A stretch of DNA of 64,000 nucleotides, taken from the NCBI RefSeq assembly GCF_000214355.1, contig NC_015577.1, positions 2,657,389 to 2,721,388 of the forward strand, written 5' to 3'. The translations under genes were made by a program, and so were the position numbers. The DNA is from Leadbettera azotonutricia ZAS-9 (GTDB taxonomy: Bacteria > Spirochaetota > Spirochaetia > Treponematales > Breznakiellaceae). Shown piece after piece: positions 1 to 64,000 of this stretch (position 1 is its first letter; every line of letters starts with the position of its first letter). The notes beneath the pieces are model-generated. The model saw only the letters and a list, made by a program, of their open reading frames with translations, did not search any database and was not told where the DNA came from.

Positions 1-385
1 CGGAAAAATAGGTTCCCCCATCGGGGTCCCTGTTGCGCTCAAGGGAAAAGACCACATCGTCCATGGTCATTTTTGTGCCATCGGAAAAAACAATGTCGTC
101 CCTCACTTCGTACACATAGGTAAGGTCGTCCGCCTGCCTCCAGCTTTTGGCAAGCTCCGGGACTATGTTGTTGGACCCGTCGAGGGTCAGGAGGCCCTCG
201 GTAATCTGGTTTGTAACCTGGTTCGTTACATAATTCCAGGCGACACCCGGATCAATAGCCCTGATATCTTCGCTCAAGGCTATCGTAAAGGTAACGCCTT
301 TATTCCCCTTGGCCTGCCCGCCCCCTGCAAACGCGAGGGACGCGGCCAGTGCCAGAACCGAAACAACGAAAAACACTCTCTTCAT
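1..385 (-). CDS. ABC transporter family-5 substrate-binding protein, N-terminal part (cut by window edge)
   Basis: Reading in from the left edge on the minus strand gives 128 codons starting at ATG 385, preceded by an AGGAG ribosome site. The product opens with MKRVFF, a hydrophobic stretch and a small-residue cleavage region ending in FAGGG, so it is exported. The next residues (ALSEDIRAIDPG, then a QITEGLL stretch and a VYEVRDDIVFSDG stretch) are typical of the N-terminal lobe of periplasmic oligopeptide/nickel binding proteins (SBP_bac_5). It is the last gene of a dppBCDF-type operon and would deliver ligand to that transporter. The ligand cannot be told from this fragment; peptides are most likely. 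The C-terminal three quarters lie outside the window. Confidence 0.85.
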   Translation of the reverse strand, partial: MKRVFFVVSVLALAASLAFAGGGQAKGNKGVTFTIALSEDIRAIDPGVAWNYVTNQVTNQITEGLLTLDGSNNIVPELAKSWRQADDLTYVYEVRDDIVFSDGTKMTMDDVVFSLERNRDPDGGTYFS

Positions 386-423
386 GAAATTCTCCTTTCT
401 CTCAATATATTGCTTATACTATA

Positions 424-1359
424 TTAAACTAAAAGACAGCTGACTATATGCCCGGGGACTGTTTCTTTCTCCACGGGAATTTCACGGGAACAACGCGCCT
501 CAGCCTGCGGGCAGCGGGGGGCAAAGGGGCAGCCTTCGATTACAACGGAAGGATCTGATGCTTCGCCCTTTATGCTTCCGGCGAGGCTTGCATCCCTGCC
601 CTCAAGCCTTGGCGCGGCGGCGATAAGGGAGCGGGTATAGGGATGAAGGGTGTTGCCGAAAAGCTCTTCTGCCGGGGCTGTCTCCACAATATGCCCAAGG
701 TACATTACCGCGACCCTGTCGCTCAGGAATTCCACCACCGACATATCATGGGAAATAAAAAGCATTGCAAGACCCCGGCGGGTCCGCAATTCCCCAAGGA
801 GGTTCAAGAGCTGGGCCTGGACCGAAACATCCAGGGCGGAAAGGGGTTCGTCCGCTATGAGGAGCGCAGGGTTCGAAAGCAGAGCCCGGGCAATGGCTAG
901 CCGCTGAAGCTGCCCGCCCGAAAGCTCGTGGGGCCAGCGGGCAAGGAGATCCTGCGAAAGGCCCGTGTCGTCAAAAAGCGACGCAACACGTTCCTGTGCC
1001 TGTGCCCTGTCCATGCCGTAATACCGGCATACTTCTGTCAAAGCCCCGGCTATACGTATCTTGGGGTTAAACGAGGCAAAGGGGTTCTGAAACACCATCT
1101 GCATCTCCCCCTTGCCACGGGAAAGCGAAACAGGCTGGCTGTTAAAAAGCGCCTCCCCCCCGCTGGGCTCAATGAGTCCCATGGCAAGGCGGCCCAGGGT
1201 CGATTTGCCGCAGCCCGATTCGCCGACTATGCCAAGTATTTCCCTGGCTTTGACCGAAAGGGAAACGCCGTCCACGGCTTTAAGGACACGCTTGCCGTTT
1301 TTAAGGCCATGCCCCAGGGAGAAGTATTTTTTAAGATCCCGCGCTTCAAGCAGGTTCAT
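424..1359 (-). CDS. Oligopeptide/dipeptide ABC transporter ATPase (DppF/OppF type)
   Basis: A 311-aa cytoplasmic ATPase that powers the transporter encoded by the same operon. Walker A GESGCGKST lies at residues 46-54, the signature LSGGQ at 146-150 and Walker B LLIADE at 166-171. The C-terminus has the oligopeptide-ATPase extension with the Cys-rich CPFAPRC motif near residue 278. Length and architecture match OppF/DppF. The ATG at 1359 overlaps the stop of the upstream DppD-like gene by four bases, so the two ATPases are translationally coupled. The binding-protein gene follows after about 40 bases. Family membership is certain; substrate specificity is inferred only from context. Confidence 0.9.
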   Translation of the reverse strand: MNLLEARDLKKYFSLGHGLKNGKRVLKAVDGVSLSVKAREILGIVGESGCGKSTLGRLAMGLIEPSGGEALFNSQPVSLSRGKGEMQMVFQNPFASFNPKIRIAGALTEVCRYYGMDRAQAQERVASLFDDTGLSQDLLARWPHELSGGQLQRLAIARALLSNPALLIADEPLSALDVSVQAQLLNLLGELRTRRGLAMLFISHDMSVVEFLSDRVAVMYLGHIVETAPAEELFGNTLHPYTRSLIAAAPRLEGRDASLAGSIKGEASDPSVVIEGCPFAPRCPQAEARCSREIPVEKETVPGHIVSCLLV

Positions 1360-2318
1360 CGCATGACCCCCGGGTGATGGCAGAAGACCTTGCGCCCGCC
1401 TTCGCCTTCAACGCAGGGCGGGGGCTCAACACAGGCTTTGTCCGCAAGGGAACAGCGGGGGGCAAAGGGGCAGCCGGAAACAGGATCATAAAGCCTCGGG
1501 GGGAAGCCGGGGATAACAGGCAGAACATGGCCGCGCTTCCTGCGGGGTATGCAATCGATAAGGGCGCGGCTGTACGGGTGGGCAGCCCCTTCTATGAGGG
1601 CGCGGGCAGGGGCGGTTTCGACAACCCTGCCTGAATACATCACCGACACTGTGTCGCAGATTTCCGCGACCACCGAAAAATTGTGGGTTATGAGCAATAC
1701 GGAAAGGGACAGCTCCTTCTGCAGCTCCCGCAAAAGATCCAGGGCCTGGGCCTGTATCGTTACATCCAGGGCGGTCGTGGGCTCATCGGCGATGATCAAT
1801 TGCGGCTCGCAGCTGACCGCCTGGGCAATCATGATGCGCTGCTGCATGCCCCCGGAAAGCTCAAAGGGATACTGGGTTTCAACGCCCCGGTGCAGACCGA
1901 CCCGTTCAAGAAGATAGCGCATGCGGTTCTTCCGCTCTTCAGGAGACAAAAAAGAATGGTTCGCCATGGCTTCTTCTATCTGCCTGCCCACAGGCACAAG
2001 GGGCGAAAGGGAATTGAGGGGATCCTGGAATATCATTGCGATTTGCCTGCCCCGTATGGATCTCATTTCGGCTTCCGAAAGCTCCAGCAGATTGCGGCCC
2101 CCAAACATGACGCGCCCCTTAAGGCGGCTGTGCCTTTTGTCGAGGAGGCCCATGACAGCCCGGGAGCTTACGCTTTTCCCGCAGCCCGATTCTCCCACAA
2201 GCCCGTGGATTTCTCCACGCTTTACCGCAAGGTCCGCCCCACTTACCGCGTACACTATCCCTTCTATAGTGAGAAAATCGCAGTAAAGCTTTTCGACTCT
2301 CAGCACAGTATCGCTCAT
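1356..2318 (-). CDS. Oligopeptide/dipeptide ABC transporter ATPase (DppD/OppD type)
   Basis: The 320-aa partner ATPase of the DppF-like protein. Walker A GESGCGKS is at about residues 42-49, followed by an ELSGGMQQR signature and the Walker B/D-loop IIADEPTTALD. The C-terminus carries the family's CPFAPRC motif. It overlaps the upstream permease gene by four bases and the downstream ATPase by four bases, so the order dppB-dppC-dppD-dppF-binding protein is one tightly coupled unit. It resembles the second DppD-like gene in this window (46134-47129) in every motif, but the two operons have different gene orders and are not a simple tandem duplication. Confidence 0.9.
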   Translation of the reverse strand: MSDTVLRVEKLYCDFLTIEGIVYAVSGADLAVKRGEIHGLVGESGCGKSVSSRAVMGLLDKRHSRLKGRVMFGGRNLLELSEAEMRSIRGRQIAMIFQDPLNSLSPLVPVGRQIEEAMANHSFLSPEERKNRMRYLLERVGLHRGVETQYPFELSGGMQQRIMIAQAVSCEPQLIIADEPTTALDVTIQAQALDLLRELQKELSLSVLLITHNFSVVAEICDTVSVMYSGRVVETAPARALIEGAAHPYSRALIDCIPRRKRGHVLPVIPGFPPRLYDPVSGCPFAPRCSLADKACVEPPPCVEGEGGRKVFCHHPGVMR

Positions 2319-3253
2319 GCCCCGGCCCCGACTTTTATGCGCTGCGCGTGCTTTTCAGCCTTTTCAAAAGAAGGAAGCACCCTGCCCGAGGGATCGAGAT
2401 ACTGGGTAAGGCTGTCGCAAAAAATGTTGAGGCTTACCACGGTGATCACGATGGCCGCCCCGGGCGCAAGGGCAAGGAGGGAATTCATGAGCAGGAAAGC
2501 GCGCCCTTCCTCGAGCATGGCGCCCCAGTCGGCAATAGGGGGCCTGACCCCGAGGCCGATAAAACTGAGGGCCGCAAGGTCGAGTATGGCATAGGCAAGA
2601 TCAAGGGTGAGCTGGACAAGCACAGTATCCATACAATTGGGCAATATATGGCGGAAAATTATATAGGGTTTGGAAAAGCCTATTGAAACCGCCGCCTCCA
2701 CGTAGGTCTTGTTCTTTTCGACCAGCGTAAGGGAACGGACAAGGCGGGTGAGCATGGGCACGTAGATAATGCCCAGAGCGATGACCGCGTTTGTCATGCC
2801 CCTGCCCAGGGCAGCCGCGAAAAGGAATGCCAGCAGCAGGGAAGGGAAAGAAAGCAGCACATCGCAGAAGCGGCCGATAACCGCGTCGAACGTCCCCCCA
2901 AGGTAGCCCGAAAAAAGGCCCAGGGGGACGCCGATGATTACAGAAACCAAAACTACCGACACAGCGCTTATCAGGGTAACCCTGCCCCCGAAAAGGAGCC
3001 GCGAAAAAAGATCCCGCCCCATTTTATCCGCCCCGAGTATATGCTCCGCCGAAGGGGGGCTGAGGGAGGCGGAAAGGTTCTGCTCTGTTTCGCCATAAGG
3101 CGCGAGAAGGGGGGCAAGGGCACAGCCAGCGATTATTACAATCAATATCAACCCCGAAAGCATCATGGGGAAGGAAAACACCGAAAGGCTGTTAGCCCGG
3201 CGGCGCTTTTGTTTATTCCCTTTAAGGCTGAAAAGCAGCTTATGGCCGGCCAT
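2315..3253 (-). CDS. Dipeptide/oligopeptide ABC transporter permease (DppC type)
   Basis: A 312-aa inner-membrane permease. The N-terminus has one membrane segment (residues about 28-52) after a basic stretch. This is followed by the OppC/DppC periplasmic signature [17 protein letters not shown] and then the binding-protein-dependent transport domain with five further hydrophobic segments. The EAA loop that contacts the ATPase lies around YVEAAVSIGFSKPYIIFRHILP. It pairs with the DppB-like gene three bases upstream and overlaps the ATPase gene downstream by four bases. Length is normal for the family. Confidence 0.9.
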   Translation of the reverse strand: MAGHKLLFSLKGNKQKRRRANSLSVFSFPMMLSGLILIVIIAGCALAPLLAPYGETEQNLSASLSPPSAEHILGADKMGRDLFSRLLFGGRVTLISAVSVVLVSVIIGVPLGLFSGYLGGTFDAVIGRFCDVLLSFPSLLLAFLFAAALGRGMTNAVIALGIIYVPMLTRLVRSLTLVEKNKTYVEAAVSIGFSKPYIIFRHILPNCMDTVLVQLTLDLAYAILDLAALSFIGLGVRPPIADWGAMLEEGRAFLLMNSLLALAPGAAIVITVVSLNIFCDSLTQYLDPSGRVLPSFEKAEKHAQRIKVGAGA

Positions 3254-3256
3254 CTT

Positions 3257-4216
3257 TCAGGACCCCCCCGCCGCCGCACGAATGCGCGGATCAATGAGCA
3301 CATACACTACGTCCACAATCAAGTTGAGGAGAAGGAACATGGCAACAAGAAACATCATGATGCTCTGCACTACCGGGTAGTCGGAGGCTTGTATCCCTTC
3401 GATTAAGAGCGCCCCTATACCGCCCAAGGCAAAGACGTTTTCCACAAGCACTGCGCCTACTACCATGGATCCAATCTGGATCCCCGCGACAGTTATCACC
3501 GGGATAAGGGTATTTTTAAGGCAGTGGGAAACCACTATCCTGCCGAAGGGGGTTCCCTTGGCGGCGAGGGCAAGGGAATAATTCGCCTTGAGTTCCCCAA
3601 TCATCCTGTCCCTGGTGATCCTCCCCATAAGGGCGACCATGTTGAGGCTCAGGGCAAAAGCCGGGAGCGCAAGGTAATAGAAATTTTCGACCATGCTCCT
3701 GCCCGTCCCAAAGGCAGGGAACCATTTGAGGCGCAGCGAAAAAATCAGCATAAGCACAATGCCATTCAGGAACACCGGCGAGGAAACGCAGAAGATCATC
3801 AGGGCGGAGATGACCCTGTCAAAAGGCGTGTCCTTTTTGACCGCCGCAAAAACCCCCGCAGGTATGGAAAGCAGGGCCGCAAAAATGGCGCTCATAAGCA
3901 CAAGCTGGATAGTGGTCGGCAGGCGGCTTGCAAGGAGGGACGAAACACCCTGGCGGTGCTTATAGCTATCCCCCAGATTCCCCCGGAAAATGCCGCCCAG
4001 CCAAATAATGTACTGCTGGGGAAGGGGCTTATCCAGGTAATACTGAGCCTTCAATGACGCCCGGGTCTCGTCGCTGATACGCTTTCCTGCGGTTATCGAC
4101 GCGATAGGATCGGAGGGGGTCAGGCGCACAAGGAAAAACACCGCCGCGGAGACTGCCAGCAGCAGGGGAATGAGCAGAAGGATGCGTTTCGCCGCATAGC
4201 GGATAAAAAAGGACAC
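3257..4216 (-). CDS. Dipeptide/oligopeptide ABC transporter permease (DppB type)
   Basis: A 319-aa inner-membrane permease. It begins with the typical DppB N-terminus (FFIRYAAKRILLLIPLLLA) and contains the family motif LDKPLPQQYIIWLGGIFRGNLGDS, followed by five or six hydrophobic segments. The start is a GTG at 4216 with no good ribosome site; ATT or ATA codons just upstream are in frame, so the exact start is uncertain. It follows the citrate synthase stop by 21 bases on the same strand, so read-through from gltA is possible, though the two genes have no obvious functional link. Confidence 0.88.
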   Translation of the reverse strand: MSFFIRYAAKRILLLIPLLLAVSAAVFFLVRLTPSDPIASITAGKRISDETRASLKAQYYLDKPLPQQYIIWLGGIFRGNLGDSYKHRQGVSSLLASRLPTTIQLVLMSAIFAALLSIPAGVFAAVKKDTPFDRVISALMIFCVSSPVFLNGIVLMLIFSLRLKWFPAFGTGRSMVENFYYLALPAFALSLNMVALMGRITRDRMIGELKANYSLALAAKGTPFGRIVVSHCLKNTLIPVITVAGIQIGSMVVGAVLVENVFALGGIGALLIEGIQASDYPVVQSIMMFLVAMFLLLNLIVDVVYVLIDPRIRAAAGGS

Positions 4217-4237
4217 TATAATTTCATAACATGATAC

Positions 4238-5596
4238 TTATCTTTTATCCATAGGCACATACTCAATATGCTTTGCCACCGATTTATAGGCAGGGCGGAT
4301 GATCTTGCCGTTGTTGGCGATTTCTTCGATGCGGTGTGCGCTCCAGCCCGCGATGCGGGCGACGGCGAAGAGGGGCGTGAAAAGCTCTTCCGGCAGGTCG
4401 AGCATGCTGTACACAAAGCCGGAATAAAAATCGACGTTGGCGCTCACGCCCTTGTACATCTTGCGCATTTTCCCTATTACCTCAGGGGCAATGATCGCGG
4501 TCTTGGCATAGAGATTGTATTCTTTGGCACGGTTTTTTTCATTTGCCAGGCGTTCCACAAAACGCTGGAAGATAAGCGCCCTTGGATCGGAAAGGGAATA
4601 CACGGCGTGGCCTATGCCATACACCAGCCCCTCTTTGTCAAAGGCTTCCTTGTTGAGCAGCTTTTCGATATAAGAGGCAATCTCGTCATCGTCGTTCCAG
4701 TCCCGGACGGTTTTCTGCATGTCCTGGAACATCCGTACCACTTTTACATTTGCCCCTCCGTGCCGGGGGCCCTTGAGGGAACTCAAGGCGGCAGCGACAG
4801 CCGAATAAGTATCGGTCCCGGAGGAAGTCACTACATGCATGGCAAAGGTCGAATTATTGCCGCCCCCGTGTTCCGCGTGAAGGGTCAGGGCCAAATCGAG
4901 GATCTGCGCCTCCAGGGGGGTATAGCTGCTTTCGGGCCTGAGCATGCCAAGTATGTTTTCGGCAGTGGAAAGCCCCTTCTGGGGGGCGTGGATAAAGAGG
5001 CTCTTCTTCTGATGGAAATGGGCATAAGACTGGTAGCCGTACACCGAGAGCAGGGGGAACTGCGCTATGAGCTGCAGGGACTGCCTTATCACATTGGGGA
5101 TGGAAGTATTGTCCGCGTCGTCATCATAGGAGTACAGGGTAAGGACACTTTTTTCGAGGGAATTCATCATGTCCCGGCTGGGGGCATTCATGATAGTGTC
5201 CCGGACAAAGGCTTCGGGAAGGGCGGCATAATTCGCCAGAAGTTCACAGAAGGCACTGTGCTCCCCCTTCGAGGGGAGGTGCCCGAAAAGGATCAGGAAC
5301 GCTGTTTCCTCAAAGCCAAAACGCTTGTCCGCCAGGAACCCATTCACGATTTTTTCAATATTGATGCCCCGGTAATAGAGCTTGCCCTCGCAGGGCACAA
5401 GGTCATCGTCCTCGATTACATAGGCCAGCACTTCGGATATCTCCGTCAGGCCAGCCACCACCCCCCGCCCGGATATGTCCCGGAGGCCCCGTTTCACCTC
5501 GTATTTGGCGTAGAGCTCGTTGTTAATCACACTGCACTCGGAGGCGTAATTTGTGTAGGTCTCTATCAGTTTTTCTTCCAATGTCTGGTTTGCCAT
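4238..5596 (-). CDS. gltA: Citrate synthase (type II-like)
   Basis: A 452-aa enzyme condensing oxaloacetate and acetyl-CoA to citrate in the cytoplasm. The three catalytic residues are recognisable: His243 in the HAEHGGGNNST block, His330 in GIGHAVYSLSDPRA and Asp389 in ANVDFYSG. The SLKGPRHGGAN block also fits. An N-terminal extension of about 40 residues precedes the core, as in long citrate synthases of anaerobes. A 2-methylcitrate synthase cannot be excluded, but no prp genes are nearby. It is transcribed divergently from cstA across about 105 bases and lies directly upstream of the dpp operon. Confidence 0.88.
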   Translation of the reverse strand: MANQTLEEKLIETYTNYASECSVINNELYAKYEVKRGLRDISGRGVVAGLTEISEVLAYVIEDDDLVPCEGKLYYRGINIEKIVNGFLADKRFGFEETAFLILFGHLPSKGEHSAFCELLANYAALPEAFVRDTIMNAPSRDMMNSLEKSVLTLYSYDDDADNTSIPNVIRQSLQLIAQFPLLSVYGYQSYAHFHQKKSLFIHAPQKGLSTAENILGMLRPESSYTPLEAQILDLALTLHAEHGGGNNSTFAMHVVTSSGTDTYSAVAAALSSLKGPRHGGANVKVVRMFQDMQKTVRDWNDDDEIASYIEKLLNKEAFDKEGLVYGIGHAVYSLSDPRALIFQRFVERLANEKNRAKEYNLYAKTAIIAPEVIGKMRKMYKGVSANVDFYSGFVYSMLDLPEELFTPLFAVARIAGWSAHRIEEIANNGKIIRPAYKSVAKHIEYVPMDKR

Positions 5597-5664
5597 GTTT
5601 CAAGTATAAACACAGTTCCCGAAAAAGCAAATTTATGCAAGGAGCGCCAGCCCCTGCCCTGTAT

Positions 5665-5693
5665 TTGAATAATATTACGAAATCAGGTACTAT
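5665..5693 (+). promoter_or_regulatory. Promoter of cstA, giving a nearly leaderless transcript
   Basis: TTGAAT (5665-5670), a 17-base spacer and TACTAT (5688-5693) form a good sigma-70 promoter. Transcription would start around 5700, only about three bases before the cstA ATG at 5703. No Shine-Dalgarno sequence is present in the few bases before the ATG. The transcript is therefore predicted to be leaderless or nearly so. Confidence 0.6.
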
Positions 5694-5702
5694 CTTTCCA
5701 TA

Positions 5703-7400
5703 ATGAATGGATTAATGCTGCTGATCATTTCCGTAGTGGTGCTGGTTTTGGCGTATCTCCTTTATGGGCGGTTTTTGGCGCGCTCCTGGGGAATCGACCC
5801 TTCCAGAAAGACCCCTGCCCAGGAATTTGACGATGGAATGGAATACGTATCCACTTCTCCGGCGGTGGTGTTTGGCCATGAATTTGCCTCCATTGCCGGC
5901 GCGGGGCCTATCAACGGGCCCATAATTGCCGCCATGTTCGGCTGGGTTCCGGTATTGCTATGGCTGCTTTTTGGATCGGTTTTTTTTGGAGCGGTCCACG
6001 ATTTCGCCGCTCTCTACACATCGGTTAAAAACAAGGGAAAGTCCATAGGCTATGTGATCGAGCTCTATGTCGGCAAGACCGGCAAGCGGCTTTTCCTTAT
6101 CTTTGTCTGGCTTTTTTCAATCCTCATAGCCGCGTCCTTTGCCGATATTGTGGCAGGGACTTTTGCGGGTCTTGATACCCAGGGGGGACAGGCCAGGACC
6201 AACGCTTCGGTGGCCAGTACTTCCTGCCTGTTTATCGTGGCGGCCCTGGGATTGGGTTTCTTCATCCGGAAACGGAAGGCGTCGGATCTGGCCAGCGGAA
6301 TAATCGCGGTGGATCTGCTCATAGGCTGCATCGTCCTGGGAATTTTCTTTCCCCTTTTCCTGCCGAAGTCAATTTGGCTTTATCTGGTTTTTGGGTATAT
6401 TTTTACCGCCTCCGTGGTTCCCGTGTGGGCTATGGGGCAGCCCCGGAATTACCTCAACTCCTTCCTGCTTGTCGCCATGATCCTGGCCGCTTTTATCGGG
6501 GTGGTTTTTACCAACCCTGAAATTTCCATTCCCGCCTTTACCGGTTTCGAGGTCAACGGCAATTATCTCTTTCCTGCCCTCTTTATAACCATAGCCTGCG
6601 GGGCGATTTCAGGATTCCATAGCCTGGTCGCCACCGGGGCCGCTTCCAAGCAGATTAATAATGAGAGGTATATGCTTCCCATTTCTTACGGGGCCATGCT
6701 GCTGGAAACCCTGGTGGCGGTGCTGGCCTTAATCGCCGTGGGTTCCCTTGCCATCGGGGGCGTGTTTCCCCAGGGAACGCCGCCGGTTATTTTTGCCACT
6801 GCGGTTTCCGCTTTTTTGCACCAGCTGGGTCTGCCGATTCAAATTTCATATACCGTAGTATCCCTCGCGGTTTCGTCCTTTGTGCTGACTACCCTGGATA
6901 CGGTTGCCCGGCTGGGACGGCTTGCCTTTCAGGAACTGTTTTCCCCGGACGGGGATGCCGAGCCCTCAAAAAAAAGAGGCCTCTTGGCCAGGATTGCCAC
7001 AAGCAAAGCGGCATCATCGCTTTTTACCCTTTTGCCTGCCTATCTTTTGGCCATCATGGGTTATCAGAATATTTGGGCCCTTTTCGGGGCGGCCAATCAG
7101 CTCCTGGCTGCTCTGACCCTTATCGCCTGCACCCTCTTCTTTAAAAAAAGCGGACGCCGGTATCTGATGCTGATAGTGCCCACCGCCATCATGCTGGCTG
7201 TTACCTACTCTTCCCTTGTCCTGATCATAAAGAACAAACTGGGCTTTTTATTCAGCGGGAATTTCAACGTCGCTGTGGACGGCCTGCAGCTGAGTATTGC
7301 CGCCCTGCTTTTGATCCTGGGAATCATGGTGGCATTTTCCTGTACGATAAAATTGCTGAAGAAACCTCCGGCAGCTATGGGAACGGCAGGGCAGTCATGA
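5703..7400 (+). CDS. cstA: CstA family transporter (carbon starvation protein; peptide/pyruvate uptake)
   Basis: A 565-aa polytopic membrane protein. The N-terminus has a membrane segment followed by the CstA signature region ([34 protein letters not shown], here cited only as a block at residues 37-70). More than ten hydrophobic segments follow. Members of this family (E. coli CstA, BtsT) import pyruvate or peptides during nutrient limitation. At 565 aa it is shorter than E. coli CstA (about 700 aa), the difference being at the C-terminus. Its stop overlaps the start of the hybrid histidine kinase by four bases, suggesting the kinase senses or controls the transported nutrient. Confidence 0.88.
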
Positions 7401-9208
7401 CCACATTTAGGGATAAGGTGTTTTGGTTGTTAACCGGCGGTAAATATTCGCATCTGCGGGACGAAACGGATATGGACGCCGTGATCCGTTTGATCGTCCT
7501 TAATATCACCTACACCTTCGCTTCTTTTCTGATTCTGGGCATGGGCGTTTCGGATATGCAGGGGGGCCTTGTCAGCCAGGGCCTGATCCATCTGATCATT
7601 GGCTTTATGATTCTCGTGAATCTGATGCTGCTGCGGACCGAGCTTCCCTTTATAGTGGGAGGCCTCATCGTTATAAGCATCTTCGGCGGCTTTTGTGGGG
7701 TGTCGATTTTTGCCAAAGATGAAATGGACGGGTTTTCCAGCCTGTGGATATATTCGTACCCCCTCATGTCGATTTTTACCCTGGGGCTGCCGGTGGGCCT
7801 TATCCCCGCCGTCATCCTTTTCATCATTACCATCATCGGGACCTTTGTGCCTGGGCTGGCAAAATTCGATTATTCGGTTCCCCAGGCAATTATTATTTCA
7901 GGGGTATACTTTTTTGTCATGGGCCTGACCATCGTGTATGAATATGTCCGTTCCATGAAGGACCAGTGGCTGTTCCGCCAGGATGCTGCCCTCCGCCAGG
8001 CAAAGGAACAGGCCGAGCAGGCAAACAATGCCAAGTCGAATTTCCTTGCCACCATGTCCCATGAAATCCGTACCCCCATGAACGCCATCATCGGCATGAC
8101 CGCCATCGCCAGAAAGGCGAATGAAACAGGGCGCAAAGACTACTGCCTCGAAAAGATTGACGAAGCCTCCACCCATCTGCTCGGCGTCATCAACGATATT
8201 CTGGACATGTCCAAGATAGAGGTTGATAAATTCGAGCTGTCCTATACGGAGTTTGATTTTAAGCAAATGCTGGACAGGGTTGTCACTATGCTTGAATTCC
8301 GGCTTGGCGAAAAACGCCAGAAGCTCGCCCTGAACATGGACCCCGCAATCCCCCGGCGCATCATTTCGGATGAACAGCGGCTTGCCCAGGTGATTACCAA
8401 CCTGGTGACCAATGCAATCAAGTTTACCCCGGACCAGGGAAACATCGCCATCAGCACCAGAAAAACCAGCGAAGACCCGGGCTGCTGCATTCTGGAAATT
8501 ACGATTACCGACACAGGGATTGGCATATCGAAGGAACAGCAGGCAAAACTCTTCCAGCCCTTTGTCCAGGTAGACAGCAGCATCTCCCGCAAATTCGGCG
8601 GAACCGGGCTGGGCCTTGTAATCTCCAGAAAAATCATAGAGATGATGAACGGCGGCATCCGCATTGAATCCGAGCCCGGCAAAGGCTCTTCCTTTATTTT
8701 TACGATCCAGGCGGCAATCCCGGAGGCTTCGGAACAGCCATCCTCCCCGGCCCTTGCCGAGGGCCCGGAAATTCCCGTAGAGCTTCCGGCGGAGCCCTCT
8801 GGGGAGATTAGTTTTGCAGGCAAACGCATCCTCCTCGCCGAGGATGTGGAAATCAACCGGGAAATTGTCATAACCATCCTGGAGCCCACGGGGCTCTCCA
8901 TCGACGAAGCCGAGAACGGCCAGGAAGCATACGACAAGTTCATAGCCAACCCCGAAGCCTACGATCTGATCTTTATGGATATCCACATGCCGGGGGTAGA
9001 CGGCTATGAATCCACCAGGCTTATCCGCGCCTTCGAAGCCGACCGGACACAGGCAAAGCCGGTACCAATAATTGCCATGACCGCCAATGTGTTCAAGGAA
9101 GACGTGGAAAAATGCCTCGCCGCCGGCATGAACGGCCATATCGGAAAGCCCCTGGAATTCGACGAAGTGATGCACATTTTGCGGAGCTATCTGGCTGCTG
9201 CCAAGTGA
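7397..9208 (+). CDS. Membrane-bound hybrid histidine kinase with C-terminal receiver domain
   Basis: A 603-aa signalling protein. Residues 30-190 contain about six hydrophobic segments with very short loops, so the sensor is the membrane domain itself. After a short coiled region comes a HisKA domain with the phospho-acceptor His222 in [10 protein letters not shown]. The HATPase domain shows the N box VTNAIKF, the G1 box DTGIGI and the G2 box GGTGLGL. A linker rich in Pro and Glu leads to a receiver domain with the phosphorylation site Asp528 in FMDIHMPG, the conserved MTAN block and a C-terminal Lys in GKPLEF. No output domain follows, so phosphate must pass to a separate Hpt or regulator not encoded here. 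It is translationally coupled to cstA. Confidence 0.9.
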
Positions 9209-9228
9209 ACACAGCCTTTAGGTTTTCT

Positions 9229-9402
9229 TCACGATAAATTTTTTATTATCTTTTGAGCCAAATATTCCTTTATTTCCCGATGTCTGGGTACGGCTTCGGA
9301 TATTCCTGTTTTTGGATTTCTATACCAATCATGATTGCTACCATGCCGAATAAAAACCGCCCCATTTTTTATGATGGTTTTCACTAAATCAATCTGTTTC
9401 AT
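9229..9402 (-). CDS. hicA: HicA-like mRNA interferase toxin (57 aa)
   Basis: Reverse-complement reading gives a 57-aa protein starting MKQIDLVKTIIKNGA and ending with a TGA at 9229-9231. It has the compact HicA double-stranded-RNA-binding-like pattern: an N-terminal helix, the segment FIRHGSNHDWY containing the probable catalytic histidine (His24), and the PKTGISEAVPRH strand followed by a C-terminal helix. HicA toxins cleave mRNA when freed from HicB. Its ATG overlaps the hicB stop in a TGATG arrangement, so translation is coupled. The order here is hicB first, then hicA. Length and motifs fit, and confidence is high. Confidence 0.85.
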   Translation of the reverse strand: MKQIDLVKTIIKNGAVFIRHGSNHDWYRNPKTGISEAVPRHREIKEYLAQKIIKNLS

Positions 9403-9602
9403 CAAGCAACTACTAAATTCCCTGTTTTTTGCGGAACTGCACTTTGTATATCCCCAAATTCAAGCAAATCCTTGTAGAGCGATTTAAGCATTATTTCAAG
9501 CTCCTCTATGGTCTCTCCCTCTGTCCAGTAATTGGGATATTGATTAATAAAACCAATGTACCCCCCTTCTTCTGCTTCCCAATAGGTATAGGATAATTCC
9601 AC
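9402..9602 (-). CDS. hicB: HicB-like antitoxin (66 aa)
   Basis: A 66-aa protein with the partial RNase-H-like fold of short HicB antitoxins: strand YTYWEAEEGGYIGFI, a second strand region around YPNYWTEG, then the helix TIEELEIMLKSLYKDLLEF. No C-terminal DNA-binding domain is present, so autoregulation through HicB alone is unclear. The start is a GTG at 9602 preceded by a strong GGAGG five bases upstream. It immediately precedes hicA and would neutralise it. The pair sits at the edge of an AT-rich accessory stretch. Confidence 0.82.
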   Translation of the reverse strand: MELSYTYWEAEEGGYIGFINQYPNYWTEGETIEELEIMLKSLYKDLLEFGDIQSAVPQKTGNLVVA

Positions 9603-9715
9603 TTATTCCTCCAAATACAATACCTTTATAATGTACCATACCTTCAAATCTTGGTCAAATTCGGATAGAAATCGGAGAGGAAATACTACAATACAAGAAA
9701 TTTTTACGATTTTAT

Positions 9716-9745
9716 TTGACTTATTAGAGATAATGGGCTTATTAT
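9716..9745 (+). promoter_or_regulatory. Promoter of the 160-aa unknown gene
   Basis: TTGACT (9716-9721), an 18-base spacer and TATTAT (9740-9745) lie about 50 bases upstream of the ATG at 9798. The rest of 9603-9715 is AT-rich and shows no gene. Confidence 0.5.
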
Positions 9746-9797
9746 AGATGCATGCAAAGGATAAATGCCTTTGTAAATCTATTCTGAAGGAGTGGTT

Positions 9798-10280
9798 ATG
9801 GACACTATTAGCCACACTGCCGAAATACCTTCCGAGGTATTGAACAAAGTCCAGGCTTGCCTGGACGAAACTACAGCCATGTTAGAGCCTTACATCAAGG
9901 TCCTGACGATGCCGGAACGGCGGCTCCTTCCCAAGATGGGGAGCAAGAGCCTCAGTTTTGTAGAAAAGGCGTACCAGTATGCCAAGGGAAACCCCGAAAT
10001 ACGTCCGGGCTTCCTGAACATGGACGCCTTTACAGCGGATTTCTCCAATGCCCACGAGTTATGGAAGTTCTATAACACCGTCAAGCAGCTGGCAGAAAAC
10101 CTGAACGACACCGAGCTATTTGCCGGAAGCAGGGCCTTCAAGTCGTCGTTAATGCTTTACCACGCAGTACAGGATGCGGTAAAGCAGGATATCCCCGGCG
10201 CCAAGGTCATCTACGAAGAGCTGAAAGCCCGCTTCCCCGGCCACAAGCAAAAAGGCGTACCTGCAGAGACAACTGTCTAA
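9798..10280 (+). CDS. Unknown helical protein (160 aa)
   Basis: I do not recognise the family with confidence. The preferred start is ATG 9798, six bases after AAGGAG; a GTG two codons earlier is also open. The protein appears soluble and mostly alpha-helical, with no signal peptide, membrane segment or cysteine pattern. It has a conserved-looking block LPKMGSKSLSFVEKAYQYA near the middle and a Tyr-rich segment FYNTVKQLAENL. It has its own promoter and a strong terminator directly downstream, so it is a monocistronic unit. Codon use looks like that of neighbouring housekeeping genes, so it is probably a real, expressed protein. Confidence 0.6.
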   Translation: MDTISHTAEIPSEVLNKVQACLDETTAMLEPYIKVLTMPERRLLPKMGSKSLSFVEKAYQYAKGNPEIRPGFLNMDAFTADFSNAHELWKFYNTVKQLAENLNDTELFAGSRAFKSSLMLYHAVQDAVKQDIPGAKVIYEELKARFPGHKQKGVPAETTV

Positions 10281-10294
10281 AGACCCGCTTTTTT

Positions 10295-10335
10295 GGGGGA
10301 TGCTCCTGCATTTTGCAAGGGCATCCCCCTTTTTT
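10295..10335 (+). terminator. Rho-independent terminator
   Basis: A perfect 9-bp stem, GGGGGATGC (10295-10303) with GCATCCCCC (10321-10329), is followed by six T residues (10330-10335). It lies 15 bases after the stop of the unknown gene ending at 10280. Confidence 0.85.
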
Positions 10336-10347
10336 ATGAAACCCCCG

Positions 10348-10621
10348 CCCTGTTTTTAAAGGAAGCTGCTCTGTTTTACAGGATATCGGACATATTTTAG
10401 AGCAGAACCGCTCTATTTTAACGGAGTCTTGCTGCATTTTATGGGAATGCCACCGCTTTTTTGGGGATGGCTCTTTTATTTTATACCGACGCCCCCATGT
10501 TTTAGAGGACAGCCGAGATATTCTAAGAGAAGACCGCTTAATTTGACAGGACAGCCCCTATGCAATATGGGCAGCCCCGTTTTTTTTATAGGATAGCCAC
10601 CTCTTTATTTAAGAATCAGCG
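10348..10621. repeat. Degenerate tandem array, 13 units with a 21-bp period
   Basis: Aligning by eye gives 13 consecutive units of 21, 21, 21, 21, 22, 20, 21, 21, 21, 21, 20, 23 and 21 bases. The shared pattern is roughly ctctg, then TTTTAtaGGAcaGCC, then g; each unit has a T-rich core followed by an A/G-rich part and often GCC or ACC. Individual units differ at many positions, so this is an old or functionally constrained array, not a recent expansion. A weaker 14th unit may occupy 10622-10642. The period equals two turns of B-DNA, so the T-tracts fall on one face of the helix. No convincing gene occupies the array. The remaining sequence to 10733 shows nothing else recognisable. Confidence 0.7.
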
Positions 10622-10733
10622 TCTGCTGTCTTTCGGTTTGCCTGGAGAATATTTATAGTGGTATTTCCCCCGCCTTCATGCTATACTTCTTGCCATGAAA
10701 CCTGTTCTTAATAGATCAAGCGTCCTTAAAGTA

Positions 10734-10769
10734 TTGATTACCCCCCCCCCCCCGTTAATTCCTTATAAT
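10734..10769 (+). promoter_or_regulatory. Promoter-like region interrupted by a 13-C homopolymer
   Basis: TTGATT (10734-10739) and a perfect TATAAT (10764-10769) are separated by 24 bases. Thirteen of these are an uninterrupted C run (10741-10753). The fixed part of the spacer is 11 bases, so six C residues would give the optimal 17. Homopolymers of this kind change length by slipped-strand mispairing. The element precedes the BspA-like lipoprotein gene, leaving a 5' leader of about 145 bases. The leader holds no clear gene. Confidence 0.55.
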
Positions 10770-10919
10770 ATAACAACTTACGTACAGGCAGATTCGCGCG
10801 GACATTCTCCGTCCGGGCTTGCGGAAATTCCCCATGGGCCGTAAGGGCCTCGCAAAGACACTACAGTGCCGGGACCGTGTGTTGCACGAAGACGGCGCGT
10901 ATATACATTGGAGGAATAT

Positions 10920-12524
10920 ATGAAAGCCATAAAAATAGTGAGTACCCTGCTGGCGATTTGCGTCGTGGTGTTTATTCTGGCCGCCTGCGGTGACAAGGGT
11001 GATCCCACCTCGCCACCCGAAAGCCCTGTTATTCTTGCGGACGCAATACAGGCCGGTATTACCGCGTCTACTGCGGCAGGTACACAGGCAGATCCCTATG
11101 TGATCGCCCTGAACGTGAGGGCTGCGGATTTGGCATCAGGCAGCGGCGACAGCTACGATCCCCTGGGCGCATTGTTTGCGACCTTGCCCCCGGATAGCTA
11201 TGTTAAAATAGACTTGAGCAGATCAAACATTACCGTGCTGGGGGATGCAGGTTGGGATGGTATTGATTTAAGAACCAATACGGACAAGCTGGCAGGAATA
11301 GTGTTACCTTCCAGTTTAATAAGTATTGGAGATAATGCATTCTTTGAATGCGTTGGGCTGATATCGGTAACGATCCCGAATAGTGTTACTTCTATCGGTG
11401 ATTGGGCATTCAGTGACTGCATTGGGCTAGCATCGGTAACGATCCCCAATAGCGTTACTTCCATCGGTGATGGTACGTTCAGTGGCTGTTCCGGGCTGAC
11501 ATCGGTAACCATCCCCAATAGCGTTACTTCCATCGGTGATCGGGCGTTCCAAGACTGCCCCGGGCTGACCGCGATACAGGTGAATGCAAATAATACCAAT
11601 TACAGTAGTGAGGGGGGCGTTCTTTTTAATAAGATGAAAACGACGCTCGTTAGCTACCCCGCAGGAAAGAGTGACACTGCTTACACTATCCCGAATAGCG
11701 TTACTTCCATTAATGATAGTGCATTCAGTGACTGCATTGAGCTAACATCGGTAACGATCCCGGATAGCGTTACTTCCATCGGTGATTATACGTTCAGTGG
11801 CTGTTCCGGGCTGACATCGGTAACGATCCCGAATAGCGCTACTTCCATCGGTGCTTTTGCGTTCCAGGTCTGTTCCGGGCTGACATCGGTAACAATCCCC
11901 AATAGCATTACTTCCATCGGTAATGCTGCGTTCAATTACTGCTCCGGGCTGACATCAGTAACAATCCCCAATAGCGTTACTTCCATCGGTGATGTTGCGT
12001 TCTCTCACTGCTATGGGCTGACCGAGATACAGGTGGATGCAAACAATGCCAGTTACAGCAGTGAAGAGGGCGTTCTTTTTAATAAGATGAAAACGACGCT
12101 TGTTGGCTACCCCATAGGAAAGAATGCCGCTGTTTACACGATACCGAATAGCGTTACTTCCATCGGTTATGCTGCATTCGCCTCCTGTCGCTGGCTGACA
12201 TCGGTAACGATCCCCAATAGTGTTACTTCCATCGGTGCTTTTGCGTTCCAGGTCTGTTCCGGGCTGACATCGGTAACAATCCCCAATAGCGTTGCTTCCA
12301 TCGGAATTTATGCGTTCGATTACTGCTCCGGGCTGACATCGGTAACAATAAAGCGGTATGCGCCTGCTGAATCTCCGGCATTGACAATAATTAGTTATGG
12401 CATTTTCGACTCCTGCCCAGTCCTGGCGCATATCGACGTACCCTCGTCAGAGGCGGAGACCGCATACAAAGCGGCGTTAAATTGGAGCGATTACGCAGAC
12501 AAGATCTCTGTTAAACCCGAATAG
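10920..12524 (+). CDS. BspA-like leucine-rich-repeat surface lipoprotein
   Basis: A 534-aa predicted lipoprotein. The ATG at 10920 follows GGAGG by five bases. The signal peptide ends in a lipobox FILAAC, with the lipidated Cys at residue 23. Residues about 130-480 consist of LRR_5 (TpLRR/BspA) repeats of 23 residues based on LTSVTIPNSVTSIGD followed by an aromatic-containing half and Cys-Ser-Gly. The repeat run is twice interrupted by a longer insert containing NKMKTTLVSYPAGK or a variant. Such proteins in Treponema and Bacteroidales are surface exposed and bind host or matrix proteins. The upstream poly-C tract suggests variable expression. A 13-bp palindrome follows the stop. Confidence 0.88.
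   Translation: MKAIKIVSTLLAICVVVFILAACGDKGDPTSPPESPVILADAIQAGITASTAAGTQADPYVIALNVRAADLASGSGDSYDPLGALFATLPPDSYVKIDLSRSNITVLGDAGWDGIDLRTNTDKLAGIVLPSSLISIGDNAFFECVGLISVTIPNSVTSIGDWAFSDCIGLASVTIPNSVTSIGDGTFSGCSGLTSVTIPNSVTSIGDRAFQDCPGLTAIQVNANNTNYSSEGGVLFNKMKTTLVSYPAGKSDTAYTIPNSVTSINDSAFSDCIELTSVTIPDSVTSIGDYTFSGCSGLTSVTIPNSATSIGAFAFQVCSGLTSVTIPNSITSIGNAAFNYCSGLTSVTIPNSVTSIGDVAFSHCYGLTEIQVDANNASYSSEEGVLFNKMKTTLVGYPIGKNAAVYTIPNSVTSIGYAAFASCRWLTSVTIPNSVTSIGAFAFQVCSGLTSVTIPNSVASIGIYAFDYCSGLTSVTIKRYAPAESPALTIISYGIFDSCPVLAHIDVPSSEAETAYKAALNWSDYADKISVKPE
11337..12350 (+). repeat. 69-bp coding repeats encoding 23-residue LRRs
   Basis: The coding region contains about a dozen copies of a 69-base unit. 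Blocks such as CTGACATCGGTAACGATCC and AATAGCGTTACTTCCATCGG recur nearly identically, while the bases encoding the variable half differ. A composite block (the GCTTTTGCGTTCCAGGTCTG part) occurs twice, at about 11850 and 12237. The high DNA identity makes recombination between units likely. Confidence 0.85.
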
Positions 12525-12540
12525 GGGTATCATCCCTCAA

Positions 12541-12568
12541 TTTAACGGTATCAACTGATACCGTTAAA
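12541..12568. other. Perfect 13-bp palindrome downstream of the LRR gene
   Basis: TTTAACGGTATCA (12541-12553), a 2-base gap and TGATACCGTTAAA (12556-12568). It begins 16 bases after the LRR gene stop. It could act as a transcription terminator, but no T-run follows and the stem is AT-rich, so it could equally be a protein-binding site. Nothing else is visible up to 12623. Confidence 0.5.
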
Positions 12569-12623
12569 TGCTTATTTTCATGAAAAATCCATGCTGATGT
12601 TCAAGTGCGGAAATAATAGAGGA

Positions 12624-13046
12624 CTACCCTGAATTGCAGGAAGGCATATCCTCTCTGCCCTTGCCTTCGCTGCCCAACGTGACGCCATGTCCAAACTGTA
12701 AAGCCAGCCGTATCCAATCCTCAATAATCTCCGCATTATCCATAGATACAAAGACCTTCCGTGCTATTTTCCGTTCAATGGCCGGGGCCTCTTTTCACCG
12801 CCCGAAGGCGCTATGTCTGCTCACCACAATATCTACCGGCATGGATTTCTTTTCGTCAATGGCATAACGTATCTTGATAATCGCATCCATGTCCCGGATT
12901 GCCGCATCATCCTTCAAAACCACCATCAAATCCAGGTCTGAATCTTTATGGGCTATTCCATAGGCATAAGAGCAAGCAATCAAGGATATGCCCTGCCATA
13001 ATTGACGATTCCCCCCCAAGATGCTATCATTCCCTTCTATCGACAA
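12624..13046 (-). pseudogene. Broken MNT nucleotidyltransferase fused in frame to a HEPN remnant
   Basis: One frame of 141 codons on the minus strand is interrupted by a single TGA at 12795-12797 (codon 84). Before the stop lies a minimal nucleotidyltransferase: SYAYGIAHKDSDLDLMVV (with the Asp-x-Asp metal site) and PVDIVVSRHSAF. After the stop the same frame continues with the expected C-terminal segment KEAPAIERKIARKV. It then runs directly into MDNAEIIEDWIRLA (ATG 12741-12743), the characteristic start of a HEPN partner, and ends after about 25 unrelated residues. MNT-HEPN pairs are toxin-antitoxin modules. Here the antitoxin has a nonsense codon and the HEPN lacks its RNase core. The N-terminal start (TTG at 13046) is uncertain. 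Confidence 0.75.
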
Positions 13047-13074
13047 AGATATCGACTAAGAGCCAGGAGTGATT

Positions 13075-14607
13075 ATGGCATTAAAAGAGAAGAAACTGCC
13101 CGAAAAGCAGGAAGAATCTATCAAAAACGATTTTGTGCGGCGGTTTAAGGCTAATCCGTTCATTTTTATCGGGACCATTGTGATCCTGATAATCGTCATT
13201 GTGGCGTTTGTGCTTGTGCCCGCTATCGTGCCAAGCGCCCAGGGGGGGGCTGGCCTCAACCTGACTTTTGGCTCGTACAACAAGGCGCCTATAAGCTATG
13301 TGGAAGGGAATTACTTCTACCAGGTTCAGCAGAACATGGCGCAGCAGTACCAGTCGTCCCTGACCGAAAGCAATTACCAGTTCGTCCTCTACCAGATCTG
13401 GCGCCAGGCCTTTGAGTCCGCAGTAGTCCATGCAGGGATTCTGGACGAAATGAAGCAGGCCGGATATGTGGCCCCTGAGGATGTGGTGGACCGGGAGGTG
13501 GCGCTGCTTCCGGAGTTCCAGGAAAACGGTCGTTTCTCGGCTGCAAAATACCGCCAGCTTGACAATAACAGGCGGCTTGCCCTTTGGAGGCAGGTGCAGG
13601 ACAGCGTATCTGTCGGGCACTATGTTCAGGACCTCACGGAGCTCAAGGTTTCTTCCCAGGAATCTTCTTTTGTGAGCGACCTGGCTTCCCCCCAAAGGAA
13701 ATTCGACCTGGTAGCCTTCCCTGTCAGCGCTTACCCGGATTCGGAAGTGGTTTCTTATGCCCAGGCCAACCCCCAGCTCTTCAAGGTTACCCACCTTTCC
13801 CGGATCACCATTAATTCCAGCGAGAGGGACGCGCGGCAGATCCTCGGCTCCATTCAGGACGGGACTACCACTTTTGAAGACGCTGCCAAAGCTAATTCCC
13901 AGGATAGCTTCACCGAGAACGGCGGGGACATGGGCATCATCATGGCATACGAGCTGGCTTCGACCATCAGCGACGAGACTATACGCCAGGGGATCGTAAA
14001 CCTTTCCAGGGGAAGCTTCAGCGATGTGCTTGCCATAGGCGAAAAAAGCTGGGCTTTCTTCAGGGCCGAGGAAGAGCCCCATAACGCCGACACCAGCGAC
14101 ACTTCGGTGGTGGACAAAATCCGCAGTTATGTGATGTCCTTTGAACGGGGCAAGGCGGAAGACTACACCCTGGCGGAGGCTGAGAAATTCACTGCCGACG
14201 CAAGGGAGGCCGGTTTTGATTCCGCCATTGGCAACCGCGCCATAGAGAAGAAAAGCTTTGGCCCAATCCCGGTCAACTACGGCGATACCTCGCTTTTCCC
14301 CTCTGTGTCGAGTTCCGGGGTTACGGAATTGGGGAACGCAAGCACCAACGAGAATTTCTGGCAGGCTGCATTTGGGACTTCCATAAATAGCCCTTCTTCA
14401 CCCTTTGTCCTGGGGGACAATGTAATCGTCCTCTATCCAACCGAAGAGACTGTCTCCGATCCTGAATTCAACAATTACATTGGCCTTTACTATTCCTACT
14501 GGCTCAACGATTCAGTGCAGCAGGGTGTCAGCTCTTACTTCCTCAGCAACGGCAAACTGGACGACAGGTTCTGGGATGTCTTCCAGCACATCTGGAACAC
14601 CAATTAG
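13075..14607 (+). CDS. Membrane-anchored peptidyl-prolyl isomerase (SurA/PpiD-like, parvulin type)
   Basis: A 510-aa protein, taking ATG 13075 five bases after AGGAG. A charged cytoplasmic N-terminus is followed by one membrane anchor (residues about 31-55). The rest is extracytoplasmic: an N-terminal SurA-like helical chaperone region with the YVEGNYFYQVQQN and QFVLYQIWRQAFE helices, then a parvulin-type PPIase domain at about residues 238-340 with ARQILGSIQDGTTTFEDAAK and NGGDMGII. The layout (anchor, SurA_N, rotamase, helical tail) resembles PpiD. It would help fold exported proteins. The next gene begins inside its last 32 bases, so the two are coupled. Confidence 0.78.
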   Translation: MALKEKKLPEKQEESIKNDFVRRFKANPFIFIGTIVILIIVIVAFVLVPAIVPSAQGGAGLNLTFGSYNKAPISYVEGNYFYQVQQNMAQQYQSSLTESNYQFVLYQIWRQAFESAVVHAGILDEMKQAGYVAPEDVVDREVALLPEFQENGRFSAAKYRQLDNNRRLALWRQVQDSVSVGHYVQDLTELKVSSQESSFVSDLASPQRKFDLVAFPVSAYPDSEVVSYAQANPQLFKVTHLSRITINSSERDARQILGSIQDGTTTFEDAAKANSQDSFTENGGDMGIIMAYELASTISDETIRQGIVNLSRGSFSDVLAIGEKSWAFFRAEEEPHNADTSDTSVVDKIRSYVMSFERGKAEDYTLAEAEKFTADAREAGFDSAIGNRAIEKKSFGPIPVNYGDTSLFPSVSSSGVTELGNASTNENFWQAAFGTSINSPSSPFVLGDNVIVLYPTEETVSDPEFNNYIGLYYSYWLNDSVQQGVSSYFLSNGKLDDRFWDVFQHIWNTN

Positions 14608-16270
14608 CGCTTCCCCTGAATTGCCCCGGGAGCTTCCTGCCCGCCGGGGCTTTTCAGTCACTTACCTTGGGAAGGCGCTCCTATCCCGCATCGATCCTAT
14701 AGCCCAGGCTGAACGCCTTGTTTCGGCGCTTCCCGTAAAAGACCGCACCCTTTACCTCTGCCCCTCCCCTCTTTACGGGTACGGCCTTGATCTGCTCCTC
14801 GGCAAGCTTGGAAACAATTCTGTCGTGCTCTGCATCGAGGCTGACGAACAGCTCTATGATTTGTCAGTCAGGAATATGGGGGCCCTTTTGGGCAGGGCCA
14901 AGAGCAGCATTGCCCTGGTTAAGGCCGGCAGCGGGGCAGGCCCCGAGCTTTGCAGGTATGTACGCAGCAAATGGGGCGAACGGCGTTTCCGCCGCGTAGA
15001 AATGCTGCGCCTCTCTATGGGCTGGCAGCTTTTCCCGGAGGCTTACAGCGGCATTGCCGAGGATCTGCGCAGCGACATGGCAACCGGCTGGGGTAATGCC
15101 ATGACCCTCATAAAACTTGGCCGCCTCTACGCGCGGAATGCGGTAAGGAACCTGCGCCTGCTCCCCAGGCTGCATGATATTTCCAGCCTCGACTATGGCG
15201 GTTCCCCTGTGCTGGTTTTAGGCGCAGGACCTTCCCTGGACAAAGTTTTGGACGGGGTGATTTCTTTTTTTGGGGATAAAGCCCTTCAGCCTGAATCAAG
15301 GCCCTTCAGGATAATCTGCGCCGACACCTGCATACCTTGCCTCAAAGACCGTTCCATCATGCCCGACCTTGTGGCGATCCTTGAAAGCCAGCACTGGAAT
15401 TTGAGGGATTTTTCCGGCGTCTCGGGGTGGGGCGCCTCTGCGGCTTTGGATCTTTCAAGCCTCCCCGCTTCCGCAAGGGTACTGGCGGGCAAAGCCTATA
15501 TCTTCATGACCCCCTGGACTGGCCTGCGCCTCTTTAACCGCCTTGCGGAAAAATCCCTGCTCCCCACAAGCATGAGCCCCATGGGTTCGGTGGGCCTCAC
15601 CGCCGTTGAATTGGCAAGGCTGCTCTCCGGGGGTCCCATCATAACCGGGGGCATCGACTTTTCCTTTACCATGGACAGCTACCATGCCCGCTCCTCCCCC
15701 GGACACCTATACAAGCTTGCTTCGCTAAACCGTTTCGCTTCACCCCTCAATGCAGCGGCGGCGTTCAGGCAGGGCTGCTTTCCGGTTCAATCCAAAAGCG
15801 GAATCCCTGTGCGGAGCGATCCTGCCATGCGGAACTACCGGGAACTGTTCGAACAGGAGTTTTCAAAGGATTCAGGCATTTTCGACATTGAAGGGCCGGG
15901 GCTTGCGCTGGGGGTAAGGACATTGACCCTTGACAAGGCCGTCAGGGTATTGGCACAGGGAACATATGTCCCTTGCAATGATTCGCCAGCGCCTATGCCA
16001 AAAGCGAATCTTAACGCCTTCATTGAACAGGAAAAAAACCTGCTTCTGAGGCTGCGGGATTATCTTACAGGGACGGAATCCGGGGAGGACAGTTTTGACG
16101 GGCTTCTGGATGAATGCGATTACCTGTGGGCCCATTTCCCCGAATGCGCGGGCACAGGGGGCAGGCGGCCGCCTTCGTCGGATTTGTCATTCCTGAAACG
16201 GGTGCGGGCCGAGATCGATCCTTTCATCAAACTATGGGATATGACTTTACGAGAAATTGAAAACATCTGA
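14576..16270 (+). CDS. DUF115 / MptE-like protein (possible glycosylation or Maf-related)
   Basis: A 564-aa protein if it starts at ATG 14576, which overlaps the upstream PPIase gene by 32 bases. The core has the DUF115 nucleotide-binding pattern PVLVLGAGPSLDKVL (near residue 212), IICADTCIPCL and PDLVAILESQHWNL, then a second block GPIITGGIDFSFTMDSYHAR. The family includes archaeal 6-hydroxymethylpterin diphosphokinase MptE and the Maf proteins involved in flagellin glycosylation in Gram-negative bacteria. Which applies here cannot be decided from sequence. Flagellin glycosylation would suit a spirochaete, but no sugar-biosynthesis genes adjoin it. The downstream isomerase starts 19 bases later. 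Confidence 0.7.
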   Translation: MSSSTSGTPISASPELPRELPARRGFSVTYLGKALLSRIDPIAQAERLVSALPVKDRTLYLCPSPLYGYGLDLLLGKLGNNSVVLCIEADEQLYDLSVRNMGALLGRAKSSIALVKAGSGAGPELCRYVRSKWGERRFRRVEMLRLSMGWQLFPEAYSGIAEDLRSDMATGWGNAMTLIKLGRLYARNAVRNLRLLPRLHDISSLDYGGSPVLVLGAGPSLDKVLDGVISFFGDKALQPESRPFRIICADTCIPCLKDRSIMPDLVAILESQHWNLRDFSGVSGWGASAALDLSSLPASARVLAGKAYIFMTPWTGLRLFNRLAEKSLLPTSMSPMGSVGLTAVELARLLSGGPIITGGIDFSFTMDSYHARSSPGHLYKLASLNRFASPLNAAAAFRQGCFPVQSKSGIPVRSDPAMRNYRELFEQEFSKDSGIFDIEGPGLALGVRTLTLDKAVRVLAQGTYVPCNDSPAPMPKANLNAFIEQEKNLLLRLRDYLTGTESGEDSFDGLLDECDYLWAHFPECAGTGGRRPPSSDLSFLKRVRAEIDPFIKLWDMTLREIENI

Positions 16271-16289
16271 TAATAAGGCAGGAGCAATC

Positions 16290-16973
16290 ATGAAGAGATC
16301 AGAAATCAATCATTATATCAAAGATGCAAAGGAGTTCATCAGGAAGAACGGATTCCATCTTCCGCCCTTTGCATTCTGGAGCCCCGATGAATGGAAGGGC
16401 AAGGGCTCTGAGTACGACGAGATTCAGAACAACCAGCTGGGCTGGGATCTGACCGACTTTGGCAGCGGGGATTATGAAAAGATCGGCCTCTTCCTTTTTA
16501 CCATACGGAACGGCAACTATCACGACCCGGCAAACAAAAAGACCTATGCGGAAAAGCTCATGATAGGTCTCCCGAGCCAGGTGACGCCCTACCATTATCA
16601 CAAGGCCAAGATGGAAGACATCATCAACCGGGGGGGCGAGGGCCAGCTCTGCATCAGGGTTTACGGCTCTATCGGCCCCCGGGAACTGGACGAAAAATCC
16701 CCTGTCCCTGTGGCAGTGGACGGCAGGAATTTCACCGTACCCGCAGGCACGGTAATACGGCTTTCCCAGGGCGAAAGCATCAGCCTCTCCAGGGGGGTGT
16801 TCCACGAATTCTGGGCGGACAAATCCACCCTGCTTTTAGGCGAGGTCTCCATGGTCAACGATGATCATACGGATAACTACTTCTTGAAGGATCAGGGGCG
16901 TTTCCCCGAGATCATCGAGGACGAAAAGCCGCTGCACCTGCTGGTGGGGGACTACGAGAAATACAGGGGATAG
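16290..16973 (+). CDS. D-lyxose ketol-isomerase family protein
   Basis: A 227-aa cupin enzyme. The ATG at 16290 follows AGGAG. Motifs of the D-lyxose isomerase family are clear: an N-terminal FHLPPFAFWSPDEW block, the metal-binding strand TPYHYHKAKMEDIINRGGEG with His and Glu ligands, and the late SRGVFHEFWA with the third His. The family interconverts D-lyxose and D-xylulose and often D-mannose and D-fructose. The length matches characterised enzymes. It is the third gene of the plus-strand group and ends on the base before lepA, which is read convergently. Confidence 0.85.
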   Translation: MKRSEINHYIKDAKEFIRKNGFHLPPFAFWSPDEWKGKGSEYDEIQNNQLGWDLTDFGSGDYEKIGLFLFTIRNGNYHDPANKKTYAEKLMIGLPSQVTPYHYHKAKMEDIINRGGEGQLCIRVYGSIGPRELDEKSPVPVAVDGRNFTVPAGTVIRLSQGESISLSRGVFHEFWADKSTLLLGEVSMVNDDHTDNYFLKDQGRFPEIIEDEKPLHLLVGDYEKYRG

Positions 16974-18788
16974 TTATTCGTCCTTGGATTTCAGCACTGC
17001 CAGGAACGCGCTTTGCGGCAGCTCGACATCCCCTACCATCTTCATGCGCTTCTTGCCTTCTTTTTGTTTTTCCAGGAGCTTGCGCTTGCGGCTGATGTCG
17101 CCGCCGTAGCATTTGGCCAAGACGTCCTTGCGCAGGGCATTCACGGTTTCGCGGGCTATGACCTGGCTGCCTATGGCGCCCTGTATGGGGATCTTGAACT
17201 GCTGGCGGGGGATTTCTTCCTGGAGCCGTTCGCAGACCATGCGGGCCCTTGCCTGGGCATTGTCCCTGAACACGAGCTGGGACAGGGCGTCCACAGCCTT
17301 GCCGTTGAGGAGTATGTCGAGCTTTACCAGATCCGTTTTCTTGTATTCAGTGATGTCATAATCGAAAGAGGCATAGCCCCGGCTTATGCTTTTTAGGCGA
17401 TCGTAAAAATCGAAGAGCACTTCCGCAAGGGGCATATTATAGACGAGTTCCACGCGCTTCTCGTCCAGGTAGGTCATGTTTGTCTGCACTCCCCGCTTCT
17501 CATTGCACAAGGTCATGATGTTCCCGACAAAGGTTGTGGGGGTAATGATGGATGCGCGAATGTAGGGTTCATCGGCGCTTTCGACACGGCCATCGCCGGG
17601 GTAATCGGCAGGATTGTCCACCATGATTTCTTCGGCTGTTGGCCCGTTCCTCACGTACACCTTGTATTTAACCGAAGGGGCGGTGAAGATCACGCTCTGA
17701 TCGAATTCCCTTTCGAGCCGTTCCTGTATCACTTCCAGGTGGAGAAGGCCCAAAAAGCCGCAGCGGAAGCCGAAGCCCAGGGCGGCGGAAGAATCTTTTT
17801 CGTACACCAGGGAGGCATCGTTGAGCTTGAGCTTTTCGATGCTGGTTTTGAGTTCTTCATAATCGTTTGAATCCACAGGGTATATGGACGAGAACACCAC
17901 GGGCTTGATTTCGCGGAAACCCGGAAGGGCTTTTTCGCAGGGATTTTCCGCGCCTGTTACCGTGTCGCCTACCCTGACATCGCTCACAGTCCTGACCCCG
18001 GCGATAAAGTAGCCTACATCGCCGGCTTTCAGCTCTTCAGTCTCGACGAGCGCAAGCTTGAAGACGCCGACAGTCTCAACATCGTACTCGGTGCCGTTGT
18101 ACATAAAGCGTATCTTCATCCCCTTTTTAAGGGTTCCGTCAAAAAGGCGCACATGCACAACCACGCCCCTGTAGGGGTCGTAATGGCAGTCGAAGATAAG
18201 TGCCCGCAGGGGGGCATCCACTTTTCCCGCAGGCGGGGGGAAGCGTTTCACGATGGCCTCGAAAAGCTCGTCCACCCCCTGCCCGGTGCGGGCGGAGACC
18301 AGGAGGGCCTCCGAAGAATCAAGCCCTAAGTCTTTGTCGATCTGCTTCCTGGCCATGTTGATGTCCGCGGCCTGCATGTCTATCTTGTTGATCACTGGGA
18401 CGATTTCGAGATTGTGCTCCAGGGCAAGGTACATGTTGGAGAGGGTCTGGGCCTGCACGCCTTGGGTTGCGTCCACCAGGAGCAGTGCCCCTTCGCAGGA
18501 ATTGATTGCCCTGGACACCTCGTAGGTAAAGTCCACATGCCCCGGAGTATCTACCAGGTTGAGTTCGTATTCATGGCCGTCTGCCGCTGTATAGGGGATA
18601 GTGACTGCCTGGCTCTTGATGGTGATGCCCCGTTCCCGCTCTATGTCCATGTTGTCCAGGATCTGATCCTGAAAATCGCGGTCTTCTACAAGATGGCCTT
18701 TTTGGATGAGCCGGTCGGCAAGGGTGGACTTTCCGTGATCGATGTGGGCAATGATGCAGAAATTGCGTATGTATTGTATCTCGGCCAT
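16974..18788 (-). CDS. lepA: Elongation factor 4 (LepA), ribosome back-translocase GTPase
   Basis: A 604-aa translational GTPase. The G1 region AHIDHGKSTLADR, the G2/G3 region ERGITIKSQ and DTPGHVDFTYEV, and the G4 motif NKID are all intact. The LepA-specific C-terminal domain follows, with QAVIGxxVIARE-like SQVIARETVNALRKDV and the CYGGDISRKRKLLEKQKEGKKRMK stretch (the latter ending before residue 590). Length is typical of LepA. It lies two bases after the stop of the FlhB/FlhA-like gene, so the two are probably cotranscribed. Confidence 0.96.
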   Translation of the reverse strand: MAEIQYIRNFCIIAHIDHGKSTLADRLIQKGHLVEDRDFQDQILDNMDIERERGITIKSQAVTIPYTAADGHEYELNLVDTPGHVDFTYEVSRAINSCEGALLLVDATQGVQAQTLSNMYLALEHNLEIVPVINKIDMQAADINMARKQIDKDLGLDSSEALLVSARTGQGVDELFEAIVKRFPPPAGKVDAPLRALIFDCHYDPYRGVVVHVRLFDGTLKKGMKIRFMYNGTEYDVETVGVFKLALVETEELKAGDVGYFIAGVRTVSDVRVGDTVTGAENPCEKALPGFREIKPVVFSSIYPVDSNDYEELKTSIEKLKLNDASLVYEKDSSAALGFGFRCGFLGLLHLEVIQERLEREFDQSVIFTAPSVKYKVYVRNGPTAEEIMVDNPADYPGDGRVESADEPYIRASIITPTTFVGNIMTLCNEKRGVQTNMTYLDEKRVELVYNMPLAEVLFDFYDRLKSISRGYASFDYDITEYKKTDLVKLDILLNGKAVDALSQLVFRDNAQARARMVCERLQEEIPRQQFKIPIQGAIGSQVIARETVNALRKDVLAKCYGGDISRKRKLLEKQKEGKKRMKMVGDVELPQSAFLAVLKSKDE

Positions 18789-18790
18789 GC

Positions 18791-20119
18791 TTAAAAGGCG
18801 CCCTCTTCAAGCCTGATTTCTCCTACAGGCTCGACATTGATGTCCGGGGGAATTTCGATATAGGACAGAACCGCCAGGTTGGGGAATTTTTTCCGGGTAA
18901 TTTCCTTGAGCCAGCTCCGGGCCATGGGGGAGCAGAGTATAATGGGCGGAAGGCCCTTGTCTTCCATGCCTTTAATCGCAGGGGAAAAAATATCGAGCCA
19001 GTCATCGCTTGCGGGGGTTTCGTTTTCTTTGGGCAGAAGCCTGTCGGCAAAACTCTGTTCCAGGTTCGTTTCCAGGGTAAGGACCCTGAGCACCTGCCCA
19101 TCCCCTGCATAGTCAAGGCAAATCTGCCGTTTTAACGACTGGCGTATCTGCTCGATGATCACATCGTTGGGGGCAGGGCCAAAACTGCCCCAGTCGGCCA
19201 GGGTTTCGAGTATGGCCGGCATGTGGCGTATGGAAACCTGCTCGCTTAAGAGACCCCTCAATATGTCCCGGATGCTCCCAAGGCTTAGAAGGTTTTTCAC
19301 TTCCCCCGTAACCACAGGGTACTTGGCTTCGGCTGTGTCCAGGATTTGCTGGACTTCGTCGCGGCCCAAAAAGTCGGGCGCCCGCTTCAGGGCGATTTCG
19401 TCCACATGGCGGACAATTGCGGCTGCGACGATTCTTGCGGCTCCGTGGATTAGCTCGGCATTAAAGCCCAGGCCATCGGAACCATACCAGTCCAGGTCGA
19501 GCTGCCTTCTCCCTGCTTCAAGTCCCTTGAGCAGTATGCGGTATTCGCCCCGATTTAGGCGGGGGTTCCTGGAGACCCGGATGCGGGGAACCACAAAACC
19601 CATAAGGCGGCAAAGCCGTTTCCTGATTTTATTTAAAGGCGCTGCCAGGGAATCTGCCATAGCATCAGCGTCCCCCTGGGGAAAGCCTTCAATCCCCAGA
19701 AAATCCCAGAGGGTTTGGCCCATTTCTATAGTCAGAAGCCGGGGCCTCTTTATTGGCTTAATCCTTCTGTTCCTGACCGACAGGGGAACCTTCTTCAACT
19801 TCAACCTTGAAAAGGCGGCCATGATTTCACGATAGCAAAGCTCCGGGACAGGCTGGCCAAGTTTGCCGTAGCTAAAGAGGTTGCGGGCAAGCATGACATT
19901 ATCGATGATGGGCAAGCCCGTCTTTTTTGCAAAGCCCGAGATTGCTTCCGCCATGGGGCCCTGCTCCATGACAATGATAAGGGGGGCGAACATAAAATCG
20001 TCATCATAGCGCAGCCCGGTGATATAGCCTTCGGAGCTTGCCACAAAGGCGTCGCACGCGCTTATATAAGGTTCAAGGGCCTTCAGAGTTTCTTGTGTGC
20101 TGTCCAGTTCGTCACCCAT
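18791..20119 (-). CDS. Soluble FlhB-C/FlhA-C fusion protein without membrane domains
   Basis: A 442-aa protein with no membrane segment. Residues about 20-108 match the cytoplasmic domain of the flagellar export switch FlhB: the GLRYDD strand, AKKTGLPIIDNVMLARNL and GQPVPELCYREIMAAF. The autocleavage motif NPTH is replaced by SSEG at residues 28-31. Residues about 175-420 match the cytoplasmic domain of FlhA: PRIRVSRNPRLNRGEYRILLKG, the LGRDEVQQILD block at 251-261, and LLSEQVSIRHMPAILETLAD. True FlhA and FlhB are polytopic membrane proteins, so this is a detached fusion of their two regulatory domains. A role in controlling flagellar export at the sorting platform is inferred. The ATG follows GGAGG. 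It sits between the HtrA gene and lepA. Confidence 0.8.
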   Translation of the reverse strand: MGDELDSTQETLKALEPYISACDAFVASSEGYITGLRYDDDFMFAPLIIVMEQGPMAEAISGFAKKTGLPIIDNVMLARNLFSYGKLGQPVPELCYREIMAAFSRLKLKKVPLSVRNRRIKPIKRPRLLTIEMGQTLWDFLGIEGFPQGDADAMADSLAAPLNKIRKRLCRLMGFVVPRIRVSRNPRLNRGEYRILLKGLEAGRRQLDLDWYGSDGLGFNAELIHGAARIVAAAIVRHVDEIALKRAPDFLGRDEVQQILDTAEAKYPVVTGEVKNLLSLGSIRDILRGLLSEQVSIRHMPAILETLADWGSFGPAPNDVIIEQIRQSLKRQICLDYAGDGQVLRVLTLETNLEQSFADRLLPKENETPASDDWLDIFSPAIKGMEDKGLPPIILCSPMARSWLKEITRKKFPNLAVLSYIEIPPDINVEPVGEIRLEEGAF

Positions 20120-20131
20120 AGAACCTCCAGT

Positions 20132-21976
20132 CTACAATGTATCAGGTGAATCCAGCAAGGCGGGGAGCTGCATGCTGGTTTCCATGTAGCCCAGCCGGCG
20201 TTTTTTTACATTGATTTCCATAAGGGCATACCCTTCATTTTCCAGTATCCTGAACCCCCTGATGGAAACAGGATCGTTCTCCGAAAGCCCCGCTTCGTCA
20301 GCCACCGAGCCCCGGACTACCCTCTTAATCTGGTAAGACGCAAAGGTTGAACCGTTTGCAGCGGTAGTCAGGATAAGGCCGAAAAGGGGGGCGGCTATGC
20401 GCTCTTTGCTGTCCTTTTTGGCGGCCTCTGCCAGGGGGATTTCGGGCCTGGCCGTCACCTGGATGAGCATCGGCTTCACGTTCCCTTCCGAATCGGCAAT
20501 CTCCATGGTCACCAATTCCCCGGGCCTCAGGGGGAAAAGCAGATCCTGCAGGGTTGGTATCAAGGTACCCTGGGGGGCGCTTGCGGCAATGCCGTTGATG
20601 GATTTAATGACGGAACCTTCTTTGATCTGCTGATCCGAAGCAGGGGTTGAAGGGGCTACATAGATAATTTCGGCGCCGGCGGTGTTTTCGCTCACCGAAA
20701 GCCCCAGCCAGGGGCGCTCGGCCTTGCCCCCTGCAATCATGGCCGGCAGGGCTGCTGCCAGCCTTTCCGCAGGGACCGCGAAATTAAGGCCTGGGTACTG
20801 TTCTATGCCGGCAAAAACTATGCCCACAAGGCGACCAGTCATGTCGATTACAGGCCCTCCCGAATTCCCGTGGTTCACTGCGGCGTCAATCTGGATCACA
20901 TCCCCAATTTGCAGGTAACGGCGGCCAAGAGCCGAAACTATGCCCTGGGTTACAGTTTTTTCAAGGCCCCCAGGGGAACCTATAGCATAGATTGTATCCC
21001 CCACGTTGGGGATGACCCTGTCCACCACCGAATAGATGTACTCGGGTGTAAATTCGGCCTTTATCAGGGCAAGATCCATGGCCTTGTCCCAGCCTACCAC
21101 TTTGGCCGGAATGCGGGCGCTGGCTGAATCCCCCATACGTATGAACATACGGGAATAGCCCTCGTATTTGGGATCCACTTCGCTGGCTATTACATGGTAA
21201 TTGGTGATAAGGAAGCCCGAGGCATCCACAAAAAAGGCCGATCCCAGCACCCGGTCAGGCACGCCCCTGCCCCGGGTTATACGGTAGCCTCGATCAACCC
21301 AGACTGTTGCCACTCCCTTGATCATATCCTGGGGAAGATCGCGGCCTTCTGCATAGGCACGGAGTTCGGAGGGGACAGTATCATTGGCATTAATGATGCT
21401 TAAAAAGAAAGCCGCTGTGCGGCGCTGCCTGGCAGCCACTGCTTTTTCGAGGAAGAGGAGGATATCCTCGTATTCCAGGGGCTTAAGTTCATGGGACCTC
21501 ACGGCAGCCAAAAAGGCGGGAAGCATGTTCCCCTCTTCAAGCTGCTGTTTGGCATATTCCAGGACCAGGTCGGGCTCGTCTCCCGTGTTTTCCACGGAGA
21601 TGCCCAGGCTCGAAAGAGATCGCGCCAGGGAGGCAGCATCGGCCCATCGTTTTTCCTGGATTGCCTTGATCTGGGAAGCTTTAAGGTTCCCGGAAGCTTC
21701 TTCCCTAAGGCTGGCCAGCCTCTCCTGAATTTCCGGATCTTCCCCCTCGGGGTTTACGCTTCCCGGGCCGTAGATTGATTTATATACTTCGAGAAGATGT
21801 ATTGCCCTGGCAGGATCGCTGGAAGCGAATTTAGCCATATCGTCCAGCCTGAAGGCGCTTACCGATTTAGGCTGGACAAGGCGGCGTTCAGCCTGGGCCT
21901 GGGTAGTACAGGAAAGCAGGATAGCGCACAGGGCCAATATAAAAGCGGGAGCCCATTTTAAATTCTTAAAAGCCAT
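20132..21976 (-). CDS. HtrA/DegP-like serine protease lipoprotein with PDZ domains
   Basis: A 614-aa exported protease. The signal peptide ends in the lipobox ILLSC with Cys23, so it is predicted to be lipid-anchored. Residues about 40-210 are helical, TPR-like (paired-helix pattern around LLEVYKSIYG and AYAEGR). The trypsin-like core has the full triad: His261 in NYHV, Asp301 in DLALI and Ser372 in GNSGGP. Two PDZ-like segments follow (about 420-505 and 530-605). Such proteases remove misfolded envelope proteins. The N-terminal helical extension before the protease core is longer than in DegP. It lies 12 bases before the FlhB/FlhA-like gene. Confidence 0.88.
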   Translation of the reverse strand: MAFKNLKWAPAFILALCAILLSCTTQAQAERRLVQPKSVSAFRLDDMAKFASSDPARAIHLLEVYKSIYGPGSVNPEGEDPEIQERLASLREEASGNLKASQIKAIQEKRWADAASLARSLSSLGISVENTGDEPDLVLEYAKQQLEEGNMLPAFLAAVRSHELKPLEYEDILLFLEKAVAARQRRTAAFFLSIINANDTVPSELRAYAEGRDLPQDMIKGVATVWVDRGYRITRGRGVPDRVLGSAFFVDASGFLITNYHVIASEVDPKYEGYSRMFIRMGDSASARIPAKVVGWDKAMDLALIKAEFTPEYIYSVVDRVIPNVGDTIYAIGSPGGLEKTVTQGIVSALGRRYLQIGDVIQIDAAVNHGNSGGPVIDMTGRLVGIVFAGIEQYPGLNFAVPAERLAAALPAMIAGGKAERPWLGLSVSENTAGAEIIYVAPSTPASDQQIKEGSVIKSINGIAASAPQGTLIPTLQDLLFPLRPGELVTMEIADSEGNVKPMLIQVTARPEIPLAEAAKKDSKERIAAPLFGLILTTAANGSTFASYQIKRVVRGSVADEAGLSENDPVSIRGFRILENEGYALMEINVKKRRLGYMETSMQLPALLDSPDTL

Positions 21977-21988
21977 TTCGTTTCCTTA

Positions 21989-23665
21989 TCAACCGATTGG
22001 TTCATGGGTCTCATAGACCCCATCGCCATCCCAATCGCTGTCGGCATAATCAATCTCGCGGCTATAGTCCAGGAGGATGAGAGGATCGTTCAAATCCGAA
22101 GGATCCGGCGAACCCGGAAGGGTCGTGGCCGGCACAGGGCTTCGGCGAAAATGCCGAACCGTTTCGAGCCTGCCATCCAAATCAAGATCTACCCTTTGGG
22201 CCAGGGGCCTGCCCCGGAGAAAATCGGTCTCCGAGACCATGAGCCCGTCCAGATACTCCCTCGCCCTGATGGGTATGCTCCGGCTAAGCTCCACAACTTC
22301 CATTCCGCCGGAGAATTCCTGGCTCGGTCTTTCCACCTTGAGGGCAAAAGAAACCAGGGTACGCCTTGTAAGGCGGGCTGTCGGATCAGAGACCGGGAAG
22401 AGCAGATCGCTCCCCGTTATCTCCGTGAATTTCACAGGCGAAAAATAAAAGTCCAAGGGCCTGGGTATGTAACGCTCGTCCCCCAACCGGGCTTCCAGCA
22501 CAGAAGGATATTCTTCCCATTGCACGGTTATCATGCGCCTGTCGTCATCGCTCACCGGCAATTGGGCGCTTCTGGGATCACCGGCCTCAAATTCAAGGCT
22601 CAGCTCGGGAAGGCCGTCCTGGTCCGCGTCATAGGAATACGCAACAAGCTGGCCTCTGCGGTAAAGGGCCGAAGCTTCGGCAATGCTGTCGCCATCAGCG
22701 TCTTCTGTTATAACACCTGACCACTCTAAAAGGTTTCTCCTAAAAAGCCTCCGCCTGATTTCGTCCCGCAAAAGGCGGTAAATATCTTCAAGCAGGGCCT
22801 TGTCGATGGTTTTATGGCCCGAATCCCGGTATTGAAAGAGTTCTTCCAGGGCTGTTTCCTCGTCGATGACCCCCATGTTGAGGCTCACAGGGAGGGAGGC
22901 GGGAACCGGGACATTCACCGCCCTATACGCCTGCACCTTGCGCCTGGCATCTTCAATATCCCGCAAGAAAGGGGCGGCCATCCAGGCCAGCTCGGGATCA
23001 AGGGGGATGAGCACTGGAAGCCGCCTCACTATTAATTCCAAAAGTTCCTGGTCCCCCGCGAAGCTATCCCTACCTCCGCTCTGCTGCCCCGCAGCGTTTT
23101 TCGCCTGAAGGTAAGAGAAGAAAATACGCGCAGGCCCTGATTCCCTTGGATACCTGTCCAGCGCGGATGCCACGGAACGGTGGAATTCTTCTATGCTGGG
23201 CAAAAAACGGAGGGAAAGAAGCCTTAACCGGGCTTTCTCATAGCTATCGGGCAGTGCATCGAGTATGTTCAGGGCTTCGCCATAACGCCTCAAAGCGATG
23301 AAATTTTCGGCCGCCATGAGCCGCACGTCATCGGGGGAATACCTTTGCCGGCCCTTGGCTTTTAAAGCCTTGCCAAGGGCTTCCAGCACTGCCCCCCGGC
23401 TCTGGTTGAAATGGGATCGGGCTTTTGCAAGCAGATAGCAGAGATCCAAAGAAACATCGCTGTAATCGGCTGCCCGCTCAAGAACCGCCAGGGCTTCTGC
23501 CCAGCGGCCTTCTGCTATGGCCTTTTCAGCCCAGCCGGCATATTTTTCAGCCTGGGCAGGATCTCCCAACAAATCAACAGAAGGAATCTCGTCAAAACTC
23601 TGAGGGAAAAGACCAAAGGCAAAAAGAGAAAAGATCAACACTGCCAGCAAATGCCGGGGATACAT
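21989..23665 (-). CDS. Exported TPR-like protein with Asp-rich calcium-loop motifs
   Basis: A 558-aa protein starting at ATG 23665, one base after the ftsH stop, with GGAG upstream; longer readings would overlap ftsH. An N-terminal signal peptide (YPRHLLAVLIFSLFAFGLF) is followed by TPR-like paired helices (residues about 40-190). The C-terminal half is beta-rich and carries at least four Asp-rich loops resembling EF-hand or FG-GAP calcium sites: DADGDSIAE, DADQDGLPE, DLDLDGRLE and DSDWDGDGVYE. I do not recognise a named family. It is probably periplasmic or surface-exposed and calcium-stabilised. It lies in a coupled run with ftsH upstream and the HtrA lipoprotein 12 bases downstream, suggesting a shared envelope-quality role. 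Confidence 0.7.
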   Translation of the reverse strand: MYPRHLLAVLIFSLFAFGLFPQSFDEIPSVDLLGDPAQAEKYAGWAEKAIAEGRWAEALAVLERAADYSDVSLDLCYLLAKARSHFNQSRGAVLEALGKALKAKGRQRYSPDDVRLMAAENFIALRRYGEALNILDALPDSYEKARLRLLSLRFLPSIEEFHRSVASALDRYPRESGPARIFFSYLQAKNAAGQQSGGRDSFAGDQELLELIVRRLPVLIPLDPELAWMAAPFLRDIEDARRKVQAYRAVNVPVPASLPVSLNMGVIDEETALEELFQYRDSGHKTIDKALLEDIYRLLRDEIRRRLFRRNLLEWSGVITEDADGDSIAEASALYRRGQLVAYSYDADQDGLPELSLEFEAGDPRSAQLPVSDDDRRMITVQWEEYPSVLEARLGDERYIPRPLDFYFSPVKFTEITGSDLLFPVSDPTARLTRRTLVSFALKVERPSQEFSGGMEVVELSRSIPIRAREYLDGLMVSETDFLRGRPLAQRVDLDLDGRLETVRHFRRSPVPATTLPGSPDPSDLNDPLILLDYSREIDYADSDWDGDGVYETHEPIG

Positions 23666-23666
23666 C

Positions 23667-25556
23667 TTACGCTCCGGACGCAGGACTTGGCGTGGCAAGG
23701 GATGCCGGGGTCTCCCGGGGCGGGAAACCCAGCAGCGAACGAATCTGATCATCAATCAGGGTTTCCTGTACCAGGAGCGCCTCGGAGAGCTTTTCAAGCT
23801 TGTCCCTGTTGGAACGGAGTATATCATCCGCCTTGATCCTGCCTGCATCAAGAATCTCCTTGACGGCCTTATCGATGCGGTGGGCAGTATCTTCAGAATA
23901 ATCCTTATGCCTGGCGATTTCCTTGCCCAGGAAAATAGGTTCGTCTTCCTGGCCATAGGTCACAGGCCCCATTTCGTCGGCCATGCCCCATTCGCAGACC
24001 ATGCGGCGGGCCATGTCAGTAGCCTGCTCCAGATCTTGCTTGGTACCTGTGGTGGTCTCGTCGTAGAAGATTTTCTCCGACACCCAACCGCCGTAACAGA
24101 TAACTATACGGTCCTGTATCCAGCCCTTGGTTCGGCTGTAGCTGTCCTCCACGGGCAGGGACATAGCCATGCCCAGGGCCCTTCCATGGGGGACTATGGT
24201 CACCTTGTGGAGAGGATCTGCGTCCTTGAGGAAGTAGTGAAGCAGGGCATGGCCTGCTTCGTGCACGGCAGTCATGCGCCGCTCTTTGTCGGAAATCACC
24301 AAAGTAGTCCTGGCGACCCCCATGAGTATCTTGTCCCTGGCCTCTTCAAAGTCGGGCATCTCCACTTCTTTCTTGTCCTGTCGGGCAGCGAACAATGCGG
24401 CCTCGTTCACGAGGTTCGCAATGTCCGCGCCGCTCATGCCCGGGGTTGCCCTGGCAATGCGCACCAGATCCACACCTGCTGAAAGGGGGATCTTGGCGGA
24501 GTGTATTTTGAGTATGTCTTCCCGTTCTTTAATATCCGGCATAGCAACCACTACCTGACGGTCAAACCGACCGGGTCTTAAAAGGGCTGGGTCCAGCACA
24601 TCGGGTCTGTTGGTGGCGGCCAGGATTATCACCCCGTCCTTGGAGTCAAAGCCATCCATTTCCACCAAAAGCTGGTTCAGGGTCTGCTCACGCTCGTCGT
24701 GGCCTCCGCCGTAACCTGCGCCTCTGGTGCGGCCTACCGCGTCAAGCTCGTCAATAAAGATGATGCAGGGCGCGCTCTTGCGGCCCTGATCAAAAAGATC
24801 CCTCACCCTGCTTGCGCCAACGCCCACGAACATCTCGACAAAGTCGGAACCTGACATGTGGAAGTAGGCAACGCCGGCTTCCCCTGCCACTGCCCTGGCC
24901 ATGAGGGTTTTGCCTGTGCCCGGCATGCCCACAAGAAGCACGCCCTTGGGTATCCTTGCGCCCATCTTGGTGAATTTCTGGGGCTCCTTGAGGAAAGCCA
25001 CCACTTCCTGCAATTCGTACTTGGCGTCCTTTTGGCCTGCCACATCGGCAAAGGTGATCTTCCTGCCCTCGTCATGGTAGCGCTTGGCCCGACTCTTCCC
25101 AAACTGGAATGCCTTGTTCCCCGAGCCCTGCATATTCCTGAACATGAACCAGATAAAGCCGAAGCCTATGATCCAGGGAAGTATCTCCAAAAAGATCCGC
25201 AAAGGGCTGATCTGGGAGACAGCCCCGGAAACACTGATGCCCTTTTCCCTCAGCATGGGGAGCAGGGCCGGGTCCTGATAGGGGATGAGGGTCTTGAAAT
25301 TCTGCCTTGTCCCGCTGACCTGGCGTATGCCTTCGATGGTGTTGTTTTCATGAATGGTAACTGCTGTAAGCTCGCCCAGCTCCAGAGATCGGGTAAATTC
25401 AGAATAGGGTATTTCCTGCCTGGCAGGCCCATCGTTGTTCCTGAAAAAATACGCAATAAAAAGAACCACCATAGCCAGGAAAAAAACCAGGGCAAACCTG
25501 TTTGGCTTGCCTGGGCTCAGGCGGGGCGGAATCTTATCTTTCTGATCGTCGAACAT
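23667..25556 (-). CDS. ftsH: ATP-dependent zinc metalloprotease FtsH
   Basis: A 629-aa membrane protease. Two membrane segments (about residues 21-42 and 125-142) flank a small periplasmic domain. The AAA+ domain has Walker A GMPGTGKT (210-217), Walker [12 protein letters not shown] and the SRH block [17 protein letters not shown]. The zinc site HEAGH is at 432-436, with the third ligand expected in the [17 protein letters not shown] region. It degrades unassembled membrane proteins and short-lived regulators. Its start overlaps the end of tilS by 23 bases, a neighbourhood seen in many bacteria. Confidence 0.97.
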
Positions 25557-26868
25557 CTATACCCCCGGAAATAATGAACTTTGAATATCCCGGGGCTTCC
25601 TCTCTGCCATAAAGCAGCTTCCCGGCGCCGATAAGGGCAGCAAGCCCTTCGCAATCTTCGGCAGCGACACATTCCATTGTACCCTGAAAACGGCCTTTTT
25701 GTCTTGTCTTAAGGATGGCCTCGTCCTTGCGGCCGGGCCGCAAAACCAGGGGATAGGAAGCAAAAAAAACACTCCCCTCGCCGGTTTCCATTGAGGTATC
25801 GCCGTCAGCCCCTGCCTCAACAGTAAACCATCCTTTAAGATTATAAGAGCCGGGGCCTTTGATCAACAGCGAAAAGCCCTTCTCTCCTTTTTCCCGGTCA
25901 GAAGGCATTGCATAAAGCTTGTTTCCCCGTATCTCAACCCTGATGGGCCCAAGATCAGAGGCCAAAGCCCCCCCGGGAAGCCCTGCAAGGAAACGGCGGA
26001 GGCTTGCCCGCCGGGGAACAGCGGCCCGGACAGCCAAAAGATCCGCCGCCCCGAAAACAGCCTCTTCCTGAATAATCAAGGGCTCGGCCAAAAATTTCTC
26101 CGCCAGCATAGAAAGCCCTCCCCCGTCTTTTTTCCATTCCAATCGTCTGGAAGCCTCGCTAGACAAAAAACCCGCCGCCAGGGCCTGGGTCTCCCCCAGC
26201 GCCTCCACCCCTCTGCGCCACGAGGGGAAAAGATCATCCATGCAAGGCATGAGCTTTAACCGTATCCTGTTGCGGAGGTATTTTGTGTCTGAATTGGTGG
26301 AATCCGTACAATAAGAAATATTTTTTTCATCGAGATAGGCAAGAACTTCCTTCCTGCCCAATTCCAAAAGTGGCCGCAGTATAAGCCCCCTTTCCCTGGG
26401 CATCGCAGCCAGCCCCCCCGGCCCTGAACCTTTAAGCATGCGCATCAATGCAGTTTCAAGGAGGTCATCCCTGGTATGGGCTATCAAAACCCTTTCAGCT
26501 TTTAACAGACGGGCCTCCCTGCGCAAGATACGGTGCCGGTACAACCGCGCCGCAGCTTCAACCCCAATGCCCTTCTCCCATGCAGCCCTGGCGACCTTCC
26601 CCTTCCCTACGGAAACCACCTTGCATGCCACATCAAGCTTTCCGCAAAGTTCTTCCACAGCCCCAGCGTCAGCCAAGCTTTCATCAGGGGCTCTCATACC
26701 ATGCTCCACATGAACGCAATGGAGTATGAAACCTTTCTCCTGCCGCAAAGAAGCCAGCGCAGAGAGCATGGAGACAGAGTCAGCTCCCCCCGACACAGCC
26801 GCAATAAACACTGTTCCCCTGGGCCAATCCCCAAGACCAGCACTTACCGCGGCTTCAAAAGAATTCAT
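25534..26868 (-). CDS. tilS: tRNA(Ile)-lysidine synthase
   Basis: A 444-aa enzyme that converts C34 of the tRNA-Ile CAU anticodon to lysidine using ATP and lysine. The PP-loop SGGADS is at residues 26-31, followed by HVEHGMR, the VLIAHTRDDLLETALMRMLKGSG block and the LILRPLL motif typical of TilS. A C-terminal substrate-binding region of about 200 residues is present. It ends inside the start of ftsH. No promoter was identified; about 300 bases of palindromic intergenic DNA separate it from rplY upstream. Confidence 0.93.
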   Translation of the reverse strand: MNSFEAAVSAGLGDWPRGTVFIAAVSGGADSVSMLSALASLRQEKGFILHCVHVEHGMRAPDESLADAGAVEELCGKLDVACKVVSVGKGKVARAAWEKGIGVEAAARLYRHRILRREARLLKAERVLIAHTRDDLLETALMRMLKGSGPGGLAAMPRERGLILRPLLELGRKEVLAYLDEKNISYCTDSTNSDTKYLRNRIRLKLMPCMDDLFPSWRRGVEALGETQALAAGFLSSEASRRLEWKKDGGGLSMLAEKFLAEPLIIQEEAVFGAADLLAVRAAVPRRASLRRFLAGLPGGALASDLGPIRVEIRGNKLYAMPSDREKGEKGFSLLIKGPGSYNLKGWFTVEAGADGDTSMETGEGSVFFASYPLVLRPGRKDEAILKTRQKGRFQGTMECVAAEDCEGLAALIGAGKLLYGREEAPGYSKFIISGGIDVRRSER

Positions 26869-26949
26869 AACGTAATTTTACCATAAAAAGATGAAGAGAA
26901 TTTAACCACAAAGTCGCCTAAATCGCACAAAGGAAAGACAACACCATAT

Positions 26950-27166
26950 ACAGAACTCGTGCTTGTTGTCGCTAACCTGCCAATGGCTGTTGGCGCCGTT
27001 CTACCACCGCCGTCGCCCCCAATGGCTGTTTACGACGTTGCGGCAAAGCCGCAATGTGGCGAAGCCCAAGGGCGCGAAGCCGCCCGCAGCGTAAACAGCT
27101 CGATAAACGCTGTGCGAAGCATAGCGTTTATCGGGCTTGTTGGCGCCGTTTTAATGGCGCTAACAA
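26950..27166. repeat. Palindrome-rich intergenic element (REP/MITE-like)
   Basis: The 300-base gap between tilS and rplY is filled with nested inverted repeats. CGATAAACGCT (27101-27111) pairs with AGCGTTTATCG (27123-27133), extended inward to a hairpin of about 16 bp with a GAA loop. GCTGTTTAC (27025-27033) pairs with GTAAACAGC (27091-27099), enclosing TTGCGGC-AAA-GCCGCAA. TTGTTGGCGCC (27137-27147) pairs with GGCGCTAACAA (27156-27166). The word TGTTGGCGCCGTT occurs at about 26989 and again at 27139. The last hairpin may also terminate the rplY transcript. No transposase is present. Confidence 0.6.
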
Positions 27167-27167
27167 A

Positions 27168-27863
27168 CTATTTTGTGTCCGCGGCCTTCGCTGCCGGAGA
27201 TGCGGCTTTGGCGCCAGAGGCTGCCGGGGCTGCGGCGCCTGCTGCCGCAGGTTCGGTGGCTGCGGGGCCGGCTGCTGCTGCTTCTTCTGCAGTTGGGGCA
27301 ACAACGGCTTCTTCCTTGGCGTACTTCACCAGGGCCACTACCTGATCGCTTCCTGAAATAAGGCGTATGCCTGAAGCCAGGGGGATATCCCTGACGTGGA
27401 TGCTCTGGTTGACGCTCAAGGCAGAAACGTCCAGATCAATGCGCTCGGGCAGATCCTTGGGGAAGCATTCCACTTCGATTTCGTGGAGGGGGAATTCGAG
27501 AATACCGCCGTCCCTTACGCCTATAGGGCTGCCCTGGAGGTGGATGGATACGCGGGCCCTCAAGGCAACGCCGCTTTCCACTTCGTAGAAGTCCACATGG
27601 AGGATTTTGCCATCCATGATGTTCCGCTGGGTATCCTTTACAAAAGCGTCGTAGGATTTCCCGTCTACGTCCACTTTTACAATAGTACTTTCGGAAATAT
27701 TCTTAACCCCGTTGGTAAATTCCAAAGCGTCCAGATCTATGGAATGGGCTTCCCCGCTGCGGCCATAGAGCACCCCGGGAATGCGGCCGGCACGGCGAAT
27801 CCTGCGTGCCTCCCCTGATCCGTTCTTGGCCCTTGCATGGGCCTCTAATACTACCTGACTCAT
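27168..27863 (-). CDS. rplY: Large-subunit ribosomal protein bL25 (Ctc form) with Ala-rich tail
   Basis: A 231-aa 5S-rRNA-binding ribosomal protein. The N-terminal L25 domain shows ARRIRRAGRIPGVLYG and FVKDTQRNIMDGKILHVDFYEV. The Ctc/TL5 beta domain follows with ILEFPLHEIEVECFPKDLPERI and the DVSALSVNQSIHVRDIPLASGIRL block. The last 40 residues are a low-complexity Ala/Pro/Lys tail, which gives a shadow reading frame on the opposite strand. The product is the long Ctc version common in spirochaetes and Firmicutes. It follows tRNA-Gln on the same strand. Confidence 0.95.
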   Translation of the reverse strand: MSQVVLEAHARAKNGSGEARRIRRAGRIPGVLYGRSGEAHSIDLDALEFTNGVKNISESTIVKVDVDGKSYDAFVKDTQRNIMDGKILHVDFYEVESGVALRARVSIHLQGSPIGVRDGGILEFPLHEIEVECFPKDLPERIDLDVSALSVNQSIHVRDIPLASGIRLISGSDQVVALVKYAKEEAVVAPTAEEAAAAGPAATEPAAAGAAAPAASGAKAASPAAKAADTK

Positions 27864-27918
27864 TCTATGCTCCTATTATCAGCCTCATTGGCGTTTGTTG
27901 CTCTCGGACGACAAGGTT

Positions 27919-27990
27919 CTGGGACGACAGGGTTCGAACCTGTGCATGCCGGAGCCAAAACCCGGTGGCTTACCACTTGCCTACGTCCCA
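27919..27990 (-). tRNA. tRNA-Gln (UUG anticodon)
   Basis: The minus strand folds into a cloverleaf. The acceptor TGGGACG pairs with CGTCCCA, the D stem is GGC/GCC, and the anticodon stem CCGGG/TCCGG holds the loop TTTTGGC with anticodon TTG. The T arm is ACAGG-TTCGAAC-CTGT. The discriminator is G and CCA is not encoded. It sits between spoVG and rplY on the same strand. Confidence 0.95.
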
Positions 27991-28043
27991 ATTAGAGAGA
28001 AAGTATAGCAAAAATTGAGAAGAAATTGCAAGAGCCCCTTGAT

Positions 28044-28325
28044 TTATATTTCCAGAGTCTGGTCGTCGGGGCCGGCGCCCATGTCGTATTGATCGAGAAT
28101 TTTCTTTTGCAATTCCGAACGGAATTCAGGATGGATAGGATGGGCCACATCCTTGTACTCCCCCGCACGGGTCTTTCTGCTTGGCATGGCGATAAACACA
28201 CCAGTCTTCCCCTCGATTATTTTTACATTGTGAACCACAAAGCAGTCATCAAATGTAACCGTAACATAGGCTCTCAACTTTCCCTCGCCGGCCACTCTAC
28301 GAACACGAATGTCTGTAATCTCCAT
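28044..28325 (-). CDS. spoVG: SpoVG family RNA/DNA-binding regulator
   Basis: A 93-aa protein nearly collinear with Spo[13 protein letters not shown] start, [21 protein letters not shown], then FIAMPSRKT and [19 protein letters not shown]. SpoVG is a site-specific nucleic-acid-binding protein. In Borrelia it binds DNA and RNA and acts as a global regulator. It lies 34 bases downstream of ispE, a neighbour also seen in Firmicutes, where spoVG follows ispE/purR. The acidic tail [11 protein letters not shown] is normal for the family. Confidence 0.95.
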
Positions 28326-28359
28326 GACGCTCTCCTTTACTGGCCAGAATTATGTACCT

Positions 28360-29295
28360 TCATTTTAATACTGGTTCTGCAAATTTAGCAAGAAAAAACG
28401 TCAATTCCGTGAAAATCTTGCGGTTTAATAGGGCTTTTTGGGCTTTTTGGGCGGTTTCCTTCTCCCTGAATATGCCAAAACAGCAGGAACCTGATCCCGA
28501 AAGCCCCGAAAAAGCCGATCCCGATATGGCCAATTTTTCCAGGAGCCGAAGGTATTCCCTGTTTTCTGACAAAATCGGTAAGAAATCATTGTAAAATGGC
28601 CATTTTTCGGGAGGGCCTGCCAAAACATCCCCCAAATCCCTGGGGGAAAGCAGCCTGCCAGGCTTATGGGGCGGATATTCCCCCGCTTCAAGCCTGCCGG
28701 TTTCGCGGCTTTCGTCAAGAAGCCCATAGGCTTCTGCGGTGGGGCTGGCAAAAGGGGGCTTCGCGAGGAGCACCCAAAGATCCTTTGGGCAAGGCAAGGG
28801 CTCAAGGTGTTCCCCCCTGCCCGAGGCCCAGGCAGCCCCCCCGTTAAGGAAGAAAGGCACATCGCTCCCCAGGGACGCTGCCATTTCCAATAGTTCTGCC
28901 TTGGCAAGATTGGCGCCGGACAGGGCATTGAGGGCCAGAAGAGTCGATGCGGCGTCAGAGGAGCCGCCCCCAAGGCCCGCTCCTGCGGGGATCCTCTTGA
29001 CGACATGAATGGAAAGATGTGCGGCAAAGCCGGTTTTCTCCCTGAAAAGCCCCAAAGCCTTATTGACCAGATTCTGTCCGGGGGGGATGGCACAATCTTC
29101 TTCAAACGGGACTTCCCAGTGCTGGACAAAGCTTCCATTACAGGAGACAATTTCAAAAGTCAAAGTATCGCTGTAATCGAGGGCAGCAAAAATGCTTTGG
29201 AGGTCGTGGTAACCATCGGGCCTTTTCTCCCCCACCATAAGGTGCAGGTTGATCTTGCATGGGGCCTGGATGCTGCAGGAAACAAGGTTTTTCAT
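28360..29295 (-). CDS. ispE: 4-diphosphocytidyl-2-C-methyl-D-erythritol kinase
   Basis: A 311-aa GHMP kinase of the MEP isoprenoid pathway. The N-terminus KINLHLMVGEKRPDGYHDLQSIF is characteristic (residues 14-36), and the ATP-binding motif PAGAGLGGGSSDAAS is at 103-117. The C-terminal GSGSCCFGIF corresponds to the third GHMP motif. It implies the organism makes isoprenoids by the non-mevalonate route. It is transcribed with spoVG. Confidence 0.95.
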   Translation of the reverse strand: MKNLVSCSIQAPCKINLHLMVGEKRPDGYHDLQSIFAALDYSDTLTFEIVSCNGSFVQHWEVPFEEDCAIPPGQNLVNKALGLFREKTGFAAHLSIHVVKRIPAGAGLGGGSSDAASTLLALNALSGANLAKAELLEMAASLGSDVPFFLNGGAAWASGRGEHLEPLPCPKDLWVLLAKPPFASPTAEAYGLLDESRETGRLEAGEYPPHKPGRLLSPRDLGDVLAGPPEKWPFYNDFLPILSENREYLRLLEKLAISGSAFSGLSGSGSCCFGIFREKETAQKAQKALLNRKIFTELTFFLAKFAEPVLK

Positions 29296-29344
29296 CGAAT
29301 GGAATGATTATAAAAAAAAATGATGCAAGATCCAAGACAAAGGC

Positions 29345-29374
29345 TTGACAGATACTGAAACTCTCCCTTATGTT
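29345..29374 (+). promoter_or_regulatory. Promoter of the acidic-protein gene with a start-site hairpin
   Basis: TTGACA (29345-29350), an 18-base spacer and TATGTT (29369-29374). A short inverted repeat TCCCTT (29364-29369) and AAGGGA (29377-29382) overlaps the -10 region. A second TATAAT-like box sits at about 29398 without a matching -35. Confidence 0.45.
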
Positions 29375-29418
29375 TCAAGGGAAGCTTGATAATAAATTAT
29401 AATGTAACGGAGTATATT

Positions 29419-29724
29419 ATGGTTCAGCATGAGGCCGATATGAGCGAAGAAACTTTGCTGCCGGAATTTGCCTTAATGCCCGTATACAGCGGGCAGGGCG
29501 AGGATTTACCCTGCCCTTTCCTCCTTTTCGACGATGATGACGAGGAAGAAGAGGATATGGACGAAGAGGAAAGCTTCGAAGACATGGACGACGAATTTGA
29601 GGACGACGACTTCGATGACGAGGACGACGACTTCGATGACGAGGACGACGACTTCGATGACGAAGAGGACGAAGATTTCGACTACGAAGACGGCGTAGAC
29701 TTCGACGACGATTTTGAAGAATAG
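29419..29724 (+). CDS. Very acidic Asp/Glu/Phe-repeat protein (101 aa)
   Basis: A 101-aa protein starting at ATG 29419 after GGAG. The first 37 residues are ordinary (MVQHEADMSEETLLPEFAL and a Pro/Cys segment PCPFLLF). The remaining 60 are almost entirely Asp and Glu with a Phe or Tyr every seventh position. Three copies of a 21-base unit encode the heptad DDDFDDE. It has no signal peptide. I know no family. The charge pattern suggests a nucleic-acid mimic or a binder of basic proteins, which is inference. Its 3' end overlaps the convergent rsfS gene by 43 bases, so the two C-termini are encoded antisense to each other. Confidence 0.65.
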   Translation: MVQHEADMSEETLLPEFALMPVYSGQGEDLPCPFLLFDDDDEEEEDMDEEESFEDMDDEFEDDDFDDEDDDFDDEDDDFDDEEDEDFDYEDGVDFDDDFEE

Positions 29725-30071
29725 ATGACTGGGGCCGAACTCCAAAGCCGTTCCAGCTCATAAAAGGAACGGCTCCGGCTTGTCATCAGGTGCACAACCA
29801 AGTTCCCAAGGTCGATAAGGCACCATTCATCCTCAATGTCGGGCTTCCTTGATCTGCGGGGTTCGATGCCTTTATTCCGGGAATAATCCTTGATATGCCG
29901 TTCCAGCCCCGAAAGATGGGCGCTGCTGGTAACCGAGGCAATCACAAAAAAATCAGTCCAAAAATTGAGGCTTCTCATGTCAAGGACAACAATATCGCTC
30001 CCCTTGTGATCTTCAAGGAGCTTGCCCAGTTCCAGGGCCATGCTTTCAGTTTCCGGTAACGTATCTTTCAT
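29682..30071 (-). CDS. rsfS: Ribosomal silencing factor RsfS
   Basis: A 129-aa protein if it starts at ATG 30071. The RsfS (DUF143/Iojap) core is clear: ALELGKLLEDHKGSDIVVLDMR, FFVIASVTSSAHLSGLERHI, and DEWCLIDLGNLVVHLMTSRSRSFYELERLW. RsfS binds uL14 and blocks subunit joining in starvation. The last 15 or so residues (a Ser/Lys-rich tail) are encoded opposite the acidic tail of the convergent gene and are not part of the usual family length. The start overlaps the LCP gene by 26 bases. It is the last gene of the operon starting at rplU. Confidence 0.9.
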   Translation of the reverse strand: MKDTLPETESMALELGKLLEDHKGSDIVVLDMRSLNFWTDFFVIASVTSSAHLSGLERHIKDYSRNKGIEPRRSRKPDIEDEWCLIDLGNLVVHLMTSRSRSFYELERLWSSAPVIYSSKSSSKSTPSS

Positions 30072-31260
30072 TAAAATCCCTTCCGATAATGAGCGTAAAA
30101 TCAGCTTTATATTCAAGATTCTGCAAATCCAGGCCCAGCTCCGGGTTTTCCGGAGCCAGGGCATCAGAACGTATATTGGTGCAGTGGATGATCCCGCCAA
30201 AATCCCTTGCCATGTCCTGAAAACCCGAGCGGTCTATAATGAGGGTGCGTTCGTAGTCGCTGGAATCTGCATTGCCTATGGAGATGATATCATAGCCAAA
30301 GCCCTGGAGCAGTTCAGATGTACGCCCCGCAAGCCCTATGACGGTGGTACCGTTCAGAATTTCGACGGTAAAAACCCGCTCCGACAGGGAGCCTTCCACA
30401 GGGCGCACCAGGCCCGCCAGGGACTGGCGCACTATATCCTTAACCAGGCTGCCGTTCCAAAAGGGGAAGATAAGGGTCTGGCCCGAAACTTCCCGGGGAT
30501 TCCCGCCTACCGACTGTATGCTTACCCTGTCTGTATCAATCCTGGCGAATTCATCAAAGAGCCGCACCCTGCTCCTCTCCCTCATATTGGTTTTTATGAA
30601 GGACTGATAAATTTGAGCTACCTGGGGGTTTTTCAGGGTTTCATTCTGCTCCCCAAGGCGTTTTAAAAGGCCCAGAAAAAAGCGCTGGCGCCTGAAATTC
30701 GCAAGCTCCCCATTCTCTTCCGGAAGCTCGTAGGTGGCATAGACCCTTGCCTTGTCCCCGTCAAGCCGCGTAAGCCCCGAGGGGAAGAGTATGGGCTCGT
30801 CCTGGAAAATATCCACCCGGGAGGGGATAAATATCTCCACCCCCTCGATCAAATCCACTATCTTCCCAAGGTTTTCTATGCTTACTGCATAAAAGAAAGA
30901 AATATCCACCCCAAGAAGCTTTTCTATCTCCTGCTCGTAATCCGAAATCCTCCTTGGGTCATACACAGAATCAATGCGATCCACGCGGTTCACTTTTTGA
31001 AGTATAAGCCCCATGGCCCCGGGTATGTCAAAGACCGAAGCCCTGTTGGTATTGGGGTAGTACATGAGCACATAGGTGCTGAGGGGCTTCCCCTGCCGCT
31101 CTATCACAAAAAGCGTATTGATGACCCTGTCGCCGGTCAGCAATTCTTCCAGGGGATCCGATTTCAGGGTAAAGAATGCATAGATCCCGCCCCCAAAAAG
31201 GATGAGGCCTATAAAAATGAGGAGAAGCACGGAAGCGTCGGCCTTGTTTTTTTTCCTCAT
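30046..31260 (-). CDS. LytR-CpsA-Psr (LCP) family protein with LytR C-terminal domain
   Basis: A 404-aa membrane protein: one N-terminal membrane anchor (residues about 9-31), then an extracytoplasmic LCP domain (about 45-235) and a LytR_C domain (about 300-385, around VFTVEILNGTTVIGLAGRTSELL). LCP proteins attach glycopolymers to peptidoglycan in Gram-positive bacteria. Spirochaete homologues have unclear substrates. Conserved Arg/Asp positions are only partly recognisable, for example NLGKIVDLIEGVEI and LDGDKARVYATYE. It overlaps nadD by four bases and rsfS by 26. Confidence 0.82.
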   Translation of the reverse strand: MRKKNKADASVLLLIFIGLILFGGGIYAFFTLKSDPLEELLTGDRVINTLFVIERQGKPLSTYVLMYYPNTNRASVFDIPGAMGLILQKVNRVDRIDSVYDPRRISDYEQEIEKLLGVDISFFYAVSIENLGKIVDLIEGVEIFIPSRVDIFQDEPILFPSGLTRLDGDKARVYATYELPEENGELANFRRQRFFLGLLKRLGEQNETLKNPQVAQIYQSFIKTNMRERSRVRLFDEFARIDTDRVSIQSVGGNPREVSGQTLIFPFWNGSLVKDIVRQSLAGLVRPVEGSLSERVFTVEILNGTTVIGLAGRTSELLQGFGYDIISIGNADSSDYERTLIIDRSGFQDMARDFGGIIHCTNIRSDALAPENPELGLDLQNLEYKADFTLIIGRDFNERYVTGN

Positions 31261-32459
31261 CCTGTGCGCTCTTTGTTGATGGATTCCAGAAGCTTTTTGG
31301 TTTCCGGGGCGAGCGCAAGCTGCTGGCTTGAAAGCCAGTCTGTTATCGTCTTAAGGACTACTGCAAAAAGCTCGTCCAAGCCTATGTCCATTTCCCGTAA
31401 AGACGGATCAGCATAGCCCCGGGAAACTTCGATTTTGTCCGCCACATAGAGAACCTTGGCCAAGGGCCCCATGCCTGCACAGCCTGTAACATGGCATTTT
31501 ACCGCTTCAAGTATGTCCCTGTTCTGTATGCCGTATCGATCCTTAAGCAGAACCGCCGCAGCCCGGCCATGGACAAGGGAAGGGATCTCCTTTTCAAATT
31601 CCGAAAACCCTTCTCCATCATGGCGCGCAAGCTCCATTAACTCGCCCGAGGTCATGGATTTGCATATATCGTGGCCAATGCCTGCAAGATAGCCTGCCCT
31701 GGGGTTTAAGCCATAGCGCAGGCAGAGATCCCTGGCAAAAAGGGCTGTGCTTCTGGAATGGAGGAAGCGTGATGGCTTTAGGGTGTTCCTGGCGGCATTT
31801 TCTATGAGTACCAGCTGTTCCAGGGCAATCCCGTCTTCTGCCGGTTTAGGAAACCCATAAAGCCCCCGATCCTCAATGATGTACCGGGCTCCGGCAGGCA
31901 CCAGGTATCGCCAGTTTTCATTGGCAGAAATTTTTTCCCTCACCAGCCCGGAAGAAACATTCATGATCTCGTTATCCAGGGCTGTGTAGGGGTAAGGAAA
32001 GGCAAAGCCCTGCCTGTTTTCCCCAGGGGAGGAATCCCCGTCATTGGAAAGAGTGAAAAGCCGTTTCGCAATGATGATGTCCGCCTGCTCCGCGATGTCG
32101 TCAGCGCTGTGCCACCGGGAAAAAGCCGGGGCCAAGTCATCCCCAAGGATGAGGCCGGGCTTGGATTTGGGGCAATAGCGCCTCTTTATATCCGCGATGG
32201 TATCTATGGTATATGAAATGCCTTCACGTTTTATCTCGCAGTCGTCAATGGCAAGGCGGGGATCCCCGGCAATGGAAGCCGCCAGCATGTCCAGGCGGTC
32301 CCTGGGAGATGCCCCTGTGGCGCCCTGCTTAAAAGGGGACTGAAATGCAGGTATAAGGATGATCCGGTCATAGCCCAGGCCCGAAATCACTGCCTCGGCC
32401 AAAAAGAGGTGGCCCATGTGGACGGGGTTAAAGCTGCCCCCAAGGATAGCGGCTTTCAC
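31257..32459 (-). CDS. nadD: Fused NadD (nicotinate-nucleotide adenylyltransferase) and YqeK-like HD hydrolase
   Basis: A 400-aa two-domain protein. Residues 1-200 are NadD, which adenylates nicotinate mononucleotide in NAD synthesis: GGSFNPVHMGHL with the HxGH motif at 14-17, LILGDDL, and SYTIDT. Residues about 215-395 are an HD-domain of the YqeK type: FLHSRSTALFARDL, GIGHDICK with the HD pair, HGRAAAVLLKDRYG and VLYVADKIEVSRGY. YqeK hydrolyses diadenosine tetraphosphate in Firmicutes, where the two genes are adjacent but separate. It overlaps obgE by four bases and the LCP gene by four. Confidence 0.92.
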   Translation of the reverse strand: MKAAILGGSFNPVHMGHLFLAEAVISGLGYDRIILIPAFQSPFKQGATGASPRDRLDMLAASIAGDPRLAIDDCEIKREGISYTIDTIADIKRRYCPKSKPGLILGDDLAPAFSRWHSADDIAEQADIIIAKRLFTLSNDGDSSPGENRQGFAFPYPYTALDNEIMNVSSGLVREKISANENWRYLVPAGARYIIEDRGLYGFPKPAEDGIALEQLVLIENAARNTLKPSRFLHSRSTALFARDLCLRYGLNPRAGYLAGIGHDICKSMTSGELMELARHDGEGFSEFEKEIPSLVHGRAAAVLLKDRYGIQNRDILEAVKCHVTGCAGMGPLAKVLYVADKIEVSRGYADPSLREMDIGLDELFAVVLKTITDWLSSQQLALAPETKKLLESINKERTG

Positions 32460-33451
32460 TTCGCCGGATCTCCGCCCACAAGGCGGCCGAAAAGGGCGGC
32501 TAACTCGGGTATGCCTTCGCCTGAGAAAACCGAAATGCCCAGTACATCCTCGTTGGGATATTTCTTTTTGAATTCTTCCAGTCTGCCTGCAGCCTCTTCC
32601 CTATCCAGCTTGCTGCCAATCAGAATGCGTTTCTTGGCTGTAAGCTCTGGGGAAAAAGCGTCAAGCTCGCTGAGGAGCACATCAAAGGCTTCAAGGTAAT
32701 TGTCTTCGCCAAGGTCCACCAAAAAGGCCAGAGCCACAGTCCGGGAAATGTGCTTTAAGAAACGTATGCCCAGGCCAAGCCCTTCCGAAGCCCCTTCGAT
32801 GAGGCCCGGAATATCCGCAATGATGATATCCTGGTCGCCCAGGGAAAGCACGCCGAGGTTTGGAATTTTCGTGGTAAAAGGATAGGAAGCGATGCGGGGC
32901 CTGGCATTGGTAAAACGGTCAAGGAGGGAGGACTTCCCCGCATTGGGGAAGCCCACAAGGCCTATGTCCGCCATCACCTGGAGTTCCACCTTGAGGCGGC
33001 GCTTTTCGCCGGCCTTGCCGGGCAGGGCTTTGCGGGGCGCCTGGTTCACCGACGACTTGAAGTGTATGTTGCCCCAGCCGCCGTTGCCGCCTTTGAGAAA
33101 AGTAAAATCGTTCGTGTCTTTACCAAAATCTTTGATGAGTTCGTCTGAATCAGCGTCTTTGATGAGGGTTCCGGGAGGAAGGGGGATAAAAATATCCTCG
33201 CCGTTTCTGCCGTAGCGGCCCCGGCCTTCACCGTCTCTGCCGTTTTCTGCCTTAAATGATTGTTTATACCGGAGATGGGCCAAAGTGCGGAGATTGCGGC
33301 GAATCTGGAAGACAACATCGCCACCCCTGCCGCCGTCGCCGCCTGAAGGGCCGCCGTTGGGGACATACTTTTCCCTGCGGAAGGCTACACAGCCGTTCCC
33401 GCCCGACCCCGAGGAGACTTCAATAAGCGCTTCGTCTGCAAATTTTTCCAC
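32456..33451 (-). CDS. obgE: Obg/CgtA ribosome-assembly GTPase
   Basis: A 331-aa GTPase of 50S assembly and stringent control. The N-terminal Obg glycine-rich fold is intact (SSGSGGNGCVAFRREKYVP through about residue 158). The G domain has G1 GFPNAGKSS (165-173), the TTKIPN switch I and G3 DIPGLIEGA. The G4 element reads GSKLD, so the usual Asn of NKxD is Ser. No C-terminal OCT extension is present, as in short Obg proteins. It follows rpmA by 14 bases. Confidence 0.95.
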   Translation of the reverse strand: MEKFADEALIEVSSGSGGNGCVAFRREKYVPNGGPSGGDGGRGGDVVFQIRRNLRTLAHLRYKQSFKAENGRDGEGRGRYGRNGEDIFIPLPPGTLIKDADSDELIKDFGKDTNDFTFLKGGNGGWGNIHFKSSVNQAPRKALPGKAGEKRRLKVELQVMADIGLVGFPNAGKSSLLDRFTNARPRIASYPFTTKIPNLGVLSLGDQDIIIADIPGLIEGASEGLGLGIRFLKHISRTVALAFLVDLGEDNYLEAFDVLLSELDAFSPELTAKKRILIGSKLDREEAAGRLEEFKKKYPNEDVLGISVFSGEGIPELAALFGRLVGGDPAK

Positions 33452-33465
33452 GCACCCTTAAAAGA

Positions 33466-33723
33466 TCACGTGCTTGCGGGTATTACCGCGGCAAGCTTCC
33501 GGCCTCTGCGCTGGATAAAGGACACAGTCCCGTCTACCTTCGCAAAGAGGGTGTAATCGCCGCCGCAGCCCACATTGGCTCCGGGGTGGATCTTGGTTCC
33601 CCGCTGCCGGACTATGATTGAGCCGGCAGTTACAATGCCGCCCCCTGAAACTTTGATACCCAGATACTGGGGTTGAGAATCCCGTCCATTTTTGGCGCCA
33701 CTGCCGCCCCGTTTACGAGCCAT
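33466..33723 (-). CDS. rpmA: Large-subunit ribosomal protein bL27
   Basis: An 85-aa ribosomal protein starting directly with [16 protein letters not shown], the mature N-terminus that reaches the peptidyl-transferase centre. The N-terminal extension ending in FASKKG that Prp removes in Firmicutes is absent. The remaining sequence ([23 protein letters not shown]) is standard. It lies one base after the prp gene and 14 bases before obgE. Confidence 0.97.
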
Positions 33724-33724
33724 A

Positions 33725-34054
33725 TCAATTCCTCCGCTCTATAGTTACCTGGCAAAATTCGGGATATTCCTCCGCCACCGAAAGGAGGCCCTCGCAAAGA
33801 AAAGCCCCGGCAGCCGCAAGAAACTCCCTGCTTCCGCCTATCCCTTCGGCTTCAAGCAACAAAATACCCCGTTCCGGAGCCTCACTCCGGACTGTTATGC
33901 CCTCCCGCCTGGAAAGGGTCCTCAAAACGGTCCTCGACAATACCGAAACCGCCGCGCAGACTATATCGCTGCCCTTTGGCCCCGAGCCTGCATGGCCTTG
34001 AACCCGGCAGGATTTTAACAGTCCTCCGTCCAAAACCACTTCAGCCTGTATCAT
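33725..34054 (-). CDS. prp: Prp (YsxB) family cysteine protease homologue
   Basis: A 109-aa protein between rplU and rpmA, the standard prp position. The catalytic pair is present: His21 in GHAGSG and Cys33 in SDIVCAAVS. In Staphylococcus, Prp cleaves the N-terminal extension of bL27. Here bL27 has no such extension, so this homologue must have another substrate, a different role or be a relic. Its start shares one base with the rplU stop (TGATG), giving coupled translation. Confidence 0.88.
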
Positions 34055-34377
34055 CAGGCCCCGATGATATCCTGGATCTTGATGACCGAGTACTGCTGCC
34101 TGTGGCCCTGCTTGCGCCGGTAGTCCTTCTTGGGCATGTACTTAAAGACGATGATTTTATCGGCCTTTTTGTGGGCTTCCACGGTCGCGGAAACCTTGAC
34201 CCCTGCTACATAAGGGGCGCCGACCTTCACCGAATCCGGAGAATCACCGCCGGAAACCAACAGCACAGACTCTATATCCACCGTAGAACCGGGCTCGGCA
34301 TCAATTTTATCCACATTGATCACAGCCCCTTTCTCGGCTTTGTACTGTTTTCCCATAAATTCAACAATCGCGTACAT
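34054..34377 (-). CDS. rplU: Large-subunit ribosomal protein bL21
   Basis: A 107-aa 23S-rRNA-binding protein. The N-terminus MYAIVEFMGKQYKAEKGAVINVD and the KADKIIVFKYMPKKDYRRKQGHRQQYSVIKI block (near the C-terminus) are typical bL21. It is the first gene of the rplU-prp-rpmA-obgE-nadD-LCP-rsfS operon, with a clear promoter 35-60 bases upstream. Confidence 0.97.
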   Translation of the reverse strand: MYAIVEFMGKQYKAEKGAVINVDKIDAEPGSTVDIESVLLVSGGDSPDSVKVGAPYVAGVKVSATVEAHKKADKIIVFKYMPKKDYRRKQGHRQQYSVIKIQDIIGA

Positions 34378-34408
34378 ATTTCTTCCTTCTCAACACAATT
34401 AGAGGATA

Positions 34409-34438
34409 TTTATATCACAAACCGCGGACAAATGTCAA
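34409..34438 (-). promoter_or_regulatory. Promoter of the rplU operon
   Basis: On the minus strand TTGACA (34438-34433), an 18-base spacer and TATAAA (34414-34409). The leader to the rplU ATG at 34377 is about 25 bases and has a GAAGGA ribosome site. Confidence 0.7.
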
Positions 34439-34459
34439 GACCTTAGTCCTTGGCTCTAT

Positions 34460-35434
34460 TTAGAAGGTAAACTTCTTGATGCCTCTGATTTCATCCAGAA
34501 GTTCCCTGGGGAGGCTCGCGTCCCCTGCGGGGATCACTTCCTCAAGCTGTTCCAGGGACGAAAAGGCCACTATGGGGATGGAAGGGAAATCCTGGGCAGC
34601 CACATAGGCCGGTACCAGGGCTGCCGCGCTTATCCGGCACTGCTTTTCCCAGGCAGGAAGCCTTTCCAAAAGCTTCTTGTTGGAGTCGTTGCTGTATACC
34701 GCTTCATGGGAAGGCGAGACTGCCCTGCCTTTGAGCCTTTTGGGGAAATAGCCATGGCAGGTTGAGCTATAGGCCATGACAGCTTTTTTTGACTTTTCGT
34801 GGTAGGCGAAAATAGGCTTGTCCATGGCTATGCAGGTTTTATCCTCTATGGCATCCAGGTTTAAATCCCCCAGGCTGTAGCGTATCTGGTCGCAGAGGAA
34901 GCCTTCATAGCCCTTGGCGGCGGCAACTTTATCGGCCTCTTCCATGCGCGCCAAAGCCCAGTTGGAACAGCCGTAATGGCGTATCTTCCCGGTTTTCCTG
35001 AAACTTTCCAGCATGGAAAGAATTTCTTCCACTGGCCGGGACTCGTCATCCCTGTGCAGAAAATAGAGGTCGATATAATCCGTTCCAAGGTCGGCAAGGC
35101 TGTCTTCAAGGTCGCTTTGAACCTCGGCAAGGCTCATGCGGGCTATGTTCATGGTTTTAAGGTTAGGGTGGGCGCCTTTTGTGGAAAGCACAATGCGGCT
35201 GCGGTTTTTCCGCTCTTTGATCCATGCGCCGATGGTTTTTTCGCTGGCCCCGTGGCCCTCGGGGAGCCAGTCCGCGTACACCCTGGCGGAGTCTATGAAA
35301 TTTCCGCCTTTTTCGAAGAAGGCATCCATCTGCTTGAAAGAGTCCTGTTTGCTTACAGTAGTCCCAAAAAAAACTGTCCCCAGGCTAAGCCTGGAAACTT
35401 CGGGAATGCCGGAGCCGAGTTGTATGTATTTCAT
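34460..35434 (-). CDS. Aldo/keto reductase
   Basis: A 324-aa NADPH-dependent oxidoreductase with the TIM-barrel AKR pattern. Catalytic residues are recognisable: Asp and Tyr in DSARVYADWLPEG, Lys in VLSTKGAH and His in YFLHRDD. The start is taken at ATG 35434; a TTG ten codons earlier would overlap the URO-D gene upstream. It is the last gene of the long catabolic operon and ends just before the rplU promoter. It probably acts on a sugar or aldehyde released by the upstream enzymes; the substrate is unknown. Confidence 0.85.
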   Translation of the reverse strand: MKYIQLGSGIPEVSRLSLGTVFFGTTVSKQDSFKQMDAFFEKGGNFIDSARVYADWLPEGHGASEKTIGAWIKERKNRSRIVLSTKGAHPNLKTMNIARMSLAEVQSDLEDSLADLGTDYIDLYFLHRDDESRPVEEILSMLESFRKTGKIRHYGCSNWALARMEEADKVAAAKGYEGFLCDQIRYSLGDLNLDAIEDKTCIAMDKPIFAYHEKSKKAVMAYSSTCHGYFPKRLKGRAVSPSHEAVYSNDSNKKLLERLPAWEKQCRISAAALVPAYVAAQDFPSIPIVAFSSLEQLEEVIPAGDASLPRELLDEIRGIKKFTF

Positions 35435-35456
35435 GCTTTTACTTATACAGCAAAAA

Positions 35457-36614
35457 TCAGGCAAATTCCAGCATACGCTTACGGTAATAGAGGTAGTTTT
35501 CGAAGCTCACCTCTTCGGGCACCCCGTGATCGCAGGTAGGTATGTACCCTCCCCGCTTTTTCATCACAGGCATGATGCGGTCAACTTCACGGTCTATGGC
35601 GTCCTTGCCTTTGGCCATGATTCGCTTGTCAAAGCCGCCGCTCATAAGAAGCCAGGGGTATTCCCTGGCGGTACGCACCACATCGCTGCCCGACGCAACC
35701 TCGAAAGGGCTTAAATAATCCATGCCCAGTTCCCTGTAGAGGGGAATGGCAGGATCAGAAAAGCCGTCGGTATCCACCTGGAAATGGAGCTTCCGCGTCT
35801 TGTCCAGCTGCCGGGATTTTACATTTGCAAGAAGCTGCTGATAATAGGGGAAAATGAATTCACGAATCATATCCACTGAAATAAGAAAGCCGTGGTTGTA
35901 ACAAATATCCTCGCCGATGAAAACTTCGTCAAAGACCACTTCCTTTTGGATGCGGGCATACACAGAATCCGCAAGCGCAAGCCACCCTTCCATGCAGCGG
36001 TGTATAAGCTGGGGATTGTCATAAAAAAGATACATAAGATCCACAGGCCCCATGAGGCTGCGGAGATACATATAACCGCCCACAAGGTTTGCGCAGATTA
36101 TCTGCCCTTCGGCCGCAGCGGACTTGGCGCCTGCAATGGCTTTTTCAATATCAGGAATACGCTCCGGGCTTTGCGGGTCCATACGCCAAAGGCATTTTTC
36201 TTCCCAGGTCTTTATGTCCGTTACCGGATGATCCACATACTCGGGCATGAAGCCGCTCCGACGGTTCTTAAAGCATTTAACCCCCCGGCCCGCAAAATCC
36301 TGAACCAGTTCGTACTCCCCCAGATCTTCCAAAACCTTTTCTTCAAAAACAGGACAAAAACCTGCCTCGCACCAGCCAAGATTTCCTGTTTGATATTTAC
36401 CGGGAGGATCGAACCCGAAAAGTCCGGCCAGCTCCTTTTCGCTTACATCTGCGCTTAAATGCCCTTCGGCCTTCCAGCGATCCATGGAATAAAAACCGAA
36501 TTCCTTCTGATAAATGGGGGCATCAGGCTTCAAATCATAGAAGCTGCGCATCTTTTTTGCGCCGGGACTCATTTCTTCATAAGGAGGGAGGTTGATAATT
36601 GATTCTTTCGGCAT
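35457..36614 (-). CDS. Uroporphyrinogen-decarboxylase-fold protein 1 (URO-D/MtaA superfamily)
   Basis: A 385-aa protein with the URO-D fold but not a haem enzyme by context. It has the C-terminal half typical of the superfamily: KLHFQVDTDG, GMDYLSPFEVASGSDVV, LMSGGFDKR and PTCDHGVPEEVSFENYLYY. In zinc-dependent methyltransferases such as MtaA the strand after the first block carries His-x-Cys; here it reads HFQ, so that Cys is missing, although a later Cys-x-His is present. It is one of three different paralogues in the operon (also 36665 and 37795). Substrate unknown; transmethylation or decarboxylation in a glycoside pathway are options. Confidence 0.8.
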   Translation of the reverse strand: MPKESIINLPPYEEMSPGAKKMRSFYDLKPDAPIYQKEFGFYSMDRWKAEGHLSADVSEKELAGLFGFDPPGKYQTGNLGWCEAGFCPVFEEKVLEDLGEYELVQDFAGRGVKCFKNRRSGFMPEYVDHPVTDIKTWEEKCLWRMDPQSPERIPDIEKAIAGAKSAAAEGQIICANLVGGYMYLRSLMGPVDLMYLFYDNPQLIHRCMEGWLALADSVYARIQKEVVFDEVFIGEDICYNHGFLISVDMIREFIFPYYQQLLANVKSRQLDKTRKLHFQVDTDGFSDPAIPLYRELGMDYLSPFEVASGSDVVRTAREYPWLLMSGGFDKRIMAKGKDAIDREVDRIMPVMKKRGGYIPTCDHGVPEEVSFENYLYYRKRMLEFA

Positions 36615-36664
36615 AGGATTCTCCGTTTATATGATTTCAGCAATCTGCAGCGCTGTTTTGCCTG

Positions 36665-37714
36665 TCATTTCTTTATCAAGTCTTCCAGGCTTCGGGCCTG
36701 GGCTTCATCTTTTGCGCCGACTATATACATTGCCCCTTCGGGCGCAAGGCTTTCCAGCAAAACCGGCAATTCCTCCGGCTCGGCGTTTACCTGGAACGTT
36801 TTGCCCGCTTCCTGAATCTTCTTTAACACCGGTATCCAGTGGGAAGCGCTTGGCTGCCCTGCCCCATACACCCATTGGATACCCTTAAGCTCTTTGATCT
36901 CAAGGAGCCGATCCAGATGGCGCAAGGCGCCGGGTCCGTCAAGATGAAAAACACTCGCATCAAGGTACGCCAATTCAGCTTGCAGTTCCTCCACAACAAG
37001 GTCTTCGAACATATCCCCGGAGATCATGCAGATAAAATCACAGCTGGTTACATACCAGCTGCCGGGATACCAAATCCCCATCCAGTTACTGCTGCCCTGC
37101 TGATACCGGCCGGTTATACCGAAAAGATCCCCGTATAAAGTTTTAAATCCTTCAAAGAGATCCATGGCTCCCCGTTTTAAAAAATCGGGCTTTTCGAGGG
37201 CATCCATGCACAATTCCGCAGGCCCCCGCAGGGCAACGAGGCCGTCAAGCCCCGGATGAATATCCGTAATCCCTACCAGGTATTTATCCTTCCCATCTTC
37301 TACTGCCGCCTCGGTCATCTCCACTATTTTTTTGTAATAGAAACTATCCCTATCTATTTTAAACGGCTTATATTCAGTCCAGTCCTTAAGAGTATGGACA
37401 GACCAGCTTGTATCCTCGCCAAATTCGATAGGCATTCCGTAAAGCGAGGCAAACAGATCCGGCCCAAGATTCGGATTAAGGCAGGGAAATGAGTCTGCGC
37501 CGAAATAGGTGTTCCGGAAAGAACTATTGGCCGATTCCAGCATATACTCTGTATCAAGCCAGCGTTCCCGTAATGTTCGATGCTGTTTCCCGGGCGGGGG
37601 AATCTGTTTATCCCTGGGGGCCTTAACGGACAATATAGGCCCTTCATGGTTTTCGCACGCCCAATATTCAATGTACCGTTTTTGAACTTTTTCCCAATCC
37701 GGTTTGTATTGCAT
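36665..37714 (-). CDS. Uroporphyrinogen-decarboxylase-fold protein 2
   Basis: A 349-aa divergent member of the URO-D superfamily. The start ATG 37714 follows AGGGAG by five bases. Recognisable segments are the N-terminal YIEYWACENHEGPILSV, the middle WYPGSWYVTSCDFICMISGDMFEDLV and VFHLDGPGALRHLDRLL followed by GIQWVYGAGQP. The expected metal-binding His-x-Cys is here HLD, so metal chemistry, if any, differs from MtaA. It is only distantly similar to its two neighbours, so the three are not recent duplicates. It is cotranscribed with them. Confidence 0.72.
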   Translation of the reverse strand: MQYKPDWEKVQKRYIEYWACENHEGPILSVKAPRDKQIPPPGKQHRTLRERWLDTEYMLESANSSFRNTYFGADSFPCLNPNLGPDLFASLYGMPIEFGEDTSWSVHTLKDWTEYKPFKIDRDSFYYKKIVEMTEAAVEDGKDKYLVGITDIHPGLDGLVALRGPAELCMDALEKPDFLKRGAMDLFEGFKTLYGDLFGITGRYQQGSSNWMGIWYPGSWYVTSCDFICMISGDMFEDLVVEELQAELAYLDASVFHLDGPGALRHLDRLLEIKELKGIQWVYGAGQPSASHWIPVLKKIQEAGKTFQVNAEPEELPVLLESLAPEGAMYIVGAKDEAQARSLEDLIKK

Positions 37715-37794
37715 ACCACTCCCTGCCAAAATACTTACAAAAACTGCTATACCTGTCTAATTGTCAATTTTAAACAGGACAGCTTTGACTTTGC

Positions 37795-39051
37795 CTAATA
37801 CAGTGTTTCGGCAATATGCCTCGTGATTTCCACTGCCTTTCGGGTTTTTCCTAAATTACCGTGGAGCGTATAGATATCCCTGAAAATGAATTCAGCCTTG
37901 CACCTGCCTTTTACTGCGGCGGCGGTCTTTTTAACATAAGCTATGAAGGCTTCTTCGTCAAACTCTGCCTTAATCCCGATGAAATTGGGGGAGGGCTTTC
38001 GGGAATAAATCACTTTGCTGCCTGCAAGCTTTTCGCCCATAATTTCTTCATCGCACCAGGGAGAAATGGAAATTTTCCGTAAATTGGGAAGGCGGCTTAA
38101 GGAATTATCCCAATAGGCATGAACAGGCTCGCAGCAGCCGTAATACACCAAGCCGAATTCCTTTGCTAGTTTTTCATAATAAGGATAGACAAATTCATGG
38201 AATTGCCCAGGCGAAATGCCTATGCTCTCCTGGCTGTTAAGATGGCCCCATGTGTCACGGGAAACCGCTTTTCCTCCCTTCGCAGCATTGCTGCCGGGAG
38301 CGGGCAGCTCGTCGGAAAAACAGAAGCTGCCACTCCCCATGTAATCGTTGCGATTGTTTAACAGCAAGAGACCCTTCTCTTCCTGCCAGCGGAGACAACG
38401 CAGGAGGTCATCAGTGATTGCACCCATGAGGCGGTGGAAATCATCCGGCTCTACCATCATGGCGCAGTACATGTTCTCCATGCCCATAAGGTTTACCACA
38501 TGCTGGGTGGGGGTGACAAACCAGTGATTGAAGGAGTTTTTAAGCACTACCGGCAAAATGTCTCCCAACACATCTTTGGCAGCAGCAGCATAATTTTCGG
38601 TTTCTTCTTTGCAGTAAATGTATTCTGAAGGTTTCAGGAGGGGGAGGCCCTCTTCCAAATCCGCGAAGGCAGGTTCAATGTGGAAACCTAAGCCTTCCGC
38701 AGCCCTGGTTCGTTTTTGCTTAACCCCCAAAAAGTCCACGCTTATTTCAAAATTCACCTGGAAAAAATCGGGTACAATCTTGTCATCATCAAAGGTTTCA
38801 TGGGCTGCGATGATCTTGCATATTTGCTGTTCCATCCTCGCTGCCAAAGGATGTTCACAACGGGAAGGAGGCAGTATATCTTTGAAAAAGGTATCTTCTT
38901 CCATGACCACCATGGGGCGCTTGCCCTCAAGGCGGTTATGAAGCATCCAGAGTTTTTTCCGTTCTTCCATCACCGGGAGCTTTGCATATTCAAGCTGCTT
39001 TTTGGCAAGCTCCCTTAGGATGGCTTTTTCCGGGGCTGGTATGGCAGCCAT
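37795..39051 (-). CDS. Uroporphyrinogen-decarboxylase-fold protein 3
   Basis: A 418-aa URO-D-superfamily member with an N-terminal helical extension of about 45 residues. Key segments are HWFVTPTQHVVNLMGMENMYCAM-like (residues about 190-212), a Ser/Gly-rich SGSFCFSDELP, GISPGQFHEFVYPYYEKLAKEFG and the possible metal strand YYGCCEPVH, which has two adjacent Cys residues. A further SPWCDEE follows. It is therefore the paralogue with the most plausible thiolate metal site. It starts four bases after the GH4 gene and is surely cotranscribed with it. Confidence 0.75.
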   Translation of the reverse strand: MAAIPAPEKAILRELAKKQLEYAKLPVMEERKKLWMLHNRLEGKRPMVVMEEDTFFKDILPPSRCEHPLAARMEQQICKIIAAHETFDDDKIVPDFFQVNFEISVDFLGVKQKRTRAAEGLGFHIEPAFADLEEGLPLLKPSEYIYCKEETENYAAAAKDVLGDILPVVLKNSFNHWFVTPTQHVVNLMGMENMYCAMMVEPDDFHRLMGAITDDLLRCLRWQEEKGLLLLNNRNDYMGSGSFCFSDELPAPGSNAAKGGKAVSRDTWGHLNSQESIGISPGQFHEFVYPYYEKLAKEFGLVYYGCCEPVHAYWDNSLSRLPNLRKISISPWCDEEIMGEKLAGSKVIYSRKPSPNFIGIKAEFDEEAFIAYVKKTAAAVKGRCKAEFIFRDIYTLHGNLGKTRKAVEITRHIAETLY

Positions 39052-39054
39052 CGT

Positions 39055-40398
39055 TTATTTTAATCCCTTGATGTACTTCTGGTATTGGGGCAGCCACTTG
39101 CTTTCAGCTTTAAGCATATCGTCAGCAAGCTTCCAGACTTCGGGAGGGTTGCACACCGCTCCGGTTAAGGGATCGAGGAGCATGGCTTGCTTGAGCTTGC
39201 CAGGGTCGCCCTCAAGGGCTGCTTCCACCGAGAGACGCTGGACCGCGATGCTGGCGTTGCAGATGGCGGCCAGAGGGGCCGGAAGATCCCCGACGATGGG
39301 AATGGAAATGCCGTTGCCATCCGCATAGCCCGGTACTTCCACTACGCAATCCGCAGGAAGGTTTGTGATTGAACCTTTGTTGATCACATTAAAGTGGCCC
39401 CGGTATATGCGCCCGGTCTCAAGACCTTCGATAATATGGGAACCATGCTCGCTGGAACGGTTCCTGGGCGTGTATTTGAGGGGCTTCATAGTCTGGTATT
39501 CTTTGGCCTCTTTCTCAAATTTGGCTCTGCCTTCGCGGCACACTCTGAGATAGCCACCAGGCTCGCCATTGATCCATGAAGAATAATCTATCCACTGATC
39601 GATTTCCTGGGGCCGTTTCCGGTACCAGGGGAGGTATTCCGAAAGGTGGCCGTTGCTTTCGGTGCTGTAATAGCCGAAACGCTCCAGAATATCGATACGG
39701 ATTTTTTCCTCTTTTTTAAACCGGGGATGCTTCTTAAACCCCGCAAGGAGCTTGTCCCGCATGTCCACACCTTTATGCTTAATCTGGATATACCAGGTCT
39801 GGTGATTAATTCCGGCGCAGATAATATCAACTTCATTCATGGGCAGGCCGAGAACTTCCGCTATCTGTTCGTGCCCATGCTGGACACCGTGACAGAGCCC
39901 CAGGGTCTGGATGCCACCGTAGGTATTGGCAGCCCAGGTGTTCATAGCGTTAGGGTTTGAATAATTGAGGAACACGGCGCCGGGTTCTGCAAGAGCCTTC
40001 ATGTCTTTGCAAATGCCCATGATCACAGGAATGGTCCTCTGGCCGTACATGATGCCCCCGGCGCAGATGGTATCGCCCACGCACTGGTTCACCCCGTATT
40101 TCAGGGGGATTTCGACGTCAAGGGCAAATGCGTCAAGACCGCCGACCCGCGCCACAGACACTACATATTTAGCGCCCTCTATGGCCTTTTTCTGCTCCGT
40201 GGTTTTTGTCAGCTTGACCTTGCCAAGTTTGTTGGCCTTGATGTCCCTGTCCAGCACATGGTAGATCATCTCAAGGTTTGCCGCGCTGATATCCTGAAGA
40301 CAAATTTCAGTATCCCGCAGTTCAGGTACCGTCAGTATGTCTGCCGCCAGTTTGCGGGTAAAGCCCACGCTTCCCGCTCCGATAAATGCGATTTTCAT
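39055..40398 (-). CDS. GH4 glycosidase (alpha-galactosidase/alpha-glucosidase type, NAD-dependent)
   Basis: A 447-aa cytoplasmic enzyme of glycoside hydrolase family 4. The N-terminal NAD site is GAGSVGFTRKLAADIL. The metal/catalytic blocks NYSNPNAMNTWA, LGLCHGVQHGHEQ and AGINHQTWYI supply the Cys and His manganese ligands. The family hydrolyses glycosides by an oxidation-elimination-addition mechanism and needs NAD and Mn. Several GH4 members act on alpha-galactosides, others on glucuronides or 6-phospho-sugars; the subtype cannot be fixed here, though no PTS genes adjoin it. It is cotranscribed with the ABC transporter and URO-D-like genes. Confidence 0.88.
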   Translation of the reverse strand: MKIAFIGAGSVGFTRKLAADILTVPELRDTEICLQDISAANLEMIYHVLDRDIKANKLGKVKLTKTTEQKKAIEGAKYVVSVARVGGLDAFALDVEIPLKYGVNQCVGDTICAGGIMYGQRTIPVIMGICKDMKALAEPGAVFLNYSNPNAMNTWAANTYGGIQTLGLCHGVQHGHEQIAEVLGLPMNEVDIICAGINHQTWYIQIKHKGVDMRDKLLAGFKKHPRFKKEEKIRIDILERFGYYSTESNGHLSEYLPWYRKRPQEIDQWIDYSSWINGEPGGYLRVCREGRAKFEKEAKEYQTMKPLKYTPRNRSSEHGSHIIEGLETGRIYRGHFNVINKGSITNLPADCVVEVPGYADGNGISIPIVGDLPAPLAAICNASIAVQRLSVEAALEGDPGKLKQAMLLDPLTGAVCNPPEVWKLADDMLKAESKWLPQYQKYIKGLK

Positions 40399-40421
40399 AT
40401 TCTTCCTCCAGAATGAATTGA

Positions 40422-40799
40422 TTAACCTTCCGACAACCCTATTAGCTTAAACAACGGCTCAAGGGGCCCGACAAAAGAAGAGACAAAGGGAAACACTACC
40501 GGCTTCCTGGTGAAGGCGCCGACTATCCCTATAACGCAGAGTGCCAGACTGAACAGTATCCCGGCTATCACGATGCCGAAAAGCGCTACAGCGATGGGGA
40601 ACCCCCCGTAGGGGATAAACATAAGGGCATACGAAACGATATACCAGGCGACAAACAAAAAGGCGATGAAAAAGAACAATTCCAGGGAATGCCGGGCATG
40701 GTGAAGGCACAGTTTGCTTTTGCTCCCCCAAATGCGGGCAATGACGATTCCCGGAATGCTAAAAAGGTAAGCGACAAGGCAGAGAATTTTTTCCCTCAT
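40422..40799 (-). CDS. Small polytopic membrane protein of unknown function
   Basis: A 125-aa very hydrophobic protein with about three or four membrane segments (roughly residues 7-22, 36-62 and 64-95) and a short hydrophilic tail. No catalytic motif is visible. It resembles the loose Tic20/DUF4870-type small membrane proteins in size only. Its ATG lies two bases after the OppF-like stop, so it belongs to the transporter operon and may assist the permease, which is inference. Confidence 0.6.
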   Translation of the reverse strand: MREKILCLVAYLFSIPGIVIARIWGSKSKLCLHHARHSLELFFFIAFLFVAWYIVSYALMFIPYGGFPIAVALFGIVIAGILFSLALCVIGIVGAFTRKPVVFPFVSSFVGPLEPLFKLIGLSEG

Positions 40800-40800
40800 G

Positions 40801-41805
40801 CTAAATTCCTCTCAGGGATATTTTATCGTAGTTATGACAAGCCACCATGTGGCCCGGCCCTGCTTCCCTGAGCTCCGGCACACTCTGGGAACATGCGGGT
40901 GTGGCATAACGGCAGCGGGGATGGAATACGCAGCCCGGAGGGGCGTTCACCGGGTTCGGCACATCCCCTTCCAGATGGATACGGTGTTTGGATTTATCTG
41001 AATTAATCACCGGAATAGCCGACACCAAAGCTTCCGTATAAGGATGAAGGGGATTGTAAAGGAGTTCCTCGGTTTCCGCCTTTTCCACAATCCTGCCTAC
41101 GTACATGACGGCGATATTGTCGGAGATATGTTCCACTACGGAAATATCATGCGCCACAAACAGGAAGGTAAGGCCCTTCTCATCCCTAAGGGTTTCCAGA
41201 AGATTTAAGACCTGGGCCTGAACCGACACATCCAGAGCCGAGACCGGCTCGTCAGCCACGATGAGTCGGGGGTTGGATGCCAGGGCCCGGGCAATGCCGA
41301 TACGCTGGCGCTGGCCCCCGGAAAACTCGTGGGGGTAGCGGTTCATATAATCGGGGTTAAGGCCGACATCCTTCATCAATGATGCGACCCGGTCTTCAGT
41401 TTCCGATTTAGGCAGCATATTGTGGATTATGATAGGTTCGGCAATTATATCCTTTACGGGAATCCGGGGATTCAAAGATCCAAAGGGGTCCTGAAAGACC
41501 ATACGGATTTCCCGGTGGTAAGGCCGCATTTCCTTATTATTCAGTTTTGCAACATCTACTTTTGATCCATCCGGCCTGGTATAGTCAATGGAACCATGGG
41601 AAGGTTTATAGATCCGCACGATAGTCCGGCCCACAGTGGTCTTGCCGCAGCCTGACTCTCCCACCAAACCCAGAACCTTGTTTTCCTCTATGGAAAAACT
41701 TACATCCTCTACGGCCTTAACAAATTTTTTATTGCGCGTAAAAAGGTTGCTGCCCACAGGGAAATACATTCTTAAGTTCTTTACTTCAAGACAGTTCTGT
41801 GCCAT
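40801..41805 (-). CDS. Oligopeptide-family ABC transporter ATPase (OppF type)
   Basis: A 334-aa ATPase with Walker [10 protein letters not shown], a FSGGQRQR signature and [10 protein letters not shown]. The C-terminal family extension with CVFHPRC is present. It energises the OppB/OppC pair encoded upstream. In Treponema and Thermotogae, family-5 transporters often carry oligosaccharides; the adjacent GH4 suggests that here as well. It lies ten bases after the OppC-like gene. Confidence 0.9.
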
Positions 41806-41814
41806 TTTTGCCGC

Positions 41815-42909
41815 CTAATGCTGTGTATAAGGATCGGCGCCATCGCGCAGACCATCGCCGAAGAAGTTAAATCCCAGCACTGATATCATGATAAACAGCA
41901 CAGGAAGCATAATCCAGGGATGGGACCCCAGGGTTTCTATGGTTTGGGCATCCCGCATCAGGAGGCCCCAGCTTACCAGGGGCTCCTGCACGCCAATTCC
42001 CAAATAACTGAGGAAGCTTTCCGCCAGGAGGATATTTGGTACCGTCAATGACATGACAACGATGATGTGGCTAAAGTTATTTGGAAAAAGATGGTGGAAG
42101 ATTATCCGCTGATGGGAAGCCCCCATCTCCCTGGCCGCCAGGATCATATCGGAACTGCTCATGGCAATGACTTTTCCCCGTAGTTCCCGGCAAAGCATGG
42201 GCCAGCTGAGGAGGGCGAAGATAAGGGACATTACCACAAAGATCATCATCTGGCTCCAGCTGCGCGGGATAATCGCCGCCAGGGCCATCCAGAGGGGAAG
42301 CTGAGGGAAGGACTGCATGAATTCGGTAAAGCGCTGCATCAAAAGGTCAATCACCCCGCCAAAATACCCTGACATAATCCCAAGCCATGCCCCGACGATA
42401 ATGGAAATCCCGGTGCCCAAAAGGGCCATGGTCAAACTGATCCGGGCGCCCCGGCACATACGGGCCCACATATCCCGGCCCATCTTGTCCGCCCCCAGAG
42501 CATAATAATGGCCGCCCTGTTCCACGCCGTAGAGGTGGATATTCATGGGGATTCCCAGAAGCGAATATTCAAAGCCCTTTACAAAAAAACTGATATTAAA
42601 CCGCTGGTTTGTATCTTCGCTCCACACCGCTGTACCGGTATCCATGTGGTATTCCGAGGTCAGCCCATAGGTAAAGGGCTGGAGGGTGAATTTTCCGTTG
42701 TCAAAAAAATGTATTTTTTGAGGCGGCCTGTAAGCGAAACGCATATTCAGCCCCATGGGATCAGTCGGAGCAAAAAAATCAGAAAAAACCGCCAGGGCTA
42801 TCAAGATGATAACCATGAAGCTGCCCACCAGCCCCGGCTTATTCTTGCGGAATTTTCGCCAGACCAGGTGCCAATAACTTTCAGAATTAAACCGTGTTGC
42901 CTCTGCCAT
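41815..42909 (-). CDS. Oligopeptide-family ABC transporter permease (OppC type)
   Basis: A 364-aa permease, longer than DppC. After the first membrane segment there is an extra extracytoplasmic insertion of roughly 90 residues (from [14 protein letters not shown] to [18 protein letters not shown]). The usual [18 protein letters not shown] block then begins the transport domain. The EAA loop is around [21 protein letters not shown]. Such insertions occur in permeases of sugar-type family-5 systems. It lies 12 bases after oppB. Confidence 0.88.
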
Positions 42910-42921
42910 AATTGTGTTCCT

Positions 42922-43920
42922 TTATGCCTGCGATACCCGGGGGTCCATGACCGCCAGGAGCACATCCGAAAGAATATTCCCGATCACCAGGACTATCGCA
43001 TATATAAGGAGGCAGCCCGCAGAAACATAAATATCCTGGCTTTGCAAAGATGTGTAAAAGAGGGGCGCCAGAGTGGGAATACTTAATACAATGGATGTTT
43101 CAAGTTCCCCCTGAATCATATAGGGAAGTACCATGCCCTGGTACATGATAATTGGATGCAGGGCATTGGGTACTGCGTGTTTCATAATTACCTTGCCTTC
43201 TGAAAGGCCTTTGGAACGGGCAGTGGTAACGTATTGGGCGCTAAGCACGTCCAGCAGGTTCCCCCGCATAACCCGGAAATTCCGGGAGATGCCGCCTAAC
43301 CCGGCGATGGCTACCACCGGCCACACATGGGCGGCTATGTTCAACGCTTTTGCCCATGACATGGACTCCAGCACAAAATAGGTGGAACTCCAGCCGCCCA
43401 TTTCCTTTACCCCTGCCCAGAACAGCAGGGCGTATAGGGCAAAGAGCCCCAAAAAAAACCTTGGAAGGCAGGTACCTAAAAAGGCTATAACCGTCGCTGC
43501 ATTATCAGTTATACTGTACTGGTGAGTAGCCGAGTATATCCCGATAAATATCCCTCCCAGAGTAGCCAGAAGATGGGCTACCAGGGCCAGAACCAAAGTA
43601 CGGGGCAGACGTTCCAAGAATAGCTCGCTCACATCCCGTTTATACGCAAAAGAATATCCGAATTTTCCCTCAGTTACGATGCCCTTGATCCAGGCAAAAT
43701 ACTGCCCCAGCATGGGCTTATCCAGCCCGTACTCACGGCGGATAATAGCCGCCGCCGTTTCAGCTTCCTGCTCGGGCATATGGGCATAATTTACAAGAAA
43801 GCTCTTGTAATTACTGGCATAATCCCCGGGGGCCAGCTTAATGATAGCAAATGAAACAATGGTTATGAAAAACAAAACCGGAATTGCATAGAGTATCCGT
43901 TTTAGAACAAATTTTACCAC
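42922..43920 (-). CDS. Oligopeptide-family ABC transporter permease (OppB type)
   Basis: A 332-aa inner-membrane permease starting [18 protein letters not shown], the typical OppB N-terminus, with the [18 protein letters not shown] block and about six hydrophobic segments. The EAA loop is near [20 protein letters not shown]. It is separated from the binding-protein gene upstream by about 70 bases holding a strong hairpin. It pairs with the OppC-like permease. Confidence 0.9.
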
Positions 43921-43948
43921 TTTCCAGCCCCCAAAAACAAAACATAAA

Positions 43949-43979
43949 ACAGGCGGCGCTTAAGAAACACGCCGCCTGT
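43949..43979 (-). terminator. Hairpin between binding-protein and permease genes (attenuator or mRNA stabiliser)
   Basis: On the minus strand a perfect 10-bp GC-rich stem, ACAGGCGGCG with CGCCGCCTGT and an 11-base loop, is followed by TTTTATGTTTTG. It lies eleven bases beyond the binding-protein stop and about 30 bases before oppB. It is probably a leaky terminator or 3' stabiliser that gives more binding protein than permease. Confidence 0.75.
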
Positions 43980-43989
43980 TCCTTTACTG

Positions 43990-46092
43990 CTAGTTCGCCG
44001 CCGGATAATTCAGGGGCAAATTAGTTCCCAGAATCAGCCTGCGCTGATGATCCGGTTCAAAATACAACTGTTCCATGAACATGCTCTGGTGTCCCCAGGA
44101 ATACAGGTTAACCGGCAGCCCGGGCTGCACGTTCTTCATATATTTATTGAGGAGCTGGCCATAGGACACGGTTACAACACCGATGTTTGTGGCGTTTTCA
44201 GTCCACACCTTGTTGTACTCCGCCATTAACTGGCGCTGTTTGGCTGCATCGGTTTCCGTAGCAAATGCTGTGGTAATCCTGTTGAGCTCTGTTTCGAAAG
44301 GCATGGCATCGCCTGAGGTCTTAATCTTATAGTGATTGTACATCATGTTGTCATCAGTAGGACTAAGCTGGGCGGGGAAAGCATTGGGTACAAGCTGGGG
44401 AGAATCGTAGCGGTAGGATTTCATATCCCACTTGCCGTTCAATTCCGTTTCGCTGATGGCAGTCCCGGTAAGGACTTTCATGGTCAGCTTGATACCGATA
44501 GCCTGGAACATGGGAATTGCCGCCTGGGCAATATCAATCTCGTTCCCCAGATCCTGCTGGGCAAGAAGCTGGATTTCGATAGTCTTTCCGGCCAGGGGGC
44601 CTTCGGGATACCCGAGATAGCCTTCGCTGTTGGTCTTTAAGCCAAGGCTCGCAAGAATGGCCTTGGCGGTTTCCACATTGTAGGGCAGATACACTACAGA
44701 TTCCCGGGTGTAAAGGGGGCTGGCCGGCAAAAGGCCGCCGCCCCATGCGCGGTAGAAGGGACCGGCGGCCAGGGACGCCGCAATACCGTCACGGTCAAGG
44801 GCCATGGTCAGAGCCTGGCGGAAGCGGATATCCCGGAACAATGCCCGGTTAGCCTTGTCCTGATCGGTAGATACGCCGAATTTGGTGTCGTAGTTGAATT
44901 CCATACCATAGGCGTGACTGTCGCCCTGCCAGTCTACGCGGAAAGGAGCGTTGGGATCGGCAGCGCTGCGGGCCACGTCGTCATAGCTTTCACCGACATT
45001 TGAAAGGTCGCAGGTGCCGGCCATGGTATTCATGGTCCGCGCCAGGGAATTAGTAGCATAGGTAAAGTGTACTTCATCTATATAGGGAAGCTGGCGTCCA
45101 TCGGAGTCGACCTTCCAATAATAGGGATTCCGCTTGAACACCAGGAGTTCGTCAGTCCGGTATTCCGTAGGAACCCAGGGGCCAAGTACGGGAACGGGAA
45201 GCGCTGTGGGCTTTCCTGCGCTGCGGAATGAGCTGTAGGTAGCGTTGCTGTTGTACTTGGGATGATGGGGTTTATAGTAATGGGCAGGCGCAACATAGAA
45301 CCTGTCGTCCGCCATTGCCCAGAGCAGATATACCGGGAAGGGTTCGGCGAAGGTCCATTTGATCTGATAGTCGTTTACCTTTTCCAGCTTGGTGGGCTTT
45401 CCGCCTACTGCCCAGGTTCCGGGGCTTGACCGGCCGGCTACGTTGGGATCATTGATATTATCTTCCCAAGTATACATTACGTCATCGGCAGTAAAAGGCT
45501 GTCCATCGGACCATTTGGCGCCTTTGATCAGGTCCATGGTCAGGGTAAGGCCGTCACTGGACCAGGTCCAACCGGTGGCCAGTGCCGGGAAGGGCTCGTT
45601 GGCATCGCTCCGCAAATATGCAGGACCGGATGAAAGCAGACACTGGGATACAATCGCTTCGATACCGAACCAACCGTTTACCGCACCGGCGCCGAAGTTC
45701 CATCCTTCGATGGGTACTGCAAATACATTGGCAAACACGCCGCCGTAGGGGCCGGGGCCGTCAGCCATAAAACTGGTTTTAATAACCTGAGGCGTTTCGG
45801 GAAGCCGCTGATTGACCGGCGGGAGCTTTCCCTGATTCACCTGGGCGGTTACATAATCGGGTTCCGAATACTTGGGCAGACTCCTGTATTCAATTACCTG
45901 ATCCAGAGCGTACCGTTTGATTTTCGCGGAACTGTCCAGAGGACTGGGGTTTACCGGATAGGGAATAGGAGTTACCACGACGCTGCCGCCGCTTTCGCTC
46001 CCTCCGGTACTTTTAGACTTGCCGCCACACGCGGTAACCGTCATAATCAATGCGGCTGCCACCATTAGCGGAATTAAGACCTTCTTCATCAT
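43990..46092 (-). CDS. Family-5 substrate-binding lipoprotein of the second ABC transporter
   Basis: A 700-aa lipoprotein. The preferred start is the ATG pair at 46092, with GGAGG five bases upstream. The signal peptide ends in the lipobox VTAC with Cys22. The SBP_bac_5 core is present, for example GAKWSDGQPFTADDVMYTW and LPYIDEVHFTY. It is about 150 residues longer than a standard peptide-binding protein, as in oligosaccharide-binding family-5 proteins. It is encoded between oppD and oppB. Confidence 0.88.
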   Translation of the reverse strand: MMKKVLIPLMVAAALIMTVTACGGKSKSTGGSESGGSVVVTPIPYPVNPSPLDSSAKIKRYALDQVIEYRSLPKYSEPDYVTAQVNQGKLPPVNQRLPETPQVIKTSFMADGPGPYGGVFANVFAVPIEGWNFGAGAVNGWFGIEAIVSQCLLSSGPAYLRSDANEPFPALATGWTWSSDGLTLTMDLIKGAKWSDGQPFTADDVMYTWEDNINDPNVAGRSSPGTWAVGGKPTKLEKVNDYQIKWTFAEPFPVYLLWAMADDRFYVAPAHYYKPHHPKYNSNATYSSFRSAGKPTALPVPVLGPWVPTEYRTDELLVFKRNPYYWKVDSDGRQLPYIDEVHFTYATNSLARTMNTMAGTCDLSNVGESYDDVARSAADPNAPFRVDWQGDSHAYGMEFNYDTKFGVSTDQDKANRALFRDIRFRQALTMALDRDGIAASLAAGPFYRAWGGGLLPASPLYTRESVVYLPYNVETAKAILASLGLKTNSEGYLGYPEGPLAGKTIEIQLLAQQDLGNEIDIAQAAIPMFQAIGIKLTMKVLTGTAISETELNGKWDMKSYRYDSPQLVPNAFPAQLSPTDDNMMYNHYKIKTSGDAMPFETELNRITTAFATETDAAKQRQLMAEYNKVWTENATNIGVVTVSYGQLLNKYMKNVQPGLPVNLYSWGHQSMFMEQLYFEPDHQRRLILGTNLPLNYPAAN

Positions 46093-46133
46093 TTTTTCCT
46101 CCAAAATATATTTACCACGCCATACGGCATGGT

Positions 46134-47129
46134 TTAATGCTCATAGTAACAGGCTGCAAAATGACCGGGGCTCACTTCCCGCAAGGGAGGTAAGCCCTTG
46201 TCGCAGTCCGGCCCTTTGCGATCGCAGCGGGGTTTAAAAGCGCATTCGGTCAATTCTTCTGTGGGACTCGGAACCATGCCGGGTATGGGGATGAGCTTTT
46301 TCTGCTTTTTCTGGCCCAGAACCGGCACAGAATTAAGAAGCCCCCGGGTATAGGGGTGCAGGGGATTCTCGAAAAGTTCATGGGTAGGCGCCTGTTCCAC
46401 GATCTTTCCCAGATACATTACCGCCGTATCGTCGGCGATGTCCGAAATGACCCCCAGGTTGTGGGTGATCATAATAATAGAAGAATCGAAACTTTCCTGG
46501 AGCTGGGCCATAAGATCCAGGATCTGGGCCTGCACCGTTACGTCCAGGGCGGTGGTGGGCTCATCGGCAATTAAAATAGAAGGATTGCAGGACATGGCCA
46601 GGGCAATCATGACCCTCTGGCGCATACCCCCGGAAAGCTGGTGAGGGTACTGCTTGATCCGGGTTTCGGGGGCGCTCAGATGAACTTTGTGAAGCATATC
46701 CAGAGCAACCCCAAGGGCGTCCTTCTTGGAGAGCCGCTGGTGGAGCATAACACTTTCCGCTATCTGGTCCCCGATATTATAGATGGGGTTAAGGGAAGTC
46801 ATGGGTTCCTGGAAGATCATGGCGATCTCGGCACCCCGGATGCTCCGCATGGCCGGCCCTTTGGCGCTTAACTGAGCAATATCCACCACATCGCCATCGC
46901 GGCGCCGCAGATTGATGCTGCCTCCAGTGATCTTCCCCGGAGGGGACTGGATCAGCCGCATAATGGCCATGGCGGTGATGCTCTTTCCGCAACCCGACTC
47001 GCCGACTATACCCAGGGTCCTTTTCCGGTTCAGGGAAAAAGAAACACCCTCAACGGCCCGTACGGTTACCTGCTCTAATTCAAAGTGGACATGCAGATCT
47101 TTTACTTCAAGAATAGCGGAATCATTCAT
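46134..47129 (-). CDS. Oligopeptide-family ABC transporter ATPase (OppD type)
   Basis: A 331-aa ATPase with Walker A GESGCGKS, an LSGGMRQR signature and IADEPTTALD, plus the C-terminal CAFKPRC motif. It is the first gene of the catabolic operon, divergent from the AraC regulator across about 130 bases. Its partner ATPase is the OppF-like gene at 40801. Confidence 0.9.
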   Translation of the reverse strand: MNDSAILEVKDLHVHFELEQVTVRAVEGVSFSLNRKRTLGIVGESGCGKSITAMAIMRLIQSPPGKITGGSINLRRRDGDVVDIAQLSAKGPAMRSIRGAEIAMIFQEPMTSLNPIYNIGDQIAESVMLHQRLSKKDALGVALDMLHKVHLSAPETRIKQYPHQLSGGMRQRVMIALAMSCNPSILIADEPTTALDVTVQAQILDLMAQLQESFDSSIIMITHNLGVISDIADDTAVMYLGKIVEQAPTHELFENPLHPYTRGLLNSVPVLGQKKQKKLIPIPGMVPSPTEELTECAFKPRCDRKGPDCDKGLPPLREVSPGHFAACYYEH

Positions 47130-47200
47130 GCCCCCAACTCCGGTAATTTCATATATATGATAGCGTACTATGGATCTTGCAAATGCAAAATATGCTATTT

Positions 47201-47216
47201 GTGCTTTTTATAGCAC
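47201..47216. promoter_or_regulatory. Candidate operator in the divergent AraC/opp control region
   Basis: GTGCT (47201-47205) and AGCAC (47212-47216) form an inverted repeat. A second loose pair, GCAAAT near 47179 and ATTTG at 47197-47201, lies next to it. The whole 47130-47257 gap is AT-rich and holds the promoters for both directions. The AraC-family regulator encoded on the right is the likely binder; this is inference. Confidence 0.4.
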
Positions 47217-47257
47217 TATTGTACTTTTTCGTTTTTTTTTGTACATTTATCCTAATT

Positions 47258-48142
47258 ATGGAATTGGACTTTTCTAGCCTGCCCCTTATCCGGAAAAATT
47301 CCCGGTATTCAAACCGGAAATTTCCCCTCCATACTCTGACCAGCCTTTCGGGGCACAGTAGAGAAACCGATACCAGCTATTACAATGACTGCAGACGCCG
47401 GGGTATTTCCTATTATATGGTTTTGCAATACACCTTATCAGGCCGGGGGCGTATTGACCTGAAGGATCGCAGCAGGGATCTTCTCCCGGGCTCCCTGATG
47501 GTCCTCTCGGTTCCCGGAGAGCAGGTTTATTATCTTCCGGAAGATTCTGAATACTGGGAATTCGTTTTCCTGGTGCTGGTAGGCCGGGACGCAAGCCGAA
47601 CCATCAAGGCGGTGGAAAGCAGCCGGGGGAATATCCTGGACTCTGCCGGAATCCCCAGGACCATGGAGCTCTGTTACAGGCTAATCCAGGACCTTTTTGC
47701 CGGGAAAATTGCAAACCCCTTCGACAATTCTTCCCGGAGCTACGAACTCTGCATGGCCCTGATGGAAGAAACCGGTAACACCAAGGATATACAGGATATC
47801 CGCAGCATCCGGGAAAAACAGTCCTTTGAGGATCTCCTGGTACTCATGCAGGATAATCTCTACCGGGACATCCCGGTGGAAGAAATGGCCGCCGCCGCGA
47901 ATCTTTCCCGTTCCCATTTTACCCGGCTCTTTGCCCGGGCAACCGGAAAGAGCCCCCGGCAGTATCTGGAGGAACTGCGGCTAAAAACCGCCCTGGATAT
48001 GCTTTGCAGCGAAAATTTCAATATAAAAGAAACAGCCGCCCAGGTGGGCATCCGGGACGTGAACTACTTCTGCAGGCTTTTCAAAAAACGTTTTGGAATT
48101 AGTCCCGGTGTATACCGAAACCGTTCCTATTGGGAACGCTAG
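47258..48142 (+). CDS. AraC-family transcriptional regulator of the catabolic operon
   Basis: A 294-aa regulator starting at ATG 47258; no clear ribosome site precedes it. The N-terminal half (residues about 45-120) is a cupin-like ligand-sensing domain with YYMVLQYTLSGRGRIDL and PGSLMVLSVPGEQVYYLP. The C-terminal double helix-turn-helix is at about 190-290: MAAAANLSRSHFTRLFARATGKSP-type block and the recognition segment DVNYFCRLFKKRFGISPGVYR. It is transcribed divergently from oppD and probably activates the transporter, GH4 and URO-D genes in response to the imported glycoside. Confidence 0.9.
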   Translation: MELDFSSLPLIRKNSRYSNRKFPLHTLTSLSGHSRETDTSYYNDCRRRGISYYMVLQYTLSGRGRIDLKDRSRDLLPGSLMVLSVPGEQVYYLPEDSEYWEFVFLVLVGRDASRTIKAVESSRGNILDSAGIPRTMELCYRLIQDLFAGKIANPFDNSSRSYELCMALMEETGNTKDIQDIRSIREKQSFEDLLVLMQDNLYRDIPVEEMAAAANLSRSHFTRLFARATGKSPRQYLEELRLKTALDMLCSENFNIKETAAQVGIRDVNYFCRLFKKRFGISPGVYRNRSYWER

Positions 48143-48144
48143 GG

Positions 48145-49908
48145 CTACATAATCTCCAAAAATGGTATACACACCAGATTCAGCGCGTCCCTCAGCACCC
48201 GGAGCACTCCCCGGCTCAGGGCCAGGCGGGCCTCGGCGAGAGCCGGATTTTCCGTGTTCAATATGGGGCAGTCGTGGTAAAAACGGCTGAATGTCCGGGA
48301 CACTTCGTAGAGATAGGCCGCAAGGAAAGAGGGATCCATACCGACTGCGGCGGCAGCCACCGCATCGTTATAGCCCCCAAGTACTTTGATCAGTTCCCAC
48401 TCGGCGTCGCTTGTAAGGAGTGAAAAGTCAGCTTCCCCTGCCTTGCCTGAAGAATTTTTCGCGGCAGAATCCTCAGCCTTTCTCAATAATGAAGAAATCC
48501 GGGCGCCCATGTACTGGAGATAGGGGCCGGTGTTGCCGTTGAAGGAAAGGGATTCTTTGGGATCAAAGAGCATATCCTTTGCAGGGGACACCTGGAGCAG
48601 AAAATAATGAAGCGCCCCAAGGGCGATTTTTTCCGCCACTTCAGAGGCCTCCCCTACGGCATCCTCCCTGTCCTTGCTGCGTATCTCCGTGAGGGCCATT
48701 TCTTTGAGGCTGTCGATGAGGTCGTCGGCGTCCACCACAGTGCCCTCGCGGCTCTTCATCTTCCCTTCGGGGAGATTCACCATGCCGTAGGAAAGGTGGT
48801 AGAGGTTTTTTGCCCAGACAAAGCCAAGCTTGTCCAGAATGGTAAAGAGTACCTTGAAATGGTACTGCTGTTCGGAACCCACCACAAAGACGAGGCGGTC
48901 AAAAGGCCAGTCCTTGTGCCTGTAAATGGCAGTCCCGATATCCTGGGTTATATAAATGGAAGTGCCGTCTTTGCGGAGCAGCACCTTCTTGTCGAGTTTT
49001 TCTGCGGTAAGATCCACCTGCACCGAGCCGTCCTCTTCGCGGTAGAAGATGCCCTTTTCGAGGCCTTTGAGAATTTCGTCCTTACCCAAAAGATAGGTTT
49101 GGCTTTCGTAGTAATACTGATCAAAGGAAACGCCCGTGCGTTCGTAGGTCTGCTTCATGCCGTTCACGGTCCAGGCGTTCATCTTCTTCCAGAGCTCTAC
49201 GGTTTCAGGGTCCCCGGCTTCCCATTTGCGGAGCATATCCTGAGCCCGCTCTTCGGCGCCTTTATCTTCCTGGCTCATCTTGTGAAATTTAACATACCAG
49301 TCGCCCACAAAGTGGTCACTCTTCAGATGTTCCGACTCGGGGGTCTTGCCTTCACCGAATTCCTTGTAAGCCAACATGGATTTGCAGATATGGACGCCCC
49401 TGTCGTTGATGATGCAGACCTTCCGTACCTCGGCCCCGCAGGCCGCCAGAATGCGGGAAACGCTTTCGCCCAGCACATCATTCCTGAGGTGCCCCAGATG
49501 AAGGGGCTTATTGGTATTGGGACTTGAAAATTCCACCATGATGCGCTGCCCGGAAAGATTTCCGGGCCTGCCATAGGGACTCTTTTCTGCCAGAACTTCG
49601 GGCAGTATGGCGGCGGCTGTCCCTGCCCTGTCCAGCCTGACATTCACATAAGGCCCCTCAGCAGTAAAACTACTGCCCGCTTGTGCGGTAAGTTTTTCGC
49701 ACACCATTGCTGCGATCTGGGGCGGTCCTTTGCGGAGGCGTTTGGCATAGCCGAACATGGGGAAGCCTAAATCGCCCATTTCGGGCCTGGGGGGGATTTC
49801 CGTCACAATGTCGGCGGGTTTTACATCTTCATCCTGCCCTGCATCGTGCAGGAGGGCGTTTACTGCCCCGGCAATGCGGATCTTCCAGGGTTCTTTATAA
49901 TCGTGCAT
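48145..49908 (-). CDS. argS: Arginyl-tRNA synthetase
   Basis: A 587-aa class I synthetase. The N-terminal Add-1 domain has EIPPRPEMGDLGFPMF. The HIGH signature is HLGHL within SSPNTNKPLHLGHLRNDV, and the KMSKS region reads GKMKSREGT. The DALR anticodon-binding domain ends the protein. It charges tRNA-Arg. It ends two bases from the AraC regulator stop, convergently, and follows pgeF on the same strand after about 45 bases. Confidence 0.96.
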   Translation of the reverse strand: MHDYKEPWKIRIAGAVNALLHDAGQDEDVKPADIVTEIPPRPEMGDLGFPMFGYAKRLRKGPPQIAAMVCEKLTAQAGSSFTAEGPYVNVRLDRAGTAAAILPEVLAEKSPYGRPGNLSGQRIMVEFSSPNTNKPLHLGHLRNDVLGESVSRILAACGAEVRKVCIINDRGVHICKSMLAYKEFGEGKTPESEHLKSDHFVGDWYVKFHKMSQEDKGAEERAQDMLRKWEAGDPETVELWKKMNAWTVNGMKQTYERTGVSFDQYYYESQTYLLGKDEILKGLEKGIFYREEDGSVQVDLTAEKLDKKVLLRKDGTSIYITQDIGTAIYRHKDWPFDRLVFVVGSEQQYHFKVLFTILDKLGFVWAKNLYHLSYGMVNLPEGKMKSREGTVVDADDLIDSLKEMALTEIRSKDREDAVGEASEVAEKIALGALHYFLLQVSPAKDMLFDPKESLSFNGNTGPYLQYMGARISSLLRKAEDSAAKNSSGKAGEADFSLLTSDAEWELIKVLGGYNDAVAAAAVGMDPSFLAAYLYEVSRTFSRFYHDCPILNTENPALAEARLALSRGVLRVLRDALNLVCIPFLEIM

Positions 49909-49953
49909 ATCAATTCCTTAAGCAAAAAATTTATTCGTGAGCCGGTTCTCGTA

Positions 49954-50748
49954 TTAAAAATACCCCAACAAGGCTGCCATGCGGGTAAACACGGTGCCCT
50001 CTTTCCTGAACGATCCCAGCCTATCATCAGTAAAAGTGCAATTACCGCAAACTGAAATATCCCTCAGGCCTGCCCTGGAGAGAAGCGCGGCATTTGCCGC
50101 CTGCAAATCAATGAAAAACTCTTTCCCTGTTTCTCCATTTTTCTCAATTGCTACAGGGCCCAATAAACTCTCGCCGCCGAATTCAGCAGAAAAGGTTTTA
50201 GCCCTTTCCTCATCTACCTTATAGCAGCAGGGCTTTATACAGGGACCAAGCACAGCAGCAACAGCCTCGGGTTTGGACCCCCAGTGTTCCTTCATAAGTT
50301 CCAGTGCCTTGATTGCAATGCCCGTGCCTTTCCACCCTGAATGGAGGAGGCTCATGGCGCCGCTTCCGGCATCATAAAGGAACACAGGCAGGCAGTCCGC
50401 AACAGTTACAGAAAGGGTAATATCCCTGTCCTTGCAGATCATCCCATCGGCTTCAATGCCAAAAGGCATGCTCCCCTTTTCAGCCAAAACCACATCCCGG
50501 GAGTGTACCTGCTTCAGGGCCAGGACCCGGGCGGGGTTTAGCCCAAGGCTGCGGAACAGGGCCAGCCTTGCAGGGTTTTCACTATCGCCGGGAGAATATA
50601 CCATATTTCCTGCTTTTCGTGAAGAAAGCGCGCAGCTTATCCCTTCTATCTTTTGCCCATCAGCCATGAAAGGAAAACGGGCGACAGGGAGCTTCCCTGC
50701 ACCAGCTTCAGAAAATTCAAGGTCGAAATGATAGATATTGGCAGGCAT
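49954..50748 (-). CDS. pgeF: PgeF/YfiH family protein (purine-nucleoside phosphorylase or peptidoglycan-editing factor)
   Basis: A 264-aa protein of the multi-copper polyphenol-oxidase-like family. The metal and catalytic residues appear in VKQVHSRDVV-like LKQVHSRDVV, VADCLPVFLYD, LLHSGWKGT and LGPCIKPCCYKV. E. coli YfiH/PgeF prevents misincorporation of serine in peptidoglycan; human FAMIN homologues act on purine nucleosides. Its start overlaps the stop of the upstream unknown gene by one base. Length is normal. Confidence 0.88.
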   Translation of the reverse strand: MPANIYHFDLEFSEAGAGKLPVARFPFMADGQKIEGISCALSSRKAGNMVYSPGDSENPARLALFRSLGLNPARVLALKQVHSRDVVLAEKGSMPFGIEADGMICKDRDITLSVTVADCLPVFLYDAGSGAMSLLHSGWKGTGIAIKALELMKEHWGSKPEAVAAVLGPCIKPCCYKVDEERAKTFSAEFGGESLLGPVAIEKNGETGKEFFIDLQAANAALLSRAGLRDISVCGNCTFTDDRLGSFRKEGTVFTRMAALLGYF

Positions 50749-52454
50749 CAGCGGCCTGCCTCCATGGCGTCTATGTCATCAAGGATCTGAATAACCATCT
50801 GAAATTTCTGCAATGATTCGCTGAGCCCTTTTGCAAATTCAGGGCCCTTGCCCGAAAGCTTATCCATGTTGGAAATGGCGTCATATTTCCCCTGGCTGTC
50901 CTTATTAACAATGCCATTGAGTATGTTGATCATGGATCGGGATGCCCGCCTCGCGGAGTCAACAATAGTAACGGCTTCCGAAGAAGCCTCCTCGATGACA
51001 ATCTGAATCTTGCGCCGCCTGACAGGCAGGGAAGACATGTCCTGCTTCATCTGGGAATACCGTTTGCCAAAATCACCAGAAGGGGAAATTTCCATTTCGA
51101 ATTTGCGTATGTCATCTTCGAGCTTGATGATCTCGTTATAGCTTTCGGTGAACTCGGTGCGGTTTTCCTTGCGGCGGAATTCCGCATCAATAAGTATGGG
51201 CCGCAGGAATTTGTTGATCTCGGCCATGAACACCACAGAATAAAAGGTGAGAAGGAAGGAGAGCGAAAAAGCGCCCTTGATGGGCAATCCATCGGGGTTG
51301 GCGTCCGACACGGTGTTCCCCAGGATCTTGAGGTTAGTGCCTTTCAAAAAATAGCGGAAGGAATTGAGCAGCTCCCGGTGCCTGCGGTCTCTCATGTAAT
51401 CCGCAAAAATGGCCTCGATGTGGCGCTTCCAGTATTCGCGGTATACAACAAACCAGTCCTCGCCGCCGGAAATCTCCCTGGGGCTAACGGCTATGTTCCG
51501 GCTGGAACAGCGGAGTATTTTGGTTAGGGGAACCTGCTTGTTGAATTCCCGTATCACCGCCAGGGCTTCCTCTGCCCTTGCAAGAAGCGCCCGTATCTCC
51601 TTATTGATGTCGAAGCCCGGCTCCCCTGTCTTTTCCTGGAGGAGGAAGATGAAAAGTGATTCCAAAAGGGGCATGGGCGGAATGTGTTTAAGGGAGAGGA
51701 GTATGTTATTAAGATTGATGAGGAGCTCCCTCACCACGCTGGCAGAACAGCTATGCCCGTCCACTGCAGCGTCAAAGCCGAAGGCCATGATAACCCGATC
51801 AAAAAGAAAGGATGCAAGCTCCTTAAGGCAGAAAAGGGATCGGGCATCAAAGTACATGGCACCCTTCATGTCATCGGTAACCCCTTCAAAGGCAGCATCC
51901 ATAGCCTTAAATGCCATCTGCCTGATTTCAAGCTCCTTGGCGTCGGGGTACTGTTCCCCCAGCTTATTGGGATCAGTTTCATTCTGAAGCTTCTTGTGCA
52001 CAGATACCATTTCCAGGGAACCCAGGAACCCGTAAAAAGCCCCTTTGTCCCGGTTAAAGCCCGCATCCAAAGCGGTGTAAAAAAACCGCGCCGCTTCTTT
52101 AAGGCTTTCCATCTGGCTGTAAAAAGCAGGCAACAGCCTGGCCCTCTGGAAATCGTAAAGCCCCGGGGACATTTCCTCGATCTGCCTCCCGATATCAGCT
52201 ACCTGCTTGTCTTCATAAAGCTTGACAGCGGGCACAGCCTTGATCAGGCTCAGGATAAAGTACCAAAGACGGAAATACCAGGGCAGCTTGACGTAGCGCT
52301 CTTCGCTCGCCAGAGTAGGCCCTTGATCGATATCTTCAATATAAAGAGGTTCCGGAGAAATATTAGACTGGCTCTTGAGTTTTTCCAGAAGGTTCTGCCT
52401 TTCATCCACCGAAAGACTCGACACCAGCTGGGTAAAATTCCCGCTTTCTGCCAT
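50748..52454 (-). CDS. Large protein of unknown function, probably a Treponema-specific family (DUF5312-like)
   Basis: A 568-aa protein. It resembles, from memory only, the Treponema-restricted family DUF5312. The N-terminal 70 residues include LPWYFRLWYFILSLIKAVPAVKLY, an amphipathic or membrane-contacting helix. The middle is helical, and residues about 440-520 are strongly charged and likely coiled coil (FTESYNEIIKLEDDIRKFEMEIS and MSSLPVRRRKIQIVIEEAS). No catalytic motif is visible and there is no signal peptide. It is translationally coupled to pgeF by a one-base overlap. Confidence 0.6.
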   Translation of the reverse strand: MAESGNFTQLVSSLSVDERQNLLEKLKSQSNISPEPLYIEDIDQGPTLASEERYVKLPWYFRLWYFILSLIKAVPAVKLYEDKQVADIGRQIEEMSPGLYDFQRARLLPAFYSQMESLKEAARFFYTALDAGFNRDKGAFYGFLGSLEMVSVHKKLQNETDPNKLGEQYPDAKELEIRQMAFKAMDAAFEGVTDDMKGAMYFDARSLFCLKELASFLFDRVIMAFGFDAAVDGHSCSASVVRELLINLNNILLSLKHIPPMPLLESLFIFLLQEKTGEPGFDINKEIRALLARAEEALAVIREFNKQVPLTKILRCSSRNIAVSPREISGGEDWFVVYREYWKRHIEAIFADYMRDRRHRELLNSFRYFLKGTNLKILGNTVSDANPDGLPIKGAFSLSFLLTFYSVVFMAEINKFLRPILIDAEFRRKENRTEFTESYNEIIKLEDDIRKFEMEISPSGDFGKRYSQMKQDMSSLPVRRRKIQIVIEEASSEAVTIVDSARRASRSMINILNGIVNKDSQGKYDAISNMDKLSGKGPEFAKGLSESLQKFQMVIQILDDIDAMEAGR

Positions 52455-52559
52455 TTAACTATTATTGACAAAAACAGCAAAAAATACTATAGTCATTTTG
52501 CATCATTTTTATCCGAGGACCATGCCGATAACAATACCCAGAATTCCGGGGGCCCTTAT

Positions 52560-52826
52560 TCAGTCCTTGCACGTGACTTTGCTGCCGGAAGAGGCAATAT
52601 AGTCGTCAATATCCTGTATGATGTATTGCTCTCCTGTGGTGTGTAAAGCTCCTGCGCAGTCAATGATATAATCAAGAACACCGTATTTATCAAAAAGGGA
52701 AATAACCTGTTTGCCCGTGTATTGTTTCGCAAATTTATAGGATTCAATGCAATAGGCTAAAAAATTGGTAGTATCCTGCAAAACCTTCGGTTTTTCTTCC
52801 AATTGAAAGTCATAAGGTGTATGCAT
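52560..52826 (-). CDS. DUF3791-like protein, third gene of a putative ADP-ribosyltransferase cassette
   Basis: An 88-aa protein starting at ATG 52826, one base after the preceding stop. It has the DUF3791 pattern: FLAYCIESYKFAKQYTGKQVISLFDKYGVLDYII then LHTTGEQYIIQDIDDYI. Such proteins are regularly encoded beside DUF3990 proteins in gut bacteria. They are likely the antitoxin or accessory component, which is inference. It is the last gene of the cassette and lies 105 bases from the unknown gene at 50748. Confidence 0.75.
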   Translation of the reverse strand: MHTPYDFQLEEKPKVLQDTTNFLAYCIESYKFAKQYTGKQVISLFDKYGVLDYIIDCAGALHTTGEQYIIQDIDDYIASSGSKVTCKD

Positions 52827-52827
52827 A

Positions 52828-53067
52828 TTATAATTCCTCCGGGTACTGTATAACACCGCAGTTAAGCTCCTGTTCCAGTAACGAATAAAGTGTTTCGGCG
52901 CTTAAATGCCATAATTTGCTTTCCTCGTTTTCCAACATTTCATAAAGACTTGAATTATAAAGTACATCCGCAGCCTCTTTACTACCTATACTCCGCTTTT
53001 CCATTAATTGCTGCAAAACAGCCGGAACTATGATGGCTAATAACGCGCTCAATTTTTCCTGGCTCAT
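52828..53067 (-). CDS. Small helical protein, middle gene of the cassette
   Basis: A 79-aa mostly helical protein. The start ATG overlaps the DUF3990 stop in an ATGA arrangement. The segment IGSKEAADVLYNSSLYEMLENEESKLWHLS (beginning at residue 27) looks like a short conserved middle. It fits the small proteins placed between DUF3990 and DUF3791 genes in other genomes. No catalytic motif. A role as antitoxin or adaptor is plausible but not shown. Confidence 0.65.
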   Translation of the reverse strand: MSQEKLSALLAIIVPAVLQQLMEKRSIGSKEAADVLYNSSLYEMLENEESKLWHLSAETLYSLLEQELNCGVIQYPEEL

Positions 53068-53399
53068 TTTTGCTCTTCCTTTCCGGGGTCAAATGCGCTC
53101 ATAAAATCCAAAAACCCCAAGGCTTTGTCTGTGGTAAACGTGAATTGCATATAGAGTTTTTTTATTTTCAGGGCATCCAGGGTTTGACTTTTATTGAGTA
53201 TATTCCTTTCATAATCTAGATTGTATATACTGACATATTGAGAATCTGATTTTGTCCGTATCATCACCTTTCCGGCAAAATCCATAGCTTGGAATCTGTT
53301 ACTTGTAGTATAAAAACCTGGGCCGAAATCCAGTGATCTAAGGGAACTTATGAGCCTTGGTTTTTTAACAATTAAATTACTGCCATGATAGAGCGTCAT
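53064..53399 (-). CDS. DUF3990-like putative ADP-ribosyltransferase (toxin candidate)
   Basis: A 111-aa protein starting at ATG 53399; the longer open frame upstream lacks the family pattern. It starts MTLYHGSN, giving the His of an ADP-ribosyltransferase H-Y-E triad, and continues with LDFGPGFYTTSNRFQAMDFA, which supplies the Tyr and the usual helix. At 111 aa it is shorter than most DUF3990 proteins (about 150-170), so the C-terminal catalytic residue cannot be assigned with certainty. It heads a three-gene coupled cassette next to a tRNA-Gln gene. Toxin activity is inference from fold and context. Confidence 0.72.
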   Translation of the reverse strand: MTLYHGSNLIVKKPRLISSLRSLDFGPGFYTTSNRFQAMDFAGKVMIRTKSDSQYVSIYNLDYERNILNKSQTLDALKIKKLYMQFTFTTDKALGFLDFMSAFDPGKEEQK

Positions 53400-53578
53400 A
53401 TTTTTGCCATCTGGTTGATTATAACCCAGAGATTGTAGGGCTTCAAGACAAAAAGGCCGGGAAAAGGCAAAAAACGGCTTTACCCCTAAAGAGCCCATCC
53501 CCCGAAAGCGACACATAAAACCGAAACATAGACCAACGGCGGGCGTCTATAAACATCAGTGTTCAGGGCATACCGTAC

Positions 53579-53607
53579 TTGACAATTTTTCGCCCGTTTT
53601 ATAAGAT
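53579..53607 (+). promoter_or_regulatory. Promoter of tRNA-Gln (CUG)
   Basis: TTGACA (53579-53584), a 17-base spacer and TAAGAT (53602-53607), with a TATAAG overlapping it at 53600. The tRNA begins at 53664. Confidence 0.5.
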
Positions 53608-53663
53608 TTTGACTGTAGTAGCTTGTTATAAGCCACTTTGAGTGAGAAGCAAGAGTATGTTAC

Positions 53664-53734
53664 TCCCCGGTAGTGTAATGGTAGCACCGCAGTCTCTGGA
53701 ACTGCTCGTGGAGGTTCGAATCCTCCCTGGGGAA
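53664..53734 (+). tRNA. tRNA-Gln (CUG anticodon)
   Basis: A 71-base cloverleaf. The acceptor TCCCCGG pairs with CTGGGGA, and the anticodon stem GCAGT/ACTGC holds the loop CTCTGGA with anticodon CTG. The T arm is GGAGG-TTCGAAT-CCTCC. CCA is not encoded. With the UUG tRNA at 27919 it covers both glutamine codons. Confidence 0.95.
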
Positions 53735-53788
53735 AGTTTTTTTGCTTCATCAGCCCTCTAAGGCAGTACTCCCGATGGAACGGGGAGA

Positions 53789-53816
53789 TTGACAAAGATC
53801 CGGTTTCTTCTATAAT
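53789..53816 (+). promoter_or_regulatory. Promoter of tRNA-Glu
   Basis: TTGACA (53789-53794), a 16-base spacer and TATAAT (53811-53816), both consensus hexamers. The tRNA begins 36 bases downstream. Confidence 0.75.
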
Positions 53817-53851
53817 TATGATGTATAAAATTTCTCTGCCGTCATAAGTGA

Positions 53852-53923
53852 GGCCCCTTCGTCTAACGGTTAGGACAAAAGATTCTCAATCTTTAAACAG
53901 GAGTTCGATTCTCCTAGGGGCTA
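53852..53923 (+). tRNA. tRNA-Glu (CUC anticodon)
   Basis: A 72-base cloverleaf. The acceptor GGCCCCT pairs with AGGGGCT (first pair G-U), and the anticodon stem AAAGA/TCTTT holds the loop TTCTCAA with anticodon CTC. The T arm is CAGGAG-TTCGATT-CTCCT. It has its own consensus promoter. Confidence 0.93.
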
Positions 53924-54009
53924 TTCTGACTGATTGGCATTCAGTTCCGCTATTTATTGCTGTGAACCTGGCAGGGAAGCCGGCCAGGGAGCAAAAAGCA
54001 GCCAGGCCC

Positions 54010-55059
54010 TTATTGGACAATTTCGGGAGTCCCGTAATTGCCGTTGATAATCCCACCGGTCTGTATAAGGACCCCGCCGTATTTGGATACATACACACCG
54101 CTCCCGCAGTTGTCGGGCGCAGTGTTTTCGGTGATGAGCCCATCGCGCATAAAGAATGTGGAGTTGCCGCTTACACGCACGCCCCCGCCGTAGCTGGTTG
54201 TACGGTTGCCCTTAATGGTCCCGCCGAGCATGAAAAAAGTTCCATGCCCATTGATCTGCACGCCGCCGCCTTCGCCGGTGCTGCCGTCGGGCCCGTTTTC
54301 GGTGATGAGTCCCGAATCAGACAAAGTGAAAAAGCAGCCGTTGTCAATGTATACCGCCGGGCCGGATCCGCCTTTGATAGTCCCGCCCCTCATATCGAAG
54401 CTGCTGTGTTTGCTCTCCTTGTCCTCAAAAATAAAAACACCGGACCCGAGTTCGGCAGTGCTATCGCTGATAGTCCCCCCGGTCATGGTAAGGTGCGATT
54501 TTTCGAGGTAAACGCCGCCGCCATACATCTCGTTATGGGTCTTGGAATTGCCCCTGGTCAGGGTAAGCCCGTCGGCAATGGTCACATTGTTGCTTTCCAC
54601 ATAGAGGACCCGGACCTGGTTTTCCCCGTCCAGAACCCCTCCGGAACCACCGCCCCTGAGGACTATCGGCGGATATTCATCTTCTCCGGTAATACTCACA
54701 AGGCTCTTGTTGGAAAGAACCCCTTCCCCGGCAAGGTTAATGATCCCTTCGATAACGACAACAGCCCTCTTGCCATCCGCAAAGGCGCCGCTTTTATAAG
54801 CCGCCCGTATCTGGCTTAACCCCTCTTTAATGGTTTTCGCTTTCCTTGCAGGCGCCCCCGAGGGTTCACCCCAGGGGGTATCGGCCACGAACCATGCGAC
54901 AGGCATTGCACCATCACCAGGGACAGGATTTTGAAGGGAATCCTCCGCACTCACCGAATATTCACAGGCGGCCAGTATAAAAACCGCCTCCGCCAACAGG
55001 ACGGTTACAGTTCCCAATAACCAAACCGCCGACCTTTTAGAAAAATGAAAATGCTTCAT
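54010..55059 (-). CDS. Beta-helix lipoprotein (Pmp/adhesin-like repeats)
   Basis: A 349-aa predicted lipoprotein starting at ATG 55059. The signal peptide ends in FILAAC with Cys32. From about residue 130 on it has irregular parallel beta-helix repeats of 20-25 residues with GG and N at turns, for example LTMTGGTISDSTAELGSGVFI, GGTIKGGSGPAVYI and GGTIKGNRTTSYGGGVRVSGNSTFFM. Such repeats occur in chlamydial Pmp-like and treponemal surface proteins. It would sit on the cell surface or outer membrane. It is adjacent to an XRE regulator upstream and lies in the tRNA-flanked accessory island. Confidence 0.78.
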   Translation of the reverse strand: MKHFHFSKRSAVWLLGTVTVLLAEAVFILAACEYSVSAEDSLQNPVPGDGAMPVAWFVADTPWGEPSGAPARKAKTIKEGLSQIRAAYKSGAFADGKRAVVVIEGIINLAGEGVLSNKSLVSITGEDEYPPIVLRGGGSGGVLDGENQVRVLYVESNNVTIADGLTLTRGNSKTHNEMYGGGVYLEKSHLTMTGGTISDSTAELGSGVFIFEDKESKHSSFDMRGGTIKGGSGPAVYIDNGCFFTLSDSGLITENGPDGSTGEGGGVQINGHGTFFMLGGTIKGNRTTSYGGGVRVSGNSTFFMRDGLITENTAPDNCGSGVYVSKYGGVLIQTGGIINGNYGTPEIVQ

Positions 55060-55142
55060 ACGTGTAAGGTAGCGAAATGCCCTTCCAGGCAGAAGCATTT
55101 TTATGGATTAAGATCGGAAAAGATGGCGGCTATTAAAAATTT

Positions 55143-55454
55143 TTATAAGGAACCCAGCAAACTGATAATTTCGTCCTTTAGCTGTTCCCGGCTTACTCCT
55201 TTGGGTTCGGGGAAAAAAATCCTGGGGCTTACATTCAGGGCCTGGGCGATCTTTATAAGGGTTAAGACCGAGGGCTGCTTTTTTCCGGTTTCGATGCTGG
55301 CAAGGAAACTTTGGGAAAGATGTGCCTTCAGCGACAATTCCAGCTGGGATACCCCCTTTCGGGTTCTGACACCCCTTATCTGTTCAATTACATAGGTTAA
55401 CTGCTCTCTGCTCGGTTCCATAGGAAAAGAATAATAATCTATAGAGGTATTCAT
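55143..55454 (-). CDS. XRE-family (Cro/C1 type) helix-turn-helix regulator
   Basis: A 103-aa DNA-binding protein starting at ATG 55454. The helix-turn-helix is at about residues 25-75, with VRTRKGVSQLELSLKAHLSQSFLASIETGKKQPSV containing the classic QSxLSxIExG pattern. The C-terminus is a short extension. It probably regulates the lipoprotein gene 84 bases downstream or its own expression. Small regulators like this are common in accessory islands. Confidence 0.88.
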   Translation of the reverse strand: MNTSIDYYSFPMEPSREQLTYVIEQIRGVRTRKGVSQLELSLKAHLSQSFLASIETGKKQPSVLTLIKIAQALNVSPRIFFPEPKGVSREQLKDEIISLLGSL

Positions 55455-55552
55455 GCCTGCAGGATACACTATATCCGCGCCATCCGTGCTTTTTAGTGCC
55501 GCCGGATCGTACGTATCCCGAAATCAAAAAATCTGCTATAATGTATGTAAAC

Positions 55553-55578
55553 AGGGAAAATCCTTCGTGATTTTCCCT
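55553..55578 (+). promoter_or_regulatory. 5'-leader hairpin of the GT4-GH130 operon
   Basis: AGGGAAAATC (55553-55562) and GATTTTCCCT (55569-55578) form a perfect 10-bp stem with a 6-base loop. A TATAAT at 55537-55542 places transcription start just before it. The hairpin is therefore at the 5' end of a leader of about 110 bases and could control stability or translation. No T-run follows, so it is not a terminator. Confidence 0.55.
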
Positions 55579-55660
55579 CATGCTGATTAGCATTCAGTTC
55601 CATCATTTGTGTTCCCGGTAACGCTTGAAATGCCGAGGGCCGATTTTCGAAAAGGACTGA

Positions 55661-57991
55661 ATGAACAACTCCATCCTGAATATTGCCTTTATCGGCAATT
55701 ATCTGCCCCGCCAGTGCGGTATCGCAACCTTTACCACAAGTCTTTGCGAATCCGTTGCCGCCGCCCACCCGGGGCTTTCCTGTTTTGCCGTGCCTATCAC
55801 GGATATACCTGAGGGATATGTCTACCCCGACAGGGTGCGGTTCGAAATCGAGGAGAAAAACCTGGAATCCTACAGACGGGCGGCGGATTTCCTCAACAGC
55901 AATAACCCGGACATCGTCTGCCTTCAGCATGAATACGGTATTTTCGGCGGCGATGACGGCATCTTCATCCTTTCCCTGATCCGTAAACTCAGAATGCCCA
56001 TTGTTACCACCCTCCATACCATATTGCAGAGACCCAGCGCCCGGCAGCGAAGAATCCTCACGGAAATCGCGGAACGCTCAAGTTTTGTAGTGGTTATGAC
56101 CGAGAAGGCGGTGGATCTGATTTCCACAGTCTATAATGTCCCCTTGTCCCGGATTCGGCTTATTCCCCACGGCATCCCCGAAATGCCCTTTATCGATCCC
56201 AGCTTTTACAAGGGCCAGTATGAGCTGACAGAAAAAACGGTGCTCCTCACCTTCGGCCTCCTTTCCCCCAACAAGGGGATTGAACAGGTAATCCGGGCCC
56301 TTCCGGAGATCATCAAGGTGAAGCCCGAAACGGTCTATATTGTCCTGGGGGCGACCCATCCGGGACTTATCCGCCACGAAGGGGAAGCCTACCGCCTCTC
56401 CTTGCAGCAGCTTGCTGCGGAGCTGCACGTGGAAAAGCACGTCCTCTTCCGTAACCGCTTTGTAAGCCCCGAGGAGCTCAAAGAATTCCTCGTCATGGCG
56501 GATATCTATATCACGCCCTATCTGTATGAAGAGCAGATCACCTCAGGCACTCTGGCTTATTCCTTCGGCATCGGAAACGCCATCATTTCTACCCCTTATT
56601 GGCATGCGGCGGAACTGCTCGCCGATGGCCGGGGCATACTGGTTCCCTTCAGGTCGCCCGAAGCTATTGCGGAAGCGGTGATCCGCCTTGCTTCCAACGA
56701 TGCGGAACGGAACACCATGCGGAAAAACGCCTTCCTTGCGGGCAGGGAAATGACATGGCCCGTGACTGCCCGGAAATATGTAGAATTATTCCAGGAAGCC
56801 CGAATGACCCGCCACTCCGTGACAGGGCAGAATCAGGCTGCCCTCCCGCTGGGGGGCCTCTTTTCGGAGGAGGAACAGAACGAGCTGCCCAAACTGAAGC
56901 TGGATCACATCAAACGGCTTACCGACGATACCGGCATGATTCAGCATGCGGTTTATACAGTCCCCAATCACAACGAGGGCTACTGCTCCGACGATAATGC
57001 CCGTGCCCTGATCCTGATGGTACTCCTCTCGTCCCAGGCGGAAAAAGTGGACCCCGAGATTGACCGCCTCGCCGGGATATACCTGGGGCTGCTCCAGTAT
57101 GCCTGGGAGGAAGCATCGGGACGGTTCAGGAATTTCCTTAATTTTGATCGATCCTGGAGGGCGGAAATTGCCTCCGAAGACAGCCACGGCCGGGTGGTCT
57201 GGGCCTTGGGAACCTGTTTGGGCAAATACGCCAACCCCGGCTTCCAGGGGGCGGCGGCCCAGCTTTTTGAAAAAGCCCTCCCGGTGGTCAGCCAGTTCAG
57301 CTCCCCCCGGGCCTGGGCTTTTACCATCATCGCAATCCATGAATACCTTCAGCGATTTTCTGGGGACCGTCTGGTGGACGGCATCCGGGAGGAACTTTCC
57401 AGTCGTCTCTTTGCCCTTTATAAACGAAACGCCGATCCCCAGTGGCCCTGGTTTGAATCGTACCTTACCTACGATAACGCAAAACTTTCCCATGCCCTTA
57501 TCCTGAGCGGTCATGATACGGAAAACAGGGAAATGCTCGATGCGGGCCTCGGTTCCCTTAAATGGCTCATGGAAACCCAGACAAGTCCCCGGGGGCATTT
57601 CCGTCCCGTCGGGAGCGACCGGGTATACAAGAAGGGGGAAGAAATGCCCCTCTTCGATCAGCAGCCCCTGGAAGCCAATTCCGCAGTATCCGCGTGTCTC
57701 GAAGCCTACCGTATTACCGGGGACTTCTATTGGCACAAGGAAGCCCAGCGGGCTTTCCGCTGGTATCTTGGGGGGAACGACCTTTCCCTCTTTGTGTTCG
57801 ATGCCTTGAGCGGAGGCTGCCACGACGGCCTCCATGTGGACAGGCTCAATCAGAACGAGGGGGCCGAATCGACCCTGGCCTTTCACATTGCCCTTTCGGA
57901 AATGAAGGAGGCGGATAAAAGCATACTCCTGGAAGATCCCGCCCCCAGCCAAATCAACAAGCTCTCAACACGAATAGGAGGCGAAGTATGA
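55661..57991 (+). CDS. GT4 glycosyltransferase with C-terminal alpha/alpha-barrel-like domain
   Basis: A 776-aa protein; ATG 55661 follows AAGGA. Residues about 1-390 are a GT-B glycosyltransferase of family GT4: YLPRQCGIATFTTSL, LQHEYGIFGGDDG, TTLHTILQRPS, LTFGLLSPNKGIEQVI and the EQITSGTLAYSFGIGNA segment. Residues about 420-760 are a second domain of repeated helix pairs (DDNARALILMVLL, SHGRVVWALGTCLGKYA, DNAKLSHALILSG, ANSAVSACLEAYRITGD). This resembles an alpha/alpha toroid found in glycoside-processing enzymes. Its stop overlaps the GH130 start by four bases. A role in making or remodelling a mannose-type oligosaccharide is inferred. Confidence 0.85.
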   Translation: MNNSILNIAFIGNYLPRQCGIATFTTSLCESVAAAHPGLSCFAVPITDIPEGYVYPDRVRFEIEEKNLESYRRAADFLNSNNPDIVCLQHEYGIFGGDDGIFILSLIRKLRMPIVTTLHTILQRPSARQRRILTEIAERSSFVVVMTEKAVDLISTVYNVPLSRIRLIPHGIPEMPFIDPSFYKGQYELTEKTVLLTFGLLSPNKGIEQVIRALPEIIKVKPETVYIVLGATHPGLIRHEGEAYRLSLQQLAAELHVEKHVLFRNRFVSPEELKEFLVMADIYITPYLYEEQITSGTLAYSFGIGNAIISTPYWHAAELLADGRGILVPFRSPEAIAEAVIRLASNDAERNTMRKNAFLAGREMTWPVTARKYVELFQEARMTRHSVTGQNQAALPLGGLFSEEEQNELPKLKLDHIKRLTDDTGMIQHAVYTVPNHNEGYCSDDNARALILMVLLSSQAEKVDPEIDRLAGIYLGLLQYAWEEASGRFRNFLNFDRSWRAEIASEDSHGRVVWALGTCLGKYANPGFQGAAAQLFEKALPVVSQFSSPRAWAFTIIAIHEYLQRFSGDRLVDGIREELSSRLFALYKRNADPQWPWFESYLTYDNAKLSHALILSGHDTENREMLDAGLGSLKWLMETQTSPRGHFRPVGSDRVYKKGEEMPLFDQQPLEANSAVSACLEAYRITGDFYWHKEAQRAFRWYLGGNDLSLFVFDALSGGCHDGLHVDRLNQNEGAESTLAFHIALSEMKEADKSILLEDPAPSQINKLSTRIGGEV

Positions 57992-59289
57992 TTGCCCTTA
58001 AGCGGCTTGCCGCGCCGGTGCTTGAACCGGATTACACCCGGCTGGTGATACGATCCTTTGTCCCCCTGGAAAAACGCATCCTGGCCATTACCGCCAGGGT
58101 TTCCGCCCTGTCGGAAGAAGAAATCAGGAAAGAACTTGGGGAGCTTATCAATGAATTCAGCGAGGATCACGGCGACCTCGAGACCCGCTTTAAGGAACAC
58201 TATGCCCAGGCCGCAGCCCTCATGGGAACAGGGAACGAGCCCCTTTCGTCCCCGGAAGGCCGGCTTCTGGCAGGGGCCTATTTTACCTCCGAATACGCCT
58301 TTGAGGCCACGGCCCTCTTTAACCCGTCCATAGTCGAGGCGCCGAATCAGGAGCATGTCCCACCGGGGGCGCTCCGTTTTATCATGAGCACCCGTTCCGT
58401 CGGGGAAGGCCATATTTCGTCGGTTTCATTCAGGTCGGGTATTATTGATAAGGACGGAGGGGTCAGCATTGATTCAGTGGTACGCACCGCGATTCAGGGA
58501 AGACAACCCGCCCAAAACGGCGTACCGGAAAAGCACGACGCCGCCCTGCTGCCGGCGAACATGGCTTATGAAATAGCTTTTGACGAAACCAGCCATATCT
58601 CCGAGCGGCTTCTGTTTCCCGCCTCCCTGGACGAACAGAATGGCATTGAGGACGCCCGCTTTGTCCGGTTTCGGGACGAGGACGGGAGCGTCCGTTATTA
58701 CGCCACCTATACGGCCTACGACGGAAGAAACATTATGCCCAAACTGATCGAAACCGATGATTTCCTTCATTTTAAAATGCTGCCCCTGGGGGGGGCCATG
58801 GTCCGGAATAAGGGGATGGCCCTTTTCCCCCGGAAAATCAACGGCCGCTATGTCATGCTGGGCCGGATAGACGGGGAAAGCCTCTTTACCATGCATTCGG
58901 CGGATCTTCAAGTCTGGAACGAAGGGACAAAAATTGCTTCTCCCCTTTTCCCCTGGGAATTCATGCAGATAGGCAACTGCGGTTCCCCCCTGGAACTGGA
59001 TGAGGGCTGGCTGGTCTTGACCCACGGGGTAGGTTCCCTCAGAAGGTATTCCATCGGGGCCCTGCTGCTGGACAAGGAAGATCCCACCAAGGTAATCGGG
59101 CGGCTTTCGGAACCCCTGATTTCCCCAGGGGATCGGGAACGAACCGGCTATGTCCCCAACGTGGTATACACCTGCGGCTTTATCGCCAACAAAGGCCGAT
59201 TAATAATTCCTTACGGCAGCGCTGACCGGGCCATTGCCTTTATCACCGTGAATTTGGCGGAACTGGTAGGAGAGCTAACGAAGGGATAA
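57988..59289 (+). CDS. GH130 glycoside phosphorylase (mannoside-type)
   Basis: A 433-aa protein of GH130, the beta-mannoside phosphorylase family. Five-bladed propeller repeats with SARFxx/ED signatures are visible, including NGIEDARFVRFRDEDG, YATYTAYDGRNI, MVRNKGMALFPRKINGRY and QIGNCGSPLELDEGWLVLTHGVG. The general-acid Asp likely lies in GIEDAR. GH130 enzymes phosphorolyse beta-1,2- or beta-1,4-mannosides. Nothing here fixes the linkage; the N-terminal helical extension of about 70 residues suggests the oligomannoside type. It is translationally coupled to the GT4 gene. Confidence 0.88.
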   Translation: MIALKRLAAPVLEPDYTRLVIRSFVPLEKRILAITARVSALSEEEIRKELGELINEFSEDHGDLETRFKEHYAQAAALMGTGNEPLSSPEGRLLAGAYFTSEYAFEATALFNPSIVEAPNQEHVPPGALRFIMSTRSVGEGHISSVSFRSGIIDKDGGVSIDSVVRTAIQGRQPAQNGVPEKHDAALLPANMAYEIAFDETSHISERLLFPASLDEQNGIEDARFVRFRDEDGSVRYYATYTAYDGRNIMPKLIETDDFLHFKMLPLGGAMVRNKGMALFPRKINGRYVMLGRIDGESLFTMHSADLQVWNEGTKIASPLFPWEFMQIGNCGSPLELDEGWLVLTHGVGSLRRYSIGALLLDKEDPTKVIGRLSEPLISPGDRERTGYVPNVVYTCGFIANKGRLIIPYGSADRAIAFITVNLAELVGELTKG

Positions 59290-59295
59290 AGCATA

Positions 59296-60063
59296 TTACA
59301 AACAGGTATACGCCCCATCTACAATCAGATCGCTGCCGTTTGTATAGCCTGAACTGTCAGCGGCGAGGTATATAACCGCGCCTATCAGCTCTTCGGGGTT
59401 TCCCATACGGTGGACGGGGATAAGGGGCATCCAGGCATCCTTGAGTTCCTGGGGGGTATCCACGCTCATGGGAGTTGCAATATAGCCTGGACTCAGACTG
59501 TTCACCCTGACGCCGTATAAGGCCCACTCCGCAGCCAGCGACCGGGTCAGGTGGATAACCCCAGCTTTGGAGGCATTATACGAAGCCTGCCACTGGGGAA
59601 CATTCACGATGGAACCGGACATGGAAGCCATGTTAATAATACTGCCTTTAATGCCCTTCTCTATCATAATCCGCCCGGCAGCGCGGGCCACAATGTATTC
59701 GCCGGTCAGGTTGATATCAATAACCTGCCGCCAGTCGGCAATGCTCGCCTTCAGGGTATCCTCATGGATACAGATACCCGCATTATTGAAAACAATATCC
59801 AGGGACCCTGAGCGGGCAAGGATCTGTTTCAACGCGCTATCCACTGCTGCCTCGTCGGTAACATCTGCCAGAAGGCTGTAGGCTTTTCCTCCCGCTTTTT
59901 CGATGAGCCCTACTGTCTCATCGGCGCCTGTCCGGGAGACAATGGCTATCTCTGCCCCTGCTTTTGCAAGGCCGATGGCAACTACCTGCCCTATTCCGCG
60001 GCCACCGCCGGTTACAAGCGCTGTCTTGCCTTTAAGTCCGAATAATTCATCCAAAAAACTCAT
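59296..60063 (-). CDS. Short-chain dehydrogenase/reductase (sugar/polyol type)
   Basis: A 255-aa classical SDR. The NAD(P) site TGGGRGIGQ is near residue 17, the NNAG motif follows, and the catalytic Ser is in NMASMSGS with YNASK. The final QWQASYNASK and SPGYIATPM regions resemble gluconate 5-dehydrogenase and related polyol enzymes. It ends seven bases from the GH130 gene on the opposite strand and could reduce a sugar from that pathway. Cofactor preference is unknown. Confidence 0.88.
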   Translation of the reverse strand: MSFLDELFGLKGKTALVTGGGRGIGQVVAIGLAKAGAEIAIVSRTGADETVGLIEKAGGKAYSLLADVTDEAAVDSALKQILARSGSLDIVFNNAGICIHEDTLKASIADWRQVIDINLTGEYIVARAAGRIMIEKGIKGSIINMASMSGSIVNVPQWQASYNASKAGVIHLTRSLAAEWALYGVRVNSLSPGYIATPMSVDTPQELKDAWMPLIPVHRMGNPEELIGAVIYLAADSSGYTNGSDLIVDGAYTCL

Positions 60064-60084
60064 AACAACTCCCTTGGTTCACGT

Positions 60085-60615
60085 TCACTCCCCATGATAA
60101 TTAATCAACGTCCGTACCGGCGTCGGGTTTAGCACCTTTTCATAATTAAGGAAGGGCAGGCCCACCACGCCGAAGATTTCGGGCACCTGGGCCCCGCAGG
60201 CGGTAAGCAGTTCCCTCGCGGCATTAAGGGTACCCCCGGTGGCTATGAGATCGTCGAGAAGGAGCACCCTGCTGCCCTGCACCACATCATCGCAGTGGAT
60301 CTCGATTTCAGCTTCGGCGTATTCAAGGGAATACTTTTTTGTCATGACTTTGCCGGGAAGCTTGCCTTTCTTGCGGATGAGGAGGAGGGGTATACCTACA
60401 TGGGCTGCAAAAGGGGCGGCGAAGAGGAACCCCCGGGCCTCGATGGCAGCTATGGCGTCTATTTTCCTGTCCTGGTAAAGCTCAACCATGGAATCGATGC
60501 AGTACCTGAAGGCCCTGGGCTGGGCAAGGATACTGGTAATATCGTAGAAGAGCACCCCTTTTTTGGGGAAATCAGGAACTTTCCTGATATAATCGTCGAG
60601 ATTCAACTTTTCCAT
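60085..60615 (-). CDS. apt: Adenine phosphoribosyltransferase
   Basis: A 176-aa purine-salvage enzyme converting adenine and PRPP to AMP. The N-terminal YIRKVPDFPKKGVLFYDIT, the IEARGFLFAAP motif and the PRPP-binding LLLDDLIATGGT are all conserved. Length is standard. It precedes the SDR on the same strand by about 20 bases and follows the flavodoxin-like gene by 17. Confidence 0.95.
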   Translation of the reverse strand: MEKLNLDDYIRKVPDFPKKGVLFYDITSILAQPRAFRYCIDSMVELYQDRKIDAIAAIEARGFLFAAPFAAHVGIPLLLIRKKGKLPGKVMTKKYSLEYAEAEIEIHCDDVVQGSRVLLLDDLIATGGTLNAARELLTACGAQVPEIFGVVGLPFLNYEKVLNPTPVRTLINYHGE

Positions 60616-60632
60616 GCTTTGCTCCCGGTGGA

Positions 60633-61037
60633 TTAAAAATTATTCGCAATGATGCTTTCTGCCCAGGCTTTCAAGTCCTTGGCGTTTTCGGCTAAGAGGG
60701 GTTTCGGGTTAAGGGCTGCCTCGCAATCTTTGAGAAGCCCGGCGAGGTATTTCACGGCTTTTTCGGAACCCGAAGCAGCCGGGGCAAAAATACCGCAGGT
60801 CCGGCCCGCCAGGTTGATGTGCTGGAGCAATTCCGCCAGGTAGCCGAAGGAAGGTGGATTGGGTTTTTCGCAGCCGATGAAAAACGAATCCGCAGGCAAA
60901 AGGTCTGTGCCGGTAAAGGCTTCCGCTTTTTTTACCGTTACCTTGTTACCCTTGAGAACGGCGGCTATAGCTTCAGCCATTTTAGAGGCCGATTCAGTCT
61001 CATCAGAAACGATGAGTATGGTCTTTGCGGCTTTCAC
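60633..61037 (-). CDS. Flavodoxin-like protein with unusual FMN loop
   Basis: A 134-aa protein with the flavodoxin fold order: strand ILIVSDETESASKMAEAIA, where a TxTGxT-like phosphate loop reads DETESAS, then DSFFIGCEKPNPPSFGYLAELLQ and GIFAPAASGSEKAVKYL. The FMN loop fits only weakly, so a flavin may not be bound in the usual way. It may act as an electron carrier or a degenerate relative. It lies upstream of apt, divergent from infA. Confidence 0.7.
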   Translation of the reverse strand: MKAAKTILIVSDETESASKMAEAIAAVLKGNKVTVKKAEAFTGTDLLPADSFFIGCEKPNPPSFGYLAELLQHINLAGRTCGIFAPAASGSEKAVKYLAGLLKDCEAALNPKPLLAENAKDLKAWAESIIANNF

Positions 61038-61056
61038 AAGCTAAAGCTTAGCCTCC

Positions 61057-61085
61057 TTGCAAGAATATGTCAATGTTACTATTAT
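61057..61085 (+). promoter_or_regulatory. Promoter of infA
   Basis: TTGCAA (61057-61062), a 17-base spacer and TATTAT (61080-61085), about 26 bases upstream of the GTG start. Confidence 0.65.
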
Positions 61086-61111
61086 AGATAAAAGCCTTTT
61101 GAGGAGTACCT

Positions 61112-61336
61112 GTGGCCAAAGAAGAAGCGATAGAAGTAGAAGGGGTTGTCAAGGAAGCCCTGCCCAATACCATGTTTAGGGTAGAACTTGATAACCAGAA
61201 TGGGCATCTCATTTTAGCCCACCTTTCGGGGAAGATGCGCAAACATTACATCCGTATAGTCCCCGGCGACCGGGTCAGGATTGCCTTATCCCCATACGAT
61301 CTGAGCCGGGGCCGCATCATCTATCGCGAACGCTAA
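61112..61336 (+). CDS. infA: Translation initiation factor IF-1
   Basis: A 74-aa OB-fold protein with a GTG start preceded by GAGGAG. It matches IF-1: [47 protein letters not shown] and [13 protein letters not shown]. Its stop overlaps the convergent Smr gene by four bases. It has its own promoter, so unlike in many bacteria it is not in a ribosomal protein operon here. Confidence 0.96.
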
Positions 61337-61728
61337 GGGTTCGCCAGGGGCTTGAGCAAAACCCAGGTAGCCCCGCTGCCCCCTGCAGCCGCAGGGCTGT
61401 GGCCGCTTTCGCCCGCAAAAGGGCAATTCTCAATAAATTTCCGTGTAAGATCCCTTAATACAGCATCGCTGCCCGGATGGTTCCCCTTTCCGTGGATCAC
61501 CAGGAGCTTCTCAAAACCCTGCTGCTGGCCGGCGCGAAAAAAAGCGTCCAGGGCGAGCCATGCTTCTTCCTGGGTCATGTTATGCAGATCCAGGGAAGCG
61601 TCAGGCTCCTTGCGGAGCAGCCTTCGCCGCCTGTCCTGGGAACTGGGCTGTTTTTCGCCTATTTCAGCATCTTTGTCCGGGATGCCGTTCTTTTCGAGCC
61701 AGGCATCCATGATATTTCCAAAATCCAT
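61333..61728 (-). CDS. Smr-domain protein
   Basis: A 131-aa protein starting at ATG 61728 after a GGGGGAG site. An N-terminal linker of about 45 residues precedes the Smr domain: [44 protein letters not shown], and [14 protein letters not shown]. The Smr domain has nuclease or RNA-binding activity in MutS2 and stand-alone proteins. The conserved LDLHG and HGKG motifs are present (LDLHN here). It lies eleven bases downstream of the BatD-like gene. Confidence 0.85.
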
Positions 61729-61739
61729 TTCACTCCCCC

Positions 61740-63329
61740 TCAATAGGGAATCACTGCCGCAGATGGGATCCAGCCTGACCTGCCGTCCATTGACTCGGCG
61801 TAGACCCATTCCCCCCGGGAAGACCTGATATCCACAGGCTGGCCTTCGCTGAACCTGGCATTCACGGCTCCCCCGCTTTCAGGGACCCGGTAAGCTGCGG
61901 TCTTTTCCAGCACCGCCGACCTTCCGCCCCCTGCATGCTGCATACGATCTCCCAACCCTCCCAACAGGAGGAGTATTGCCAACCCCCCTGCAACTACCAG
62001 GAGTGTTACTTTTTTATAACCTCTCTGGGTATGGGAGGTTACGCTGATTTTCCAAACAAGAACCCCTGCCGCAAGGAGTATCACCACAAGCCAGGAAAAG
62101 GCCGGCACTTTCCAGGGCCTCCACCTTTCATCCTCGGTAAAGCTAAAGCCCAGGCTTTGTTCCAGGTTCCTGCGGAGGACAGCCAGGGCAGCCCCCGGAA
62201 GGCTGTCCCTTTCGTTCTTGCGTATCAGGGCCAGGGCGCTTGCATAGCGGCCCTCTTCCCAAAGGATTTTAACATTTCCGGCAATCTTTTCATATTCCTT
62301 CCTGAACAAGGGGAACACATTGCCGGACAATTCCGGGAAGAGGGGCTTCATGGTTTCGTCGTTTTCTTCGGCAGCCGGCGATGGGGCAGCCGGCGATGGG
62401 GCAGCCGGCGATGGGGCAGCTTGGGTTGTGCTTGCCGCAGGGGCCTGGGCAGCAGCAGCCGGGGCGAGGGCTATGCTGAGGCGGGGCACTTCTAGGGAAA
62501 GGCCTTCGGCCTGGACAGGCAGAGGGCCAAGGACCAGGGCATCCCCTTCAAGGGGGATGAGCCTGAAACGATAACGGATTATGCCATCGGCGCCAGCGCC
62601 TTCAAAGGGCAGCTCTTCCATGATTGTATTTGCGGAGGTCTTTCCCTGAAGGAAAAAACGGGGAATGGGCTTCTGGAGATCCCAGTTATTAAGGGCCAAG
62701 GCGATATCCCCCGGAGCGCCAATGACAAGGGAAGAGGGAGGCGTTTCCCAGCGGAAAACCGGGGCATTGCGCCGGGAAGCCCCAGGCTCTGCAGCTATGC
62801 GGAGGCTGATGGTTCCGGTGGCGGCCCGTTTTCCTGCAGCGGTAACTTCGAAGGGTTCAATGGTAAGGGCGCCGGATGCCAGGGGTGTGAACAAAAATTC
62901 CACCGCCGTCCAGCGTGCAGGTTCAGGGGCAGGCCCTGATTCGTCGAGCCTTCCCGGATGGGTAATGTACCTGGCCTCGGTGCGTACGCGCTCCAGGATC
63001 AAGGTCGGGGGGAAACGGGGCGGCCTGACCGTAACCTGGGAGGCAAGGGGGTGGTCAGCCAGTATGGTAACCGAAAGGCTGCCCCTCACCACAGGGGAAG
63101 ATGGGGAAGTCACGACCAGCACGTCCATAGGGAGGTATGCTTCCGCTGGCGCTCCGGCATCAGTATCAGCACTGCTGCCTGAAGCAGAAACCGAAGTTGC
63201 ACTCTCCCCACCCTCCCCCGCTTCCTGGGATGAAACCAGAAAGCCCGGATTAATGAAGAGCATGGCCAGGGCTATTAATAGTCGGGGCCGGAAGTATCGT
63301 CTTCTTTTGCCCATTCCCTGCTTTTCCAT
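61740..63329 (-). CDS. BatD-like membrane protein with C-terminal SH3-like domain
   Basis: A 529-aa protein: signal or anchor (residues about 12-34), then immunoglobulin-like BatD segments (about 65-290). A low-complexity Ala/Pro linker follows, including four PSPAA-type copies from a 15-base DNA repeat at about 62370-62425. Next come a helical segment, two membrane helices (about 410-428 and 442-460) and a bacterial SH3-like C-terminus (VLEKTAAYRVPESGGAVNARFSEGQPVDI start at about 472). BatD works with BatA/BatB VWA proteins in envelope stress tolerance in spirochaetes and Bacteroidetes. Its first 55 bases overlap the end of the TPR gene upstream. Confidence 0.78.
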   Translation of the reverse strand: MEKQGMGKRRRYFRPRLLIALAMLFINPGFLVSSQEAGEGGESATSVSASGSSADTDAGAPAEAYLPMDVLVVTSPSSPVVRGSLSVTILADHPLASQVTVRPPRFPPTLILERVRTEARYITHPGRLDESGPAPEPARWTAVEFLFTPLASGALTIEPFEVTAAGKRAATGTISLRIAAEPGASRRNAPVFRWETPPSSLVIGAPGDIALALNNWDLQKPIPRFFLQGKTSANTIMEELPFEGAGADGIIRYRFRLIPLEGDALVLGPLPVQAEGLSLEVPRLSIALAPAAAAQAPAASTTQAAPSPAAPSPAAPSPAAEENDETMKPLFPELSGNVFPLFRKEYEKIAGNVKILWEEGRYASALALIRKNERDSLPGAALAVLRRNLEQSLGFSFTEDERWRPWKVPAFSWLVVILLAAGVLVWKISVTSHTQRGYKKVTLLVVAGGLAILLLLGGLGDRMQHAGGGRSAVLEKTAAYRVPESGGAVNARFSEGQPVDIRSSRGEWVYAESMDGRSGWIPSAAVIPY

Positions 63330-64000
63330 TGATCCTGCTCCCTCTGGCGTAGGTAATTATAAAGTATGGGAGAATCTGAACCCTCCCCCGTATTTCCGGT
63401 TTCCGGAACCCCCTCGGCTGTTGAAGCCTGGGAGCTCGAAGCGCGGTCAAGGGTAAGTAGGCTCAGCTCCAGATTCCTCTTGGCCTCAATGCGGCTTCCG
63501 TCTATTTCCAAAGCGCCCCTGAACGCTTTGGCAGCTTGCTCATACTCCCTTTTTTCAAAATATATGATCCCTGAATTGTATTGTATCCTGTAACGGAGCT
63601 CGGGGTGATCTCCGCCCAGGGCCAGGACCTTTTCCGCAGCAGCATAGCGCTCCAGAGCAGCCTGGCTTTCTTCGAGCGCCCAGTAAGCAGAACCCAGCCC
63701 ATACTCGGCGTAAGGGGCAGCGTCGTCGTAATCCATGGCTTTCAGATACGAAGAAATTGCCTCGGTGTATAATCCCCGGCTGTTAAAAAAATTGCCTTCC
63801 ATGATGAGAAGCTTCCCCTCGGTGCGTGAACAGGAAATTCCGGACAAAGCGAAAAGGCAGAGGAGAACAGGAAAGATCTTCTTCTTCCTGCGGCCTACGC
63901 CAAGGAACCTCGAAACACCGAAACTCACCAGGGCTGCAAGCACAAAAAGCTGCCACCTGGCCTTGGACTCCCGCCTGTGCCCTGAAAGGCCTGAATCCGC
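63275..64000 (-). CDS. Bat-locus TPR protein, possibly fused to BatB VWA (cut by window edge)
   Basis: On the minus strand the frame is open from 63275 to the right edge without a stop. The part in view begins ADSGLSGHRRESKARWQLF, then a membrane helix (about ALVSFGVSRFLGVG), a second hydrophobic stretch FPVLLCLFALSGISC, and about 120 residues of TPR repeats: FFNSRGLYTEAISSYLKAMDYDD, YGLGSAYWALEESQAALERYAAAEK and IIYFEKREYEQAAKAFRGALEI. The N-terminal VWA part would lie outside. Alternatively a separate TPR lipoprotein could start near the second hydrophobic stretch, where GISC resembles a lipobox, though no good start codon is seen. Confidence 0.7.
   Translation of the reverse strand, partial: ADSGLSGHRRESKARWQLFVLAALVSFGVSRFLGVGRRKKKIFPVLLCLFALSGISCSRTEGKLLIMEGNFFNSRGLYTEAISSYLKAMDYDDAAPYAEYGLGSAYWALEESQAALERYAAAEKVLALGGDHPELRYRIQYNSGIIYFEKREYEQAAKAFRGALEIDGSRIEAKRNLELSLLTLDRASSSQASTAEGVPETGNTGEGSDSPILYNYLRQREQDQWKSREWAKEDDTSGPDY

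Follow-up and report, generated by a model that had tools for sequence, protein, structure and literature searches.

The described proteins that lie nearest to the one reported here are the FlhX-like FlhB paralogues (FlhB-related small proteins, TIGR00789), which have an FlhB-C-like domain without a membrane part, and a natural FliR-FlhB fusion mentioned for Clostridium (PMC7064499). In FlhB, residues A286/P287/A341/L344 make up the hydrophobic early-substrate pocket (PMC9307174), and in Salmonella the cleaved C-terminal domain of FlhB has been argued to be an inhibitory lock that maintains the early mode up to its own ejection (PMC13344023). In FlhA, residues D456, F459 and T490 belong to the chaperone-docking dimple (PMC8166844), GYXLI is the switch motif (PMC10965912), and D3 together with D1 takes up the linker of the neighbouring subunit in FlhA rings (PMC8166844, PMC10965912).

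The window, which is the whole 64,000-nucleotide stretch of DNA that was analysed, covers C1:2657389-2721388 of a single-contig genome of 3,855,671 bases. It contains a gene, starting with ATG, whose product joins an FlhB-like to an FlhA-like cytoplasmic domain (Table 1). In the Pfam search, Bac_export_2 (FlhB, PF01312) matches residues 30-101 of the fusion (profile 259-330, E 1.5e-11) and FHIPEP (FlhA, PF00771) matches residues 233-427 together with a weaker earlier stretch (E 5.2e-51), both above the curated cut-offs; only FHIPEP profile positions 350-406 and 455-656 are covered, and the transmembrane FHIPEP domain is not reached. A transmembrane segment is absent, the maximum mean hydropathy over 19 aa being 1.27, against 3.1 for host FlhA. 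The NCBIfam models for FlhA, FlhB and FlhB_rel give scores far under their cut-offs, namely 173.2 bits vs 772.1 (TIGR01398), 39.6 vs 349.25 (TIGR00328) and 28.7 vs 117.35 (TIGR00789), as expected since the protein is partial and rearranged. We did not class the fusion with FlhB, FlhA or FlhX, because it lacks defining features of each; it differs from FlhX also in being joined to FlhA-C, and a small FlhX-like gene of about 85-96 aa, without an FlhA part, lies elsewhere in the same genome (C1:3727568).

An AlphaFold2 model made from the seven orthologues (pLDDT 75.7, pTM 0.47) consists of two folded parts with a low-confidence stretch, residues 109-125, between them. Compared with PDB structures, residues 15-109 superpose on the uncleavable CT091/YscU 3t7y (Z 16.0, rmsd 1.8 A, 94 aa) and residues 14-108 on EscU N262D 3bzs (248-341; Z 15.5, rmsd 1.7 A), and residues 125-437 match FlhA-C (3mix, Z 19.8; 6ch1 and 3a5i, Z 19.2-19.3). 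On FlhA-C the D1, D3 and D4 folds are all found (Z 18-20), but the rmsd is about 10-12 A over ~290 residues; we take this for a shift of the subdomains against one another, and how the model arranges them is not to be relied on. A preliminary description of this gene had proposed a joined FlhB-C and FlhA-C with no membrane segment, and profiles, predicted folds and hydropathy bear this out, with the amendment that the FlhA-C part is not the whole domain, its D2 core being missing. The profile and structure checks proposed there find both the FlhA and the FlhB models matching and the predicted domains superposing on FlhB/SctU-C and FlhA-C. The genome search that had been set as a further test finds separate full-length flhA and flhB (792 and 352 bits) away from the fusion, as a complete pair at 2306655-2309815 whose surroundings we read as a flagellar operon; the genome also encodes FliS and the hook-length domain of FliK.

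Table 1. Features of the fusion gene, its product and its neighbours (positions in the window)
Feature	Position	Strand	Basis or remark
FlhB-C/FlhA-C fusion gene	18791..20119	(-)	442 aa, whole ORF; Pfam, AlphaFold2/PDB, orthologues at the same site in 6 more genomes
GGAGG ribosome-binding site, 4 nt upstream of the ATG	20124..20128	(-)	direct reading
FlhB cytoplasmic-domain fold, residues 14-109, uncleaved topology	19793..20080	(-)	PF01312; matches FlhB/SctU-C including uncleavable mutants
SSEG, residues 28-31, in place of the autocleavage motif NPTH	20027..20038	(-)	alignments
A45-P46 = FlhB A286-P287, half of the early-substrate pocket	19982..19987	(-)	alignment
M100...F103 = FlhB A341...L344, other half of the pocket	19811..19822	(-)	register from extending the alignment by hand
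Disordered basic linker, residues ~107-126	19742..19801	(-)	AlphaFold2 model, charge count
FlhA-C D1-like region, residues 127-245; lowest conservation of the folded parts, degraded GYXLI	19385..19741	(-)	alignment, structure match
Residues 212-233, where the FlhA D2 core is missing	19421..19486	(-)	alignment with host FlhA
FlhA-C D3, residues 246-335	19115..19384	(-)	alignment, conservation
FlhA-C D4, residues 336-438	18806..19114	(-)	Pfam, alignment, structure match
HtrA/Do-type trypsin-PDZ protein, upstream neighbour, conserved context	20132..21976	(-)	Pfam
lepA (EF4), downstream neighbour, conserved context	16974..18788	(-)	Pfam

Compared with FlhB/SctU (PF01312/TIGR00328), the fusion keeps the C-terminal fold and the early-substrate pocket residues but has neither the transmembrane half nor the cleavage motif. 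Residues S28-S29-E30-G31 align to N269-P270-T271-H272 of Salmonella FlhB and the structural alignment with EscU agrees, so that the replacement of NPTH by SSEG, as first read from the sequence, is correctly placed. NPTH is absent from all seven fusions found in this study, and the six orthologues differ from SSEG, with no replacement that is conserved; the full-length FlhB of the window genome has NPTH intact. The residues of the putative pocket are largely kept in all seven: P46 is invariant and the position of A286 is A, L or V, and in the hand-extended register position 341 is M, A, V or S and position 344 is F or L.

Compared with FlhA (PF00771), the D1, D3 and D4 folds and the D3 motifs are retained, but the transmembrane half, the D2 core and the dimple are gone and GYXLI is degraded, its G being kept and its L mostly kept. 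Where the fusion has residues 212-233, host FlhA has about 50 residues that include DPAFGLPA (D456/F459), the D2 segment in host FlhA being GEKTKDPAFGLPALW. By Salmonella FlhA numbering (query residue 1 = 365) the host D is 456, the F is 459 and the T is 490; in the alignment, with positions taken from this numbering, the D2 segment with D456/F459 is missing from 7/7 fusions and T490 is replaced. Conservation is inverted: D3 is the most conserved part of the fusions and alone exceeds its counterpart in host FlhA in constraint (pairwise identity averaging 0.78 among the seven fusions vs 0.72 among the seven host proteins), with D4 at 0.53 vs 0.64 and D1 at 0.41 vs 0.84 for host D1+D2. The linker net charge (residues 105-128) is +11 in the window fusion and +6 to +11 in the orthologues, against -1 to -3 for the linker ahead of host FlhA-C, a reversal of sign in every fusion. 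The loss of D2, the kept pocket, the reversed linker charge and the inverted conservation with D3 at its top do not appear in the preliminary description.

That D3, a ring-contact part, is the most conserved and exceeds host D3 in constraint, and that the chaperone dock is missing, would suit a capping or poisoning subunit, in which D3/D4 enters the host FlhA-C ring, blocks assembly or chaperone docking and limits the number of active gates. However, D1, likewise a ring contact, is the least conserved part, and both GYXLI and the FlhA linker are degraded, and we consider such a role unlikely. It is also doubtful, judging from the residues, that the fusion joins FlhA rings as a normal member, because GYXLI and the FlhA linker, which stabilise FlhA rings, are not conserved in the fusions.

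The host FlhA of all seven carriers (e.g. L037:8617-10746, minus strand) has a D3 loop insertion of several residues, which is missing from most relatives and from the fusions. We set aside the idea that this insertion is a partner change peculiar to the carriers, as the host FlhA of the sister genome G008 has it too; a search of G008, which is 74% complete, gave no match to htrA.

The fusion occurs in 7/200 genomes of the family, many of them incomplete, and these belong to five genera: the window genome and the metagenome-assembled genomes (MAGs) G024, G031, G034, G220, G221 and G222. With so few carriers, flagella in the family do not depend on it, which counts against a role at the export gate. 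A phylum sample of 393 genomes contained no further case, and a scan of the GTDB collection returned the same six MAGs (Treponema sp.) followed by ordinary FlhA. From their isolate codes (Emb289P4bin7, Cc175_bin57, Nm470_bin77, Lab288P1bin11, Th196P3bin120 and Emb289P1bin105) and from the termite-gut habitat of the Breznakiellaceae (PMC13067680), our reading is that the six are termite-gut bins. Full flhA and flhB genes are present in the carriers, the flhB of G221 being split across two contig ends.

In all seven carriers the fusion lies between an htrA-like gene and lepA; in the window genome the htrA-like stop is 12 nt before the fusion ATG and lepA starts 2 nt past the fusion stop. The gene order is obgE, nadD, lytR, rsfS, GHMP kinase, rplY, tilS-like, ftsH, TPR, htrA, fusion, lepA, and a consensus scan for promoters and terminators gave none clearly above chance. 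As htrA is directly beside lepA in the relatives G020, G007 and G018, and further out in G057 and G054, while unrelated genes separate the two in G033, G019 and G030, the fusion was inserted into a conserved housekeeping junction. It sits in a housekeeping gene cluster or operon and not in a flagellar one, which also counts against such a role. The suggestion in the preliminary description that the protein is a decoy or regulator at the export gate is partly supported: the predicted soluble, non-cleavable architecture in seven genomes, beside full FlhA and FlhB, agrees with it, the location does not, and it stays the leading reading of the sequences.

The same location, with lepA and htrA so close and other ribosome and proteostasis genes around, would fit a protein that has left the flagellum for proteostasis or translation control in the htrA-lepA cluster, its linker binding RNA, ribosome or membrane and its folds serving as scaffolds. 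The basic charge of the linker (+6 to +11) points the same way, as do two orthologues (L039:15234-17084, plus strand; L041:1066-2892, minus strand) with an extra N-terminal domain of ~170 aa, which in a low-depth model has a weak winged-helix resemblance (Z about 9). Against this, the conserved FlhB pocket and FlhA-like D3 are hard to explain without flagellar partners, and the htrA-lepA position may simply be an insertion site; we find it an improbable alternative. The N-terminal extension had no Pfam match and is confined to those 2/200 family genomes.

The fusion gene is under purifying selection: pairwise dN is 0.27-0.53, dS ranges from 1.7 to saturated, and the reading frames are open in 7/7 fusions. 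The lost cleavage motif and docking site, and a long stem branch of about 1.8-2.8 changes per site, are what a decaying, functionless remnant of a second flhB-flhA pair would display. Yet seven intact frames over five genera with dN well under dS, a D3 more conserved than in working FlhA, a retained ribosome-binding site, and a main split in the fusion tree that matches host FlhA make a remnant very improbable, and we rejected the pseudogene reading on the open frames, the low dN and the conserved D3. That two genes were joined merely by an error of assembly or annotation can be dismissed almost outright: the window genome is a single contig, six separately assembled MAGs have the same architecture at the same site, and nothing was found in favour of it.

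In a tree of the FlhA-C part the fusions form one clade (100/100) within the family (99/99), and the main split of this fusion clade, three genomes of one genus vs the other four, matches a host FlhA clade (99/93); with the fusion tree following host FlhA in this split, there is no sign of a horizontal source. A fusion in the MAG G061 branches with the seven (97/94), with host FlhA elsewhere, a placement in which long-branch attraction is possible. In an earlier tree, which lacked G061, the fusions fell outside the family at low support, a position that we treated as a long-branch effect. The AU test rejects neither a host origin (p 0.20), as by simple duplication of the host's own flhA, nor an origin from the derived clade (p 0.49), and the parent gene of the fusion may be of either kind. 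Two complete flhB-flhA pairs of different lineages are present in G021 (contigs C61 and C52; L045, L046); a second copy of the pair therefore does occur in the family.

Other rearranged gate genes were observed in MAGs. The G061 fusion (L158:1601-3412, plus strand), a second kind that is likewise soluble, has two tandem FlhB-C-like repeats without NPTH and a complete FlhA-C with intact D2 (DPAFGLPA), and is flanked by ORFs of BspA-type LRR and DUF4116-like repeats (names given by eye); this bin, which is 71% complete, yielded no further FlhA. In G060 (L177:5432-6490, minus strand) an N-terminal stretch as in the G061 fusion is followed by an FlhB-C domain and TPR repeats. Contig C5 of G220, rich in DUF4116-like repeats, carries a stand-alone FlhA transmembrane half of 272 aa (L175:5581-6396, minus strand) and a TPR plus FlhB-C protein of 414 aa (L176:5260-6501, minus strand).

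We hypothesize, with a confidence that stops a little short of even, that a duplicated flhB-flhA gave rise to the fusion and that this protein is a soluble regulator, a switch module kept in early mode for good, which would act in trans on the export gate. A duplicated pair, adjacent and with flhB upstream, would have lost both membrane parts. The uncleaved FlhB-C would hold the pocket for rod/hook-type substrates, and without the D2 dimple filament-type chaperone complexes could not be taken in the known way; the conserved D3, together with D4, may bind the usual readers of FlhA D3/D4, whether adjacent FlhA-C subunits or soluble parts of the export machinery. Overall, early substrates would be buffered, or gates biased or blocked against late export, which would amount to dose control of the hook-to-filament switch or of how many gates are active. 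In relation to the Salmonella lock, an uncleavable copy tied to FlhA D3/D4 might act as a buffer for early substrates, reinforce the lock or fill contact sites of FlhA. The resemblance to the Salmonella locks, Fluke (Flk) and FlhB-CCD, is offered as a works-like analogy only, in that all might hold the gate in early mode (PMC13344023); FlhB-CCD arises by cleavage of full-length FlhB, whereas the fusion is encoded by a gene of its own and lacks the cleavage motif.

The domains and folds described here are known; what appears to be new is a natural soluble fusion with such a pattern of loss and retention. As the preliminary description had supposed, no natural FlhB-C/FlhA-C soluble fusion was found in the open literature searched, subscription journals lying largely outside the search. 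The clostridial FliR-FlhB protein is, like it, a natural fusion of two export-gate proteins including FlhB, but joins membrane proteins, whereas here cytoplasmic domains are joined without membrane parts and beside intact gate genes.

It has long been asked how the export gate stays in early mode and later switches, and for this the fusion offers a natural test protein: the switch domains are here fused off the membrane and stripped of late-mode features, and if the fusion binds early substrates or FlhA rings, the contacts that matter would be isolated. That termite-gut spirochaetes use a membrane-free switch copy locked in early mode, for control in trans of the exported substrates or of the number of active gates, is possible, though we hold it only tentatively; if true, such a copy would be a new type of export-gate regulator made from the gate's own switch domains. 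The fusion also points to a way of controlling periplasmic flagella that is peculiar to one lineage of abundant gut symbionts.
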